Assembly (NCBI GenBank): GCA_018608765.1
Contig: JABAYY010000086.1
Location: forward strand, 1-64,000
DNA length: 64,000 bases
Source: Flavobacteriaceae bacterium
Lineage (GTDB): Bacteria > Bacteroidota > Bacteroidia > Flavobacteriales > Flavobacteriaceae
Direction: 5' to 3'
A program made the translations under genes and the position numbers. Under the pieces are notes generated by a model that made no database searches, was not told where the DNA came from, and saw nothing but the letters and a program-made list of their open reading frames with translations. Positions 1 through 64,000 of this stretch are shown here, piece after piece (within the stretch, counting starts at the first letter, position 1; each line of letters begins with the position of its first letter).

Positions 1-116
1 AGAATGTGTATGCTGGAAAAGATCATACCCTTCACGCTAAAGTGGACGGTTTAGTAAAATTTGCAAGAAAGAGAGACAATAAGTCCTATGTGTCTATTGT
101 TCCTTTTGAGGCATAA
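1..116 (+). CDS. rpmA: 50S ribosomal protein L27, C-terminal end (5' truncated by window edge)
   Basis: Frame 3 reads NVYAGKDHTLHAKVDGLVKFARKRDNKSYVSIVPFEA*, the L27 C-terminus. Confidence 0.92.
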   Translation, partial: NVYAGKDHTLHAKVDGLVKFARKRDNKSYVSIVPFEA

Positions 117-138
117 TTTTCAATTAATTCTATAAGAA

Positions 139-163
139 AGCTTCGCATTGCGAGGCTTTTTTT
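139..163 (+). terminator. Rho-independent terminator after rpmA
   Basis: AGCTTCGC-ATT-GCGAGGCT followed by a T run. Confidence 0.8.
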
Positions 164-174
164 ATGTCAAAAAA

Positions 175-690
175 TCAGTGAATTAGTTTTTCAAACGCCA
201 AACGCTTATCGTTATTCTCTAAGTAAATCACTCCACAATATATATAGTCTAATTTTTTGAGCAACGTTTGCATTCCGAGGTTGTCTTCGTGTGTATCGAT
301 GCGCATCGATTGAATGGAAGTCTGTTTTAAGATCTGCTCACACTGATTAAAAATAAACTTTGCGATTCCAGTCCCTCTAAATTTTTCTCCAACAGCCATA
401 CGATGAATCACGCCATACTTAGCATCGGATTCAGTAATCCAATTGCCTTTGATACTTTTGTAAGTCGGCTCATTTCTTGTGGTGAACATCGCCGTAGCTA
501 GTAGGTTAGAGTCTTCTAGCTTTACAACATAACTTTCGTTATTCAGGATGTCTTTTAAAATTGCTTGTTCGTTAGGATATCCATTTTGCCATTGCTCAAT
601 ATGTTGTGCAGCCAAGTATGCCTGAGCCTGCTCAATGAGTTTCATTATTTCGGATAGATCCCCTTTTTTGGCAAGTAGAAGTTTCATCAT
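175..690 (-). CDS. GNAT family N-acetyltransferase
   Basis: 171 aa; VIHRMAVGEKFRGTGIAKFIFNQCE is the acetyl-CoA binding motif. Confidence 0.85.
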   Translation of the reverse strand: MMKLLLAKKGDLSEIMKLIEQAQAYLAAQHIEQWQNGYPNEQAILKDILNNESYVVKLEDSNLLATAMFTTRNEPTYKSIKGNWITESDAKYGVIHRMAVGEKFRGTGIAKFIFNQCEQILKQTSIQSMRIDTHEDNLGMQTLLKKLDYIYCGVIYLENNDKRLAFEKLIH

Positions 691-725
691 TTTGTTTTAT
701 TATTAGATGAATTTTAATCAAAAAA

Positions 726-755
726 AAGCCAAAGCATTCGTGCTTTGGCTTTTTT
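726..755. terminator. Bidirectional terminator hairpin
   Basis: AAAGCCAAAGCA-TTCG-TGCTTTGGCTTT perfect stem with TTCG loop, A and T tracts on both sides. Confidence 0.85.
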
Positions 756-768
756 ATAAGTTGTGTTA

Positions 769-2085
769 TTAGTAGCGGTAATATTCTGGCTTATAAGGTC
801 CTTGTACTTCTACACCAATATAACTTGCTTGTTCAGATCGAAGCTCTGTAAGCTCCACACCAATTTTAGCAAGGTGTAATTTAGCTACTTTTTCATCTAA
901 ATGTTTTGGCAACATATACACTTCGTTGCTGTATGCACTTCTATTGGTCCAGAGTTCAATTTGAGCCAAAACTTGGTTTGTAAATGAGTTACTCATCACA
1001 AAACTAGGGTGTCCCGTAGCACAACCTAAATTAACCAATCGCCCTTCAGCGAGTACAATAATATCATTGCCGTCAATAGTATATTTATCTACTTGTGCTT
1101 TGATTTCAACTTTAGTAGCCCCATGAGTGTCATTGAGCCATGTCATGTCAATTTCATTATCGAAGTGACCAATGTTACAAACAATAGTTTTGTCTTTCAT
1201 TGCTTCAAAATGAATGCTTTGAACAATGTCTTTATTTCCTGTTGCCGTCACTACAATATCAGCAGTAGGCAATACAGTTTCTAATCTCTTCACTTCAAAT
1301 CCGTCCATTGCCGCTTGTAGCGCACAAATAGGATCGACTTCTGTCACTGTAACAATACTTCCAGCTCCTTGAAAAGAAGCTGCAGTTCCTTTTCCTACAT
1401 CCCCATAGCCACAAACAACAACTCTTTTTCCAGCGAGCATGATATCTGTTGCACGACGTACAGCATCTACTGCGCTTTCTTTACAACCGTATTTATTGTC
1501 AAATTTACTTTTTGTTACCGAATCATTCACGTTGATTGCCGGCATAGATAAAGTTCCATTTTTCATACGCTCATACAAACGGTGTACGCCTGTAGTGGTT
1601 TCTTCACTTAATCCATTGATACCTTCAATTAGTTCTGGATAATGGTCAAATACTAGGTTGGTTAAATCACCACCATCATCTAAAATCATATTTAATGGCT
1701 TACGGTCTTCTCCAAAAAACAGTGTTTGTTCTATACACCAATCAAATTCTTCCTCATTTAAACCTTTCCAAGCATATACAGGAATTCCGGCTGCGGCAAT
1801 TGCTGCAGCTGCTTGATCTTGAGTTGAAAAGATATTACACGAACTCCATGTCACATCTGCACCAAGTGCTACAAGGGTTTCAATCAGAACTGCTGTTTGT
1901 ATGGTCATGTGTAAGCAACCTGCAATTCTAGCACCTTTTAGTGGTTGGCTGTCTTTGTATTCTTCTCGAAGACTCATTAAGCCTGGCATTTCAGCTTCAG
2001 CGAGATCAATTTCTTTTCGCCCCCAATCTGCAAGAGACATATCTTTTACTTTGAAAGGAGTGTAGGGAATTGTTTTTACGGTCAT
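769..2085 (-). CDS. ahcY: Adenosylhomocysteinase
   Basis: [40 protein letters not shown]-terminal KPEYYRY; ORF extends to 2106 but [11 protein letters not shown] (2085) is the likelier start. Confidence 0.96.
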
Positions 2086-2194
2086 AAGGCATTTTTTTAA
2101 ATACACTCGTTTGGTTTTAACCTATAAATTAGCGTATTTTCGTTTTTAAATTGTTATACGGTGCAAAGATAACTATTAACTATTAAAAAATTAA

Positions 2195-2827
2195 ATGCCA
2201 CTTTATAAATCACTTGTTTTAAACTCACAAACTATTGTTAAAATCTGGAAGATCACGGAATCCAAAGATTTTTTCTCAGAAAAACTCGTGTTGGAACCAG
2301 AGAGTTTAGAGCGTGTCAACGGGATGAAAAGTGAATTGCATCAACGAGGCTTTCTAAGTGTTCGAATGTTACTTGCTGAATTTGGATATGTTGATGAAGA
2401 TTTGGTATATGATGCATTTGGGAAACCGCATTTGAAAGATGGAAAACACATCTCTATTACGCATTCTTATATATTTTCGGCTGTGGTAGTTAGCTCAAGG
2501 GAAGTAGGAGTTGACATTGAAAAACAACGTGAAAAAATTATCAAAATAGCTCCAAAATTCATTGGCTATGAAACTACTTATTTAAGCGAAAATGACCCTA
2601 CACTGATTCAGAAATTAACTTGGATTTGGTGCATTAAAGAATCGCTTTATAAACTATATGCAACTCCAGGAATGGTGTTTAAAAAACATTTTTTGGTTTT
2701 GCCATTTGGAACCGCTTCCAATAGTACATCGGCTTGGATAATTGAAAAGAATCAAAAGACCAAGTATAAGGCTATCTTCATGGAATTTGAAGGGTTCGGT
2801 TGTGCAATAACAACGCCAGAAATATGA
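2195..2827 (+). CDS. 4'-phosphopantetheinyl transferase superfamily protein
   Basis: 210 aa; ISITHSYIFSAVVVSSREVGVDIE and WCIKESLYKLY motifs. Confidence 0.85.
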   Translation: MPLYKSLVLNSQTIVKIWKITESKDFFSEKLVLEPESLERVNGMKSELHQRGFLSVRMLLAEFGYVDEDLVYDAFGKPHLKDGKHISITHSYIFSAVVVSSREVGVDIEKQREKIIKIAPKFIGYETTYLSENDPTLIQKLTWIWCIKESLYKLYATPGMVFKKHFLVLPFGTASNSTSAWIIEKNQKTKYKAIFMEFEGFGCAITTPEI

Positions 2828-3456
2828 ATAATTTGACGTCTTTTTTTCTAGAAGCTTATAGTCAAACGCCAATGCATTTAATTATATTAGAAGCGATTGC
2901 TTTTGTGTTTGGAGTTGTTAGTGTTTATTACGCACAAAAAGCTCATATTTTGGTATATCCTACGGGAATTATTTGTACCATTATTACGGTTTATCTATTA
3001 TATATAAATCAGTACTTCGGGGATATGATGATGAACGGCTATTACTCTATTATGAGTTTATACGGATGGTGGAATTGGTCTCAAACTTCGAACAATAATA
3101 AGGTGTTAAACATAACTACTGCCAACTTTAGAGATAAAAAAATCGGATTTATTTTATGTGTATTAACGATGGGTGTTACCTTTTTGGTGTATAAAATTTT
3201 TGCTTACACTCTTTTATTGCCAAACTATATAGATATTTTTACTTCTGGTTTGTTTTTCACAGCCATGTGGTACATGGCCAATAAAAAACTTCAAAATTGG
3301 ACACTTTGGATCATTGCAAATGTCATCACAATTCCTTTATATGCATATCGAGGGTTAGGGATGTTGTCTATTCAATATATCATTTTTACTTTTTTAGCCT
3401 TTCAAGGATATAAATCATGGAAAAAGCACTTGAACAACAGCCTTCAAACTGCATAA
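2824..3456 (+). CDS. pnuC: PnuC-family nicotinamide riboside (or thiamine) transporter
   Basis: Hydrophobic protein with the GYYSIMSLYGWWNW motif of PnuC; start MNNLTSFF at 2824 overlaps the upstream stop. Confidence 0.87.
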   Translation: MNNLTSFFLEAYSQTPMHLIILEAIAFVFGVVSVYYAQKAHILVYPTGIICTIITVYLLYINQYFGDMMMNGYYSIMSLYGWWNWSQTSNNNKVLNITTANFRDKKIGFILCVLTMGVTFLVYKIFAYTLLLPNYIDIFTSGLFFTAMWYMANKKLQNWTLWIIANVITIPLYAYRGLGMLSIQYIIFTFLAFQGYKSWKKHLNNSLQTA

Positions 3457-3986
3457 AAGTAGTTTTATTTGGTCCAGAATCTACAGGAAAGACAACCTTA
3501 TCTAAAGCGTTGGCAGACCACTTTGGTACCCTTTGGGTTGCTGAGTATGCGCGTGAATACCTTCAGAATAAATGGGATTTAGAAAAAAAAACCTGCGAGC
3601 CATCTGATTTATTACCAATAGCAGTTGGACAAATGCAGTTAGAAAATACTATTGCAGCCAAAACCAACGAACTCTTGTTTTGCGACACCAATCTTTTGGA
3701 AACAAAAGTGTATTCTGAATCATACTATGACGGGTACTGTGACCCCATAATTGATTATTATGCAAAAATAAATTGTTATAGTTTGTACTTTTTATGCGAT
3801 ATTGACGTTCCTTGGGTAGCAGATGATTTGAGAGACAAACCGAATGAACGAAAAAAAATGTTTTTAACATTTGAAAGAGCTTTGCAAAAACAGGAACTCC
3901 CTTATGTGATTTTGAGTGGCTCTAAATCAGAGCGATTGAAAAATGCAGTCATCCACATTAATGAACTTTTAACACCAAAAATTTGA
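3417..3986 (+). CDS. NadR-like AAA ATPase / ribosylnicotinamide kinase-type protein
   Basis: Walker A GPESTGKTTL and VAEYAREYLQ, typical of the NadR kinase domain; overlaps pnuC by 40 nt. Confidence 0.83.
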   Translation: MEKALEQQPSNCIKVVLFGPESTGKTTLSKALADHFGTLWVAEYAREYLQNKWDLEKKTCEPSDLLPIAVGQMQLENTIAAKTNELLFCDTNLLETKVYSESYYDGYCDPIIDYYAKINCYSLYFLCDIDVPWVADDLRDKPNERKKMFLTFERALQKQELPYVILSGSKSERLKNAVIHINELLTPKI

Positions 3987-5533
3987 GTTATTCTCCTTCC
4001 GACATATTATACATTGAAAGCTTAGGATTAAGTTTCACAGATGTAGATAAACAATTAGATCATTATAAGTTTCCTCCAGGCTTTGTGAATTTAAAATCCT
4101 CTGCAACCCTTGGCAACGGAATTATGAAACTTTCTGATTTAGAGATAAATGGGCTAATTGAATATTATGACGAACGGAAAGCATCGCTTTCTGTTGTAAA
4201 ATTTACTCCAGCTTCTGGGGCAGCTTCTAGAATGTTTAAAATGCTTCATGAGTTTTTGTCTGAATATAACCCTCAAAAAGAGTCCATCAACTCCTATATA
4301 AATAAAAATAAAATTACAGAATTGTTTTTGTTTTTTGTAACCATTGAGAAACTTCCATTTCATGACGAAGCAGTCATCCAGATGCGTAAAATCAAGCCCG
4401 ATTATGACCTACTTAATTTAGATCAAAAACGTCTTTTGTTTGTAAAAACAATCCTCGAAGAATCTTCCTTAAACTATTCAAACATTCCCAAAGGATTATT
4501 GCCATTTCATAAATACAAAAAACATATATCAACGGCTTTTGAGGAGCACTTGTTTGAAGCGGCAAAATACGCTTGCGTTAACGGCAAAGCAGTGCTGCAC
4601 TTTACCATTTCAAAAGCGCATTTGAAACAATTTGAAAGTAGGTTAGCGGCGATTCAAAAATCTGTAGAATCTAAAACCAACACTACATTTGACATCACCT
4701 TTTCCAATCAAGAATCGACTACAGATGTATTAGCTGTAGATTTAAAAAACCAACCTTTCAGGTTGAACAATAAGCTTCTGTTTAGACCGTCGGGGCATGG
4801 TGCCTTGATAAAAAACTTAAACCAAATTGATGCAGACATTGTATTTGTAAAAAACATTGATAATGTAGTTGTTAATAAATATTTGGAGGAGATAGCACGT
4901 TATAAAAAAGCTCTTGCAGGCCTATTATTGAATACACAGAAGCAAGCGTTTGCTTATGCGAAAGCTTTGGAATCTAAAGACATTTCTAAAAATGAAATAG
5001 CAGAAATTGCAGGTTTTTTAACCAAAAAATTAAATATTGTCATTAATTCTCAATTCGGAAAATATGCTAATAAACATAAAATTGAGTATTTAAAATCTAA
5101 AATTAACCGACCTATTCGCGTTTGTGGAATGGTTAAGAATGAAAGTGAACCTGGAGGTGGTCCCTTTTGGGTAAAGCATGACAATGGAGAAGTGTCATTG
5201 CAAATAGTAGAAGCAAGTCAAGTTGATGTGAACCTGAAAAAACAAAAAGCTATTTTGACAAATGCAACGCATTTTAATCCTGTCGATATTATTTGCGGAG
5301 TTAAAAACCACAAAGGTGAAGCCTATGATTTAGAAGAGTTTATAGATGCTAACACTTATTTTGTGACGACTAAAACAAAACATGGCAGAAAGCTTAAAAC
5401 ACTAGAAAGACCGGGTTTATGGAATGGTAGTATGGCTGATTGGAGTACAATTTTTGTGGAAGTCCCAATTATTACCTTTAATCCTGTTAAAAGAGTGAAT
5501 GATCTTTTAAAGTTTACACATCAAGTAAAATAA
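3983..5533 (+). CDS. DUF4301 family protein
   Basis: 516 aa; VKFTPASGAASRMFKML ... PGGGPFWV; TTG start overlapping the upstream stop (TTGA). Confidence 0.75.
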   Translation: MSYSPSDILYIESLGLSFTDVDKQLDHYKFPPGFVNLKSSATLGNGIMKLSDLEINGLIEYYDERKASLSVVKFTPASGAASRMFKMLHEFLSEYNPQKESINSYINKNKITELFLFFVTIEKLPFHDEAVIQMRKIKPDYDLLNLDQKRLLFVKTILEESSLNYSNIPKGLLPFHKYKKHISTAFEEHLFEAAKYACVNGKAVLHFTISKAHLKQFESRLAAIQKSVESKTNTTFDITFSNQESTTDVLAVDLKNQPFRLNNKLLFRPSGHGALIKNLNQIDADIVFVKNIDNVVVNKYLEEIARYKKALAGLLLNTQKQAFAYAKALESKDISKNEIAEIAGFLTKKLNIVINSQFGKYANKHKIEYLKSKINRPIRVCGMVKNESEPGGGPFWVKHDNGEVSLQIVEASQVDVNLKKQKAILTNATHFNPVDIICGVKNHKGEAYDLEEFIDANTYFVTTKTKHGRKLKTLERPGLWNGSMADWSTIFVEVPIITFNPVKRVNDLLKFTHQVK

Positions 5534-5568
5534 TTTTAAAAATTCTTTTCAATAATTCAAATCTAAAC

Positions 5569-5576
5569 TATATTTG
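5569..5576 (+). promoter_or_regulatory. Bacteroidetes -7 box upstream of the TPP riboswitch
   Basis: TATATTTG matches TAnnTTTG, about 15 nt before the riboswitch. Confidence 0.6.
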
Positions 5577-5585
5577 CACTGTTCT

Positions 5586-5662
5586 CAAAAAAGGGGTGCC
5601 GATATCGGCTGAGATCATACCCATTGAACCTAGAACAGATAATGCTGTTTAGGGATGTGAGT
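5586..5662 (+). promoter_or_regulatory. TPP riboswitch (THI element)
   Basis: AAAGGGGTGCC...CGGCTGAGATCATACCC...TGAACCTAGAACAGATAATGCTGTTTAGGGATGTG has the conserved CTGAGA, ACCC, GAACCT and TAATGC..AGGGA elements. Confidence 0.95.
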
Positions 5663-5768
5663 TTCAATTAATATTTTAATTGAAAGTTTAACGAAGTGTT
5701 TGCTTCAAAAGAATTAGTAACCAATTTATAAAGAATAATAACCTCTTTTATTCGATAATTTTTATCGT

Positions 5769-7931
5769 ATGAAAAAATCTATCCTTTTAATTGTACTGTC
5801 ATTGACAATATCAGTAATGACAGCACAACAAAATCAAGTACAAACCGACTCTACCAAAACACAAACTTTAGATGAGGTTTTAGTTCAATCTGTTAGAGTA
5901 AAACCCAATGCGCCGATTACGCATTCCGATGTAACTAAGGCTCAATTAGAGCCTCGGAATTTAGGTCAAGACCTTCCAATTTTATTAAATTATTTGCCAT
6001 CGGTAGTGACTACTAGTGACGCTGGAGCGGGCATTGGATACACGGGAATTAGGGTTCGAGGCGTCAGTCCTTTATCAACCAATATTACAATCAACGGAAT
6101 TCCATATACCGACGCAGAATCACTGGGTACTTTTTGGGTAAATTTACCTGACTTCTCATCATCAGTAGAAAGCTTACAACTTCAAAGAGGTGTAGGGACG
6201 TCCACAAATGGATCGGGTGCTTTTGGGGCGAGTATCAATATTTTAACAGATGCTATATCAGATAAATCGTCTGCTGAAATTTCAAACACTTTTGGAAGTT
6301 ACAACACACGAAAGCATACAGTTAAATTTAGTACAGGCAAAATCAACGACGTTTTTGAAGTTGCAGGGCGTTTGTCGCAAATCAAATCTGATGGGTATGT
6401 TGACAGGGCTTTTTCAGATCTTAAATCTTATTTTTTACAAGGTTCATACAACAAAAATGGAACACTCATTAAAGCCTTGGCTTTTGGAGGGCACGAAAGA
6501 ACGTATCAGTCTTGGTTTGGGTTGACTCAAGATGAAATAGAGCAGAACCGTCGACAAAACCCATATACCTATGAAAATGAAATTGACAACTACAAACAAG
6601 ATCATTATCAACTCCACTGGAATCAAAAAATAGATCAAAATTGGTCCACTAATCTAGGCTTAAATTATACATTTGGTCGTGGTTATTTCGAGCAATTTAG
6701 AGCCGATGACGACGTGAGTGACTATAGTGGGATAGTAGAAGCAACAGGAGTTGATTTTTATGGTACGCCTGTTACTGACCTAATTAGAAGGCGTTGGTTA
6801 GAAAATGATTATTATGTGATAAATGCGACTGCAAATTATAGAACGACCGAACTAGACCTTACGTTTGGAGGGTCTTATAGCGCCTATGACGGCGATCATT
6901 TTGGAGAAGTAATTTGGGCACAACAATTTGCTGAAAATGCGTCAATTCGAGATCAATATTATTTTGGAAATGGCAAAAAAACCGACTTCAGTGTATTTGC
7001 AAAAGCGACCTACACATTAAATTCTAAAATAGATATTTTTGGAGATTTACAACTTAGAAATGTAGGTTATAAAACCTCTGGTATCACATCTGATTTAGTC
7101 AATATGTTGATTGATGAATCTTATAGTTTCTTTAACCCTAAAGTTGGTGTTACTTTTCAATTGGCAGCTCATTCTAATATTTATGCGTCTTATGCAAGAG
7201 CTAATAGAGAACCAAGTCGTAGTGATTTTGAAAGCAATCCAGAGATCAAACCAGAGCAGTTAAATGATTTTGAAATTGGATGGCGTTACAAAAAAGGGGC
7301 GCTTCTGTTGAATGTCAACTCCTATTACATGCAATACAACGAACAATTAATTCTCACAGGTGCATTGGATGATGTGGGAGCACCTGTAAGAAAAAATAGT
7401 GGTGACAGCTATAGACTTGGTTTAGAAGTTGAGGCTGTTTATGCGTTTTCCGATAAATTTAGGGTGCAACCAAATGTCACATTGAGTTCAAATAAAAATA
7501 AACAAACTTTTTCTCAAGTAGATGGAGTTCTTAAAGATTTTGGAACCACAAACATTTCTTTTTCACCAGAAATCGTAGCTTCAAATATGATTGTTTACAG
7601 TCCTTTAAATAATTTAAGTTTAAATTTTTTAACCAAATACGTAGGAGAACAATATATGGGAAATACAGATACTGCAGCCTCAAAATTAGAAAGTTATGTG
7701 GTGAATGATTTTAATATTTCCTATCAGTGGAATCCGAAATCAATATTTACATCTGTAGTTGTTTCGGCTCTTATAAATAATGTTTTTAATGAGGAATATG
7801 TATCCAATGGATATTATTATACGTATGATGACGATTGGTCTGTTCCTGGTCAAGTGACAACCATTGAAGGGGCAGGATATTATCCACAAGCTACTAGAAA
7901 CTTCTTAGTAGGTCTGACCTTGAAGTTTTAA
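5769..7931 (+). CDS. TonB-dependent receptor, probable thiamine or thiamine-precursor uptake
   Basis: 720 aa; signal peptide, plug domain (GIGYTGIRVRGVSPLSTNITINGIPY), C-terminal FLVGLTLKF beta-strand; downstream of the TPP riboswitch. Confidence 0.9.
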   Translation: MKKSILLIVLSLTISVMTAQQNQVQTDSTKTQTLDEVLVQSVRVKPNAPITHSDVTKAQLEPRNLGQDLPILLNYLPSVVTTSDAGAGIGYTGIRVRGVSPLSTNITINGIPYTDAESLGTFWVNLPDFSSSVESLQLQRGVGTSTNGSGAFGASINILTDAISDKSSAEISNTFGSYNTRKHTVKFSTGKINDVFEVAGRLSQIKSDGYVDRAFSDLKSYFLQGSYNKNGTLIKALAFGGHERTYQSWFGLTQDEIEQNRRQNPYTYENEIDNYKQDHYQLHWNQKIDQNWSTNLGLNYTFGRGYFEQFRADDDVSDYSGIVEATGVDFYGTPVTDLIRRRWLENDYYVINATANYRTTELDLTFGGSYSAYDGDHFGEVIWAQQFAENASIRDQYYFGNGKKTDFSVFAKATYTLNSKIDIFGDLQLRNVGYKTSGITSDLVNMLIDESYSFFNPKVGVTFQLAAHSNIYASYARANREPSRSDFESNPEIKPEQLNDFEIGWRYKKGALLLNVNSYYMQYNEQLILTGALDDVGAPVRKNSGDSYRLGLEVEAVYAFSDKFRVQPNVTLSSNKNKQTFSQVDGVLKDFGTTNISFSPEIVASNMIVYSPLNNLSLNFLTKYVGEQYMGNTDTAASKLESYVVNDFNISYQWNPKSIFTSVVVSALINNVFNEEYVSNGYYYTYDDDWSVPGQVTTIEGAGYYPQATRNFLVGLTLKF

Positions 7932-7951
7932 AAGAAGATATTAAAAATTAG

Positions 7952-7981
7952 AAATAGCGTACTTCAGTGCGCTATTTTTTT
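7952..7981. terminator. Bidirectional terminator between convergent genes
   Basis: AAATAGCGTAC-TTCA-GTGCGCTATTT followed by T run. Confidence 0.8.
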
Positions 7982-8441
7982 AATTGGAAGAAATATAAAG
8001 TGTATTGCCATTACTTTCTACAAAATAGGTTGTAAGTCCACAACGGAGCTCAGTATTTTCTAAAGGCTGCCCTGTAAATAGACTGTATTTATTAGCATCG
8101 TTACATCCACAAATTCCTTCAAGTCCATTGATAGAAAGCACCGAACAATTGCTAAAAACATGATTGGGGTCTGCAGCGTCAAAGGCTACAAAACCAGTCC
8201 CTGTATTATTTACAATGAGCCCTCCATTTCCTTCATTAGGGACATACACTGGATTATTAGGAAATGTCAATTGGTTGTACTGAGAAAGATTTAGGTTCAA
8301 TGAAGTTGATACATTTAGATTGACTAAAAAATTACAATTTGGATTGGAGTTATTGTCTTTTGAACACCCCATACAAACGATGAGCATCATAGCACAGAGA
8401 TTCAGTAAATTAATTTTATTTTTTATATATAGATGCAACAT
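7980..8441 (-). CDS. Lipoprotein with a Rieske-like fold lacking the canonical ligands (putative)
   Basis: Lipobox-like IVCMGC; Rieske-like spacing DPNHVFSNCSVL...CGCNDANKYSLFTGQPLEN but no CxH/CxxH pair. Confidence 0.55.
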   Translation of the reverse strand: MLHLYIKNKINLLNLCAMMLIVCMGCSKDNNSNPNCNFLVNLNVSTSLNLNLSQYNQLTFPNNPVYVPNEGNGGLIVNNTGTGFVAFDAADPNHVFSNCSVLSINGLEGICGCNDANKYSLFTGQPLENTELRCGLTTYFVESNGNTLYISSN

Positions 8442-8514
8442 TTAATAAAGTCTAAAGTTCATACGATTTAAGCGCTCAATTTACGACAAAAACTACAGTA
8501 AGATAAATATTTTG

Positions 8515-8522
8515 TATATTTG
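8515..8522 (+). promoter_or_regulatory. -7 box of the greA promoter
   Basis: TATATTTG matches TAnnTTTG, about 100 nt before greA. Confidence 0.5.
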
Positions 8523-8528
8523 TAATGC

Positions 8529-8552
8529 AATCTCGTGAAAACGAGATTTTTT
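8529..8552 (+). promoter_or_regulatory. Hairpin plus T-tract in the greA leader
   Basis: AATCTCGT-GAAA-ACGAGATT-TTTT: perfect 8 bp stem, GNRA loop, T run. Confidence 0.55.
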
Positions 8553-8622
8553 CGTTTAGCTCTAAAATATTGATTAGACTATTCAAACACCAAATGAACG
8601 ACTACTTTAAAAATTATCTGTT

Positions 8623-9096
8623 ATGAGTAATGTATCATACTACACAGCCGAAGGATTAAAAAAATTAAGAAGCGAGTTAAAGCAACTCAAAGATGTAGAA
8701 CGCATCAAAGCTTCAAGAGCTATTGCGGAAGCAAGAGACAAAGGCGATTTAAGTGAAAATGCTGAATATGATGCTGCTAAAGAAGCACAAGGCATGCTTG
8801 AAATGCGTATTGCAAAACTTGAAGACACCATGGCCGGTGCCCGTTTGATTGATGAATCTCAACTCGATTCTTCAAAAGTATTGGTGCTATCTAAAGTGAA
8901 AATAAAAAATCAATCTAACGGAATGGAGTTAGATTATCTTCTAGTGGCTGATGGAGAAGCAGACTTGGCCGCCGGAAAAATTTCTGTAAATTCACCAATA
9001 GGAAAAGGATTGTTAGGGAAAAGTGTTGGAGATGTTGCTGAAATTCAAGTGCCTAATGGTATTTTGAAGTTTGAAATCATGAACATTTCTAGATAG
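8623..9096 (+). CDS. greA: Transcription elongation factor GreA
   Basis: SNVSYYTAEGLKKLRSELKQL...EARDKGDLSENAEYDAAKEAQG. Confidence 0.97.
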   Translation: MSNVSYYTAEGLKKLRSELKQLKDVERIKASRAIAEARDKGDLSENAEYDAAKEAQGMLEMRIAKLEDTMAGARLIDESQLDSSKVLVLSKVKIKNQSNGMELDYLLVADGEADLAAGKISVNSPIGKGLLGKSVGDVAEIQVPNGILKFEIMNISR

Positions 9097-9117
9097 ACAA
9101 TTTATTACAAACAACTC

Positions 9118-9507
9118 ATGAGCTCAATTTTCACTAAAATAGTTGCTAAAGAAATTCCATGTTATAAGGTCGCTGAAACCGCAAAATTCTTAGCCTTCTT
9201 AGATGTCAATCCCAATGCGAAAGGTCACACCCTGTGTATTCCAAAAAAAGAAGTCAACAAGATTTTTGATTTAGACAAATCAGCTTATTTAGAATTGATG
9301 GACTTCTCAAGAACAGTTGCCTTAGCTCTAGAAAAAGCAGTGGATTGCAAGCGCATTGGCATGACTGTAATTGGTTTAGAGGTGCCACATGTGCATGTGC
9401 ATTTAATTCCTTTAAATGCTATGGAGGACGCTCAGTTCATTAAAAAAGAAACATTGCTTCCACAAGAACTTCAAGCACTAGCCAAAAAAATCAGCTCTTT
9501 CTTGTAA
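9118..9507 (+). CDS. HIT family protein
   Basis: HVHVHLIPL histidine triad. Confidence 0.95.
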   Translation: MSSIFTKIVAKEIPCYKVAETAKFLAFLDVNPNAKGHTLCIPKKEVNKIFDLDKSAYLELMDFSRTVALALEKAVDCKRIGMTVIGLEVPHVHVHLIPLNAMEDAQFIKKETLLPQELQALAKKISSFL

Positions 9508-10653
9508 GCGCTTTAAACTAATTCTCATTGTAGTTCCTTCACCAACTTCAGAGTGAAGTACTTTAATTCTCCCTTTGTGATATTCCTCAATAATTCGTTT
9601 TGAAAGAGAAAGCCCTAATCCCCAACCGCGTTTTTTAGACGTATATCCTGTTTCAAAAACTCTATTAAATAATTTTTTCGACAGTCCTTTTCCTGTATCG
9701 CTAATATCTATCGAAACCATTGAGTCTGTTGCTTGAATAAACAATTCAATATGACCCTCACCTTTCATGGCATCAATTCCATTTTTAACCAAATTTTCAA
9801 TGGTCCAACTATAGAGCTCGGGATTCAAATCGACTAGGATTTCGCCTTGTGGAGCGTTCATTTTAAAGACAATCAATTTACTGCTTCTAGATTCAAGATA
9901 GTCAAAAGACTCTTCTGTAGCCTTCACAATATTAGTGGGCTTTAGTAAAGGGGTAGATCCAATTTTACTAAAGCGTTCTGTAATGATTTCTAAACGATGA
10001 ATGTCTTTTTCAATTTCAGTCACATAAGAAGGGTTTACAGCTTCTGTTTTTAATAGTTCTGTCCAACCTATGAGTGACGAAAGGGGTGTCCCAATTTGAT
10101 GAGCCGTTTCTTTAGCCATTCCTGTCCAAAGTTTGTTTTGAGAAGCATTCCTTGAGCTCTTGTAAAAGAAATAAACAACTCCACTGAACAATAAAATAAT
10201 CAAGACAAGTGCAAAGGGATAATACTTCAATTTATTAAGCAAGTCGGAATTCCCATAGTAGATTGTCGAAAGTATTTTCCCTTCATACATTATTTCAATT
10301 GGAGTGTTTTCATTGCTAAACTTTAAGCTTAAATTTTTAAGATATTCTTGATTATTGTTTAGTAGTTGTTGAATATTTTTAGATTGAAACCTTCCTTCAG
10401 AAGTTTTAATAATCATTGGGGTCGTAGTATTGCTTTGAATTATTTTTAATGGAAAATCGCTGATATTTCCGTTAAGGTCAATAACCTTTCCAAGCTCGAT
10501 TTGTGCTTGAGAAAAATTCTCCATTTTGATGCGTTCTTCTTCTTTAAATTTTTGAAAAAAGCGATAGGTATTCCATAAAATTAATGAAATAATAAGGAAT
10601 GAAATGACAATCATTACCCAGCGTAAAACATGTTGTTTTGATGAAATTTTCAT
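9478..10653 (-). CDS. Sensor histidine kinase
   Basis: AKETAHQIGTPLSSLIGW H-box, N box ENLVKNGIDAM, GWGLGLSLSKRI; two TM segments; 30 nt convergent overlap with the HIT gene. Confidence 0.93.
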   Translation of the reverse strand: MKISSKQHVLRWVMIVISFLIISLILWNTYRFFQKFKEEERIKMENFSQAQIELGKVIDLNGNISDFPLKIIQSNTTTPMIIKTSEGRFQSKNIQQLLNNNQEYLKNLSLKFSNENTPIEIMYEGKILSTIYYGNSDLLNKLKYYPFALVLIILLFSGVVYFFYKSSRNASQNKLWTGMAKETAHQIGTPLSSLIGWTELLKTEAVNPSYVTEIEKDIHRLEIITERFSKIGSTPLLKPTNIVKATEESFDYLESRSSKLIVFKMNAPQGEILVDLNPELYSWTIENLVKNGIDAMKGEGHIELFIQATDSMVSIDISDTGKGLSKKLFNRVFETGYTSKKRGWGLGLSLSKRIIEEYHKGRIKVLHSEVGEGTTMRISLKRLQERADFFG

Positions 10654-10805
10654 TGCTATTTTTTTTTCAATCCTAAATATAATGTATTTATAGGGAATTT
10701 ATTGTTTTATATTATTGCTTTCTTCTTTTAGTTGGACTCATAATTTGTTAAGTTTGTATATATTTAGAAAATTCTTTACTTTAATAGTCAATTTTAAAAT
10801 TAAAA

Positions 10806-11180
10806 ATGGAAATACAAGGAAAAATCAAACTTATCGGTGAAACACAATCTATTGGTTCTAATGGATTTAGAAAACGTGAATTGGTTGTGACCACAGAAGA
10901 ACAATATCCACAACATATTATGGTGGAATTTGTTCAAGACAAAACAGATCTTTTAAACAACTACCAAGTTGGACAACAGATTAAAGTAGGTATTAATTTA
11001 CGTGGTAGAGAGTGGATCAACCCACAAGGAGAAGCAAAGTATTTCAATGCCATTCAAGGGTGGCGTATTGAAAATTTACAGCAAGCCGCACCTGCCAATG
11101 CCGCACCTGTAGCGCCTGCACAAGCCTTTGAACCTGCTACTGATTTGACAGCAGACGAACCAAATGACCTGCCGTTTTAA
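10806..11180 (+). CDS. DUF3127 domain-containing protein
   Basis: MEIQGKIKLIGETQSIGSNGFRKRELVVTTEEQYPQHIMVEF. Confidence 0.88.
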   Translation: MEIQGKIKLIGETQSIGSNGFRKRELVVTTEEQYPQHIMVEFVQDKTDLLNNYQVGQQIKVGINLRGREWINPQGEAKYFNAIQGWRIENLQQAAPANAAPVAPAQAFEPATDLTADEPNDLPF

Positions 11181-11218
11181 TACACGTCAATCAAGGAACA
11201 CTTCAAATATAAAAACGT

Positions 11219-11860
11219 ATGAAGTGGCTTAATGAAACCATAGAATTTCCACCATTGACAAAAACAAACCCAGAAGGACTTTTGGCAGTTGGTGGAGATT
11301 TATCTCCGGAACGCGTTTTGTACGCCTATCAAAATGGTATCTTTCCTTGGTATGAATCGGATCAACCCATCATGTGGTGGGCCCCTGATCCTCGTTTTGT
11401 GTTGTATCCTCATAAATTGAAGGTTTCAAAAAGTACAAAACAAATTTTAAAAAATCACTCCTTTGAAATTACTATGAATCGTAATTTTGTAGATGTTATT
11501 ACAGCCTGTGCTAAGGTAAAGCGAGAAGCACAATCTGGTACTTGGATCACAGACGAAATGATTGAGACCTACTGCAAACTACATCAAAAAGGAATTGCAA
11601 AATCTGTTGAGGTGTGGCAAAACAAGAAATTGGTAGGAGGATTATATGGAATTGAGTTGAATGACACAATTTTTTGTGGTGAAAGTATGTTTAGCTATGT
11701 AAGCAACGCTAGTAAAATTGGGTTTATAAGCTTAGTTCAAAATTCAAACTATAAACTTATAGATTGTCAATTACATACAAATCACCTTCAAAGCTTAGGT
11801 GCGGAAGCTATATCAAGATCAAAATTTATGGAATATATTAAACCTCAAATCACTACATAA
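11219..11860 (+). CDS. aat: Leucyl/phenylalanyl-tRNA--protein transferase
   Basis: EGLLAVGGDLSPERVLYAYQNGIFPWYESDQPIMWWAPDPR. Confidence 0.96.
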   Translation: MKWLNETIEFPPLTKTNPEGLLAVGGDLSPERVLYAYQNGIFPWYESDQPIMWWAPDPRFVLYPHKLKVSKSTKQILKNHSFEITMNRNFVDVITACAKVKREAQSGTWITDEMIETYCKLHQKGIAKSVEVWQNKKLVGGLYGIELNDTIFCGESMFSYVSNASKIGFISLVQNSNYKLIDCQLHTNHLQSLGAEAISRSKFMEYIKPQITT

Positions 11861-11881
11861 ACAATTAATATTAATTTGCCT

Positions 11882-12730
11882 ATGATCACACAAGAAGATT
11901 TTGAATCGTATTCTGGACCAGAATCATTTAAAAAGAAACTACAATCTACACTGTCGAATTCCAGTTATGATTCGCTAGTTGAAACCATCAACTATGAGTC
12001 AGAGTTGGTAAAGCTTCAGGCAGAATTAGTTGACCTCCAGCAATGGACTGCAAAACACAAAAAACGTGTTTGCGTACTTTTTGAAGGTCGGGATGCGGCT
12101 GGAAAAGGAGGAGCTATACGCCGTTTTACGGAACACCTAAACCCGCGATCTATGCGTGTTGTAGCACTTACGAAACCAACAGAAATTGAAAAAGGACAAT
12201 GGTATTTTAGACGGTATATAAAAGAATTGCCAGACCCTGGTGAGTTAGTATTTTTTGATCGAAGCTGGTACAATCGTGCGGTAGTTGAACCCGTAATGGA
12301 CTTTTGCTGCGAAGAACAGTACAAGAAGTTCATGTTGCAAGTACCCGAATTTGAACATATGCTTTATGAAGATGGTGTGATTATTATTAAATTTTGGTTT
12401 TCAATTTCAAAACAAGAGCAAGAGAGACGCTTCAATTCTAGATTGAAAAATCCTTTAAAGCAATGGAAATTTAGCCCTGTTGATAAAGAAGGACAAAACA
12501 GATGGGACAAATATACCTTTTACAAAGAACAAATGTTCAGTAAAACACACACCTCAATCAGTCCCTGGATTATTATAAAAACAAACAATAAAAAACAAGC
12601 GCGATTAGAAAGCATTCGACATGTATTATCACAATTTGATTATGATCAAAAAGGAAGTTCTCATACAACAGTTCTTCCTGATCCTAATGTAGTGCAGCGC
12701 TATCACAGAATGATTACCCAAATCGATTAG
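11882..12730 (+). CDS. ppk2: Polyphosphate kinase 2
   Basis: VLFEGRDAAGKGGAIRRFTEHLNPR; FFDRSWYNRAVVEPVM. Confidence 0.94.
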   Translation: MITQEDFESYSGPESFKKKLQSTLSNSSYDSLVETINYESELVKLQAELVDLQQWTAKHKKRVCVLFEGRDAAGKGGAIRRFTEHLNPRSMRVVALTKPTEIEKGQWYFRRYIKELPDPGELVFFDRSWYNRAVVEPVMDFCCEEQYKKFMLQVPEFEHMLYEDGVIIIKFWFSISKQEQERRFNSRLKNPLKQWKFSPVDKEGQNRWDKYTFYKEQMFSKTHTSISPWIIIKTNNKKQARLESIRHVLSQFDYDQKGSSHTTVLPDPNVVQRYHRMITQID

Positions 12731-12732
12731 TT

Positions 12733-13503
12733 ATGGAAGAATTATCACCGAAAAATTTAAAAAAACTCAATAGTAAACGTGGCCTTCAGTTGTTTCTAAG
12801 CCAAGATGATATGACCGTTTCCAAAGCGTTACGAATTTTGAATCATGAATCAAAACTTGAAAAATTACAAGAAGAGCTAATCAAACTCCAACAATGGGTT
12901 GAGGCTAAAGGAGAGAAATTGGTTGTTATATTTGAAGGTCGAGATGCAGCTGGTAAAGGGGGTGCTATTCGACGGATTACTCAACATTTAAATCCAAGAG
13001 AATTAAATGTAGTCGCCCTTTCAAAACCAACAGACGAAGAAAAAAACCAATGGTATTTTCAACGCTATATCAAAAACTTACCCCGTAACGGTCAAATAAC
13101 CTTCTTTGATAGAAGTTGGTATAATAGAGCAGTTGTAGAACCCGTAAATGGATTTTGTACGCAAAGCGAATATGAAGTGTTTATGAATCAAGTGAATCAA
13201 TTTGAAAAAATGATCATCGAATCTGGTATTCGAGTTGTGAAATTTTATTTCTCTATCACCAAAGACGAACAATCACGACGTTTTGAAGACATCAAAGCAA
13301 GCCCTGTCAAGAAATGGAAATTTAGTAAAGTTGATGAATCTGCTCTGGAACTTTGGGATAATTACACCTCTTACAAAGCTAAGATGTTTGAACAAACAAA
13401 TACTGAAATTGCTCCTTGGTATATCATTGGTGCAAACAAAAAAAGTAAAGCGAGAGTAGAATCTATCGAAAAGCTTTTAGAATTGATACCCTATAATAAT
13501 TAA
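12733..13503 (+). CDS. ppk2: Polyphosphate kinase 2 (second tandem copy)
   Basis: VIFEGRDAAGKGGAIRRITQHLNPRE; FFDRSWYNRAVVEPVNG. Confidence 0.94.
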   Translation: MEELSPKNLKKLNSKRGLQLFLSQDDMTVSKALRILNHESKLEKLQEELIKLQQWVEAKGEKLVVIFEGRDAAGKGGAIRRITQHLNPRELNVVALSKPTDEEKNQWYFQRYIKNLPRNGQITFFDRSWYNRAVVEPVNGFCTQSEYEVFMNQVNQFEKMIIESGIRVVKFYFSITKDEQSRRFEDIKASPVKKWKFSKVDESALELWDNYTSYKAKMFEQTNTEIAPWYIIGANKKSKARVESIEKLLELIPYNN

Positions 13504-14069
13504 ACCTCCTTATATCGGAAGCAGTTTGTTTCATGATCATTGACCATTCCTGTAGCTTGCATGTGTGCATATACAACAGTGCTGCCAACAAATTTGAACC
13601 CACGATTTTTTAAGTCTTTACTTATTTGATCGCTCAAGAGTGTGTTTGGAGGTGCTTTTTTATAATCTTTAACCTTATTTTTTATTGGACTTCCATCTAC
13701 GAATGCCCAAATGTAGTTACTGAAACTGTCAAACTCTTTTTGGATCTCAATAAAGGCTTGAGCATTAGAAATCGCTGCTTTGATTTTTAATTTATTTCTA
13801 ATAATCCCTTTGTCAATTATTAAAGATTCAAATTTAGTAGTATCGTATTGTGCAATTTTTGTATAGTCAAAGGCATCAAAAGCAACTCTAAAATTCTCAC
13901 GTTTTCGTAGGACAGTAATCCAACTTAAACCCGCCTGAAAAGTTTCTAAAATTAAAAATTCAAACAACTTTAAATCATCATACACGGGAACGCCCCACTC
14001 CACATCGTGATAGGATTCATACAGCGGGTCGCCAACGCACCATCCACAGCGTTGTTTTTGATTTATCAT
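13500..14069 (-). CDS. tag: DNA-3-methyladenine glycosylase I
   Basis: RCGWCVGDPLYESYHDVEWGVPVYDDLKLFEFLILETFQAGLSW. Confidence 0.95.
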   Translation of the reverse strand: MINQKQRCGWCVGDPLYESYHDVEWGVPVYDDLKLFEFLILETFQAGLSWITVLRKRENFRVAFDAFDYTKIAQYDTTKFESLIIDKGIIRNKLKIKAAISNAQAFIEIQKEFDSFSNYIWAFVDGSPIKNKVKDYKKAPPNTLLSDQISKDLKNRGFKFVGSTVVYAHMQATGMVNDHETNCFRYKEV

Positions 14070-14154
14070 GCCCTCAAGTTATAAAAAACTCATTTCTAAA
14101 AGGAACGAAAAACCAATTAATTTTTATTTTTTCGAAATCTAAACTTTTTCAGTC

Positions 14155-14844
14155 TTAACTCAATTCAGAAATAAATTCGTCAATTGAAATGGCTTTTTCT
14201 ATATCAAAGTCTCCAATTTTTGTTCGTCTGAGTGCGGATAAATGCGCTCCTGATTCTAGTGATTTTCCAAAATCATAAGCCAAAGACCGTATGTAGGTCC
14301 CTTTGCTGCAAGTGACGCTAAAGTCAACTTTTAAGCCCTCTATTTTGGTGATTTTAAACTCCTTAATGGTAATTTTCCGGGAGTCAATTTTAACAGTTTC
14401 TCCAGCACGCGCAAATTCATACAAGCGTTTGCCTTCTTTTTTTAATGCTGAAAATACAGGTGGAAATTGATCAATCTCTCCAATAAATTTTTGAGTGGCT
14501 TCATGGATCATTTCAGGTGTAATATGGTTCGTAGGGAACTCTTGATCAATCGCTGTCTCGAGGTCATAGGAAGGTGTTGTACTCCCCAAAACAAATGTAC
14601 CTGTATACGTTTTTATCTGTCCTTGAAAAGTGTCAATTTGCTTTGTCATTTTGCCAGTGCAAATCACCAAAAGCCCAGTTGCTAAGGGATCTAAAGTTCC
14701 TGCATGGCCCACTTTAATTTTTTTTAAACTGAAAGCTTGACGAATGTGCCAACGTAATTTATTAACCACTTGAAACGATGTCCATTCTAAGGGTTTATCT
14801 ATCAATAGTAATTGACCATCTAAATAATCTTGAGCCGTTTTCAT
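14155..14844 (-). CDS. truB: tRNA pseudouridine(55) synthase
   Basis: GHAGTLDPLATGLLVICTGKMTK; start MKTAQDYLDGQ at 14844. Confidence 0.95.
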   Translation of the reverse strand: MKTAQDYLDGQLLLIDKPLEWTSFQVVNKLRWHIRQAFSLKKIKVGHAGTLDPLATGLLVICTGKMTKQIDTFQGQIKTYTGTFVLGSTTPSYDLETAIDQEFPTNHITPEMIHEATQKFIGEIDQFPPVFSALKKEGKRLYEFARAGETVKIDSRKITIKEFKITKIEGLKVDFSVTCSKGTYIRSLAYDFGKSLESGAHLSALRRTKIGDFDIEKAISIDEFISELS

Positions 14845-14849
14845 TTGAG

Positions 14850-15638
14850 TTAAAAGGTTGTAATGATTGCTAAAACTCCAACGATACAACAGTAGTATGC
14901 GAAGTATTTTAATTGGCTATTTTTGACCAAACGAATCATTAAGGTGCATGCGAATAGTCCTGCAACAAAGGCCGCTAAAAACCCTGCGGAAAGCGTGCCA
15001 AAATTTTCAGCATTATAATTTAAGTCGCCACTAATAACATCTTTAGCGATCTTCCCGAAAATGAGAGGAATTACCATTAAAAAAGAAAAGCGTGCTGCTT
15101 TTGATTTATCATTTCCTAACAATACAGATGTTGAAATTGTTGCACCTGAGCGTGAGATTCCTGGGAGCATGGCAATGGCTTGTGAGATTCCAATAATAAA
15201 AGCATCCCAAAACCCCACTTTTTTATCGGTTGTTTTAGCGCGATCCGCCATAAATAATAACAAGGCTGTCACAATCAGCATGATTCCAACAAGTAAAATG
15301 TTACTTCCAAAAAGTGCTTCTAGCTCCTTCTCAAACAGAATGCCGACAACACCAGCAGGCAACATTGAAATCATTATTTTAACAATAAACTGAGTGTCTT
15401 CATTCCATTCAAATTTGAATAAAGCAGCAACCAGTGTGACGATGTCTTTTCTAAATATAATTAAGGTACTTAATGCAGTTGCAAAGTGAAGGACTACCGT
15501 AAAAATTAAACTATCCTCAGGGATGGAATTGTCACCCAAGAGAGCTTTGCCAATCTCTAAATGTCCACTTGAAGATACCGGCAAAAACTCCGTAAGTCCT
15601 TGGATAATTCCTAATAAAATACTGTCTAAAAGATCCAT
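14850..15638 (-). CDS. uppP: Undecaprenyl-diphosphatase
   Basis: GIIQGLTEFLPVSSSGHLEI; LPGISRSGATIS. Confidence 0.96.
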   Translation of the reverse strand: MDLLDSILLGIIQGLTEFLPVSSSGHLEIGKALLGDNSIPEDSLIFTVVLHFATALSTLIIFRKDIVTLVAALFKFEWNEDTQFIVKIMISMLPAGVVGILFEKELEALFGSNILLVGIMLIVTALLLFMADRAKTTDKKVGFWDAFIIGISQAIAMLPGISRSGATISTSVLLGNDKSKAARFSFLMVIPLIFGKIAKDVISGDLNYNAENFGTLSAGFLAAFVAGLFACTLMIRLVKNSQLKYFAYYCCIVGVLAIITTF

Positions 15639-15890
15639 TTATTTTTTGAATGTTTTAAGAATCGCATAAATCTGAATCCCAAACCCAATCAGAATAAGGG
15701 TAGGAGCTATTCGAATTCTTTGAGCACTAAATATTTCAGGGTTAAACACATTAGGGTTGTCAGAACCACCACCTGCCATAAGGATAAAACCTAAAGCGAT
15801 AAGTATGAGACCAATGAACATCCACTTGTAATTTTGTTTTCCGAAAATAAAATTCTTCTTTGCGGTTTCTTTTCGTTTTTGTTCTCCCAT
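15639..15890 (-). CDS. DUF3098 domain-containing membrane protein
   Basis: 83 aa with two TM segments; FGKQNYKWMFIGLILIALGFILMAGGGSDNPNVFNPEIFSAQRI. Confidence 0.85.
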   Translation of the reverse strand: MGEQKRKETAKKNFIFGKQNYKWMFIGLILIALGFILMAGGGSDNPNVFNPEIFSAQRIRIAPTLILIGFGIQIYAILKTFKK

Positions 15891-15970
15891 AATTAATTAA
15901 ATTTTGTGAATGAAAAAGGTTTCATTTAACCTGAAATTGTATTGTGAATTATTTTTGGCAGTGGTGTAAA

Positions 15971-16849
15971 TTAATAATAAAGTTGATCTGTCTTAAGGTT
16001 CAGAAAACGCTGTGTTGCAAAATATGTACTCCACCAAGTAATTAAAACTCCAATTAAAAACACACATCCAAACAAAGCGCCAATAGGCAATTGATTTTGA
16101 ATTAAATTAAATTCAGGAAATGATTTGTCAACATAGTAAACGACCACTCCCATGCCTGTAAGAGCTAACAGTGAACCAATAATTCCTAGCCGAATACTGC
16201 GCCAGAGAAAAGGTTTGCGGATAAATTTTTTGGTAGCCCCTACCATTTGCATGGTTTTGATTGAAAACCGTTTGGAGTTCACTGCCAATCGAATGGAGCT
16301 ATTTATTAAGAGTACTGCGATCCCCGTAAAAATCCCACTGATGATCAAAATCCATAAACTTAAACGTTTTACATTGCTGTTCATTAGAGACACTAAATCT
16401 TTGTCATATTTTATGTCTTCCACAAAGTTCTTTTTCATGGTGCTATCTGTGATGCTATCCAAACGACGTGCGGTCACATAATCGGCTTTGAGATTGACTT
16501 CAATCGAATTTTTTAAAGGATTATAACCAACATCATCCAAGAAATCTTCACCGTATTCTAATTTCATAAAATCGGCTGCAGACTCTTTAGAAATAAATTT
16601 AGTTTGTTTTACGTAATCAGAAAGTGCCAAACTTTTTTCGAGCTGTTTAATTTCAACTTCTTTAGAAGTATCTTCTAAGTAAATGGTGAGAATCACCTGT
16701 TCTTTAAAATTATTCGATACGGATTTTGCGTTGAGCACCAACAACCCCAAAATTCCTAATAAGAAAAGCACCAAAGAAATACTTAATACAACTGAAAAAT
16801 AGGACGAAATTAAACGGCGTTTTTGGTGTTTTTCAAATGATGAACTCAT
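15971..16849 (-). CDS. ftsX: Cell division ABC transporter permease FtsX
   Basis: Four TM segments; SKRFSIKTMQMVGATKKFIRKPFLWRSIRLG. Confidence 0.9.
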   Translation of the reverse strand: MSSSFEKHQKRRLISSYFSVVLSISLVLFLLGILGLLVLNAKSVSNNFKEQVILTIYLEDTSKEVEIKQLEKSLALSDYVKQTKFISKESAADFMKLEYGEDFLDDVGYNPLKNSIEVNLKADYVTARRLDSITDSTMKKNFVEDIKYDKDLVSLMNSNVKRLSLWILIISGIFTGIAVLLINSSIRLAVNSKRFSIKTMQMVGATKKFIRKPFLWRSIRLGIIGSLLALTGMGVVVYYVDKSFPEFNLIQNQLPIGALFGCVFLIGVLITWWSTYFATQRFLNLKTDQLYY

Positions 16850-17007
16850 AGTAAATGTCTTATGAATGTAAAAGTATAAAAAAACTTATTTAAATGGCTA
16901 TTAATTTTCTGAAAACAAATTAACATTTCCTAGTAGTATTGTTTCGTCGGGGAGAGTTTTTTACTTCCCAAATAAACCGTAAATTTGCCCCTATTAATGA
17001 TGATAAT

Positions 17008-19824
17008 ATGATGTACAATTTCAATGAAATTGAAGCCAAGTGGCAAAAATATTGGGCTGAAAATAAAACCTTTCATGCTGATAATAATTCTCCGAAACCC
17101 AAATATTATGTTTTAGATATGTTTCCTTACCCTAGTGGGGCAGGCCTTCATGTCGGACATCCTCTTGGTTATATTGCGGCCGATATTTATGCACGATACA
17201 AACGCCATAAAGGGTTTAACGTGTTACATCCTCAAGGATATGATAGCTTTGGATTGCCTGCAGAACAGTACGCCATCCAAACGGGGCAGCACCCTGCGGT
17301 TACCACGGAGGCGAATATAAAAACTTACCGCCGCCAACTTGATCAAATGGGGTTTTCGTTTGATTGGTCTAGAGAAGTGCGTACATCCTCACCAGATTAT
17401 TACAAATGGACGCAATGGATTTTTATCCAATTGTTTAATTCTTGGTATAATAATTCCTCCAATAAAGCAGAATCTATTGACCAACTTATGGAGCTGTTTT
17501 CTAACCAAGGAAATACAACTGTAGATGCGATCTGCGATGAAACTATTGAAGCGTTCACTGCTGAGGATTGGAATGCTATGTCTTCGAAGCGTCAGCAACA
17601 AATTTTATTACAATACAGATTAACATATTTAGCAGAAACTGAAGTGAATTGGTGTCCAGAATTGGGAACCGTTTTAGCAAATGATGAAATTGTCAACGGC
17701 GTTTCCGAACGCGGAGGCTACCCTGTAATTCGAAAAAAAATGACCCAATGGAGCATGCGAATTTCTGCCTATGCCGAGCGGCTTTTACAAGGGCTCAATA
17801 CCATTGATTGGACAGACGCCTTAAAAGAAAGTCAGCGAAATTGGATTGGAAAATCAGTAGGAGCTTCAGTAGTGTTTAATCTCAAAGAATACACTTCAAC
17901 GATTGAAGTCTTTACAACCAGGCCAGACACTATTTTTGGTGTATCATTTATGACCCTCGCACCCGAGCATGAATTGGTGAGTCAAATTACCACTACGGCA
18001 CAAAAACCAGCAGTAGACGCTTACGTGTTAGCAACTGCAAAACGTAGTGAACGCGATCGGATGGCAGATGTAAAAACCATTTCAGGAGTATTTACAGGAG
18101 CTTATGCCGAACACCCCTTTACAAAAGAGCCTGTTCCTGTTTGGGTGGGCGATTATGTTTTAGCAGGGTACGGAACAGGTGCTGTGATGTCAGTCCCTTG
18201 TGGAGATCAACGCGATTATGATTTTGCAAAACATTTTAATATAGCGATTCCAAATATTTTTGAAGGGGTCGACATTAGTGATGAAGCGTATGCAGATAAA
18301 GCAAATACAACAATTACTAATAGTGATTTTTTAAGTGGACTTGGATATAAAGAGGCTTCAAAACAAGCTATTGAAGCTTTGGAATCTAAGGGTCATGGTT
18401 TAGGAAAAACAAACTATAGATTAAGAGATGCTGTTTTTTCCAGACAGCGGTATTGGGGCGAACCATTCCCAGTCTATTATGTGGATGGATTGCCACAAAT
18501 GATTGCTGCCGATCACTTGCCAATCAGTTTGCCAAAAGTTGAAAAATATTTACCAACCGAAGAAGGAGAGCCTCCATTAGGCCGTGCCGAGGTTTGGGCA
18601 TGGGATACGACTCTTAATGGTGTTGTAGAAAACTCTAAAATCGACCATAAAAACGTATTCCCCTTAGAACTCAATACAATGCCTGGTTGGGCCGGTAGTT
18701 CTTGGTATTTTAACAGGTACATGGATGCGCACAACCCCAACGAATTTGCAAGCTCCGAAGCCCTGAATTATTGGAAAGAAGTCGATTTGTACATCGGAGG
18801 TAGTGAGCATGCTACGGGGCATTTGCTATATGCACGTTTCTGGCAAAAATTCTTATTTGATTTAGGGATTGTTCCTGTAGATGAATTTGCAAAAAAATTG
18901 ATCAATCAAGGAATGATTTTAGGAACTAGTGCGTTTGTTGGAAGAGTTGAAGGAACACGCACTTTTATGTCTGTAGATCAAATTACCACGGAATCTATTC
19001 AGTGGATTCATGCAGATGTATCATTTATAAATGCCTCTGATGAGTTGGATATTGAAGCCTTTAAATCTTGGAGAGAAGAGTTTAAGAATGCTGAATTTAT
19101 AACAGGTAATGAAGGTCTTTTTAAAGTAAAAAGAGAAGTCGAAAAAATGTCTAAATCCAAATACAATGTCGTAAATCCCGATGCGATTTGCGAACAATAT
19201 GGTGCTGATTCATTGCGTTTGTATGAAATGTTTTTAGGGCCTTTAGAACAATACAAGCCGTGGAATACTTCGGGGATTACAGGGGTTCATAATTTCCTTA
19301 AAAAATTATGGAAACTATATGTGGGTCAAGACGGACTTAAAATCACAGATTCAGAACCTTCAAAAGATCATTTAAAAACCCTTCACAAAACCATCAAAAA
19401 AGTTACGGAAGACATAGAGAATTTTTCGTTTAATACGTCAGTCTCTACTTTTATGATTGCAGTCAATGAGCTCACTGCTCAAGGCTGTGTTTCCAAAGAA
19501 ATTTTGGAACCGTTATTGGTGCTGATTGCACCATATGCTCCACATATAGCTGAGGAATTGTGGGCGCAATTAGGGCATTCGGAATCCATTACAACGGCTG
19601 TATTTCCAGAGTTTGACGCCAGTCACTTGATAGAAAGCACAAAAGCCTATCCAATATCTTTTAATGGTAAGATGCGTTTTACAATTGAATTGTCATTAGA
19701 TTTAAGTAAAGATGACATTGAGGCAGTAGTAATGGCGGATGAAAAAACGATAGCTCAATTGGATGGTCGCACCCCTAAAAAAGTAATTGTTGTTCCTGGA
19801 AAAATCGTAAACATTGTTGGATAA
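17008..19824 (+). CDS. leuS: Leucine--tRNA ligase
   Basis: DMFPYPSGAGLHVGHPLGYIAADI; VEKMSKSKYNVVNPD; ORF extends to 16939 but MMYNFNEIEAKWQKYW is the natural start. Confidence 0.97.
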   Translation: MMYNFNEIEAKWQKYWAENKTFHADNNSPKPKYYVLDMFPYPSGAGLHVGHPLGYIAADIYARYKRHKGFNVLHPQGYDSFGLPAEQYAIQTGQHPAVTTEANIKTYRRQLDQMGFSFDWSREVRTSSPDYYKWTQWIFIQLFNSWYNNSSNKAESIDQLMELFSNQGNTTVDAICDETIEAFTAEDWNAMSSKRQQQILLQYRLTYLAETEVNWCPELGTVLANDEIVNGVSERGGYPVIRKKMTQWSMRISAYAERLLQGLNTIDWTDALKESQRNWIGKSVGASVVFNLKEYTSTIEVFTTRPDTIFGVSFMTLAPEHELVSQITTTAQKPAVDAYVLATAKRSERDRMADVKTISGVFTGAYAEHPFTKEPVPVWVGDYVLAGYGTGAVMSVPCGDQRDYDFAKHFNIAIPNIFEGVDISDEAYADKANTTITNSDFLSGLGYKEASKQAIEALESKGHGLGKTNYRLRDAVFSRQRYWGEPFPVYYVDGLPQMIAADHLPISLPKVEKYLPTEEGEPPLGRAEVWAWDTTLNGVVENSKIDHKNVFPLELNTMPGWAGSSWYFNRYMDAHNPNEFASSEALNYWKEVDLYIGGSEHATGHLLYARFWQKFLFDLGIVPVDEFAKKLINQGMILGTSAFVGRVEGTRTFMSVDQITTESIQWIHADVSFINASDELDIEAFKSWREEFKNAEFITGNEGLFKVKREVEKMSKSKYNVVNPDAICEQYGADSLRLYEMFLGPLEQYKPWNTSGITGVHNFLKKLWKLYVGQDGLKITDSEPSKDHLKTLHKTIKKVTEDIENFSFNTSVSTFMIAVNELTAQGCVSKEILEPLLVLIAPYAPHIAEELWAQLGHSESITTAVFPEFDASHLIESTKAYPISFNGKMRFTIELSLDLSKDDIEAVVMADEKTIAQLDGRTPKKVIVVPGKIVNIVG

Positions 19825-20086
19825 TATAGATTATATCGAGGTCATAGGGCTTATTGCGGCTTGTTTGACCACCTACGCGTTTTTGCCTCAAGTGTATAAA
19901 ACATGGAAAACAAAAGATGTTTCAGGCTTTTCATTGCCTACCTTTTCTTTGTTTTTTGTGGGAATTGTTTTTTGGTTGGTGTATGGTATTTTAAAAGACA
20001 GCCTATCAATGATCTTGGCAAACTCAATTACTGTAGTCTCGTCATTTGCATTGCTGGTATTTATCTACAAGTACAGAAAACGTTAA
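19814..20086 (+). CDS. SemiSWEET family transporter
   Basis: 90 aa, three TM; GLIAACLTTYAFLPQVYKTWKTKDVSGFSLPTF; TTG start inside the leuS end. Confidence 0.88.
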   Translation: MLDNIDYIEVIGLIAACLTTYAFLPQVYKTWKTKDVSGFSLPTFSLFFVGIVFWLVYGILKDSLSMILANSITVVSSFALLVFIYKYRKR

Positions 20087-20090
20087 AACA

Positions 20091-20125
20091 TAGCACCAAT
20101 TTTTAAATTTTAAAAATTGGTGCTA
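20091..20125. terminator. Long AT-rich palindrome, probable terminator of leuS-SemiSWEET
   Basis: TAGCACCAATTTTTAAATTTTAAAAATTGGTGCTA, near-perfect 17 bp arms. Confidence 0.6.
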
Positions 20126-20153
20126 TATTTGATATAATCTAAAACTTATTCTT

Positions 20154-20846
20154 ATGGGATCCTACTATGTTATTCTTGGAGTCATTGCTTTAGTGAGCTG
20201 GCTTGTGAGTTCAACTTTAAAACGAAAATTCGCCACCTATTCAAAAATCCATTTACGCAATGGATTGAGTGGTGCTGAAATTGCTGAAAAAATGCTTTTG
20301 GATCATGGTATTAAAGATGTGAAAGTCGTTTCTACTCCAGGTCGTCTTACAGACCACTACAATCCTAGTGATAAAACGGTAAACCTTAGCGAAGCGGTTT
20401 ATAACGAGCGAAATTCCGCCGCCGCCGCCGTGGCAGCTCACGAATGTGGACATGCAGTTCAACATGCGCAAGCCTATAGTTGGTTGCAATTGCGCTCAAC
20501 TCTTGTTCCTGCCGTGAATATTTCTTCAAAATTATCCATGTGGTTGATTATAGGAGGTCTGATTTTAGGGTTTGGAGCAGGTGTTGGCTTAGGCTATTGG
20601 GTCGTTGTTTTAGGTTTTGTACTCATGGCTGTAGCTACAGTCTTTAGTTTTATCACCTTACCCGTGGAATATGATGCGAGTAACCGTGCTTTGGCATGGT
20701 TGAAAAGCAAACATATGTTATCTCAAGAAGAATTTAAAGGAGCTGAAGATGCGCTCAAGTGGGCTGCCCGAACGTATTTGGTGGCCGCACTAGGATCGCT
20801 AGCGACTTTAGTATATTGGGGTTTCCAAATTTTTGGAAGAGACTAG
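20154..20846 (+). CDS. Zinc metallopeptidase (YugP-like membrane protease)
   Basis: AAHECGHAVQHAQAYSWLQLRS (HExxH); several TM segments. Confidence 0.9.
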   Translation: MGSYYVILGVIALVSWLVSSTLKRKFATYSKIHLRNGLSGAEIAEKMLLDHGIKDVKVVSTPGRLTDHYNPSDKTVNLSEAVYNERNSAAAAVAAHECGHAVQHAQAYSWLQLRSTLVPAVNISSKLSMWLIIGGLILGFGAGVGLGYWVVVLGFVLMAVATVFSFITLPVEYDASNRALAWLKSKHMLSQEEFKGAEDALKWAARTYLVAALGSLATLVYWGFQIFGRD

Positions 20847-21308
20847 CTATATTTTAATTTGTCGATCAATTTGTTGATCTAAAGAAATGAAGGTTTCTGT
20901 TCTTGAAACACCTGAAATTGGTTGAATCTGCTTGTTTAAGACAGACATTAGGTGTTCATTGTCCTTGCATAGGATTTTGATTAAGACGCTCCAGTTTCCA
21001 GTAGTATAATGACATTCCAATACCTCAGGGATTTTTTTGAGTTGTTTGACTGCGTCAGAATTGTTCTTTGCTTTATCCAAAAAGACTCCTACAAATGCCA
21101 TGGTGGTATATCCCAAAACTTTTGGGTTTATTACAAACTTAGAACCTGCTATAAGTCCAGAGTTTTCTAATTTACGTAAACGTTGGTGAATGGCAGCCCC
21201 CGAAATTCCGACAGTACGCGCGATCTCGAGTACTGGAGTTCTTGCGTCTTTCATAAGCGCTCTTAGAATCGTTTTGTCAATGCCGTCAATTTCTGTGATT
21301 TTATTCAT
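20847..21308 (-). CDS. Lrp/AsnC family transcriptional regulator
   Basis: IDKTILRALMKDARTPVLEIARTVGISGAAIHQRLRKLENSGLI. Confidence 0.94.
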   Translation of the reverse strand: MNKITEIDGIDKTILRALMKDARTPVLEIARTVGISGAAIHQRLRKLENSGLIAGSKFVINPKVLGYTTMAFVGVFLDKAKNNSDAVKQLKKIPEVLECHYTTGNWSVLIKILCKDNEHLMSVLNKQIQPISGVSRTETFISLDQQIDRQIKI

Positions 21309-21372
21309 TTTTTATTAGAATATGCTAATTTATACGTCAAAAGTATTCAAATTATTTCAATTTATAACTAAA

Positions 21373-22737
21373 TTATTGATTTAAGGGGTTATATCCTAAG
21401 TATTCAATCTCTTTTTCATTAAATATGACACCAAAATCTTTTAATTCATTTAAAACAGGAGTATATAGTTCTTTTTTAGTTGGGATTTGAACACCATAAC
21501 TTTGTATTTTGTTATTTAGTATAGCTAAAGTAGCAATTGCAACGGGTAATCCCACGGTTTTTGCCATCGCAGTAAATGTTTGGTCGTCGCCCGTACACAC
21601 CATAGTTGCATCAATTTGATGTTTTTTACCATCCAATTCATAGCCAAATTTGTGATACATCACAATCATATCTTTGTCTTCAGGACTTAAAGTCCAACTG
21701 TCTAAAAGTATTTTTTGAAGAACTTGTGCAGGGGTGGCATTTTTCAACTCCACTTTTTTATCATCATTAAAGATATCGAGTTCCTCGAGTTTCCCCCATA
21801 CAATATCGTCTTGATCAATTTTTAACTGATATCTTAATTTTAATTCCACTGAATCTGTAGGGCTGTACGGTAAAAACGAATTTACAAAACTACGATAGCT
21901 CATGTTTTCGCTATCTGCAATCGTATAGCTATCGTCAGTCATCCCAAGCAATACAAAAATTTGCCAAGCTCTACTAAAGCCAACTCGGCGAATTGTTCCA
22001 CGGTACAAAGTTTGAACGTTTTCTAATCCATAGACCTCTTGATATTTAAGCGAATCCCTATTTGCATAGGCCTCAAAACGCCCATAACCCTCAACTTCTA
22101 AAAACTCTGTCCGCCTAAACAAGCGGTGGTACGGGATGTATTTAAATTTTCCTTCCTGTAAAAACTTTGCGGCTCCGCCCTGACCTGCCAATACTACATT
22201 GCGAGGATTCCATGTAAATTTATAATTCCAAAGGTTTGTATCACTTTCAGGCGCCATTAATCCTCCAGTAAAAGATTCAAAAAGTAACATCTTTCCGCCA
22301 GCCGCTGTAATTCGGTCGATCACTTGCATCGCACTCATATGATCTACTCCAGGATCCAATCCAATCTCATTCAAAAATATTAGATTTTTAGCTTTGACTT
22401 CTGCATCCAATGCTTTCATTTCTTTACTGACATAAGAAGCTGTGACCAGATGCTTGCCAAATGTCAAGCAATCCTTGGCTACTTCTATATGGAATCTAGC
22501 AGGAAGCATAGAAACCACGATGTCAGCATTTTGAACGGCTTGTTCACGTGTGGATTTGTCAAATATATCAAGTTTTAAGGCGCTTGCATTTGGGTGGTTT
22601 CCAATCCACTTAAGTGCGTTTGAAGTATCTAGATCTCCGATGGTGATTTTTAAATTCTCTGTAATAGATTTATCTAAAAAATATTTTATAAGGTATGATG
22701 CAGACTTCCCTGCTCCGATGATTAAAATGTTTCGCAT
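21373..22737 (-). CDS. Saccharopine dehydrogenase family protein
   Basis: ILIIGAGKSASYLIKYFLD Rossmann fold; NEIGLDPGVDHMSAMQVID. Confidence 0.93.
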   Translation of the reverse strand: MRNILIIGAGKSASYLIKYFLDKSITENLKITIGDLDTSNALKWIGNHPNASALKLDIFDKSTREQAVQNADIVVSMLPARFHIEVAKDCLTFGKHLVTASYVSKEMKALDAEVKAKNLIFLNEIGLDPGVDHMSAMQVIDRITAAGGKMLLFESFTGGLMAPESDTNLWNYKFTWNPRNVVLAGQGGAAKFLQEGKFKYIPYHRLFRRTEFLEVEGYGRFEAYANRDSLKYQEVYGLENVQTLYRGTIRRVGFSRAWQIFVLLGMTDDSYTIADSENMSYRSFVNSFLPYSPTDSVELKLRYQLKIDQDDIVWGKLEELDIFNDDKKVELKNATPAQVLQKILLDSWTLSPEDKDMIVMYHKFGYELDGKKHQIDATMVCTGDDQTFTAMAKTVGLPVAIATLAILNNKIQSYGVQIPTKKELYTPVLNELKDFGVIFNEKEIEYLGYNPLNQ

Positions 22738-22810
22738 ATTGATAAGAGATTCTTATTTTTGTGATTAGTTTGAGGACTAAAGTAGAAAATTTAATACTTT
22801 ATAAAACAAA

Positions 22811-23194
22811 ATGGACAGGAAAATATTTTTATTAGCGTGTGTTATAGGAGGACTTGGCGTTGTTTTTGGAGCCTTTGCAGCGCACAGTTTAAAACCGTTA
22901 CTTAGTAGTTCGTCATTTGAGAGTTTTAATACTGGAATTCGTTACCAAATGTATCATTCCTTTTTGCTGTTTTTTGTAGGAGTATCAACACACCTCAAGC
23001 CCAGCCATAAATCGATTTTATTTAAACTTATTTTGACAGGGGTTTTATTATTTTCAGGATCTATCTACTTGTTAGCGACCAATGATTTGACTTCCTTTAA
23101 TTTTAAGGTTATTGGATTTATTACACCTATTGGAGGCTTGTTTTTGATTGCTTCGTGGCTTTTGTTGTTTGTGTATTTTTTTAAGAAAAAATAA
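22811..23194 (+). CDS. DUF423 domain-containing membrane protein
   Basis: GGLGVVFGAFAAHSLKPLL; four TM segments. Confidence 0.9.
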   Translation: MDRKIFLLACVIGGLGVVFGAFAAHSLKPLLSSSSFESFNTGIRYQMYHSFLLFFVGVSTHLKPSHKSILFKLILTGVLLFSGSIYLLATNDLTSFNFKVIGFITPIGGLFLIASWLLLFVYFFKKK

Positions 23195-23220
23195 TTTTAG
23201 AACAGTCTAAATTCATAAAA

Positions 23221-23252
23221 AAAAGCTGCCTTCACAGACAGCCTTTTAATAA
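23221..23252. terminator. Probable bidirectional terminator
   Basis: AAAAAGCTGcCTTCACAGAcAGCCTTTT between convergent genes; short imperfect stem. Confidence 0.45.
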
Positions 23253-23273
23253 AAATAAATAAAAGTAATTTTT

Positions 23274-23561
23274 CTATAAAACAACTAATTTCTTAGTTAC
23301 TGTTTTATTATCGTCAAGATTTATGAATTTCACGAGATAAACTCCAGTGGCTAAATTCAATTCCAGATTCCCTCTGCCTGAATTATCATCAATTATTTTA
23401 GATAGGCTGGTCCTTTGTCCTTCAAACTGACAACTTGAGGATGGGATTTTTATTTCATCTCGAGGCCCAGGAACAGCTGTTGTTTGGGCATTTATTAGTC
23501 CAATTGCACCTAAAAATAATGCTACCAAAACTAATTTCTTAATTGAAATTTGTGATTTCAT
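23274..23561 (-). CDS. Very small T9SS type A sorting-domain protein
   Basis: Signal peptide then RGNLELNLATGVYLVKFINLDDNKTVTKKLVVL; 95 aa. Confidence 0.75.
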   Translation of the reverse strand: MKSQISIKKLVLVALFLGAIGLINAQTTAVPGPRDEIKIPSSSCQFEGQRTSLSKIIDDNSGRGNLELNLATGVYLVKFINLDDNKTVTKKLVVL

Positions 23562-23875
23562 AATTAATGTTTTAAATTTATTTAGGTCCGTAAAATAAGT
23601 GGTATTTAGTATTTCTTATATGAGTAGCTAGCATACTCATTTTAAACCACTTAATCGTTCTTATTATGCAAACATAATCCTAAATCATGAGTCTTTTCAA
23701 TAGTATATTAACTTAAAATAATACTATATTATCCGATACGTTATATATTGAAATTAAATATATAATTACAACTTTTTTAAATTGTATTTAATTATAAATG
23801 CAATTATTTTAACTCATCTTTATTAGTCATTTAATATTATTCAATACTTTTGTGGTATTAAATAATTTGATAATT

Positions 23876-25483
23876 ATGCCACAACCAGAACCAATTACGA
23901 AAACGATTTCGTTAAACCAATATGCTATAACATCTACAAAAGTTTATTATCAACTTTCCCCAGATCAACTGCATGCTCTTACAATCACAAAAAAACAAGG
24001 TCATGAAACTAGCTCAGGTGCCTTAGTAATTCAAACGGGTGAGTTTACAGGGCGGTCTCCAAAAGATCGATTTATAGTTAAAGATGCCATAACCAAAGAT
24101 CGTATTTGGTGGGGCGATGTAAATATCCCTTTTGCTACGAACGACTTTGACGCGCTCTATGCTAAAGTAACCAACTATTTATCAGATAAAGAAATTTTTG
24201 TTCGGGACAGTTATGCGTGTTCCGATCCTGCTTACCGTACCAATATTAGAGTGATTAACGAATATCCTTGGAGTAATTACTTTGCTTACAACATGTTTTT
24301 AAGACCTTCGGATTCTGAACTAAAAACCTTTACTCCTGAGTGGACAGTGATTAATGCACCTGGTTTTATGGCAGATCCAAGCAAAGACGGTACCCGTCAG
24401 CATAATTTTGCGATTTTAAATTTCACTAAAAAAATAGCACTTATTGGCGGTACTGGATATACAGGCGAAATTAAAAAAGGTATTTTTTCAGCTTTAAATT
24501 TCATACTTCCAGTATTTAAAAACACCCTCCCAATGCATTGCAGTGCCAATGTTGGAAAAGAGGGTGATACTTCCATCTTTTTTGGGCTCTCTGGGACTGG
24601 AAAAACAACACTATCCACCGATCATCACCGCCATTTGATTGGAGATGATGAACATGGTTGGACTAGTGAAAATACGATCTTTAACTTTGAAGGAGGTTGT
24701 TATGCAAAGGTTATAAATTTGTCTAGAGATAAAGAGCCAGAAATTTTTGATGCCATTAAAAAAGGAGCCATTCTAGAGAATGTGATCATGGATGCTAAAG
24801 GGGGAGTCGATTATTCAGATACAACCATCACACAAAACACGCGAGTGAGTTATCCAATTCACTTTATAGATAATATTCAACCCGATTCAATTGGTAAGAA
24901 TCCTAAAAATATTTTCTTTCTCACAGCAGATGCTTTTGGAGTCTTGCCTCCCATATCTAAACTTACGCCTGGACAAGCGGCATATCATTTTATTTCTGGC
25001 TATACCGCTAAGGTTGCTGGCACTGAAGCAGGCATTACGGAACCTGTTCCTAGTTTTTCAGCTTGTTTTGGAGCGCCTTTTATGCCCTTACATCCTACAA
25101 AATATGCCGAAATGTTGAGTACTAAGATGAAAGCAACTGGCGTCAATGTTTGGTTGGTGAATACAGGTTGGACGGGCGGACCTTATGGAATTGGAACGCG
25201 TATGAAATTAGAGTACACGCGTGCGATGATCAATGCAGCCATGGATGGCTCTTTAGAGACTGCTAATAAAGACAACTACCATGTACACTCCGTTTTTGGT
25301 GTACTTCAACCCAGAGTGTGCCCAAATGTTCCAACAGAATTTTTAAGTCCCCGAAAAACATGGAAAAATGATGAAGGGTTTTATAAAACAGCTCATAAAT
25401 TAGCAGCCTCTTTTAAAGCCAACTTTAAGAAATTTGAAAGCTTTGCCAATGATGAAATTATGGCTGGAGGACCAAAAGTCTAA
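23876..25483 (+). CDS. pckA: Phosphoenolpyruvate carboxykinase (ATP)
   Basis: FFGLSGTGKTTLSTDHHRHLIGDDEHGW; start MPQPEPITKTISLNQY. Confidence 0.97.
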   Translation: MPQPEPITKTISLNQYAITSTKVYYQLSPDQLHALTITKKQGHETSSGALVIQTGEFTGRSPKDRFIVKDAITKDRIWWGDVNIPFATNDFDALYAKVTNYLSDKEIFVRDSYACSDPAYRTNIRVINEYPWSNYFAYNMFLRPSDSELKTFTPEWTVINAPGFMADPSKDGTRQHNFAILNFTKKIALIGGTGYTGEIKKGIFSALNFILPVFKNTLPMHCSANVGKEGDTSIFFGLSGTGKTTLSTDHHRHLIGDDEHGWTSENTIFNFEGGCYAKVINLSRDKEPEIFDAIKKGAILENVIMDAKGGVDYSDTTITQNTRVSYPIHFIDNIQPDSIGKNPKNIFFLTADAFGVLPPISKLTPGQAAYHFISGYTAKVAGTEAGITEPVPSFSACFGAPFMPLHPTKYAEMLSTKMKATGVNVWLVNTGWTGGPYGIGTRMKLEYTRAMINAAMDGSLETANKDNYHVHSVFGVLQPRVCPNVPTEFLSPRKTWKNDEGFYKTAHKLAASFKANFKKFESFANDEIMAGGPKV

Positions 25484-25547
25484 TCTAATTTGGTTTTAGT
25501 CTATTTAAAAAATAAAAAATTGTAATTTTAGGGTTCACAATGAACCA

Positions 25548-26024
25548 ATGAGGTATTTAGCTTTTGTCTTGCTTTTCTGTTCTTTTTATTCATGTAATTA
25601 TTATGAAAAAAAGAAGTTAGACTCTGATACGATTTTAATGGAGGAATTAAAAACGTTTAATTGGAATGAAGTTGATCGCTATCCAAATTTTGAAAATTGT
25701 GAAAACTCTATAGACTTTCAGGATAGCAAAAATTGTTTTGAACAAACGATTACAACGCATATATCTGAATATTTCGGAATACAAAATATCATCGTCACAC
25801 AAACGGTGAGCGACACAATCACCATCAATTTAGTGGTTTCTAAAAGTGGAGAACTTCAAATTTCTGAAATACAAACACAAGAGCTCACAAGGGAACAAAT
25901 TCCAATGTTGGACTCCATATTAATTCGTAGTTTAAAGGGGCTTCCTAAATTATACCCTGCTATCAAAAGAAGTCAGCAAGTGCAAACGGCATTTCAATTG
26001 CCAATAATTCTTAAAGTAGATTAA
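25548..26024 (+). CDS. Lipoprotein with TonB C-terminal-like region (hypothetical)
   Basis: Lipobox-like [24 protein letters not shown]...[27 protein letters not shown]. Confidence 0.55.
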
Positions 26025-26578
26025 TGGCTGAAGACAAAATTATATTAGGAATTGATCCAGGAACTACTATCATGGGATTTGGATTGATAAAAGTCAAAGG
26101 AAAAACTATGGAGTTTTTACAATTGAATGAGTTATTACTTCAAAAGTATGACGATCATTATTTGAAACTCAAACTTATTTTTGAACGTACCATTGAATTG
26201 ATAGATACATTCCATCCTGATGAAATTGCGATTGAAGCCCCTTTTTTTGGTAAAAACGTACAAAGTATGTTAAAGCTTGGGAGAGCTCAAGGGGTTGCGA
26301 TGGCTGCTGGACTTTCTAGAGAAATTCCAATCACTGAGTATTCTCCTAAAAAAATTAAAATGGCCATTACAGGCAATGGTAATGCAAGTAAAGAACAAGT
26401 AGCTAAAATGCTACAAAGTCTTTTGGATTTAAAAGAATTGCCTAAAAATCTTGATTCCACAGATGGATTGGCGGCAGCCGTTTGCCATTTTTATAACCAA
26501 GGAAAAGTTACCGGTGGTAAAAGTTATACAGGTTGGAGTGCCTTTGTAAAGCAAAACGAAAGCAGAGTTAAAAAATAA
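26024..26578 (+). CDS. ruvC: Crossover junction endodeoxyribonuclease RuvC
   Basis: [43 protein letters not shown]. Confidence 0.96.
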
Positions 26579-26588
26579 ATCCTCGACT

Positions 26589-27119
26589 ATGGACCTAGAG
26601 ACCCTCAAATATCCAATTGGGAAACCTAAAATTCCTGCTAAAATTGAGCCCACTCATATTGAAAGTTGGATACAGTCTATTAGACAGTTTCCTTTGCTTG
26701 TGACAAAAGAAGTGACTCATTTAACCGATAAAGAACTTCGTTATAAATACCGTCCCGAAGGCTGGACGATTCAACAAGTGGTTGGTCATTGTATTGATAG
26801 CCATATGAATAGCATCACTCGTTTTAAATTGGCACTCACGGAAGACAATCCAACAATTAAACCTTACGAAGAAGCTCAGTGGGCAGTACTGAATGATACT
26901 GTAGATTATAGCATTCAAAGTTCGACTAAGCTTTTGGCTGGAATTCATCAACGATGGGTGTTTTTATTAGAGCAATTAGAAACCTCACAATTACAGAGAA
27001 CTTATATGCATCCAGAAGGAAATGAATGTATTTCTTTGCATGAGAGCTTGGCCATATATGCTTGGCATTGCAACCATCATTTACAACACATTATCAATGC
27101 GAAAGCATTCAAATATTAA
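26589..27119 (+). CDS. DinB-superfamily putative metal-dependent hydrolase (YfiT-like)
   Basis: LRYKYRPEGWTIQQVVGHCIDSHMNS...YAWHCNHHLQHI. Confidence 0.88.
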   Translation: MDLETLKYPIGKPKIPAKIEPTHIESWIQSIRQFPLLVTKEVTHLTDKELRYKYRPEGWTIQQVVGHCIDSHMNSITRFKLALTEDNPTIKPYEEAQWAVLNDTVDYSIQSSTKLLAGIHQRWVFLLEQLETSQLQRTYMHPEGNECISLHESLAIYAWHCNHHLQHIINAKAFKY

Positions 27120-27136
27120 TCAAAAATTTTATTTTA

Positions 27137-28261
27137 GTGTCAGGTATTTATATCCACGTTCCATTTTGTAAAAAAGCATGTCACTATTGTAACTTCCACT
27201 TTTCGACGAATCAAAATTCCAAATCAGCATTCATAAAAGCGGTTTGTAAGGAATTGGTGCTTCGAAAATCAGAAGTTACTTCTGATGAAATCCTATCGAT
27301 TTATTTTGGAGGGGGTACGCCCTCGGTCTTAGAAGTTTTGGAGCTAAATACAATTCTTGAGACTGTGTATAAACATTACAAAGTGTCCGATACAGCTGAA
27401 ATCACCCTTGAAGCCAATCCGGATGATCTGGATATTGAAACAATAAAAGCACTTTCAAACACAAAAATAAATCGATTAAGTATTGGAATTCAATCCTTCC
27501 ATGAATCGGATTTAACGGCTATGAACAGAGCACATAATGCTACTGAGGCTAAAAAATGTTTAGAAATTGCCACGACCTATTTTGACAATATTACTATCGA
27601 TTTAATGTTTGGAATGCCCACGATGTCAGTTGCACAGTGGCGACAAAATTTACAAACCGCTTTTGAATTTGGAATCAAACATTTGTCTTGTTATGCTCTC
27701 ACGGTTGAACCAAAAACAGCTCTAGAGCATTTTATTAAAAAAGGAAGTCACCCGCCAATGGACGATGAGTTGGCAGCCCAACATTTTGAAGTGTTACTGG
27801 AAGAGACATTGGCACAAGGATTGACTCATTATGAGACCTGTAGTTTTGGACATCCCGAATACTTTTCAAGACACAATACAAGTTATTGGTTAGGTAAAAC
27901 CTATATGGGTGTGGGACCATCGGCACATTCGTTTGATGGGAAAAGTAGAAGTTGGAACCTTTCAAATAATACGAAATATATTAAATCCTTAGAAGCCAAT
28001 ATAAGACCGTTTGAATCGGAAGTATTATCTGTAGAAAATAGATTCAACGAATATATCATGACAGGCCTGCGAACCATTTGGGGTATTTCATTGGATAAAA
28101 TTGAAACCGATTTTGGCGCTCCCATCAAAGAGCAATTGTTAGAGAATTCAAAGAAACTGAGAATTTCTAAGATGCTAGTTTTAGAAAAAAATCATTTAAA
28201 AATCACAAAAACAGGAAAATTTCTTTCGGACGGAATTGCTTCCGATTTGTTTTTAGTTTGA
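27137..28261 (+). CDS. hemW: Radical SAM family heme chaperone HemW
   Basis: VSGIYIHVPFCKKACHYCNFHFS; GGGTPSVL; GTG start at 27137. Confidence 0.92.
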   Translation: MSGIYIHVPFCKKACHYCNFHFSTNQNSKSAFIKAVCKELVLRKSEVTSDEILSIYFGGGTPSVLEVLELNTILETVYKHYKVSDTAEITLEANPDDLDIETIKALSNTKINRLSIGIQSFHESDLTAMNRAHNATEAKKCLEIATTYFDNITIDLMFGMPTMSVAQWRQNLQTAFEFGIKHLSCYALTVEPKTALEHFIKKGSHPPMDDELAAQHFEVLLEETLAQGLTHYETCSFGHPEYFSRHNTSYWLGKTYMGVGPSAHSFDGKSRSWNLSNNTKYIKSLEANIRPFESEVLSVENRFNEYIMTGLRTIWGISLDKIETDFGAPIKEQLLENSKKLRISKMLVLEKNHLKITKTGKFLSDGIASDLFLV

Positions 28262-28376
28262 TTATATTTATCCACATGAACCTAACAACTTGATAGCTTT
28301 GTCGTTTAAGAGGATGATTTATAGCGAACCTAACAGCGCTCGAAGGGACATGTAACGTTAAAAAAATAAGAGAAAC

Positions 28377-29144
28377 ATGAAAGCAATTATACAAGCCAAC
28401 AGCCGTACTTATACTATTTATATCGATCAGCCTTTGGATATTTCAATTCCATTTCGTGCTTCAAAAGAGAATGTAAATGCCTGGTATTTGCCACCTCCAA
28501 AAATATATCCAGCCAAAGTGAAAGGTTGGACTGGAAGTATTAAAGAAGGCGCAGCAGTTAATTTTAATACCATCGAATTTAATCCACACGCCCACGGAAC
28601 TCATACCGAGTGTGTGGGGCATATCACTGAAGAAGTTCATACAATTAATAGCTGTTTGACACAATTTTTATTTGTAGCGGAAGTCATTACGGTGGTTCCA
28701 GAACCTTTAAATGGCGATTTTATTATCTCCGAAAAACAACTGCGATATGCGATTGGTAACAAAAAAAGAGAAGCTGTTGTGATTCGAACACTTCCCAACA
28801 CAACCGATAAATTAAGCCGACAATATGCACATACAAATCCGCCTTACCTCACGGAAGCTGCGGCTATTTACCTCCGTGAAAAAGGAGTGAAACACTTGTT
28901 AGTTGATACGCCAAGTGTCGATAAAGAAAAAGATGATGGTCAACTTTTGGCACATAAAGCCTTTTGGAATGTAGGAGGTGAAATGCGTATGGATGCAACA
29001 ATTACAGAACTTGTTTATGTCCCTAATTCAGTGCTAGACGGAAAGTATATTCTAAACATATTAATAGCCCCTTTTGAAAATGATGCTTCGCCAAGCAAGC
29101 CAATCCTGTATAAACTATACGACAAAGAAACTCCAAAACCCTGA
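28377..29144 (+). CDS. Cyclase family protein (kynurenine formamidase-like)
   Basis: HAHGTHTECVGHI metal-binding motif. Confidence 0.85.
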   Translation: MKAIIQANSRTYTIYIDQPLDISIPFRASKENVNAWYLPPPKIYPAKVKGWTGSIKEGAAVNFNTIEFNPHAHGTHTECVGHITEEVHTINSCLTQFLFVAEVITVVPEPLNGDFIISEKQLRYAIGNKKREAVVIRTLPNTTDKLSRQYAHTNPPYLTEAAAIYLREKGVKHLLVDTPSVDKEKDDGQLLAHKAFWNVGGEMRMDATITELVYVPNSVLDGKYILNILIAPFENDASPSKPILYKLYDKETPKP

Positions 29145-29518
29145 TGATTACAATTGATGCCATTCAATCCTTTTGTTTAAAAAAAGAACAAACCACTGAA
29201 GAATTTCCTTTTGATGAAAGTACTTTGGTATATAAGGTTTTAGGTAAAATATTTGCACTTTGTCCGTTAGAAGCATGGGAGCAAGGCAATCCCTCAATTA
29301 CTTTAAAGTGTGATCCAGATTATGCTGATGAACTCCGCAACGATTACGAGTCCATTCACTCAGGATTTCATACCAATAAACGACATTGGAACACGATTTA
29401 TTTAAGCGACTGTGGGTTCTCACCTCAATTTCTTTTTGAACTCATTGACCATAGCTATACGATGGTGGTTAAAAACATGCCCAAAAAACTAAGTAGTCAA
29501 CTCAAATCAACTTTTTAA
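29144..29518 (+). CDS. MmcQ/YjbR family DNA-binding protein
   Basis: TTEEFPFDESTLVYKVLGKIFAL...HWNTIYL. Confidence 0.9.
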   Translation: MITIDAIQSFCLKKEQTTEEFPFDESTLVYKVLGKIFALCPLEAWEQGNPSITLKCDPDYADELRNDYESIHSGFHTNKRHWNTIYLSDCGFSPQFLFELIDHSYTMVVKNMPKKLSSQLKSTF

Positions 29519-30344
29519 AGGCTGAAGGGCTGAGTGTAGTAACCGTTTTGAACTGTTTGTTGAAATTAGAAACATTCTTAAATCCACATAAATAAGCAAC
29601 GTCAATAATCCTCAAGTCCATCTGTTTCCGAATCAGTTTGCATGCATGTTCTACCCGAATTTCTTTTAAAAACTCAAAATAGGTTTTATTGGTTACTTTT
29701 TTAAAATATTTACAAAACGAATTCTTCGTCATGGCAGCTACTTCGGCCACCGCTTCAAGAGACACTTCCTTATTGTAATTTTCAAATGTATATTCCAAAA
29801 CATCCGTCATTCTTTTTCCTTCAATTGGGCTATATTTTTTGTCATATACAAAAGATGTGAGTCGTTGGTGCTCTGCGGTAGTTAGAATTTTAAGAAGCTC
29901 TAAAAACAGTATAAATTGTTGCAGTTTTTTGGCTTTATGAATTTTGGTAAATAAGCTCGTGATCCTAGTTTTACAATTAGAAATTTTAAAGCCATAACTC
30001 GATTTATCAAAAAATGAGTGCAATTCATCAAACGCTTCTAAATCAAAAAAATCAGTTCCAAAGGATTCTTTTGTAAAAAAAAGAGATCTCATTTTTGAGG
30101 CGGAAGATGCCTCAATATCCGATTTAAAAACATGCGGTATAAAACTCCCAATCACAATGATATCACCTTTTTTATAGGGATTAACGGAATCTCCAAGCAC
30201 AAGCGTGCCTTCTCCGATTAAGATATGGCATATTTGAATTTCTTCGTGTTGGTGCAATTTTTCATAAAAAAATGATCCTTCATCTTGCTGATAGATGAGG
30301 GTTGATTCTTTTGTTTTAGGAATGATAAAAGAAACAATGTTCAT
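29502..30344 (-). CDS. AraC family transcriptional regulator
   Basis: C-terminal HTH FCKYFKKVTNKTYFEFLKEIRVEHACKLI...CGFKNVSNFNKQFKTVT; cupin-like N-terminus. Confidence 0.93.
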   Translation of the reverse strand: MNIVSFIIPKTKESTLIYQQDEGSFFYEKLHQHEEIQICHILIGEGTLVLGDSVNPYKKGDIIVIGSFIPHVFKSDIEASSASKMRSLFFTKESFGTDFFDLEAFDELHSFFDKSSYGFKISNCKTRITSLFTKIHKAKKLQQFILFLELLKILTTAEHQRLTSFVYDKKYSPIEGKRMTDVLEYTFENYNKEVSLEAVAEVAAMTKNSFCKYFKKVTNKTYFEFLKEIRVEHACKLIRKQMDLRIIDVAYLCGFKNVSNFNKQFKTVTTLSPSAFKKLI

Positions 30345-30489
30345 ACTTCAAATTAACAAAATACTATTCTAATATAGAAATTAATTTAAAAATATGGATA
30401 ATATAGCATCAACTATTGATTAAAACAGCCCATAATGTTTTTGAAAAAGGAATTAGTTTTATCTCTTTAAAATAATAAATAAAAGAATT

Positions 30490-31395
30490 ATGACAATCAA
30501 ATGGGAAGGCGTGATGCCAGCAGTGACCACTAAGTTTACTGAAAACGACGTATTAGATTTATCGATGTTTGCAACCAATATCAAAGCACAATTGGATGCT
30601 GGTGTACACGGAATTGTATTAGGCGGAACGTTAGGTGAAGCCAGTACGCTATTAGAAACAGAAAAAAAGACTTTGATTGAAACTACTGTTGAATTGGTAA
30701 ACAATAAGGTGCCTGTACTAATGAATGTTGCCGAGCAATCTACCAAAGCCGCAATTCTTGCAGCAGAGTTAGCAGAACAACATGGTGCCAATGGATTAAT
30801 GTTGCTACCTCCAATGCGTTATACTGCCTGTCCAAAAGAAACAGTCACCTATATTTCTGAAGTTGCTAAAAACACGTCTTTACCTCTTTTGATATACAAC
30901 AATCCCGTCGATTATAAAATTGAAATTACCTTAGAAATGTTTGATGAATTACTTAAACATGATAACATTCAAGCCGTAAAAGAATCCACACGAGATATTA
31001 CAAATGTGACCCGAATTATTAACCAATTTGGAGACCGTCTAAAAATCATGACGGGGGTTGATACGCTTGCTTTAGAAAGTTTGATTATGGGTGCAAGTGG
31101 TTGGATTGCGGGTCTGGTGTGTGCATTCCCAAAAGAAACAGTCGCTATTTATGAACTTCAAAAAGCAGGAAGGATTCAAGAAGCCATTGCTCTATACCGT
31201 TGGTTTATGCCCTTGTTAGAGTTGGATATTAATGCTAAATTAGTCCAAAATATTAAGTTGGCAGAAGTATATACCGAAATTGGAACCGAATTTGTAAGAC
31301 CCCCACGTTTACCTTTATTTGGTTCGGAACGCCAAAAAGTTCAGAACATTATTGAGTCGGCTTTGAAATCAAGACCGACCTTGCCAAACTATTAA
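30490..31395 (+). CDS. Dihydrodipicolinate synthase family protein, probable pyrroline-4-hydroxy-2-carboxylate deaminase
   Basis: GIVLGGTLGEASTLLETEKKTLIE; IYNNPVDYKIEIT; cluster context. Confidence 0.85.
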   Translation: MTIKWEGVMPAVTTKFTENDVLDLSMFATNIKAQLDAGVHGIVLGGTLGEASTLLETEKKTLIETTVELVNNKVPVLMNVAEQSTKAAILAAELAEQHGANGLMLLPPMRYTACPKETVTYISEVAKNTSLPLLIYNNPVDYKIEITLEMFDELLKHDNIQAVKESTRDITNVTRIINQFGDRLKIMTGVDTLALESLIMGASGWIAGLVCAFPKETVAIYELQKAGRIQEAIALYRWFMPLLELDINAKLVQNIKLAEVYTEIGTEFVRPPRLPLFGSERQKVQNIIESALKSRPTLPNY

Positions 31396-31411
31396 AGACA
31401 AAATTAGATCT

Positions 31412-32971
31412 ATGGAATTAGGAAAAAATCTTATCGGACTTACGTACACTGCTACAGGGAGTAAAACGTTTACTACATTCAATCCAAAATTAAATAAGGC
31501 GAATGATATTTCTTTTACGGAAGCAACATCAGAAGAAATTGATACCGCAGTTGAACTAGCTGCAATCGCTTTTGACGCTTATAAAAACACTTCAAGCAAA
31601 GAAAGAGCTCATTTTTTAAATACAATTGCTGACGAAATTTTAGCTCTTGGTGATACTTTAGTTGATATGTATTGTCAAGAAACAGGTCTTCCCGAAGGCC
31701 GTGCAAAAGGGGAGCGTGGACGTACTATTTTTCAATTGCAAAGTTTTGCAAATTTAGTATCCAAAGGTTCTTGGGTCGATGCCACAATTGATGTTGCCAA
31801 TCCAGACCGCACTCCCTTTCCAAAATTAGACATACGAAGAATGGACATCCCTTTAGGACCCGTTGTAGTTTTTGGAGCGAGCAATTTCCCACTAGCTTAT
31901 TCTACAGCTGGAGGAGATACCGCTTCAGCCCTTGCTGCAGGTTGTCCTGTCATTGTTAAGTCACATCCGATGCATGCAGGTACCGGAAGCTTAGTAGCGG
32001 AAGCCATTACTTTAGCAGCCAAAAAAACAGGCATGCCAGACGGAGTATTTTCTAATTTGAACAGCAGTGGGATTGAAGTAGGGCAGCAACTCGTATCACA
32101 TCCCAAAGTAAAAGCGGTAGGGTTTACAGGAAGTATTCGAGGGGGACGTGCTCTGCTAGATTTGGCAGCACAGCGTCCAGAACCGATTCCGGTATTTGCC
32201 GAAATGGGCAGTATCAATCCTGTTGTCATGTTTAGTAAAGAACTTGAAAAAAATACTGCCTATTGGGCAGAAGCTTATGCAAAATCGATATCCTTAGCCG
32301 CAGGGCAATTTTGTACTCAACCAGGTCTAATTTTGAGTTTAAAGGGATCGGTTTTCACAAACTTCACTAATTTATTAGTAGCTGAAATCAAAAAAATAGA
32401 TGCTAATTGTATGTTGCATCCTGCTATTTTTGAAGGCTTTCAATTCAATAAAAACAAAGCACAATCACAACCGGAACTAGAAGTTTTGACCGATGAAACT
32501 TTCGCTAAAAACTCTAATTATGCACTCTCAAGTATTGTAAGAGTTGATGGCGGTGCATTTTTAAAGAACCGTATTTTGCATGAGGAAGTCTTTGGGCCTT
32601 ATACGCTTCTTGTGGAGTGTGAGTCTTTGGCGCAAATGAAATCAATCATTATGAATTTAGATGGGCAGTTGACAGCTTCATTAATAGCAACTGAAGAGGA
32701 AGCAAAAGCCAGTTTTGAAATTATTGACGCACTTCAAAATCGTGTAGGACGTCTTGTTTTTAACGGAGTTCCAACAGGAGTTGAGGTGTGTAATTCGATG
32801 GTCCATGGCGGTCCTTATCCAGCATCTACAGACAGTCGATTTTCTGCTGTAGGAGTCCACGCGATCAAGCGTTGGGTTCGTCCTTTTAGCTTTCAGAATT
32901 TCCCAGACAGTCTACTTCCAGAGGCTCTAAAAGAACTGAATCCACTGGGTATTAAGCAAACACGTATTTAA
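31412..32971 (+). CDS. Aldehyde dehydrogenase, probable alpha-ketoglutarate semialdehyde dehydrogenase
   Basis: FGASNFPLAYSTAGGDTASALAAGCPVIVK; AAGQFCTQPG catalytic Cys. Confidence 0.9.
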   Translation: MELGKNLIGLTYTATGSKTFTTFNPKLNKANDISFTEATSEEIDTAVELAAIAFDAYKNTSSKERAHFLNTIADEILALGDTLVDMYCQETGLPEGRAKGERGRTIFQLQSFANLVSKGSWVDATIDVANPDRTPFPKLDIRRMDIPLGPVVVFGASNFPLAYSTAGGDTASALAAGCPVIVKSHPMHAGTGSLVAEAITLAAKKTGMPDGVFSNLNSSGIEVGQQLVSHPKVKAVGFTGSIRGGRALLDLAAQRPEPIPVFAEMGSINPVVMFSKELEKNTAYWAEAYAKSISLAAGQFCTQPGLILSLKGSVFTNFTNLLVAEIKKIDANCMLHPAIFEGFQFNKNKAQSQPELEVLTDETFAKNSNYALSSIVRVDGGAFLKNRILHEEVFGPYTLLVECESLAQMKSIIMNLDGQLTASLIATEEEAKASFEIIDALQNRVGRLVFNGVPTGVEVCNSMVHGGPYPASTDSRFSAVGVHAIKRWVRPFSFQNFPDSLLPEALKELNPLGIKQTRI

Positions 32972-32982
32972 TTTAAATTTTA

Positions 32983-33990
32983 ATGAGCAAAGCTGAATTC
33001 AAATGTATTGATGCCCATACTTGTGGAAACCCCGTTCGGGTGGTGACTACAGGTCATCCTCCTTTGGTGGGCGCCAATATGAGTGAAAAACGTCAGCATT
33101 TTCTAAATGAATTTGATTGGATTCGAAAAGGCTTGATGTTTGAGCCTAGAGGTCATGACCTTATGAGTGGGAGTTTTTTATATCCACCTCACGATCCTTC
33201 CAACGATGTTGCAATCTTATTTATCGAAACTTCGGGCTGTTTGCCAATGTGCGGCCATGGAACCATTGGCTCTATTACTGTCGCTTTAGAAGCAGGGCTG
33301 ATCACTCCAAAAACTGCAGGAGTAGTTAAAATGGAAGCACCTGCTGGACTCGTAGAAATTGAGTATTCACAACTAGGCTCTAAAGTTGAGTGGGTAAAAA
33401 TCACCAATGTTAAAAGTTATTTAGCAAAAGAGGCATTAAGTATCGAAGATGCCAATTTAGGATTGCTAACGTTTGATGTCGCGTATGGAGGGAATTTTTA
33501 TGCCATTGTGGATCCTCAAAAAAACTTTTCTGGTGTTCAAGATTTTACGGCTTCAGAACTGATTGGAATTTCTCAAAAATTACGAACACAAATCAATTCA
33601 AATTATCCAAATCAATTTATACATCCCGAGAATTCTACAATAAATGGGGTGTCTCATATCCTTTGGACAGGAACGCCTTTGAATCCAAGTTCATCAGGGA
33701 GAAATGCTGTATTTTATGGAGATAAGGCCATTGATAGAAGCCCTTGTGGCACCGGCACTTCAGCACGTATGGCGCAACTTTATGCTAAAGGACAATTACA
33801 AAGAGGTCAAAAATTCGTTCATGAAAGTTATATAGGAAGTACATTCACGGGCTGTATTGAAGCGGTCAGTTCTGTTGGACCCCACAAGGCTATAGTGCCA
33901 AGTATTCAAGGTTGGGCACGGATTTATGGATACAATACGATTAGTATTGATTCCGATGATCCGTATGCTCATGGATTTCAAGTTTTATAG
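32983..33990 (+). CDS. 4-hydroxyproline 2-epimerase (proline racemase family)
   Basis: Catalytic Cys motifs MCGHGTIG and DRSPCGTGTSARMAQL. Confidence 0.92.
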   Translation: MSKAEFKCIDAHTCGNPVRVVTTGHPPLVGANMSEKRQHFLNEFDWIRKGLMFEPRGHDLMSGSFLYPPHDPSNDVAILFIETSGCLPMCGHGTIGSITVALEAGLITPKTAGVVKMEAPAGLVEIEYSQLGSKVEWVKITNVKSYLAKEALSIEDANLGLLTFDVAYGGNFYAIVDPQKNFSGVQDFTASELIGISQKLRTQINSNYPNQFIHPENSTINGVSHILWTGTPLNPSSSGRNAVFYGDKAIDRSPCGTGTSARMAQLYAKGQLQRGQKFVHESYIGSTFTGCIEAVSSVGPHKAIVPSIQGWARIYGYNTISIDSDDPYAHGFQVL

Positions 33991-33992
33991 CG

Positions 33993-35240
33993 ATGCAAAA
34001 AAAAGTCACAATCATAGGGGGAGGAATCATTGGGTTGAGTACAGCGTATTTTTTGCAAAAAGAAGGCTGTGAGGTAACCATTGTCGATTGCTCTAATATG
34101 AATAGTGGGGCTTCTTATTCTAATGCAGGGTATGTGTGCCCGAGTCATTTTATCCCTCTAGCAGCCCCTGGTGTTGTGCGTAGTGGACTGCGTTGGATGT
34201 TGGATGCTTCCAGTCCTTTGTATATTAAACCCAATTTAAATAGGGACTTTTTAAAATGGGCATGGGCTTTTAATAAGTCTGCGAATTCACGCCTTGTTCA
34301 AAAAAATGCCATTCACCTTCGAGATTTTACAATATTCAGTCAAGAGTTATTTCAAACTATAAAAAAAGAGGAACAGTTTTCATTTCAGTATGATAAAAAA
34401 GGATTGTTGATGTTGTGTCAAACCGATAGACAATTGGAAAAAGAATTAGAGATTCTGACCCTGGCAAACAGTCTCAACGTGCATGCTAAAGAAATATCAA
34501 AAGCAGAGCTTAAAATTATGGAACCTTCTATTGAAATCAATGGTTTAGGAGGAGTGTATTTTAAAAATGATCATCACAGCACCCCAAGTGATTTTATGCA
34601 GCAATTAAAAGCGTATTTAAAGTCTAAAGGCGTCCATATGTTTGCCAATGAACGTGTTCTCGATTTTAATATGAAACAGGGTAAAATAGACAGTGTAGTC
34701 ACAGACAAACAAACGCTACATTCAGATGAATTTGTAATGGCTTCCGGTTCTTGGTCAGCAGATTTATGTAAAAAAATAGGTTTAAAATTACTGCTTCAAG
34801 CGGGGAAGGGTTACAGCATGCAAACAGAATACAAAACAGGAATTAGTATTCCAACTATTTTAGCAGAAGCTAAGGTGGCTGTGTCGCCCATGGATGGTTT
34901 TACCCGTTTTGCTGGGACGATGGAAATTGCCGGTGTCAATCACAATATAAACAGAAAAAGAGTGGGAGTGATAGCGAAAGCTGTCCATCAGTATTATCCT
35001 TCTATTAAATTATCAACATCCGAAATAGAAGCGGTCACATGTGGACTTCGTCCACTTTCACCTGATGGCTTACCTTATATTGGAAAACCACAGTCCTGTG
35101 AAAACATGACCATTGCTTCTGGACACGCCATGTTGGGTTGGACGTTAGGCCCTGGTACAGGAAAATTAGTATCGGAATTAATTCTCAATAAAAAAAGTTC
35201 CTTAGACATCAGTCCTTACCATCCCAACAGAAGATTTTAA
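33993..35240 (+). CDS. FAD-dependent D-amino-acid/D-hydroxyproline dehydrogenase
   Basis: VTIIGGGIIGLSTAYFLQKEGCEVTIVD; GHAMLGWTLGPGTGKLVSELI. Confidence 0.9.
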   Translation: MQKKVTIIGGGIIGLSTAYFLQKEGCEVTIVDCSNMNSGASYSNAGYVCPSHFIPLAAPGVVRSGLRWMLDASSPLYIKPNLNRDFLKWAWAFNKSANSRLVQKNAIHLRDFTIFSQELFQTIKKEEQFSFQYDKKGLLMLCQTDRQLEKELEILTLANSLNVHAKEISKAELKIMEPSIEINGLGGVYFKNDHHSTPSDFMQQLKAYLKSKGVHMFANERVLDFNMKQGKIDSVVTDKQTLHSDEFVMASGSWSADLCKKIGLKLLLQAGKGYSMQTEYKTGISIPTILAEAKVAVSPMDGFTRFAGTMEIAGVNHNINRKRVGVIAKAVHQYYPSIKLSTSEIEAVTCGLRPLSPDGLPYIGKPQSCENMTIASGHAMLGWTLGPGTGKLVSELILNKKSSLDISPYHPNRRF

Positions 35241-35305
35241 GTTCCTTAGAAAACCTTATTTTATTTAAATTTATGTAGTTTTGGAGAAACGATATTTCTT
35301 GCATT

Positions 35306-36667
35306 ATGAAACAACTATTTTCACTTTTAAGTCTTAGCGTATCTGTAATGAGTACGCTGTTTGCTCAAACAGAGCTAGACCTTATTAATGCCGTCAATTT
35401 AGATTCTTTAAGTCAAACACTTCAAGAGTTTACTGGAGAAGTAGCAACAAGTGTTGGGGGTAATAGTGTGACAATACTAAACAGAGGGCAAGCTAACAAT
35501 GAACTTGCAGGTGATTATTTGGTAGAAAAATTCAATGCGATGGATAATTTATCTGTCAATACTCAAGCTTTTAATACCAACGGACGTAATATCATTGCGA
35601 CGCAGCTAGGAAAAACCAATCCAAACGATATTTATATTATTTGTGCCCATTACGATACAGTGGCAGACTACTGTGCTGATGACAATGCTTCTGGGACAGC
35701 GACCGTCTTAGAAATTGCACGAATTTTATCGACACAATGTATGGATAATACGCTTGTTTATGCTTTATGGGATGAAGAAGAAATTGGTCTAAGAGGCGCG
35801 AATTTTTATGCCACTCAAGCCAATAATAATGGGGATAACATATTGGGTGTTTTGAATATTGACATGATGGGGTATGATGGTGATGGTGATGATGATTTTG
35901 ATATTGATGTGCGTCCTATTGCGAACTCTCTAGCAATGAAAGATGATCTTGTCAATTTATTGTCTACGTATAATTTTAATTTAAACGTTAATGTGGTGAA
36001 CCCAGGAACGACAGCTAGTGATCATGCACGTTTTTGGGATCAAGGATTTTCTGCGGTGTTGGTTGGAGAGTCTTGGGAAAATAGTGATCAGACACCTTAC
36101 TACCATTCATCTGCGGATCGTTTAAGCACTTTGGATTTGCCGTATTTTTATGAGTTAGCTAAATTGATTATGTCATATATGGTGACCAAGGCGAGTTTGG
36201 TTTCTGTTGACAATTCACTAACAGTGAGTTCTTCGACTTTGACTTCAAACATGAATAATGCCAGCTATCAATGGGTAGATTGCAATACAAACCTTCCATT
36301 AATTTCTGAGGTTAGTCAATCCTTTTCTCCTACAGCTAGTGGTAGTTACGCCGTTGAAGTGACTGTAGGCTCTTGTACGGAATTAAGTTCATGTGTAGAC
36401 TATACATCTTTAGGTTCCGACACATTCAAATTAAATACAATTAAAATCTATCCGAATCCTGCTTCGTCCACATTGAACATTGAGCATTCTTTGAATGAGG
36501 ATTTGACGCTTGAGTTGTTCTCGTTAGATGGTAAGAAGATTCTCCAAAAAGTTTTAACAGAAAAACGCTCAAAATTAAATATCAGTCAATTTGCTCAAGG
36601 AGCATATTTTGCCCGACTGACACAAAATAAAAAGGTGTTTTCCCAAAAAATAGTGATTGGTAATTAG
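35306..36667 (+). CDS. M28 family metallopeptidase with T9SS type A sorting domain
   Basis: CAHYDTVADYCADDNASGTATVLEIAR; C-terminal LNTIKIYPNPASSTLNIEH...GAYFARLTQNKKVFSQKIVIGN. Confidence 0.93.
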   Translation: MKQLFSLLSLSVSVMSTLFAQTELDLINAVNLDSLSQTLQEFTGEVATSVGGNSVTILNRGQANNELAGDYLVEKFNAMDNLSVNTQAFNTNGRNIIATQLGKTNPNDIYIICAHYDTVADYCADDNASGTATVLEIARILSTQCMDNTLVYALWDEEEIGLRGANFYATQANNNGDNILGVLNIDMMGYDGDGDDDFDIDVRPIANSLAMKDDLVNLLSTYNFNLNVNVVNPGTTASDHARFWDQGFSAVLVGESWENSDQTPYYHSSADRLSTLDLPYFYELAKLIMSYMVTKASLVSVDNSLTVSSSTLTSNMNNASYQWVDCNTNLPLISEVSQSFSPTASGSYAVEVTVGSCTELSSCVDYTSLGSDTFKLNTIKIYPNPASSTLNIEHSLNEDLTLELFSLDGKKILQKVLTEKRSKLNISQFAQGAYFARLTQNKKVFSQKIVIGN

Positions 36668-36687
36668 ATTCTAAGATATTTTAAAAA

Positions 36688-38076
36688 TTAAGACTGAAGG
36701 GCTGTAAAATACTTGTAAAACAGCGGGATTGTTTCAATTCCTTTATAATAATTGAACAGTCCAAAATGTTCATTAGGGGAGTGGATGGCATCACTGTCCA
36801 ACCCAAACCCCATTAAAATAGTTTTACTTTTTAATTCTTTTTCAAATAAGGCTACAATGGGGATGCTTCCCCCCCCACGTTGTGGAATGGGTGCGGTTCC
36901 AAACGTATCCTGATAAGCCATCGCAGCCGCTTTATATCCAACAGTATCTATGGGTGTTACATAGCCTTGACCTCCATGATGTGGAGTCACTTTCACGGTT
37001 ACTCCATCTGGAGCGATACTTTCAAAATGAGCTTTAAAAAGTAACGTAATCTCTTCACAGTCCTGATTAGGAACTAAACGCATTGATATTTTTGCGTAAG
37101 CTTTGCTTGCAATAACAGTTTTGGCACCTTCGCCTGTATAGCCACCCCAAATACCGTTCACATCTAGTGTGGGACGAATGGAGTTACGTTCGTTGGTTGA
37201 GTAGCCTTTTTCGCCATAGACGGCATTAATTTTTAAAGAATCTTTATAGTCTTCTAATGAAAACGGTGCTTTTGCCATTTCTGCACGTTCCTCATCAGAT
37301 AAGTTTTCGACCTTGTCATAAAAACCAGGAATGGTAATATGATTGTTTTCATCATGTAATGAGGCAATCATTTTTGCTAATATATTGATTGGGTTAGCCA
37401 CGGCTCCCCCGTAAATTCCAGAGTGTAAGTCTCTGTTAGGTCCTGTAACTTCAACTTCTACATAGCTCAAACCTCGAAGGCCTGTTGTGATAGAAGGTGT
37501 GTCTTTCGCAATCATTCCGGTATCCGAAATTAAGATGACGTCATTTTTTAGTTTGGCAGTATTATTTTTGACAAATTCAGCTAGATTTTCACTTCCAACT
37601 TCTTCTTCGCCTTCAATCATAAATTTAACGTTACACGGCAGTTGATCTGTTGAGGTCATAAATTCAAGCGCTTTGACGTGCATATACATTTGTCCTTTAT
37701 CATCACAAGCTCCTCGTGCAAATATGGCACCTTCGGGATGGAGTTCGGTTTTTTTAATAATGGGTTCAAAAGCTGGAGCGTCCCATAATTCAATAGGATC
37801 TGCGGGTTGCACATCATAATGACCGTACACTAAAATTGTTGGGAGTTTAGGGTCTATCAGTTTTTCGCCATAGACAATAGGAAACCCTTTTGTTTGACAA
37901 ATTTCTACGGCATCACATCCTGCTGTTTTTAGACTGTTAGCGACAAAGTCAGCGGTTTTAAACACCTCTTTTGAGTAAGCAGAATCCGCACTAACTGATG
38001 GGATTCTAAGTAGTTCGAAAAGTTCTTGAACGAAGCGGTCTTTATTTGATTCTAGATAAGATTGTAATGAATTCAT
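36688..38076 (-). CDS. M20 family dipeptidase
   Basis: VYGHYDVQPADPIELWDAPAFEP; FARGACDDKGQMYMHVKALE. Confidence 0.95.
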   Translation of the reverse strand: MNSLQSYLESNKDRFVQELFELLRIPSVSADSAYSKEVFKTADFVANSLKTAGCDAVEICQTKGFPIVYGEKLIDPKLPTILVYGHYDVQPADPIELWDAPAFEPIIKKTELHPEGAIFARGACDDKGQMYMHVKALEFMTSTDQLPCNVKFMIEGEEEVGSENLAEFVKNNTAKLKNDVILISDTGMIAKDTPSITTGLRGLSYVEVEVTGPNRDLHSGIYGGAVANPINILAKMIASLHDENNHITIPGFYDKVENLSDEERAEMAKAPFSLEDYKDSLKINAVYGEKGYSTNERNSIRPTLDVNGIWGGYTGEGAKTVIASKAYAKISMRLVPNQDCEEITLLFKAHFESIAPDGVTVKVTPHHGGQGYVTPIDTVGYKAAAMAYQDTFGTAPIPQRGGGSIPIVALFEKELKSKTILMGFGLDSDAIHSPNEHFGLFNYYKGIETIPLFYKYFTALQS

Positions 38077-38138
38077 AGCTTGAAAATTGTGAATGTAAAG
38101 TTACAAAAATCCTCATAAATAAATAGTTCGATCTACTA

Positions 38139-38168
38139 TTTGTATTTATAAACTATTGTTTATATTTG
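38139..38168 (+). promoter_or_regulatory. Bacteroidetes-type promoter of tRNA-Leu
   Basis: TTTG-N18-TATATTTG, 25 nt before the tRNA. Confidence 0.75.
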
Positions 38169-38192
38169 CGTCCCTATTACTAGGGATGTTTA

Positions 38193-38274
38193 GCGGGCGT
38201 GGTGGAATTGGTAGACACGCTAGACTTAGGATCTAGTGCCGCGAGGTGTGGGAGTTCGAGTCTCCCCGCCCGCA
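38193..38274 (+). tRNA. tRNA-Leu (anticodon TAG)
   Basis: GCGGGCG...CGCCCGC acceptor stem, TGGNNGAATTGGTAGACACGC D arm, AGACT-TAG-GATCT anticodon loop, long variable arm, GTTCGAGTC; no encoded CCA. Confidence 0.96.
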
Positions 38275-38283
38275 CTAAACAAA

Positions 38284-38315
38284 AAAAAGCTTCTCATTTT
38301 GAGAAGCTTTTTTTA
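38284..38315. terminator. Terminator after tRNA-Leu
   Basis: AAAGCTTCTC-ATTTT-GAGAAGCTTTTTTT. Confidence 0.85.
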
Positions 38316-38768
38316 TTTAATTTTTTCAAACCTAAGTTTATTAATAAGCTGTTCTGATGAAAAGACATTTTGTAACATAGTACGATTGTTTGTATTTGTA
38401 AACAGGTCGATTATTTTTTTATTACTATCAATAATAAGATTAAGCGTTTGATCTAAGTTTGCAAAGTTGTTGTTTTTATAAAATTCTAAATAAATAATTA
38501 ACTGTAGATCTTCATTATTAATAAGATACCTAACACCCGCTTTAATAGCTGCTTTTACTCCCTTGTTTTTTTTTACATCTATGACAGATCCATTATCAAA
38601 GGATTTAATTTCTTTTAGTTTGTCCAAGGTGCTGTCCTTACTTGCGTTATTTACAGAACATATCTTTTGAATATCCTTAATTAAAAGCGTATTAAATGGG
38701 TATTCTTTAATCTCTTTTTCATTATTAGAAAACACGACGATGACTCCTTTTTTCATACTAGTTTTCAT
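38313..38768 (-). CDS. Small GT2 N-domain-like protein lacking a recognisable DxD (hypothetical)
   Basis: 151 aa; GVIVVFSNNEKEI...ICSVNNASKDSTLDKLKEI...KKNKGVKAAIKAGVRYLINNEDLQLIIYLE resembles a GT-A nucleotide-binding half. Confidence 0.5.
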   Translation of the reverse strand: MKTSMKKGVIVVFSNNEKEIKEYPFNTLLIKDIQKICSVNNASKDSTLDKLKEIKSFDNGSVIDVKKNKGVKAAIKAGVRYLINNEDLQLIIYLEFYKNNNFANLDQTLNLIIDSNKKIIDLFTNTNNRTMLQNVFSSEQLINKLRFEKIK

Positions 38769-38774
38769 TGGTTT

Positions 38775-39079
38775 TTAGGAAACTGACACAGACTTGCTTT
38801 TATAAAGGTATCGCAGTTTTGAAAGTGTTTTGTTTTCTCGTCTATAAGCCCATGCAATTTGTCCTAATTGCCACACAATTTTAATTGAATCCTTTATTGA
38901 TAGATTTGAGTTATCGGCATGAATCCACCCTTTTAAAGGTTGCTCGCAAAGTAGTTGTTTTGTTTTTTTTAAGCCAAAATGTAAAGTGATTCTTTTAAAT
39001 ATTTCAATGTCAAAAATCCATTTTGTAATAAATTTTTTTCTACGAGTTCGAGAAACTCTGTAAAAACGATTCCTTTCAT
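38775..39079 (-). pseudogene. Chimeric remnant: 5' end of an H-NOX (HNOB) gene fused to the 3' end of a GT2 glycosyltransferase gene
   Basis: ATG at 39079 reads MKGIVFTEFLELVEK, then in another frame KKFITKWIFDIEIFKRITLHFGLKKTKQLLCEQPLKGWIHADNSNLSIKDSIKIVWQLGQIAWAYR...*, a dolichyl-phosphate-hexosyltransferase-like C-terminus. Confidence 0.65.
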
Positions 39080-39107
39080 GTTAAATTCATATTAATTCGT
39101 TTGTGCA

Positions 39108-39410
39108 TCAATAGGCTATAGCTCTATCAATCTTCTTTACGTAATCTTCATATTTTAAAGGTTTTAAAATATATCCAGAGATTCCAATAGTGTAACATTC
39201 TATAAGATCTTTAGGGTTGTTAGATGTTGTTAAAATAATTACAGGGATGTGTTTTAAATCTGTATTCTTCTTTAGAATTGTTAAAAATTCAATACCACTC
39301 ACTTCAGGCATGTTTAAGTCTAATAAAATAATATTTGAAATGGCACTCGTGTCTTGTAAAAGTTCAAGAGCTTCTTCGGTATCTTTTGTTGAGTTTACAA
39401 GATGCTCCAA
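39108..39410 (-). pseudogene. Response regulator receiver domain, N-terminally truncated
   Basis: NIILLDLNMPEVSGIEFL...PVIILTTSN...GYILKPLKYEDY; lacks beta-1 and the acidic DD pair; in-frame stop just upstream. Confidence 0.65.
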
Positions 39411-39454
39411 CGGTATCTGTATTTTAATTTAAACCTAAATCTAAAATTTTAATT

Positions 39455-40174
39455 ATGAAAAACAAAAAAATTTATTTTTTGGCCTTATTAACAATGGCCT
39501 TAGTATTTAATTCATGTGATACAAATACTGAAGAATTTCAAGCAGTATCACCATCCGATTCGTTTGAAACAAAATCGGGATCAATAATTGTGAACCCCCT
39601 CTCCAGCTCGTTTGAAATAGTTGTTACAGCTTCAGAAGCATATACAGCGGACCGTTCTCTTCCAATTGAAGTGACCAACGCCTCAACAGGAAGTGCACTT
39701 CAATATAGTTTTAGTGGAAATGTAGAAATTAGAGCAGGTGAACTCACAGGCTCTACCATGGTAGGATTTGAATTGGCTAATATACCATCAGGTGTAACCC
39801 AAGACCTTGTTCTTAGGTTAGTGTCAACTTCTGAAGAAATTACTATTTCTTACACAAAAATTTGTATTTCTAATGATGTAATGGTAAAACTTATTTTTGA
39901 TAATTACCCAGAAGAAACAGAATGGCGGATCACAGATTCTGCAAATTCAGTTGTTCAATCTGGAGGGCCTTATCCTGGAGAAACAAGTTTTGAAGCGTCT
40001 TACACACTTCCTGATGGAAATTATACGTTTACAATAACTGATATTTATGGAGACGGAATATGTTGTAGTTACGGAGACGGTTCATATCTAGTAGAATTAC
40101 CAAATTGTTCGACTATTTTAGGTCAAGGAGGTGAATTTGGCGCTTCAGAATCAATTACTTTTTCGTTGCCGTAA
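39455..40174 (+). CDS. Secreted lipoprotein with C-terminal GDGICC-type domain
   Basis: Lipobox-like LVFNSC; IFDNYPEETEWRITDSANSVVQSGGPYPG...NYTFTITDIYGDGICCSYGDGSY. Confidence 0.7.
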   Translation: MKNKKIYFLALLTMALVFNSCDTNTEEFQAVSPSDSFETKSGSIIVNPLSSSFEIVVTASEAYTADRSLPIEVTNASTGSALQYSFSGNVEIRAGELTGSTMVGFELANIPSGVTQDLVLRLVSTSEEITISYTKICISNDVMVKLIFDNYPEETEWRITDSANSVVQSGGPYPGETSFEASYTLPDGNYTFTITDIYGDGICCSYGDGSYLVELPNCSTILGQGGEFGASESITFSLP

Positions 40175-40222
40175 ACTTCGGTCCTCTGATTCGTATTGCG
40201 TAAGTATTTGTTAAGTTTATTT

Positions 40223-40256
40223 AAAGCGGGATTTCTGTAGCGGAAATCCCGCTTTA
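40223..40256 (+). terminator. Terminator hairpin
   Basis: AAAGCGGGATTTC-TGTAGC-GGAAATCCCGCTTT. Confidence 0.8.
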
Positions 40257-40273
40257 GTTTATACTTTTGCAGT

Positions 40274-41485
40274 GTGAATAATTATAACGTATTAATTGTA
40301 GGTGGAGGTGCAGCAGGTTTTTTTGCAGCGATCAATACAGCGATTCAAAACCCGAGTCTTAACATTGCTATTTTAGAGCGTGGCTCTCATGTGCTTTCTA
40401 AAGTTAAAATTTCTGGAGGTGGCCGCTGTAATGTAACTCATGCCGAATTTATCCCCAACGAACTGGTCTTAAATTACCCTCGTGGCGAGAAAGAATTGAG
40501 AGGTCCCTTTCATAACTATATGACAGGCGATACCATGCAATGGTTTGAAGACCGTGGGGTACCCTTAAAAATTGAAGATGATGGCCGTGTTTTTCCTGTT
40601 TCAAATTCGTCACAAACCATCATAGATTGCTTTTTAGAAGAAATCAAAACGCATCAAATCGACGTATTATTAAATCATTCTGTTCAAGGGATTGATCATA
40701 GTAATGATGAGTGGAGTTTAGATACGACCAAAGGCGTTTTTAGAGCGCCAAAATTATTAATTGCCACAGGAAGCAATCCTAAAATCTGGAAACTATTAGA
40801 ATCACTTGGTCATACAGTAATTTCTCCTGTACCTTCTTTGTTTACGTTTAATATTAAAGATTCTCGTCTGAAAACAATACCTGGAGTTGTCGCTCCAGAT
40901 GTTCATATTTCTGTGGTCAATAGCAATTTGGAATCTGAAGGTCCTTTGCTCGTAACACATACAGGGCTTAGTGCGCCTTCCATTTTGAAACTATCCGCTT
41001 ATGGTGCTTTGGAGTTGGCAGAAAAACACTATAAATTTCAAATTAAAGTTAATTTTATCAAACATGATTTTTTAGAATGTTTAGAACAGTTGTTGGAATT
41101 CAAATCGCAGTTTCCAAAAAAAACAATTTTAAAATCGTCTCAATTTGATCTTCCAAAACGCTTGTGGGAACAATTGGTAATTGCTTCAAATCTAGCGAGC
41201 GATCTTCGATGGGCTGAAATTAACAAACAACAATTACAAGAACTCTCCTGTCAACTAACAGAAGCAGTATTCAATGTTGATGGCAAAAGCACATTTAAAG
41301 AAGAATTTGTCACCGCAGGGGGTGTAGAATTGAAAGGGGTCAATTTTAAAACCTTTGAGAGCAAACAGTTTAAAAATTTATTTTTTGCTGGAGAAGTTTT
41401 AAATATTGACGCAGTAACTGGTGGCTTCAATTTCCAAAATGCCTGGACTAGTGCGTTTATTGCGTCACAACAGTTATGTAAATAA
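40274..41485 (+). CDS. NAD(P)/FAD-dependent oxidoreductase (HI0933/BaiN family)
   Basis: VLIVGGGAAGFFAAINTA; KVKISGGGRCNVTHAE; GTG start. Confidence 0.92.
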   Translation: MNNYNVLIVGGGAAGFFAAINTAIQNPSLNIAILERGSHVLSKVKISGGGRCNVTHAEFIPNELVLNYPRGEKELRGPFHNYMTGDTMQWFEDRGVPLKIEDDGRVFPVSNSSQTIIDCFLEEIKTHQIDVLLNHSVQGIDHSNDEWSLDTTKGVFRAPKLLIATGSNPKIWKLLESLGHTVISPVPSLFTFNIKDSRLKTIPGVVAPDVHISVVNSNLESEGPLLVTHTGLSAPSILKLSAYGALELAEKHYKFQIKVNFIKHDFLECLEQLLEFKSQFPKKTILKSSQFDLPKRLWEQLVIASNLASDLRWAEINKQQLQELSCQLTEAVFNVDGKSTFKEEFVTAGGVELKGVNFKTFESKQFKNLFFAGEVLNIDAVTGGFNFQNAWTSAFIASQQLCK

Positions 41486-41532
41486 CAAATAAATAAAGGG
41501 AAGTTAGTATCTTTGTCCTTCATGCCAATTTT

Positions 41533-42615
41533 ATGATTGTAAACGAATTCATTCCAAAACCATATCAACATCTTTTAGATCGCGGAATTGCTGCCTATAG
41601 CGCCCCGAGTAATATTGCTTTGGTGAAATACTGGGGAAAAAAAGCACATCAAATCCCTGCCAATCCATCTATCAGTTTCACTTTAAATAACTGTAAAACG
41701 ACAACCGTTCTTAAGTATGAAAAAAAGACGTCCGAAGGATTTTCATTTGATGTATTTTTAGAAGGCGTTATACAAGAAGATTTCAAGCCAAAAATCGAAC
41801 AGTTTTTCAGTCGAATAGAAATATATCTTCCTTTTCTAAGTGCGTATCATTTTGTGATTGAAACTTCAAATACTTTCCCACACAGTTCAGGGATTGCATC
41901 TTCAGCTTCAGGAATGAGTGCTTTGGCATTGTGTTTAATGCAGATAGAACAACAGTTAAATCCAACTATTTCAAAAGAATTTTTCAATAAAAAAGCATCC
42001 TTCTTAGCACGTTTAGGATCTGGAAGTGCCTGTCGAAGTATAGAAGGCAATTTGATTGTATGGGGCGCTCATGCAAACATTAAAGGAAGTTCAGATTTAG
42101 TAGGGGTAAAATACCCATATGAGGTCCACCAGAACTTTAAAAATTACCACGATACAATTCTTTTAGTCGATAAAGGCGAGAAGCAAGTGAGCAGTACTGT
42201 AGGGCATAATTTAATGCACAACCATCCATTTGCTGAACAACGCTTTGAACAAGCACATTCCAATATGGATGCCTTAATTTTAGTTTTAAAATCAGGAGAT
42301 TTAAATACATTCATTAGCATCGTAGAGCGGGAAGCACTCACGCTTCATGCCATGATGATGAGCAGTGATCCGTATTTTATATTAATGAAACCCAACACCC
42401 TCCAAATCATAAATAAACTATGGGAATTCAGAGCAAAAACAGGACTCCATATTTGTTTTACACTGGATGCTGGTGCCAATGTTCATGTGTTGTTCCCTGA
42501 ATCTGAAGCCAAACAAATTCAAGAATTTATAAAAACTGAGTTGGCAGTACATTGTCAAAATGGACATTTTATTGAAGACATGTTGGGTCAAGGTGCACAA
42601 CCAATAAAAATTTAA
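41533..42615 (+). CDS. mvaD: Diphosphomevalonate decarboxylase
   Basis: YSAPSNIALVKYWGKK; FPHSSGIASSASGMSALALCL; LGSGSACRSIEGNLIVW. Confidence 0.95.
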   Translation: MIVNEFIPKPYQHLLDRGIAAYSAPSNIALVKYWGKKAHQIPANPSISFTLNNCKTTTVLKYEKKTSEGFSFDVFLEGVIQEDFKPKIEQFFSRIEIYLPFLSAYHFVIETSNTFPHSSGIASSASGMSALALCLMQIEQQLNPTISKEFFNKKASFLARLGSGSACRSIEGNLIVWGAHANIKGSSDLVGVKYPYEVHQNFKNYHDTILLVDKGEKQVSSTVGHNLMHNHPFAEQRFEQAHSNMDALILVLKSGDLNTFISIVEREALTLHAMMMSSDPYFILMKPNTLQIINKLWEFRAKTGLHICFTLDAGANVHVLFPESEAKQIQEFIKTELAVHCQNGHFIEDMLGQGAQPIKI

Positions 42616-42642
42616 TGTATATTTGAAGTCTAAGTTAATCCA

Positions 42643-43572
42643 ATGAAAGGACCACTTTTTTATTCTAAAATCTTACTCTTCGGAGAGTATGGAATCATAA
42701 AAGATTCTAAAGGACTATCTATCCCTTATAATTTTTATAATGGTGCTCTGAAAATGGATAAAAACTCTAGTTTATCAGCGGAAGAGTCGAATCGTAATTT
42801 AAAGAAATTTCTAAAGTACTTATCTAATATAGACACTAATTTGGTGACGTTTGATATAGCTCAATTAGAACAAGACATTAAAGCTGGAATGTATTTTGAT
42901 TCTTCAATACCACAAGGCTATGGGGTAGGAAGTAGTGGTGCATTGGTTGCTGCGTTGTATGATAAATATGCTCAAGATAAAATCACTGTTTTAGAAAATC
43001 TTACCCGTGAAAAATTATTAAAACTCAAAGTTATTTTTTCGGAAATGGAATCTTTTTTCCATGGTAAATCATCTGGTTTAGACCCACTAAATAGTTATCT
43101 AAGCATTCCGATTCTTATAAATTCTAAAGACAATATTGAAGCTACAGGTATTCCTTCTCAAAACACTAATGGCAAAGGAGCCGTCTTTTTACTTGATAGC
43201 GGAATCATAGGAGAAACCGCCCCGATGGTTGGTATTTTTATGGAGAAAATGAAGCAAGAAGGTTTCAGAACAATGCTTAAAAATCAATTCATCAAACATA
43301 CAGATGCTTGTGTTGAAGATTTTTTAAAAGGAGATGTTAATTCCCTTTTCAAAAACACCAAACAATTGTCTAAAGTCGTTTTAAATCACTTTAAGCCCAT
43401 GATTCCGAAGCAATTTCATACAATATGGAAAGCGGGTATTGAATCAAATGCCTATTATCTCAAACTCTGTGGATCTGGAGGAGGAGGGTATATTTTAGGA
43501 TTTACAGAAGACTTTCAAGCAGCTCAAAAAGCACTTATAGGTCATAAACTAGAAGTCGTATATAACTTCTAA
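42643..43572 (+). CDS. GHMP kinase, probable mevalonate kinase
   Basis: KILLFGEYGIIKDSKGLSIPY; PQGYGVGSSGALVAALYD; LKLCGSGGGGYILGF. Confidence 0.88.
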   Translation: MKGPLFYSKILLFGEYGIIKDSKGLSIPYNFYNGALKMDKNSSLSAEESNRNLKKFLKYLSNIDTNLVTFDIAQLEQDIKAGMYFDSSIPQGYGVGSSGALVAALYDKYAQDKITVLENLTREKLLKLKVIFSEMESFFHGKSSGLDPLNSYLSIPILINSKDNIEATGIPSQNTNGKGAVFLLDSGIIGETAPMVGIFMEKMKQEGFRTMLKNQFIKHTDACVEDFLKGDVNSLFKNTKQLSKVVLNHFKPMIPKQFHTIWKAGIESNAYYLKLCGSGGGGYILGFTEDFQAAQKALIGHKLEVVYNF

Positions 43573-43581
43573 ACTTACACT

Positions 43582-44490
43582 ATGTTTACGCCAATTCAAA
43601 AACAGATGATGCTAAAGTTATTTAGCATGTTTGTAGTTGTGAGAGGTTTTAATCTTGCGCTTATTGTGATTGCCCAATATATTACGGCTGTTTTTATTAT
43701 GGCACCCCCCTCTCAATCCCTTTATGAAATTTTGTTCGATCGTCCTCTTTTTGCATTAATTTCCGCAACGGTCGGAGCTATTGCATCAGGGTATATTATC
43801 AATAATTTTTACGACAGCGAAAAAGACAGTATCAATCGTCCTCGTAAATCAACTCTAGAGCAATATGTCAGTCAAAACACAAAGTTAGTTCTCTATTTTA
43901 TAATTAATTTTATTGTTGTATTCATCGCAAGCTATGTATCCTTTCGGTCGGTATTATTCTTTTCAATTTATATTTTCGCAATCTGGTTTTATTCTCACAA
44001 AATCAAAAAAATGCCAATTATTGGAAATTTGATTTCAGCAATTTTAACGATCACCCCTTTTTTTGCAATCTTTTTGTATTATAAGAACTATAGCGGTTTG
44101 ATATTTGTTTTTGGGTTTTATTTGTTTCTTATTCTGTCGATGCGAGAACTCGTAAAAGATCTAGAAAACCTAAAAGGTGATCTTACTTTAGATTATAAAA
44201 CCATCCCCGTTGTTTATGGAGAAAAAATAGCTAAAATTATGATAGCACTTTTAGTGGCGATTAATATTTTAGTGACATTATTTGTAGTAACTACATACGA
44301 TTTGGGCACGATGGATTATTTCTTTTATGGAAGTATGACTTTACTTTCTATAGTTGTTCTTCTTGTGTTTCTAGCCCAGAGTCAACGACAGTATGTGAGA
44401 ATTCACAATCTATTAAAGGTCCTTATTTTATTAGGCGTTTTTAGCATTGTTTTATTAAACCCTACACTTGTTCTGTCAAAGATATTATAA
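43582..44490 (+). CDS. UbiA family prenyltransferase (GGGP geranylgeranyltransferase-like)
   Basis: Multi-TM; NNFYDSEKDSINRPRK and MRELVKDLENLKGDLTLDYKTIPVVYG. Confidence 0.9.
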   Translation: MFTPIQKQMMLKLFSMFVVVRGFNLALIVIAQYITAVFIMAPPSQSLYEILFDRPLFALISATVGAIASGYIINNFYDSEKDSINRPRKSTLEQYVSQNTKLVLYFIINFIVVFIASYVSFRSVLFFSIYIFAIWFYSHKIKKMPIIGNLISAILTITPFFAIFLYYKNYSGLIFVFGFYLFLILSMRELVKDLENLKGDLTLDYKTIPVVYGEKIAKIMIALLVAINILVTLFVVTTYDLGTMDYFFYGSMTLLSIVVLLVFLAQSQRQYVRIHNLLKVLILLGVFSIVLLNPTLVLSKIL

Positions 44491-44545
44491 GTAAAAAAAT
44501 AACACTCATTGCCAATGAATGCGTTACATTTGCAAAAAATTAATC

Positions 44546-45379
44546 ATGGCAAAAGCGAATAAACATTCAGATAAACGTGTAGGAAAGTCGAGACCATCAA
44601 AATTGAAGGCGCCTGAAACTTCATACGCAAAGAAAAAGTCAACGCCTTCAAAGTCAAAGGCGAACTCTAAGTCCGATGAAATTCGTTTAAACAAATACAT
44701 TTCAAATTCTGGGATGTGTTCACGTCGTGAAGCAGATATGCATATCAGTATTGGGAGTGTTATGGTCAACGGAAAAGTTGTTACCGAAATGGGATATAAG
44801 GTCCGTTTGGAAGACGAGGTTCGTTTTGATGGTGCACGTATCAATCCTGAGAAAAAAGCGTATGTCTTATTAAATAAACCCAAAGGTTTTGCAACCACCA
44901 CAAGTGAAGGCAAAGGGAGAACAGTGATGGATTTAGTAGCCAATGCTACAGATGCAAAAATTAGACCTATAGGACGTCTAGGGAGAAACTCTCTCGGACT
45001 GATTCTATTTACTAATGATGAACAAATGCATGCTAAGTTTACAAACTCTAAACATGGAGTGACTCGTTTGTTTCATATGGAATTAGATAAGCCTTTAAAG
45101 TTTGAGCATTTAAAAAGCATTCAAGAAGGCTTTAAATATGAAGGAAAGTTAGTTTCTGTAGAGGCGATTAGTTATATCGAAGGAGTCTCTAAAAACGAAA
45201 TTGGACTTCAAATAAAAAACACGGGCAACACTATTTTAAGACTGATCTTTGATCACTTTAAGTACGAAATTGTTAAAATGGATTGTGTAACTATCGGACC
45301 CCTTTCCAAAAAAGACTTACCAAGAGGACATTGGAAACATCTTACAGAGCAAGAAATAAGCAATTTAATGATGCTTTAA
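44546..45379 (+). CDS. rRNA large-subunit pseudouridine synthase (RsuA/RluB family)
   Basis: IRLNKYISNSGMCSRREADMHISIGSVMVNGKVV S4 domain; GRLGRNSLGLILFTND. Confidence 0.93.
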   Translation: MAKANKHSDKRVGKSRPSKLKAPETSYAKKKSTPSKSKANSKSDEIRLNKYISNSGMCSRREADMHISIGSVMVNGKVVTEMGYKVRLEDEVRFDGARINPEKKAYVLLNKPKGFATTTSEGKGRTVMDLVANATDAKIRPIGRLGRNSLGLILFTNDEQMHAKFTNSKHGVTRLFHMELDKPLKFEHLKSIQEGFKYEGKLVSVEAISYIEGVSKNEIGLQIKNTGNTILRLIFDHFKYEIVKMDCVTIGPLSKKDLPRGHWKHLTEQEISNLMML

Positions 45380-46711
45380 TTTTCTTAGCATTCTTTGATT
45401 CCATAACTCCCATGCTAAAACACCCAAAACAGGAAGGTATTCTAAACATAGAATAACCCCTTTTTCTTCCACACTAAATTGATGGTAAGCAAAATAGCTT
45501 AAAATCAAGGTGTAACTCCAAACCTTAGCAAACTTAAAGGGTGTGAAAATAGAGAGTAACAACAGGCTAATGATATACCATGGGTGCACCGTTGTAGATA
45601 TTAAATAATAGCCTGTAAACACCCATAAAACAGTGGTAATAAGTGCTGTTGTTTTAGTTTTATTTTGCAGCAATTGGTAGATTATTTGCAGACCTATAAA
45701 ACTCACAACGATGACACCCATGCTGTGAATTAGTTCAAAATTTAAGATTGTTTCTACCCCCCAGTTTAAAAGGTAATAAAAACTTGCATTAAACTCAAAC
45801 TTAGAAAACCATAGACCAATGGTAGCACTGTAATTTTCAAAAAAGTTATCCTTTAAAAAGGGAGCGAAAAGCAGCATGAAAACAATTCCAACAGTTAAGT
45901 AAAATCGAATGCTTTTTTTCCACCCTAATTTATTTAAAAATAAAGGAAGACTTAGTATAGGCACTAATTTTACAGCAATTGACAATGCCATTGTTAGGGC
46001 CGCTAAATGCCATTTTTGTGTGTGCACATAATACAGTGCCATGACAAAAAAGAATAACATCAACCCCTCAAAATGCAGATTACCCGTCAGTTCAACAATC
46101 ACCAAAGGATTTAATATAAACCAATAGATATTCATTGTGGGCAGTTGTAGTTTTCTGAGTAGTTTTTTACCAAAAAAGAGGATTCCTATGTCTGCGCCAA
46201 TTAATAGGAGTCTCAGTATGACAACCGACCCTAAAATGCTGTGTTTAGAAATTATCGCAGCCAATATAAATGGTAGTTGGTGTAGGGGTGGGTAATTGGA
46301 ATAATGCTCTGCGCTTAACGCTCCCATGCCCTCAAAAAGGGTCTTCATTTGTGGAAACAAATTGGGTTGGGAAATCATTAAATTATCAGGAGTCGTCAAA
46401 TAGGGGTTGAGCCCTGATAAAATTAACCGCCCATCCCATATAAAGCGGTAAAAATCTTGAGACAAATTTGGAATTGCAGCTATAAAAACCAATCGCAAAG
46501 CAAGAGCTAAATACGTTAGATGCTGCTCTTTTATTTTAACTTGCCTCAAGATTAAATAATAACAACCGAAAAGAACACTATATAGCGTGAGAAGCGTGAA
46601 ATGTTCGAAACGTTCTAAATCGTATGCCCAAAGTGCATATAAGACCATGCTAAGACCACCCCAAAGAAATAAGATGTTTTTTGAATTTAATATTGACCTA
46701 TTGAATTCCAC
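45365..46711 (-). CDS. Polytopic membrane glycosyltransferase (mannosyltransferase-like)
   Basis: About 10 TM; IPNLSQDFYRFIWDGRLILSGLNPYLTTPDN. Confidence 0.75.
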   Translation of the reverse strand: MEFNRSILNSKNILFLWGGLSMVLYALWAYDLERFEHFTLLTLYSVLFGCYYLILRQVKIKEQHLTYLALALRLVFIAAIPNLSQDFYRFIWDGRLILSGLNPYLTTPDNLMISQPNLFPQMKTLFEGMGALSAEHYSNYPPLHQLPFILAAIISKHSILGSVVILRLLLIGADIGILFFGKKLLRKLQLPTMNIYWFILNPLVIVELTGNLHFEGLMLFFFVMALYYVHTQKWHLAALTMALSIAVKLVPILSLPLFLNKLGWKKSIRFYLTVGIVFMLLFAPFLKDNFFENYSATIGLWFSKFEFNASFYYLLNWGVETILNFELIHSMGVIVVSFIGLQIIYQLLQNKTKTTALITTVLWVFTGYYLISTTVHPWYIISLLLLSIFTPFKFAKVWSYTLILSYFAYHQFSVEEKGVILCLEYLPVLGVLAWELWNQRMLRKLKHH

Positions 46712-46729
46712 AAGTCAGGGGGTAAGTGA

Positions 46730-48220
46730 TTAAACTTTAGATGAAAGCGATTTGAAAAATACAAATCCAAAACCTAGGAAAAGCATCAGATGAAAAGGAA
46801 ATAATCCAAAATCACCACCTTGATCGCCAACAATAAATGCACTGTACATTCCAAAACCAAAATAGAGCATCAAAATCCCTTCAAATATGACATTTGTAGA
46901 GATATTTTTTTTGAGATACTTATTAGTTTTCCATGTGTCAGTCAGCGCATTGATATTAAATTTTGGAGTTCGCACAAAATCACTACGTTTGCCAAAATGA
47001 CCTTCTAGTACTGCAATTGAATTGTGTAATGAGAACCCCATTGCAATCGAAAAAAATGTAAAAAACAGGATGATATACTGCACAAAATTTTTGAGACTTG
47101 ATCCATGTGATTTTTTGTACATAAACCAATAGCAAATAAAGAAGATAAGTGTGCTAATCACAAAAAAGCTCATCACATAAAAATACATTTTTAAATGTGC
47201 ATATTCATTCTTTATGTAAAGCATCGGGATGCTTAGGATTCCTACAATTAAGACATTCAAAAACATGGTGCTATTTAATAGGTGAAGTAAGCTGTGCAGT
47301 TTTGTTTTTGCAGAAATATTTTTACTTTTTAAGACACGCCACATCATTTTCTGAAAGTTCTCCGCACCACCTTTGTTCCATCTGAACTGTTGAGATCTTG
47401 CAGCACTGATTGCAACAGGTAATTCTGCAGGAGTTTCAACGTTCTCTAAATATTTAAACTTCCAATCTTTTAGTTGCGCTCTGTAACTTAAATCTAGATC
47501 TTCAGTTAAGGTATCACCTTCCCAATTTCCGGCATCAATAATACAAGTTTTACGCCAAACGCCTGCCGTGCCATTAAAGTTGATAAAGTGTCCTTTTGAG
47601 TTCCTTCCTACCTGTTCTAATGTAAAATGAGCATCTAAGGCAAAAGCCTGTATTCTTGTTAAGATTGAATAATTACGATTAATATGTCCCCAACGAGTTT
47701 GTACTACACCAACGGCTTCATCCTTAAAAAAGGGTATTGTACGTTTCAGCCAATCTGTTTGTGGTAAAAAATCGGCATCAAATATGGCAATATATTCCCC
47801 TTTTGCATCGACCAGACCTTCTTTGAGCGCTCCAGCTTTGAACCCCTCACGGTTTGTTCTTTGAATGTGTTGAATGTCAAAGCCTTCTTTTTGTAAAGCT
47901 TCTATTAAAGTAGCGGTAGATTCTACAGACTCATCTGTGGAATCATCAAGCACCTGTATTTCTAATTTATCTTTTGGGTAGTCAATAAGGACGATATTTT
48001 TTAATAAGCGATCCATCACATAAATCTCGTTAAATACTGGAAGTTGTATGGTCACATAAGGAATCTCCTCTGTATTTGAAAAATCAAACTCAGGACTGTT
48101 TTCTTTGTTTTTTTGAGATCCTAGATAATTGAATAACAAATTCAATTGAGCTAAAGCATACATAAATATGAGTATGAGCGCAATAGAGTAAACGCAAATT
48201 ATGATGATTTCTAATAGCAT
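46730..48220 (-). CDS. Processive-type GT2 glycosyltransferase (CESA-like/BcsA-type)
   Basis: VTIQLPVFNEIYVMDRLLKNI; IFDADFLPQ; TEDLDLSYRAQLKDW; QQFRWNKGG; C-terminal TM region. Confidence 0.9.
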   Translation of the reverse strand: MLLEIIIICVYSIALILIFMYALAQLNLLFNYLGSQKNKENSPEFDFSNTEEIPYVTIQLPVFNEIYVMDRLLKNIVLIDYPKDKLEIQVLDDSTDESVESTATLIEALQKEGFDIQHIQRTNREGFKAGALKEGLVDAKGEYIAIFDADFLPQTDWLKRTIPFFKDEAVGVVQTRWGHINRNYSILTRIQAFALDAHFTLEQVGRNSKGHFINFNGTAGVWRKTCIIDAGNWEGDTLTEDLDLSYRAQLKDWKFKYLENVETPAELPVAISAARSQQFRWNKGGAENFQKMMWRVLKSKNISAKTKLHSLLHLLNSTMFLNVLIVGILSIPMLYIKNEYAHLKMYFYVMSFFVISTLIFFICYWFMYKKSHGSSLKNFVQYIILFFTFFSIAMGFSLHNSIAVLEGHFGKRSDFVRTPKFNINALTDTWKTNKYLKKNISTNVIFEGILMLYFGFGMYSAFIVGDQGGDFGLFPFHLMLFLGFGFVFFKSLSSKV

Positions 48221-48930
48221 TATTTGAAACTGTATTTAATTATCCAAGTTAATATCTTAATTCCTGCAAATATACTACCTTTTAACGTACCAGAAACCTT
48301 TGAAACTCCAATTCTATTTCGATACTTTACAGCGATTTCTTCGTATGTGAATTTTTGTTTTAATATTTTTAATTGCATTTCAACCGTCCATCCATAAGTG
48401 GGGTCTTCCATTTGTAAGCGCATCAACGTATCAAACTTAATTGCTCTAAACGGCCCGAGATCTGTAAATTTTGATTTAAAAAACAAGGCCATTAAGCTAG
48501 TTGCAAGCCAATTTCCAAAAATTTGTTGAGGCTGCATCGCTCCTTTTTCTCTAAGCTTTTTAACACGACTTCCAATTACAAAATCAATATTTTTTTCGAT
48601 CATAGGTGCCACAATCTTGGTGAGTTCTTCTGGGTAGTCACTGTAATCTCCATCCAAAAACACGACAATATCTGTATCTTTTTTTTGCTGTTTTATATAT
48701 TCAATTCCTTTTAAACAGGCATTGCCATAACCCGATTTAAGTTCTGTTAGGACGGTTGCACCAGCCTCTTTTGCGTTTTTTGCTGTAGCATCGGTTGAGT
48801 TATTGTTGACCACGATAATTTCATCCACAAAAGGCGGTAAGTCTTTTATCACTTTAGCTATTGAATCTTCTTCATTATAAGCGGGGATAATAACTTTTAT
48901 AATATTTTGATTGCGATTGGGTGTGTTCAA
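48220..48930 (-). CDS. GT2 family glycosyltransferase (DPM-like)
   Basis: VIIPAYNEEDSIAKVIKDLP; VVNNNSTDATAKNAKEAG; FLDGDYSDYPEE. Confidence 0.92.
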   Translation of the reverse strand: MNTPNRNQNIIKVIIPAYNEEDSIAKVIKDLPPFVDEIIVVNNNSTDATAKNAKEAGATVLTELKSGYGNACLKGIEYIKQQKKDTDIVVFLDGDYSDYPEELTKIVAPMIEKNIDFVIGSRVKKLREKGAMQPQQIFGNWLATSLMALFFKSKFTDLGPFRAIKFDTLMRLQMEDPTYGWTVEMQLKILKQKFTYEEIAVKYRNRIGVSKVSGTLKGSIFAGIKILTWIIKYSFK

Positions 48931-48938
48931 AATAGGAT

Positions 48939-50519
48939 CTATTTTTCGTTGAGTTGATCCATTAAATTCATCTCATTACCAAGCAATACAGCACTGCTTC
49001 CAATACGCCCTTCCTCAGGTCCATTTTCTAATTTCAAAACCCCTCTAGGACAAACGGCACTACAAACACCACAACCCACACAGCTCGCACGCACAATATT
49101 TTCACCCTTTTGAGCATAAGCGCGTACATCAATCCCTTGTTCGCAATACGTAGAACAATTGCCGCATGATATACATTGACCACCATTGGTAGTGATTCTA
49201 AATCGTGATTTAAAACGTTGAATCACTCCCATATAAGCGGCTAAGGGACACCCGAATCGGCACCATACTCTATTTCCGAAAATAGGATAAAATCCAGTAC
49301 CAATTACTCCTGCAAATATTGAACCTATTAAAAAGCCATAGATGTCTTGTATAGTTTGTACTTTGATTCCAAATACTTTGTAGGTTTCTGAAAAATAACC
49401 ATACAATGTCAAACTGGTCATGACCAGTGCAAATACAAGCACACCGTGTACGAGCCATCGTTCGACTTTCCAAGAAAACAAGGATTTACTTGATAGTTGG
49501 CGGTAAGGGTCTCCCAAAGTTTCTGCAAGGCCGCCACAGCCACAGACCCAAGAACAATACCAGCGTTTTCCAAAAAAGTAAACCATTACCGGTACTACGA
49601 CCAAAGTCAATAAGACACCCCACACTAAAATAAACAAACCAAATCCACCATTTTCTAGGAGCTCATTTAAGTTCCATCGAAAGAAAAAATCATAATCTAA
49701 TGGAAATGCATTTTTAAAATCATACCATGGTTTTTCAAAGCGTACGAGTATTTCAGGTATTAAAAAAGCAAATACAATTTGAAAAAATAAAACGGAAGTC
49801 GTTCTTAAAACCTGATAGTTGTTATGGCGGTATTTAATATACATCCGAACGGCCATCATGGACATGATGACACAATATAAAAATCCATACAAAAACCACT
49901 GACTGGCGGGATTCCCACTGAGTGATTCACTGATGGGGTCCACGATATAAATCCAGTTGATCATATAACTCGGTCTGAAATATAAGACCAAGTAAAACAG
50001 AATTAAAAACGCAAATACAAACCAGGCGATCCATCCTCTGTTGGTTGCACTGCTTTGATAAATATGGTTGTTTTTAATTCCCGCTGGACCTTTTAGAGGG
50101 ATAGCTGGAAGCATAAATAGAAGTCCCGCTAATATTGCAAGTCCGAAACTTAAAAGGTAGAGAGTGAGTTTATTTTGAACTACAATACCAGTTCCAGATG
50201 ATTTCACTATTTGATAAGCTAAACTGTGTGGTTTGGTCCAAATAACTTTCCCCCATTCTTTGTTTTTTTTATGGTACGCATTGGCGGACTCTACGGCATC
50301 AGCAATTGAATGGGCTAGAAAAAAAGGGGTTGAAAAATCTTTATCAACACTGCTGCTTTTTAAGTTTTTTATAAAAACGTTGCTCGTGATGTTGTTTTGA
50401 GTTATAATCTCCTCAAAATTAGCAGACGTAAGTTTATAGTGCCCCATAAATATCAGGCTCATAAAAAGAGCAAACACTGCTAAAAGGAGGCCTAAGCCAA
50501 GAGTTCTTATGTTGTTCAT
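48939..50519 (-). CDS. Membrane polyferredoxin (4Fe-4S, NapH/NosR-like)
   Basis: WYCSWVCGCGG; RVWCRFGCPLAAYMG; CISCGNCSTYCEQGID and CVGCGVCSAVCPRGV. Confidence 0.9.
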   Translation of the reverse strand: MNNIRTLGLGLLLAVFALFMSLIFMGHYKLTSANFEEIITQNNITSNVFIKNLKSSSVDKDFSTPFFLAHSIADAVESANAYHKKNKEWGKVIWTKPHSLAYQIVKSSGTGIVVQNKLTLYLLSFGLAILAGLLFMLPAIPLKGPAGIKNNHIYQSSATNRGWIAWFVFAFLILFYLVLYFRPSYMINWIYIVDPISESLSGNPASQWFLYGFLYCVIMSMMAVRMYIKYRHNNYQVLRTTSVLFFQIVFAFLIPEILVRFEKPWYDFKNAFPLDYDFFFRWNLNELLENGGFGLFILVWGVLLTLVVVPVMVYFFGKRWYCSWVCGCGGLAETLGDPYRQLSSKSLFSWKVERWLVHGVLVFALVMTSLTLYGYFSETYKVFGIKVQTIQDIYGFLIGSIFAGVIGTGFYPIFGNRVWCRFGCPLAAYMGVIQRFKSRFRITTNGGQCISCGNCSTYCEQGIDVRAYAQKGENIVRASCVGCGVCSAVCPRGVLKLENGPEEGRIGSSAVLLGNEMNLMDQLNEK

Positions 50520-50520
50520 A

Positions 50521-51873
50521 TTAAGGTTTTAGGGTAAATATTTGTGACCAACTTTTCTTTTTCAACTTAAGGGTTTTATTCGTTTCAGTATTATATTTTT
50601 TAAGAACCTCCAAGTAGTAGGTTTTATAAAACTCAGGATCAAAATGAGCAATTTCTAAGTGTTCAAGTACATAGTCGATCGTCTTTTTTTGATCCAACCA
50701 ACGGTTAAAAATTTCGTGACGCATTCGAATTCCAAATGTATTAATCCCTAGAAATAGTTGGGTTGATTTGTCAAAAGCCATGGTCAAACATTTTGTTTGA
50801 TCTGGATGCATCCAATGAAAATGAGATTCATTAGGTTTTATATGCTGTTCGCTATTGACCCACCCATAGGTTTGGTATTCAATGTCAAAAAACTTTGCTG
50901 AATTGAACCAATGTCCAGGCGTGTAAAGAGTTTCTTTATTGCAAATAGTTTGGGCGACGGTTTCACCCATAATTCGTCCGGTATACCAAACAGCTTCAAT
51001 AGGTCTTCTACCCTCAACGGCGGAACGTTGTTCTGCACAATCGCCAATGGCATATATGTCTTTAATGTTTGTTTGCAGATTACGATCTACTAAAATGCCA
51101 CGATTTGTTTCAATGTTAGAGTTTGATAAAAACCCAATATTTGGTGAGACACCTGCGGTCAGCCCCACAACATCACATTCAATTTCTTCTGCTGTTTCTG
51201 AAATCACAATCGATTTAACGGAACCATCTGCATTTGAGTTTATTTGTTTTAAATTCGATGCAAGTCGGAGGTCTATCCCATTTTTCCGAATTTCAGTATT
51301 AATCATTTTACTTTCGCCACGAGGCAAAATACCATTCCAATAACTTTCTTCTCTTACTAGAAAAGTGACAGGAATATGACGCGAATGAAACATTTCAGCC
51401 AACTCAATTCCAATCAGTCCTCCACCAACAATGACCGCTCGTTTACAAACGCTGTTGTTAGGGGCGTAGGTTTCTAGGGCGTCTAAATCTTGCTTATGGT
51501 ACAGGCTAACCACCCCTTTTAGGTCTTGACCGGGCCACCCAAATTTATTGGGTTTACTTCCCGTGGCAATGATGAGTTTGTCAAAAGATAGATGTTCGCC
51601 ATCCGAAAAAACAAGGGTCTTTTGAAAGGTGTCAATTTGTTCTACAAATCCTTTTTTTAGAGCGATATCATTTTTTTTCCAAAACCAATCCTCATAAGGT
51701 TGTGTGTGCTTAAACTTCATGTGTCCCATATAGACGTACATCAATGCTGTTCTAGAGAAAAAATAGTCTGTTTCGGAAGAAATGACTGTGATTTTTTTAT
51801 TGGAACGTTTTCGGATATGCCTGGCAGCAGTAATACCTGAAATGCCATTTCCAATAATAGCAATGTGTTCCAT
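50521..51873 (-). CDS. NAD(P)/FAD-dependent pyridine-nucleotide-disulfide oxidoreductase
   Basis: HIAIIGNGISGITAARHIRKRS; AVIVGGGLIGIELAEMFHSR; DIYAIGDCAEQ. Confidence 0.92.
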   Translation of the reverse strand: MEHIAIIGNGISGITAARHIRKRSNKKITVISSETDYFFSRTALMYVYMGHMKFKHTQPYEDWFWKKNDIALKKGFVEQIDTFQKTLVFSDGEHLSFDKLIIATGSKPNKFGWPGQDLKGVVSLYHKQDLDALETYAPNNSVCKRAVIVGGGLIGIELAEMFHSRHIPVTFLVREESYWNGILPRGESKMINTEIRKNGIDLRLASNLKQINSNADGSVKSIVISETAEEIECDVVGLTAGVSPNIGFLSNSNIETNRGILVDRNLQTNIKDIYAIGDCAEQRSAVEGRRPIEAVWYTGRIMGETVAQTICNKETLYTPGHWFNSAKFFDIEYQTYGWVNSEQHIKPNESHFHWMHPDQTKCLTMAFDKSTQLFLGINTFGIRMRHEIFNRWLDQKKTIDYVLEHLEIAHFDPEFYKTYYLEVLKKYNTETNKTLKLKKKSWSQIFTLKP

Positions 51874-51943
51874 GCTAAATGAGTTTATGGGAGTTAGTTC
51901 TTAGAGGTTGATGTTGAAACCCTTAAATTTTAGAATTATAAAG

Positions 51944-52648
51944 TTAATGAATATATTTTATATAATAAGCTTCTAGTTTCTTCGGAGTTGCTCCAAAGAA
52001 TTTTTTTAGGTGAATCACCCAAAAATGATACTGTAATACCCAAACTCCATTGGATTGATACCTTCGAGACGATGTTGTTAGCCAATACGGAAGCACTTCA
52101 AAATCGTACTGTTCATAAAGCTTATAAATCAAATCATTGTCTTCATAAATCACAAAATCTTCATTAAAACAACCTAAATTTTCAAAGGCTGTTTTGTCTA
52201 CAAACAAACTTTGATCACCTCCGCGGCACGATTTCCAGTTGAATTGTGTGAACCAACCTGCAAGTTGTAACCACCAATGGTTGCTGTCAAACTTCATTTT
52301 GAAACAGCCTGTTTTGGAGCCGTTCTGTGTGGCATCTAAAATATACTGGTCAAAGTTTTCTGGAGGGATGGAGTCTGCATGTAAAAAATACAAAACAGTA
52401 CCATTTGATTGTGAAGCTCCAAGGTTCATTTGTTTTGCACGTCCTTTAGGACTGTTTATTAAGACAATCGAAGGCTGTGTTTTTGAAATTTCGGACACTA
52501 TTTCTTGTGATCCATCAGTACTTCCACCGTCTACGACGAGTATTTCCGAAATTGATGCTGTACTGCTGTGAAGCGTTAAATAGTTCAATAAGAAACCTAT
52601 ATTTTCAGCTTCGTTTAATACAGGAATTATAACACTGATACTATTCAT
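51944..52648 (-). CDS. TIGR04283-type arsenosugar biosynthesis glycosyltransferase
   Basis: SVIIPVLNEAENIGFLLNYL; VVDGGSTDGSQEIVSE; GRAKQMNLGASQSNGTVLYFLHADS. Confidence 0.88.
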   Translation of the reverse strand: MNSISVIIPVLNEAENIGFLLNYLTLHSSTASISEILVVDGGSTDGSQEIVSEISKTQPSIVLINSPKGRAKQMNLGASQSNGTVLYFLHADSIPPENFDQYILDATQNGSKTGCFKMKFDSNHWWLQLAGWFTQFNWKSCRGGDQSLFVDKTAFENLGCFNEDFVIYEDNDLIYKLYEQYDFEVLPYWLTTSSRRYQSNGVWVLQYHFWVIHLKKFFGATPKKLEAYYIKYIH

Positions 52649-53345
52649 TCAGAGACCAGTTGTAATTTTGATAGTTAATTTTTGTTTCAGGGAATAGTTT
52701 TACAACACTGTAGCTGTTGAGGTAACTTATAAAGGCATCTCCTTTTGGAAAATCAGACTTAAACCATTTGAAAATTTTTGAAATTGTAATTTCTGATGCT
52801 GTTAAACTATTTTTTGAGGCGTCGTTAATAAACTCTTTTGCAGCCTGATCTAATTGGTCGTTTAAAGTTTCGGACTCATAGGCACAATTCAAAAGTTTTG
52901 GACACGACTCAGAAGCACAAACTATTGCGAAATGAATGCGCGGATCTCCCATAGGTCTTAAAATTTCATGTTCAATCCTTTCTAGTGACATTGATTTACC
53001 ACCTATTTTAAAAAACATTTGCCCCCAAGGTTCACTTATATCCTTGATGCTTTTTATAGGGTAGTTGTCTAGAACCAGTTGAACAGTAAATGCATTATAA
53101 GCATTGATCCAATAGGCTTTTATTTCAGCGTTGTTCCAGCTATCTTTTGGAGGATTTGATGCTAAAACATTAAGATACACCTTGAATGTGTCTCTGTTTT
53201 TTTGCATTTTTTTGTAGTTTACATCTCCATTTTGAGCTACATAAAGCTGTAGGATTTCGGTCCATTTAGAGTGGTCGATTTTTTGCGCACTAACAGTGCA
53301 GAAACACAAAAGTAAGCTATAGATTAAAAAGCGGATCAGTTTCAT
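52641..53345 (-). CDS. DUF547 domain-containing secreted protein
   Basis: Signal peptide; KAYWINAYNAFTVQLVLDNYPIKSIKD; RIHFAIVCASESCPKLLNCAYES. Confidence 0.9.
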   Translation of the reverse strand: MKLIRFLIYSLLLCFCTVSAQKIDHSKWTEILQLYVAQNGDVNYKKMQKNRDTFKVYLNVLASNPPKDSWNNAEIKAYWINAYNAFTVQLVLDNYPIKSIKDISEPWGQMFFKIGGKSMSLERIEHEILRPMGDPRIHFAIVCASESCPKLLNCAYESETLNDQLDQAAKEFINDASKNSLTASEITISKIFKWFKSDFPKGDAFISYLNSYSVVKLFPETKINYQNYNWSLNE

Positions 53346-53357
53346 GTGTGAGTTAGG

Positions 53358-54326
53358 TTAACAGCAACCACCGCCATCATAATGGAATGTGGAGTCGCTA
53401 ATGTAGATGTCGTTTCGGTTTAAGTTTGCTAGGGCAGCAGCGGTTTTATCACAAATGGCTAAAGGTTGATTTTTTACTAAAACATGCCCCGCCTTATCGT
53501 CAAAAAAGTCTTCTTTTCCATAAAAAATGGCTGCTTTTCCTGTGAAAACACACGGGCCGTCTGCAGGCATTGGGTCTTTAATTGCAGCAACTTCAATGGA
53601 TTCAATATAGATCAACTCTTCAGTCTTATAATGTACTGGGTCAAGAACTCTGTAGGGTTTTCGAGCCCTTATTTCAATAGTTCCAAATCCGGCATCTGTG
53701 AGCATTTTCACATATTCCGCAATTGGAATGCTTCCGCTCAAACATAAGGCTCTTAGGCGTTCGTCTTCGCGTAAAGAATCGTTCATGGCTTGCTCACAAG
53801 TGGGGTCGCTCATCACCAATTTCCCATGAGGTTTTAAAACACGGTACATTTCAGAAATTGCTTTTTTAAGTTCTTCGACCTTAAAAATATTAAATAAACA
53901 ATTTTGTGCTGCGACATCAATGCTATTGTCTTCTACAGGTAAGTTGAGCGCATCTCCTTTTTTTAGACTTACAAATTCTTTACTAAACCAAGAGTTTTGT
54001 GCTTCGGCTTCTGCAAAATTTTTCTCGGAGGCGTCCAACATTTCATCCACCACATCCACACCAATCACGCCGTCTTTTTGACGACTGAAATATGCAAATT
54101 GCAACAATTCCATTCCGCCACCCACGCCGACATACAGTATTTTTGGGTTGTTGGTCAGGTCACGTGCATGCACCGTACTTCCACATCCATAATTCATTTC
54201 TTGCATGATTTTAGGAATTTTCAGACCAGGGAGTTCCCAAATAGGGTTGGTGGTACAGCAAAGTCCAATATCAGGACTGAGGGCTGCTTCTTTGTAAACG
54301 TCGTGGGTGGTATCTAGGTAGCTCAT
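53358..54326 (-). CDS. arsM: Arsenosugar-type arsenite methyltransferase ArsM
   Basis: YGCGSTVHARDL; YVGVGGGMELLQFAYFSR; conserved Cys residues; C-terminal YDGGGCC. Confidence 0.9.
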   Translation of the reverse strand: MSYLDTTHDVYKEAALSPDIGLCCTTNPIWELPGLKIPKIMQEMNYGCGSTVHARDLTNNPKILYVGVGGGMELLQFAYFSRQKDGVIGVDVVDEMLDASEKNFAEAEAQNSWFSKEFVSLKKGDALNLPVEDNSIDVAAQNCLFNIFKVEELKKAISEMYRVLKPHGKLVMSDPTCEQAMNDSLREDERLRALCLSGSIPIAEYVKMLTDAGFGTIEIRARKPYRVLDPVHYKTEELIYIESIEVAAIKDPMPADGPCVFTGKAAIFYGKEDFFDDKAGHVLVKNQPLAICDKTAAALANLNRNDIYISDSTFHYDGGGCC

Positions 54327-55141
54327 TCTAGTGTTTTTATCAGTTCTTTAAACAGTGTGATCATATCGGGTTCGGCTTTTGCAGCCATTGCTATAATTTC
54401 TGAAATATCGACAGGTTTTAAATTTTCCGGGTCACATTCATCTGTCAAGACTGAGACGGCTGCCACTCTTAATTGAAGGTGATTTGCTACAATAATTTCG
54501 GGAACAGTACTCATGCCTACGGCATCCCCGCCCATGAGGTTTAGCATCTTATATTCTGCACGTGTTTCGAGTTGAGGTCCCACAACACTCACATAGACCC
54601 CTTTGTGCAATGTAATATTATTTTTAAGGGCAATAGATTCAAAGTGTGCGTTGAGCGTGACGTCATAAGGTGCACTCATATCTACAAAACGTTCCCCTAA
54701 ATGTTCCACGCCTTTAAATGCTAATGGAGAGCTGCCTTGTAAATTGATATGATCCTCAATCAACATCAGTTCTCCTTTGTTGTAATCTAAATTTAGGGCT
54801 CCAGAAGCATTGGAAACCAAAAGCGTCGAAATTCCCAAGTCCTTCATAATACGGACGGGATAGGTCACATCTTGCAGTGTGTAACCTTCGTATAGGTGAA
54901 AGCGTCCTTGCATGATGATTGCTTTTTTTCCTTCTAGAATCCCATAGATTAATTTTCCTTTATGAAATTCAACCGTTGCTGTTGGGAAGTTAGGAATGTG
55001 ATTGTAACTCACTTCTTTAATAATTTCAACATGGTCTAAAAGCTGGCCTAGACCAGTGCCAAGTATAATTCCAATTTCAGGCGATTCAAAGCCTTTTTCT
55101 TTTAGATAATTCGAGGTGTCTTCAATAAGTTTCTTCATCAT
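54323..55141 (-). CDS. Purine nucleoside phosphorylase
   Basis: GIILGTGLGQLLDHVEI; LVSNASGALN; GDAVGMSTVPEIIVANH. Confidence 0.95.
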   Translation of the reverse strand: MMKKLIEDTSNYLKEKGFESPEIGIILGTGLGQLLDHVEIIKEVSYNHIPNFPTATVEFHKGKLIYGILEGKKAIIMQGRFHLYEGYTLQDVTYPVRIMKDLGISTLLVSNASGALNLDYNKGELMLIEDHINLQGSSPLAFKGVEHLGERFVDMSAPYDVTLNAHFESIALKNNITLHKGVYVSVVGPQLETRAEYKMLNLMGGDAVGMSTVPEIIVANHLQLRVAAVSVLTDECDPENLKPVDISEIIAMAAKAEPDMITLFKELIKTLE

Positions 55142-55743
55142 TCTTTTATTGTTTTTATCAGTTCTGGATGTGCTTTTAGATCTTCATATGTGTCAATGTC
55201 GTTCAAGGCTTCCAAAAGTTCAACGTTTTGTGGTTCTAAGTCTTTTAAAGTGGTTTCTAAAACCGAATCAGTTCCCCATTGTTTATTTTTAAATATAGCG
55301 GGGTAGAGTTTTTTCATTCCTAACAAATAATAACCTCCATCGATTGAGGGCCCTATAACAACATCGTGATGTTCTAAAGCCTTTAGGGCATCTTCAATAT
55401 GGGTGGGGTTCAAATCATACAAATCACTCCCCACAATCACCACGTTTTCATACGAGTTCTTAAAAGCCGTCTCAAAAGCATCTTCCATCCGCGCGCCTAA
55501 ATCAGCTCCTTTTTGCAACTTTTTTTGATACACTGTCTCACACCATAAGTCGCTGTGCTGTACTTCTTCCGAGTAATATACGACTTTATCCCCAGAGATT
55601 ACATTTAAAACAGACTCGGTATGTTGGAGTAAAATAGTATATACTTTTAAGGCATTGCTATCTCCAATAGTTTTGGCAAGTCGTGTTTTGACTTTCCCTA
55701 ACTCTGGATTTCTCACAAAAACAAGAATCAAATTTTCACTCAT
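55138..55743 (-). CDS. TIGR04282-type arsenosugar biosynthesis glycosyltransferase
   Basis: ILVFVRNPELGKVKTRLAKTIGD; VIVGSDLYDLNPTHIEDALKAL; GPSIDGGYYLLGM. Confidence 0.9.
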   Translation of the reverse strand: MSENLILVFVRNPELGKVKTRLAKTIGDSNALKVYTILLQHTESVLNVISGDKVVYYSEEVQHSDLWCETVYQKKLQKGADLGARMEDAFETAFKNSYENVVIVGSDLYDLNPTHIEDALKALEHHDVVIGPSIDGGYYLLGMKKLYPAIFKNKQWGTDSVLETTLKDLEPQNVELLEALNDIDTYEDLKAHPELIKTIKE

Positions 55744-56227
55744 ATACTTTAGTTCCTTTTAATAAGTAGCTCCCCCAAGATTTTGAATACGCATGTACTT
55801 TTGAAGTTTCTTGGGTGTTGTTGTAAACAGCCTTGCCTTTATTAACCCATTCAAAAATGCCTCCATACAAATTGTAAACTGCTGTATAGCCTTCTGCTAT
55901 GAGTTGTTTGCCAATAATTTCAGAGCGTATGCCAAGCGAACAATACACCACAATCATTGTGTCTTTATCATTCGGAAGGTTGGTTGTTTTTGATAACTTT
56001 AATCCTTTAAATCCCAGATGAATAGCATGCTCTAAATGGCTAATTTGATATTCTTCTTCTTCACGCGCATCAAAAAGGAAGGGCTGTGTTGTGAGGTTAG
56101 AGAGATCATCGACATATATGTATGGTACAGAATGGTCATTGTATTTGTTTAGCACTTCTTGAATCGAGTCTTGACTCAATCCCTTGGCGCATATCAGACC
56201 TATTGCTATAAAAATTAGTTTCTTCAT
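55736..56227 (-). CDS. Rhodanese-like domain protein, exported
   Basis: Signal peptide; FLFDAREEEEYQISHLEHAIHLGF; VYCSLGIRSEIIGKQL active-site Cys loop. Confidence 0.9.
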   Translation of the reverse strand: MKKLIFIAIGLICAKGLSQDSIQEVLNKYNDHSVPYIYVDDLSNLTTQPFLFDAREEEEYQISHLEHAIHLGFKGLKLSKTTNLPNDKDTMIVVYCSLGIRSEIIGKQLIAEGYTAVYNLYGGIFEWVNKGKAVYNNTQETSKVHAYSKSWGSYLLKGTKVYE

Positions 56228-56231
56228 TTTG

Positions 56232-57287
56232 TTAAGCTACGGTTCCTTGGCAGCTACTTCCTGCACCAGCTGTACAGCCATAACAGTGTTGCGAAATACA
56301 AATAGAACGTTTATTAAGGGTCTCTTTATTAAAATCACTAATGTGTTGCACAGGGCTGTTAACTTTTAATTCTAACATTTGATTAAAATCACAGTCATAG
56401 AGCCATCCATCCCAACTCACTGAAAGTGTATTGGTACACATCACATTGTCCACAGCTGCAGGATTAAAAGCCTCCACTAGATTATACATATAGTCTTCGT
56501 AATTTTCAGAGGCTATTAAATAATCTAAAAAACGACTGATAGGGAGGTTGGTAATTGAAAATAGATGATGAAATTGAATGTCAAAATTAGTAAATAAAGC
56601 TTTTTTGAAATCCGCTTTTAAGGCTGTTTGGTCTCCCGGCAGAAAAGCTCCAGAGGGATTGTAAACTAAATCGAGTTTAAGCTCGGAACCTGGCATGCCG
56701 TAGCCGACTGCGTTCAACATTTTTAAAGCTTTAATGGAGGCATCAAAAACACCATCGCCTCGTTGTTTGTCTGTTTTTCCCTCCGTCCAGTGTGGCATTG
56801 ACGATATGACATGTACCTTGTGTTTCTTAAAAAATTCTGGTAAATCGTTGTATTTTTTATTGGCGGTAATGATGGTCAGATTAGAACGTACAATGACGTC
56901 TTTGACCCCAACTTTGGTAGCTTCTTCTACAAACCATCTGAAATCAGGGTTCATTTCTGGGGCACCGCCCGTAAGATCTAGGGTATGTGCACCCGTCATA
57001 CTGATCACATCCAAACACTGTTGCATGGTTTGGCGGGTCATGATTTCTTTGCGATCGGGACCGGCATCCACGTGGCAATGGGCACACACTTGGTTACACA
57101 TATAGCCGACATTGATTTGTAAAATTTCTAATGTTTTAGGCAGTAATGGAAACTTGTTTATAGTTTTTAATTTTGAACGAAAGGTGGGGAGTTCCTCATT
57201 TTGAAAGATGCCATTCGATAAAATTTCTAATTGACGTTTGGCATTGGCAAGTTCATTTTCGCGTTTTTTTAGAGATTTCAATTGCAT
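56232..57287 (-). CDS. arsS: Arsenosugar biosynthesis radical SAM protein ArsS
   Basis: NVGYMCNQVCAHCHVDAGPDRKEIM (CxxxCxxC); DLTGGAPEMNP; C-terminal CISQHCYGCTAGAGSSCQG. Confidence 0.93.
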   Translation of the reverse strand: MQLKSLKKRENELANAKRQLEILSNGIFQNEELPTFRSKLKTINKFPLLPKTLEILQINVGYMCNQVCAHCHVDAGPDRKEIMTRQTMQQCLDVISMTGAHTLDLTGGAPEMNPDFRWFVEEATKVGVKDVIVRSNLTIITANKKYNDLPEFFKKHKVHVISSMPHWTEGKTDKQRGDGVFDASIKALKMLNAVGYGMPGSELKLDLVYNPSGAFLPGDQTALKADFKKALFTNFDIQFHHLFSITNLPISRFLDYLIASENYEDYMYNLVEAFNPAAVDNVMCTNTLSVSWDGWLYDCDFNQMLELKVNSPVQHISDFNKETLNKRSICISQHCYGCTAGAGSSCQGTVA

Positions 57288-57290
57288 CGG

Positions 57291-57626
57291 TTACATGGAT
57301 AATTTTTTATACTTATTCATCATTTGTACACTGTGAACGAGAGTTGCGCCACTTTCAATAGCTGCACCGGCATGGACTGCTTCCATCATTTCTTCTTTCG
57401 TGATGCCTCGTTTTAAGCCATCTTGCGTATAAGCGTCTATACAATACGGACATTTTACTACATGAGATACTGCTAGGGCAATGAGCGATTTCTCACGTGC
57501 GCTTAACGCCCCTTCCTCAAAGACGCTTCCATAATAGTCAAAGAATTTTTTCCCGAGTTCTTCACTCCATTCTGTGATGTTTCCAAATTTTCGTAAATCC
57601 GAGGGTTCATAATAGGTATTACTCAT
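57291..57626 (-). CDS. Arsenosugar-associated carboxymuconolactone-decarboxylase/peroxidase-like protein
   Basis: SLIALAVSHVVKCPYCIDAYTQDGLKRGITKEEMMEAVHAGAAI; ORF extends to 57752 but the MSNTYYEPSDLRKFG start is likelier. Confidence 0.88.
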   Translation of the reverse strand: MSNTYYEPSDLRKFGNITEWSEELGKKFFDYYGSVFEEGALSAREKSLIALAVSHVVKCPYCIDAYTQDGLKRGITKEEMMEAVHAGAAIESGATLVHSVQMMNKYKKLSM

Positions 57627-57674
57627 GTTTGTGTGTTTAAAACTGTTTTTATAATATTTTTTAAAACTAGTGAA

Positions 57675-57727
57675 AATTCTCCGAAATCCCTCAAATTCTC
57701 CGAAATCCCTCAAATTCTCCGAAATCC
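57675..57727. repeat. 19-bp tandem direct repeat, about 2.8 copies, upstream of the arsenosugar operon
   Basis: AATTCTCCGAAATCCCTCA x2 then AATTCTCCGAAATCC. Confidence 0.95.
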
Positions 57728-57990
57728 ATAGAAACTCAGTTCTGTACTCCATTTAAACACCTTTAGCGAACCATACAAAACTACAACAGTGCCTTGTGTT
57801 TTTGTTTGCGAATTTTTATTGCAAAATGCAAGTTAGTTAAATTATTTATATTTTTATCAGGTTAATATGAGGATTTTACTGATTTTTATCTAAAAAATTA
57901 AAGAATGTATATTTTTTGTTGTGGTTAAAAATTAGTGCATCAAGAGGTGTGTTTCTTAATATTGGTGTATAACCCTTAAATCTATTTATT

Positions 57991-59280
57991 ATGAAAAAAA
58001 TTACTTTATTATTAATTGCAATGATCAGCTATGTTGGTTATTCTCAAAGCACTATTGACTTTGAAACAGGAGGTGTAGGTGCTGCTTGGACTTGGACTGT
58101 AGATCAAAATGGCACTAACCCTGCACTCGAATTTGTTGCCAACCCAAACACAACAGGAAATACTTCTGCGATGACAGCTAAATTGACTGCACAAACAGCT
58201 GGACAAGCATGGGCCTTAACTTACTCTGATGGAATTGGTAGCTTTACCTTTGATGCAAATAACAGTCTTGTGAAAATGTGGGTAAGAAAAGATGTTGCTA
58301 CTGATGTTGCTATTAAATTTGAAATCCCTGGTGGAATAAATAAAGAAGTCAAAGCATCAACTACCGTGACAAATGGAGATTGGGAAGAATTATCTTTCGA
58401 TTTTAGTTCTGTCATTGGGAGTACTTACAGTCGAATTGTAATCATCCCTGATTTTTTAGTTCGAACTTCAGATCACATTGTTTATTTTGATCAAATCACA
58501 TTCAATCCCGGGACTCCGGCGGCAACTCCTACAACAAATGCTCCAATACCACCAACGCGAGTAGCTACGGATGTCATTTCAATTTACATTGATTCCTACA
58601 CTAATATAAATGTAACAAATTTCAATCCAGGTTGGGGGCAATCAGGATCTGTTGATACCACCTTTGATCCAACGGGAAATGGAACTAACACAGTTCTTGC
58701 TTATACAAATTTTAATTATCAAGGAACGGAATTTAGCGTCCAAGATGCTTCTGGAATGGAAAACCTGCACGTCGATGTCTGGACTGATACTACAGGAGCA
58801 GTTCTTAAAGTATCTCCAATAAATGATAATGCAAATGGGGGTACTGGAGTTGGCGAATTACTTGTTAACGTACCCATAGTTAATGCCGGCTGGAGTTCTG
58901 TGGACATTACTAAAAGTTCTTTTACTGGAATGGTATGGGATAAATTGTATCAACTTAAATTCAGTGGCCAATCAGGAACAAACCCATCAAATGTTTATAT
59001 TGATAACATCTACTTTTGGAAAGCAGCAACTGCTGACTTAGATGAGGCTTCTTTAAACTCCATAAAAATGCACCCGAACCCAGCAAGTGGAATCGTGAAA
59101 TTCTCAACGACATTAGGAGATGCTTTAAGTGTTTCTGTATTTGATTTATTAGGAAAGCAGGTCATCCCCGTTCAAACCATAAAATCAGAGCTAAATATTT
59201 CTGCACTAAACCCTGGAATGTATTTTGTGAATATGGTACAAGGAGCAAGCTCGGTTACTAAAAAATTACTTGTAAATTAA
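57991..59280 (+). CDS. Secreted T9SS sorting-domain protein with two beta-sandwich (CBM-like) regions
   Basis: Signal peptide; YSRIVIIPDFLVRTSDHIVYFDQITF; C-terminal IKMHPNPASGIVKFS...LNPGMYFVNMVQGASSVTKKLLVN. Confidence 0.8.
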   Translation: MKKITLLLIAMISYVGYSQSTIDFETGGVGAAWTWTVDQNGTNPALEFVANPNTTGNTSAMTAKLTAQTAGQAWALTYSDGIGSFTFDANNSLVKMWVRKDVATDVAIKFEIPGGINKEVKASTTVTNGDWEELSFDFSSVIGSTYSRIVIIPDFLVRTSDHIVYFDQITFNPGTPAATPTTNAPIPPTRVATDVISIYIDSYTNINVTNFNPGWGQSGSVDTTFDPTGNGTNTVLAYTNFNYQGTEFSVQDASGMENLHVDVWTDTTGAVLKVSPINDNANGGTGVGELLVNVPIVNAGWSSVDITKSSFTGMVWDKLYQLKFSGQSGTNPSNVYIDNIYFWKAATADLDEASLNSIKMHPNPASGIVKFSTTLGDALSVSVFDLLGKQVIPVQTIKSELNISALNPGMYFVNMVQGASSVTKKLLVN

Positions 59281-59310
59281 GTTGTTACTAACCAACCCAA
59301 CTTTAATTTC

Positions 59311-59345
59311 AAAGAAGCTTCCAGCAATGGAGGCTTCTTTTTTTG
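59311..59345 (+). terminator. Terminator hairpin
   Basis: AAAGAAGCTTCC-AGCAAT-GGAGGCTTCTTTTTTT. Confidence 0.85.
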
Positions 59346-59715
59346 TTCGTAATGTTTTTAGAATTCTCCACGTTGTATAGTTTTTCGGGCTTATCAATAT
59401 GCTCATAGTGAATTGTATACCAACAATTTTCTGCTATTGTTGAGTTGTTTTAAATCATCCCCTTTTTTTTGATGTGATGTATTTAAATCATTTTAGCAAT
59501 AAAATGTTTAATATATATAACACAACATTAAACGTAATGAGCTATACAACTCCCATACACTTTCTTTTATTATTAGCACTTAACATAAATTTATGATTTT
59601 ATAATTGCTAATATTTACAGGTGATATTTATGAATCCTTGCGTTTCAGGCTTGTAAAATTGACAGTGTATGTATTTTGTATTGCTTTGTTTAAGTATAAT
59701 ACATTAAGTTTAAAC

Positions 59716-59723
59716 TATATTTG
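59716..59723 (+). promoter_or_regulatory. -7 box of the 59752 gene
   Basis: TATATTTG. Confidence 0.5.
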
Positions 59724-59751
59724 AACTTAATTTAACTTAAAACTATATTAT

Positions 59752-60876
59752 ATGAAAAACTATTACTTTTTAATTGTTGCGTTGATAACTTTCAATTTAA
59801 CAATGGCACAAACAAATTTTTCACCTGTTTATGACGGTGTATTTGATGGTACAGCTTACTCTCAAACGTTTACATTTCCTACAGAAGCTCAACCATGGGC
59901 AGGATTTGCCAACAACAATGCTAGCATTTACCCTTTGTCCTATCCAAACGGAGGTCAAGTATCATTTAAGGCAACAGTAGCTGCAGATGCGGAAGTTTAC
60001 TTCAGATTTGAAGCAAATCCTTATCCAGCTGTTGATCCAGCTGTAGTCACAGCAAATGTTGCGTTATTAGCTTCTAATGCAGCTGAAACAGTATATACAG
60101 TAGATATTCCAGTAAGTGCTACAAATACTTACAATTCTGCGCTCATGTATGTTGTTACAAGAGATGTAGATGTTGTAATTTCTGAAACTAAGCTTATTCA
60201 ATTTGACACAGATGGAACTACTGCTTTAAGTACTGATTTCCCTGTTTATGAGGGTGTTTTCGATGGTACATCTTACAATCAATCTTTTCTTTTTCCTGCA
60301 ACAGCACAAGCATGGGCAGGATTTGCGAACAACAACACAGGTCTTTACCCATTGACATTTCCAGAAGCCGGATCGGTATCATTTAAGGCAACAGTAGCTG
60401 CAGACGCGGAAGTTTACTTCAGATTTGAAGCAAATCCTTATCCAGCTGTTGATCCTGCTGTAGTCACAGCAAATGTTGCGTTATTAGCTTCTAATGCAGC
60501 TGAAACAGTATACACTGTAGCTATCCCTGCAGATGCTACAAATACTTACAACTCTGCGATCATGTATGTAGTAACTCGTGATGTAGAAGTTGTTATGTCA
60601 GAAATTACGATCGTTCAAAACACGACTGCCGGTCTAGAAGATTTCGCTGCTAACGCAGTAAAAATGTATCCAAATCCAGCTAAAGGATTTGTGAACTTTT
60701 CTTCTGCTTCAAATGAAGCTTTAGATGTAGCAGTGTATGACATGTTAGGAAAAGAAGTATTACGTGCAAACGCGGTACAGTCTCAACTTAATATTTCTAG
60801 CTTAAACCCAGGAATGTATTTTGTAAATATGACACAAGGAACTAATGTTTCTACTAAGAAATTATTAGTGAACTAA
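59752..60876 (+). CDS. Secreted T9SS sorting-domain protein with a duplicated ~139-aa domain
   Basis: Two copies of PVYxGVFDGTxYxQxF...WAGFANNN...VSFKATVAADAEVYFRFEANPYPAVDPAVVTANVALLASNAAETVYTV; C-terminal KMYPNPAKGFVNFS...TKKLLVN. Confidence 0.85.
   Translation: MKNYYFLIVALITFNLTMAQTNFSPVYDGVFDGTAYSQTFTFPTEAQPWAGFANNNASIYPLSYPNGGQVSFKATVAADAEVYFRFEANPYPAVDPAVVTANVALLASNAAETVYTVDIPVSATNTYNSALMYVVTRDVDVVISETKLIQFDTDGTTALSTDFPVYEGVFDGTSYNQSFLFPATAQAWAGFANNNTGLYPLTFPEAGSVSFKATVAADAEVYFRFEANPYPAVDPAVVTANVALLASNAAETVYTVAIPADATNTYNSAIMYVVTRDVEVVMSEITIVQNTTAGLEDFAANAVKMYPNPAKGFVNFSSASNEALDVAVYDMLGKEVLRANAVQSQLNISSLNPGMYFVNMTQGTNVSTKKLLVN
59959..60095 (+). repeat. Internal DNA repeat, copy 1 (copy 2 at 60376-60512, offset 417 nt)
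   Basis: 137 nt with 2 mismatches counted by eye against copy 2. Confidence 0.9.
60376..60512 (+). repeat. Internal DNA repeat, copy 2
   Basis: Matches 59959-60095. Confidence 0.9.
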
Positions 60877-60902
60877 GGTTTTAACCAACCAATTTAATTT
60901 TT

Positions 60903-60932
60903 AAAAGACCTCCATTTGGAGGTCTTTTTTTA
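60903..60932 (+). terminator. Terminator hairpin
   Basis: AAAAGACCTCC-ATTT-GGAGGTCTTTTTTT. Confidence 0.85.
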
Positions 60933-61125
60933 TACGCTGTTCTCAAAGTCGCTTTGCCAGTCCAACGATCAAAGTGAGATGGCAGATGTCCCGATCTCAT
61001 AACTGAAACTCAAAAATTAAATAATTTGCCATCCCCTAAATACTACTCAAAAAGACACAAAGAATTGAAATAAATCTTTTTGTACATTATTTTTCTTAAA
61101 TTTGAAATAACCAATTTGACTTTTA

Positions 61126-61824
61126 ATGAAAACATTTTTATCTATTTTTTTTACAGGCACTCTTATAACCTTTGGTCAATCTTTGGTGGTCTCTGAAGGC
61201 AGTTCTATTAGTATTAACTCTAACAGTTCAGTGTCCGTTGATGGTTTGGTATTGGCACCCAGTCAAGCCTACACTTTTTCTGGACCAACTTCGTTGACAC
61301 GTTCTAGTGAGCCCATAGTTGTGGGCAACAACACAAGCATTAATAGAGTTTACGACTTGTCTTCTGAATTGTCTAACTTCACAGGAATAGTGACGTTTAG
61401 TTACCAAGACAGTGAGCTCAACAACATTCTTGAAGCCAATTTGGTATTAGAAGTGATGGACGCCAACGATGTTTGGACTAGTGTTGCGCCCAATGTAGAT
61501 GCATCAAACAACAATTTAACATATGATTTTACAGGCATTGTAGAAATTTCCAAAGTAACTGCTAGTGACGCCTCAAGCACACTAACCATTACATCCGAAA
61601 CTCTTAATAGTTTTGTTAGGGTCTATCCAAACCCTACAACAGAGAAACTTTTTATTGTCTCAAAAACTTCTCAAAAAGCGTCATTGTTTAATGTCGCTGG
61701 GCAAAAACTTTTAGAATCCAATGCAACGGAGCTGGATGTTACAGACCTACCCTCAGGCATTTATTTATTAAACTTACAAAACACTCAGAACCAAATTTCC
61801 ACTTTTAAAATAATAAAGAAATGA
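61126..61824 (+). CDS. T9SS sorting-domain secreted protein
   Basis: Signal peptide; C-terminal FVRVYPNPTTEKLFIVS...LPSGIYLLNLQNTQNQISTFKIIKK. Confidence 0.8.
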   Translation: MKTFLSIFFTGTLITFGQSLVVSEGSSISINSNSSVSVDGLVLAPSQAYTFSGPTSLTRSSEPIVVGNNTSINRVYDLSSELSNFTGIVTFSYQDSELNNILEANLVLEVMDANDVWTSVAPNVDASNNNLTYDFTGIVEISKVTASDASSTLTITSETLNSFVRVYPNPTTEKLFIVSKTSQKASLFNVAGQKLLESNATELDVTDLPSGIYLLNLQNTQNQISTFKIIKK

Positions 61825-62972
61825 TGAAATCAAATACATTAATTACATCTATAGTTTTAATAGGAACATTTTTTTTCTGTTCAACTATTAATTCACAACA
61901 AACACTAGCAGAATGGTACCTTAACGATAATGGTTTAGGGGGTGTTCAATCGAGTCTTAGCTTTGCAACTGGATCACAATCACTAGCGACAGGTGCTAAT
62001 AATACTTCTTCAGGGATTCATTCTACTGCTCTGGGTACCGGTGTTCTAGCGTTTGGCGATGCATCCTTGGCTACAGGGAGTCTAACACTAGCAAGTGGTT
62101 ATGGGTCAACTGCTATGGGTATTCAGACGACAGCTGCTGGTTACGGATCAACTGCTATAGGGCATAAATCAATAGCATCAGGTCTTTATTCAACAGCCAT
62201 TGGATTTGGAGTTGATGAGGAGTATGACCCAACTCTGGGAGGGACGCCGTACTATAAAAATCAAACTTTAGGAAATTACTCTGTAGTTTTAGGTTCTCGT
62301 AACAAATCTGTTGGTATCAATTCTATATCTATTGGCAGGGATAACTTATCTGCAGGCGGCTCATCTTATGCCATTGGGGAAAATAATATAGCAACCGGTA
62401 ATTATTCTATGGCAATAGGGCTCTTTAGTGAAAGCCCATCAGTTCAAGGGTTTGCTTTTGGAAATAATGCTTATGCAGATGGTTTTAACACCGTAGCCAT
62501 TGGGTCTGCAAATACAATAGACGAAAATGCGGATAGCCAACAATGGAATGTTAACAACAGAGCTTTTGTGGTTGGTAATGGATATTACGATTCTGCTTTA
62601 GGGACAATCACAAGGTCAGATGCATTTACAATAAGGTTCAATGGAGATGCGACTCTTTCGGGTAATCTAGCAATAAATTCAGATGCAAGGTTAAAAGCCA
62701 ATATAATTTCATTGGGTAGTACACTTGCCAAACTTCTTCAAATAGATGGAAAAACCTATACTATGAAAAGAGATGACAATCAAAAACAACAGATTGGTGT
62801 ATTGGCTCAAGATATAGAAAAAGTATTTCCTGAACTTGTTTCTGAATCTAATGGAGTAAAATCAGTTAATTATCAGGGGCTTGTTCCTGTATTAATTAAT
62901 GCTATGAAAGAGCAGCAAAAAGAAATTGAGGAACTAAAGAATTTAGTAAAAGAAGTCTTAGAAAGTAAATAA
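61821..62972 (+). CDS. YadA head-repeat protein with C-terminal S74/endosialidase-chaperone domain
   Basis: Repeats of the type SxATGxxxxASGxxSTAxG; SDARLKANIISLGSTLAKLLQIDGKTYTMKRD...QIGVLAQDIEKVFPELV...LVPVLINAMKEQQKEIEELK. Confidence 0.88.
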   Translation: MMKSNTLITSIVLIGTFFFCSTINSQQTLAEWYLNDNGLGGVQSSLSFATGSQSLATGANNTSSGIHSTALGTGVLAFGDASLATGSLTLASGYGSTAMGIQTTAAGYGSTAIGHKSIASGLYSTAIGFGVDEEYDPTLGGTPYYKNQTLGNYSVVLGSRNKSVGINSISIGRDNLSAGGSSYAIGENNIATGNYSMAIGLFSESPSVQGFAFGNNAYADGFNTVAIGSANTIDENADSQQWNVNNRAFVVGNGYYDSALGTITRSDAFTIRFNGDATLSGNLAINSDARLKANIISLGSTLAKLLQIDGKTYTMKRDDNQKQQIGVLAQDIEKVFPELVSESNGVKSVNYQGLVPVLINAMKEQQKEIEELKNLVKEVLESK

Positions 62973-63097
62973 GTTCACAACTCTTTAGACTTACTTTATT
63001 GTACACCCAATTGAGCTGTTTTCGAAACAGTGCATCAGTTTCATGAAAAATTTGGCCAAGTGAAATCAAGATAACTTAATCTTGTTTATCCTAAATT

Positions 63098-63913
63098 TTA
63101 GATTCTTACATATTCCTTTTGGATAAAGGATGTTGAGCCGTCGCTACTTGGTAAGTCATAACTAACCTCAAGCCTATTGGCTATGATTTGAAAATTAACA
63201 GTCAGTTGTAGGCTAGTATCAGTGTCATCTACTTCTCCATTACAAAAATTTATATCTCTAGTTTGATTAATTAGCACAAATGTTGATCCAGATTCATATG
63301 TGATATCCCATGTTTCCAAGCTGTATATACTGCATGAATTAAATCCACAAAATGAATTATCACTAAACTCATTAATGAGTAAAAGTGTAGGGGAAACAAC
63401 AATAGTAGATTTAAGTTGGCAATCATTTAAATATAAATCAGTGCCATCTTCTGATTCTGATATTAAGCGCCAAGTACCAACAAATTCATTAAAAGTATAA
63501 TCATTATCAGGTATTGTTTTTGTTCCTTTCCATGTGCCATAATCAGCAGGAGTGGAAGTATTATTTACAAATACTCCAGAAGCCTCATTTCCGTACATTA
63601 CCCCAGTAAAAATAGCGCCATCTGTTGTGGTTCCGGCTGTTAGTGACGCATCGCCATTGGGGGAAACAAATCCTGAATACGTATCTATTTCGTTGCTTTC
63701 CGAACTCACATAATCACCAATAAAGTTATTCTGATTTGTAATTGTCCCTAACCATGTTCCAGAATTTATACCGTCTTCATCAATTGTTTCGTCATAAACT
63801 CCAGACCATTCTCCAATAAATGGATTATCTATATTGGTGTCGTTGTCATCACTATCTCCTCCACTGCAAGCATAGAAAATGATTGTTAAGCTTAGTAATA
63901 ATAATTTTTTCAT
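63098..63913 (-). CDS. Lipoprotein (lipocalin-like C-terminal region, hypothetical)
   Basis: MKKLLLLSLTIIFYACSGGDSDD lipobox; FVGTWRLISESEDGTDLYLNDCQLKSTIV. Confidence 0.6.
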   Translation of the reverse strand: MKKLLLLSLTIIFYACSGGDSDDNDTNIDNPFIGEWSGVYDETIDEDGINSGTWLGTITNQNNFIGDYVSSESNEIDTYSGFVSPNGDASLTAGTTTDGAIFTGVMYGNEASGVFVNNTSTPADYGTWKGTKTIPDNDYTFNEFVGTWRLISESEDGTDLYLNDCQLKSTIVVSPTLLLINEFSDNSFCGFNSCSIYSLETWDITYESGSTFVLINQTRDINFCNGEVDDTDTSLQLTVNFQIIANRLEVSYDLPSSDGSTSFIQKEYVRI

Positions 63914-64000
63914 TAATTAATTTTTATTTAGTAATTGAATAAAGTTTTTTATATCAGATTAAACCAGTGTAGAAAATAAAGATATAACTAATAGTTTCAT

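Follow-up and report, generated by a model that had tools for sequence, protein, structure and literature searches.

The window, the whole stretch of 64,000 nucleotides that was analysed, carries a tRNA-Leu(TAG) gene bordered on the minus strand by an open reading frame (ORF) and three incomplete genes, which derive from a receiver-GT2 glycosyltransferase fusion (RR-GT2), an H-NOX gene and a response-regulator (RR) gene. Coordinates are those of the window, and G001 is a congener:

38193..38275, plus strand: tRNA-Leu (anticodon TAG), found by ARAGORN, which borders the relic
38313..38337, no strand: second junction, between the end of the short ORF and the tRNA terminator region, where G001 has Rrf2-to-RIC genes (about 7.4 kb)
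38313..38768, minus strand: 151-aa ORF like the N-terminal half of a GT2 (Glycos_transf_2, E=5e-5)
38775..39032, minus strand: last 85 codons and stop of a receiver-GT2 glycosyltransferase fusion, 80% aa identity to the 402-aa RR-GT2 of G001
39030..39042, minus strand: probable deletion junction, from the H-NOX side to the RR-GT2 side, one base off frame, in or around a 7-A run
39035..39079, minus strand: first 15 codons of an H-NOX (HNOB) gene, MKGIVFTEFLELVEK, 14/15 identical to family H-NOX N-termini
39108..39410, minus strand: 5′-truncated response-regulator receiver gene (RR of the H-NOX operon), stop at 39108-39110, Pfam Response_reg

From 39079 the minus strand translates as MKGIVFTEFLELVEKNLLQNGFLTLKYLKESLYILA and a stop, in which MKGIVFTEFLELVEK is followed by NLLQNGFLTLKYLKESLYILA and the stop codon, out of frame with the GT2 tail downstream. 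The 15-aa start matched the H-NOX N-terminus at 14/15 positions, whereas the runner-up in the six frames of the 64 kb window reached 7/15 and the best matches in five shuffled windows 6-7/15. All of the 30 family H-NOX genes listed open with MKGIVFTEFL[DE]LVE, and the conserved N-terminus MKGIVFTEFLxLVE is present in the window, so that the assignment of this start to an HNOB protein, proposed earlier by a sequence-only reading, holds. The 36-aa ORF that it opens had no Pfam match and did not reach the HNOB (PF07700) cut-off, and no HNOB domain was found elsewhere in the window's genome, a 105-contig draft; the H-NOX piece is a remnant and no longer an HNOB family member. The RR fragment lies 28 nt upstream of this start, in the gene order of relatives, and matched Response_reg with E=2.4e-18 over profile positions 25-110 of 111. 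The RR proteins of the congener G011 and of the family genome G142 align with it from residue 28 onward at 61% identity, which indicates that the gene has lost about 27 N-terminal codons; the TTG at 39410 was called mechanically and is not likely to be the real start.

The GT2 tail (codons 38778-39032, stop 38775-38777) was 80% identical over 85 aa (E=5e-44) to the 402-aa G001 protein, which comprises a Response_reg and a Glycos_transf_2 domain. The sequence-only reading was thus right about a glycosyltransferase parent but not about a plain GT2. On its own the 85-aa tail matched zero Pfam families, as is expected, because PF00535 (residues 141-306 of 402 in the G001 protein) stops upstream of it, and 85 stop-free codons would arise by chance with a probability of about 0.002 at the window's base composition. 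The C-terminal homology to RR-GT2 is present in the window, the receiver and the GT2 catalytic domain of this fusion are not, and the RR-GT2 head was not found elsewhere in the window's genome. In G001 the counterpart of the 151-aa ORF is a 143-aa ORF directly after RR-GT2 (70% aa identity), and the DNA match at 38337-39038 runs unbroken across the tail and the short ORF at 79%. A scan of genome contigs returned no relatives of the 151-aa ORF and one distant match to the GT2 tail, in Aquimarina agarivorans. Compared with G001, dN/dS was 0.13 for the tail (dS 0.73) and 0.26 for the short ORF (dS 0.64), and dS of the flanking peptidase gene was 0.63. The silent-site divergence of the relics is close to that of the peptidase, which implies that most of it accrued under selection, before loss of function; the deletion proposed below would be recent compared with the separation from G001.

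The 7-A run occupies 39033-39039, and the H-NOX side gives way to the RR-GT2 frame in or beside it. Together with the similarity of the tail to G001, this bears out the change of frame near a 7-nt poly-A, into about 85 aa of a glycosyltransferase C-terminus, that had been read from the letters. Congener DNA alignments break at the same place: the G001 match extends only to 39038, and that to G011 is split in two, 38833-39042 and 39030-39335. The H-NOX side of the join ends GTAGA/GAA and the GT2 side contributes AAAAAATTTATTACAAAATGG; about 3-9 nt are common to both sides, depending on the lost parental codon. One added A would place the H-NOX start and the GT2 tail in one frame. The shared stretch can be read as an in-frame AAATTT with a later one-base loss. 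Among the 30 H-NOX starts, however, there is variation (GAT, GAA, ACT) at the third codon behind VE, so that a direct out-of-frame join with 2-3 shared bases fits equally well. In a genus-wide DNA search the chimera was absent from all 17 other congeners; an intact small ORF conserved in relatives, which the sequence-only reading had named as the contrary outcome, was thus found in 0/17.

The layout of the two parent genes was surveyed across the family, in which H-NOX was present in 104/301 genomes surveyed and the GT2 tail in 61/151. Genomes that had both an H-NOX match and a close match to RR-GT2 were tabulated; in 25 of them the two genes share one contig, and in 23 of these H-NOX lies upstream of RR-GT2 on the same strand, at a distance of 10.2-32.4 kb; the two exceptions are G118 (genes over 2 Mb apart) and the congener G011 (convergent, about 3 kb apart). 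The gene order of the interval is identical in G142, G109, G086 and G031. Its signalling part consists of a PAS kinase, a FIST protein, a second kinase, Hpt, a LytTR regulator and a T9SS-tailed protein, and its later part of TPR, STAS, flippase, glycosyltransferase, GH5-like, 404-aa and 1029-aa membrane proteins, after which RR-GT2 follows. The domains identified in the array are HNOB, PAS/HisKA kinase, FIST, Hpt, LytTR, STAS, Polysacc_synt, Glyco_trans_1 and RR-GT2. The predicted ancestral series of RR, H-NOX, kinase(s), intervening genes and GT2 was therefore recovered in family relatives. Denitrification genes had been guessed for the interval, wrongly; signalling and polysaccharide genes were found instead. 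The stretch G142:C1:1693000-1717300, with the same layout in G109, G086 and G031, presents a conserved array of an H-NOX phosphorelay operon and a polysaccharide locus ending in a receiver-GT2, of which no description turned up in the literature searched. With a receiver fused to it, the GT2 may be a glycosyltransferase that phosphorylation controls directly.

In 23/25 genomes both parents thus stand in the same order and orientation with DNA between them, and a deletion in this family-typical layout yields the window's joint directly. We consider it highly probable that the feature is a deletion scar from ordinary gene loss, left where an array beside tRNA-Leu(TAG) underwent a single joining deletion. 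The ancestor would have carried, beside the tRNA, RR, H-NOX, histidine kinase, (FIST, kinase), Hpt, LytTR, polysaccharide export/synthesis genes, RR-GT2 and the short GT2-like ORF, and a recombination or repair event would have joined H-NOX codon ~15 to RR-GT2 codon ~312 within A-rich sequence. We infer that this happened in one step and through short homology, and that the loss amounted to an estimated 10-30 kb, with about 15 kb as the minimum judged from the G001 layout. The RR start and, beside the tRNA, the Rrf2-to-RIC genes would have been lost in separate truncations. With the one-base offset, the H-NOX start would stop after 36 codons and the GT2 tail would be left without a start; because the join is one base off frame, no chimeric or functional product is expected. 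The earlier proposal of one deletion that took the rest of H-NOX, the intervening DNA and the GT2 start accordingly agrees with the synteny, but not as the sole event, given at least two further truncations. The interior genes tested were not found in the window's genome (H-NOX/kinase N-part, RR-GT2 head and 1029-aa membrane gene), which is no proof of absence in a fragmented draft of 105 contigs that is 87% complete with 6.6% contamination.

An inversion followed by loss was initially suspected. It would have started from a convergent layout like that of G011 (RR-GT2 forward, H-NOX operon reverse), with the reciprocal junction lost or unassembled. In G011 RR-GT2 on the plus strand faces LytTR-Hpt-HK-H-NOX-RR on the minus strand, only 3 kb apart, and an inversion between two such genes gives exactly the same-strand joint of the window. 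However, G011 is the sole close-range exception against 23 same-strand genomes, its array and tRNA-Leu are on different contigs, the array has no counterpart of the short ORF found behind the GT2 tail in the window and in G001, and neither the reciprocal junction nor interior genes were found in the window's draft genome. The family survey (23/25 on the same strand) led us to favour the deletion, and we regard the inversion as unlikely.

The history of the tRNA-Leu site was compared among congeners. The full RR-GT2 was found in only G001 and G011 among the 18 genus genomes searched, and likewise the 1029-aa gene. The G001 array runs from kinase, Hpt and LytTR onward to RR-GT2, the 143-aa ORF, the Rrf2-to-RIC genes, tRNA-Leu(TAG) and the window's peptidase; it is readable from the kinase onward, the stretch upstream (936000 down) being N, so that the absence of H-NOX there is no evidence. 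The GT2 end of the array therefore leads to tRNA-Leu(TAG) and the peptidase as in the window, in line with the link to this tRNA that had been proposed. At the second junction the DNA matches to G001 end at positions 38337 and 38321, one on each side, and by this comparison the Rrf2-to-RIC gene set beside the tRNA is missing from this site in the window. The set comprises Rrf2, a COX1-family gene, a cbb3 subunit II-like cytochrome, a 121-aa protein, a partial tryptophan-dioxygenase match, a SUF-type protein and RIC. This cbb3-like, NO-stress-looking set (L031:7197-14573 in G001) stands between array and tRNA-Leu, and is not at the window's site; the score of its COX1-family protein falls far short of the ccoN cut-off, and this protein may be either a divergent oxidase or an NO reductase.

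G005 and G004 carry relics of the short ORF that lack a start, in the space that separates tRNA-Leu from the flavoprotein gene (window 40274); these relics end at different points, equivalent to window positions 38541 and 38417, respectively. Since two congeners thus retain shorter remains of the array at this position, the tRNA-Leu locus is a repeated-loss site. Window 38330-38541 and the G005 and G004 relics form a graded loss series at one site. The flavoprotein gene and tRNA-Leu abut in G015 and several other congeners, the RIC gene abuts the tRNA in G011 and G017, and an Rrf2 gene, as read from the sequence, abuts the flavoprotein gene in G011. In a tree of the peptidase gene, the window, G001 and G005 cluster with moderate support (0.87); this single-gene tree is compatible with one or several Rrf2-to-RIC losses. 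Among the congeners H-NOX is readable only in G011, where it converges on RR-GT2 and does not lie near the tRNA. The RR-H-NOX-kinase-Hpt-LytTR operon of G011 faces RR-GT2 (L032:6824-11320) and the polysaccharide genes are on the other side, a rearranged array. On the plus strand of the window, at 39455-40174, a 239-aa lipoprotein-like gene that matched neither Pfam nor NCBIfam has its start about 25-45 bp away from the truncated RR. G013 carries this gene beside tRNA-Leu without a relic, which marks its upstream region in the window as a further junction.

The join could also have been made by the assembler, from unrelated pieces of a mixed population, in a draft that is fragmented and partly contaminated and at a homopolymer. 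The shared stretch of about 3-9 nt is, however, far under the usual assembly overlap, so that reads should span it; moreover, the order of the pieces is the one expected of the array, as is the tRNA beside them, and two congeners hold independent relics of the array at the site. We judge such an artefact very improbable. Least credible of all is a small functional gene, either a fusion of about 100 aa from H-NOX start to GT2 tail made by slippage on the A-run or a retained start-less GT2 tail: the tail is open over all 85 codons with a low dN/dS against G001 and one extra A would unite the frames, but a search of 17 congeners did not find the chimera, the heme pocket and the GT2 catalytic domain are missing from both pieces, and selection preceding the deletion accounts for the low dN/dS. 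We likewise hold it very doubtful that the fragments are expressed and kept, as a slippage peptide of the H-NOX start and GT2 tail or as a 151-aa GT2-like ORF with a role after RR-GT2 loss.

With the deletion scar as the preferred explanation, the lost trait can be considered. Control of biofilm/communal behaviour by H-NOX has been described (PMC8738867, PMC12329717), and in Vibrio fischeri HahK under NO/HnoX control acts on syp polysaccharide control (PMC12369376). On the basis of this published work and the family membership of the genes, the lost array most likely served to adjust surface polysaccharide in response to NO, sensed via H-NOX and a phosphorelay, and this trait would have gone with it. 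In a genus whose genomes are small, the scar and the intermediates in sister species document that a NO-sensing/polysaccharide array was lost repeatedly from one tRNA-Leu site. They also point to a conserved family arrangement, in which an H-NOX phosphorelay operon lies upstream of the polysaccharide locus that ends in receiver-GT2. The scar is novel as an instance only, and the intact family array from RR-H-NOX to RR-GT2 is the more interesting by-product.

Like the H-NOX/histidine-kinase operons of the HnoX-HahK type (HNOB, PF07700), the relatives' array has RR, HNOB, PAS-kinase, Hpt and LytTR in a row, whereas the window retains 15 H-NOX codons only and no kinase, so that NO sensing is impossible. 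Compared with the receiver-GT2 fusion (Response_reg + Glycos_transf_2) of G001, G011 and G142, the window lacks the receiver, the catalytic GT2 domain and the start, and its 85-codon tail is the C-terminus of that protein, at 80% identity to G001. Short-homology deletions and rearrangements in bacteria have been surveyed (PMC3411829). Although the window's parental sequence is gone and the shared length is only bracketed, at about 3 to 9 nt, the join resembles such deletions in that non-homologous genes are joined, with a short shared sequence, at an A-rich site.
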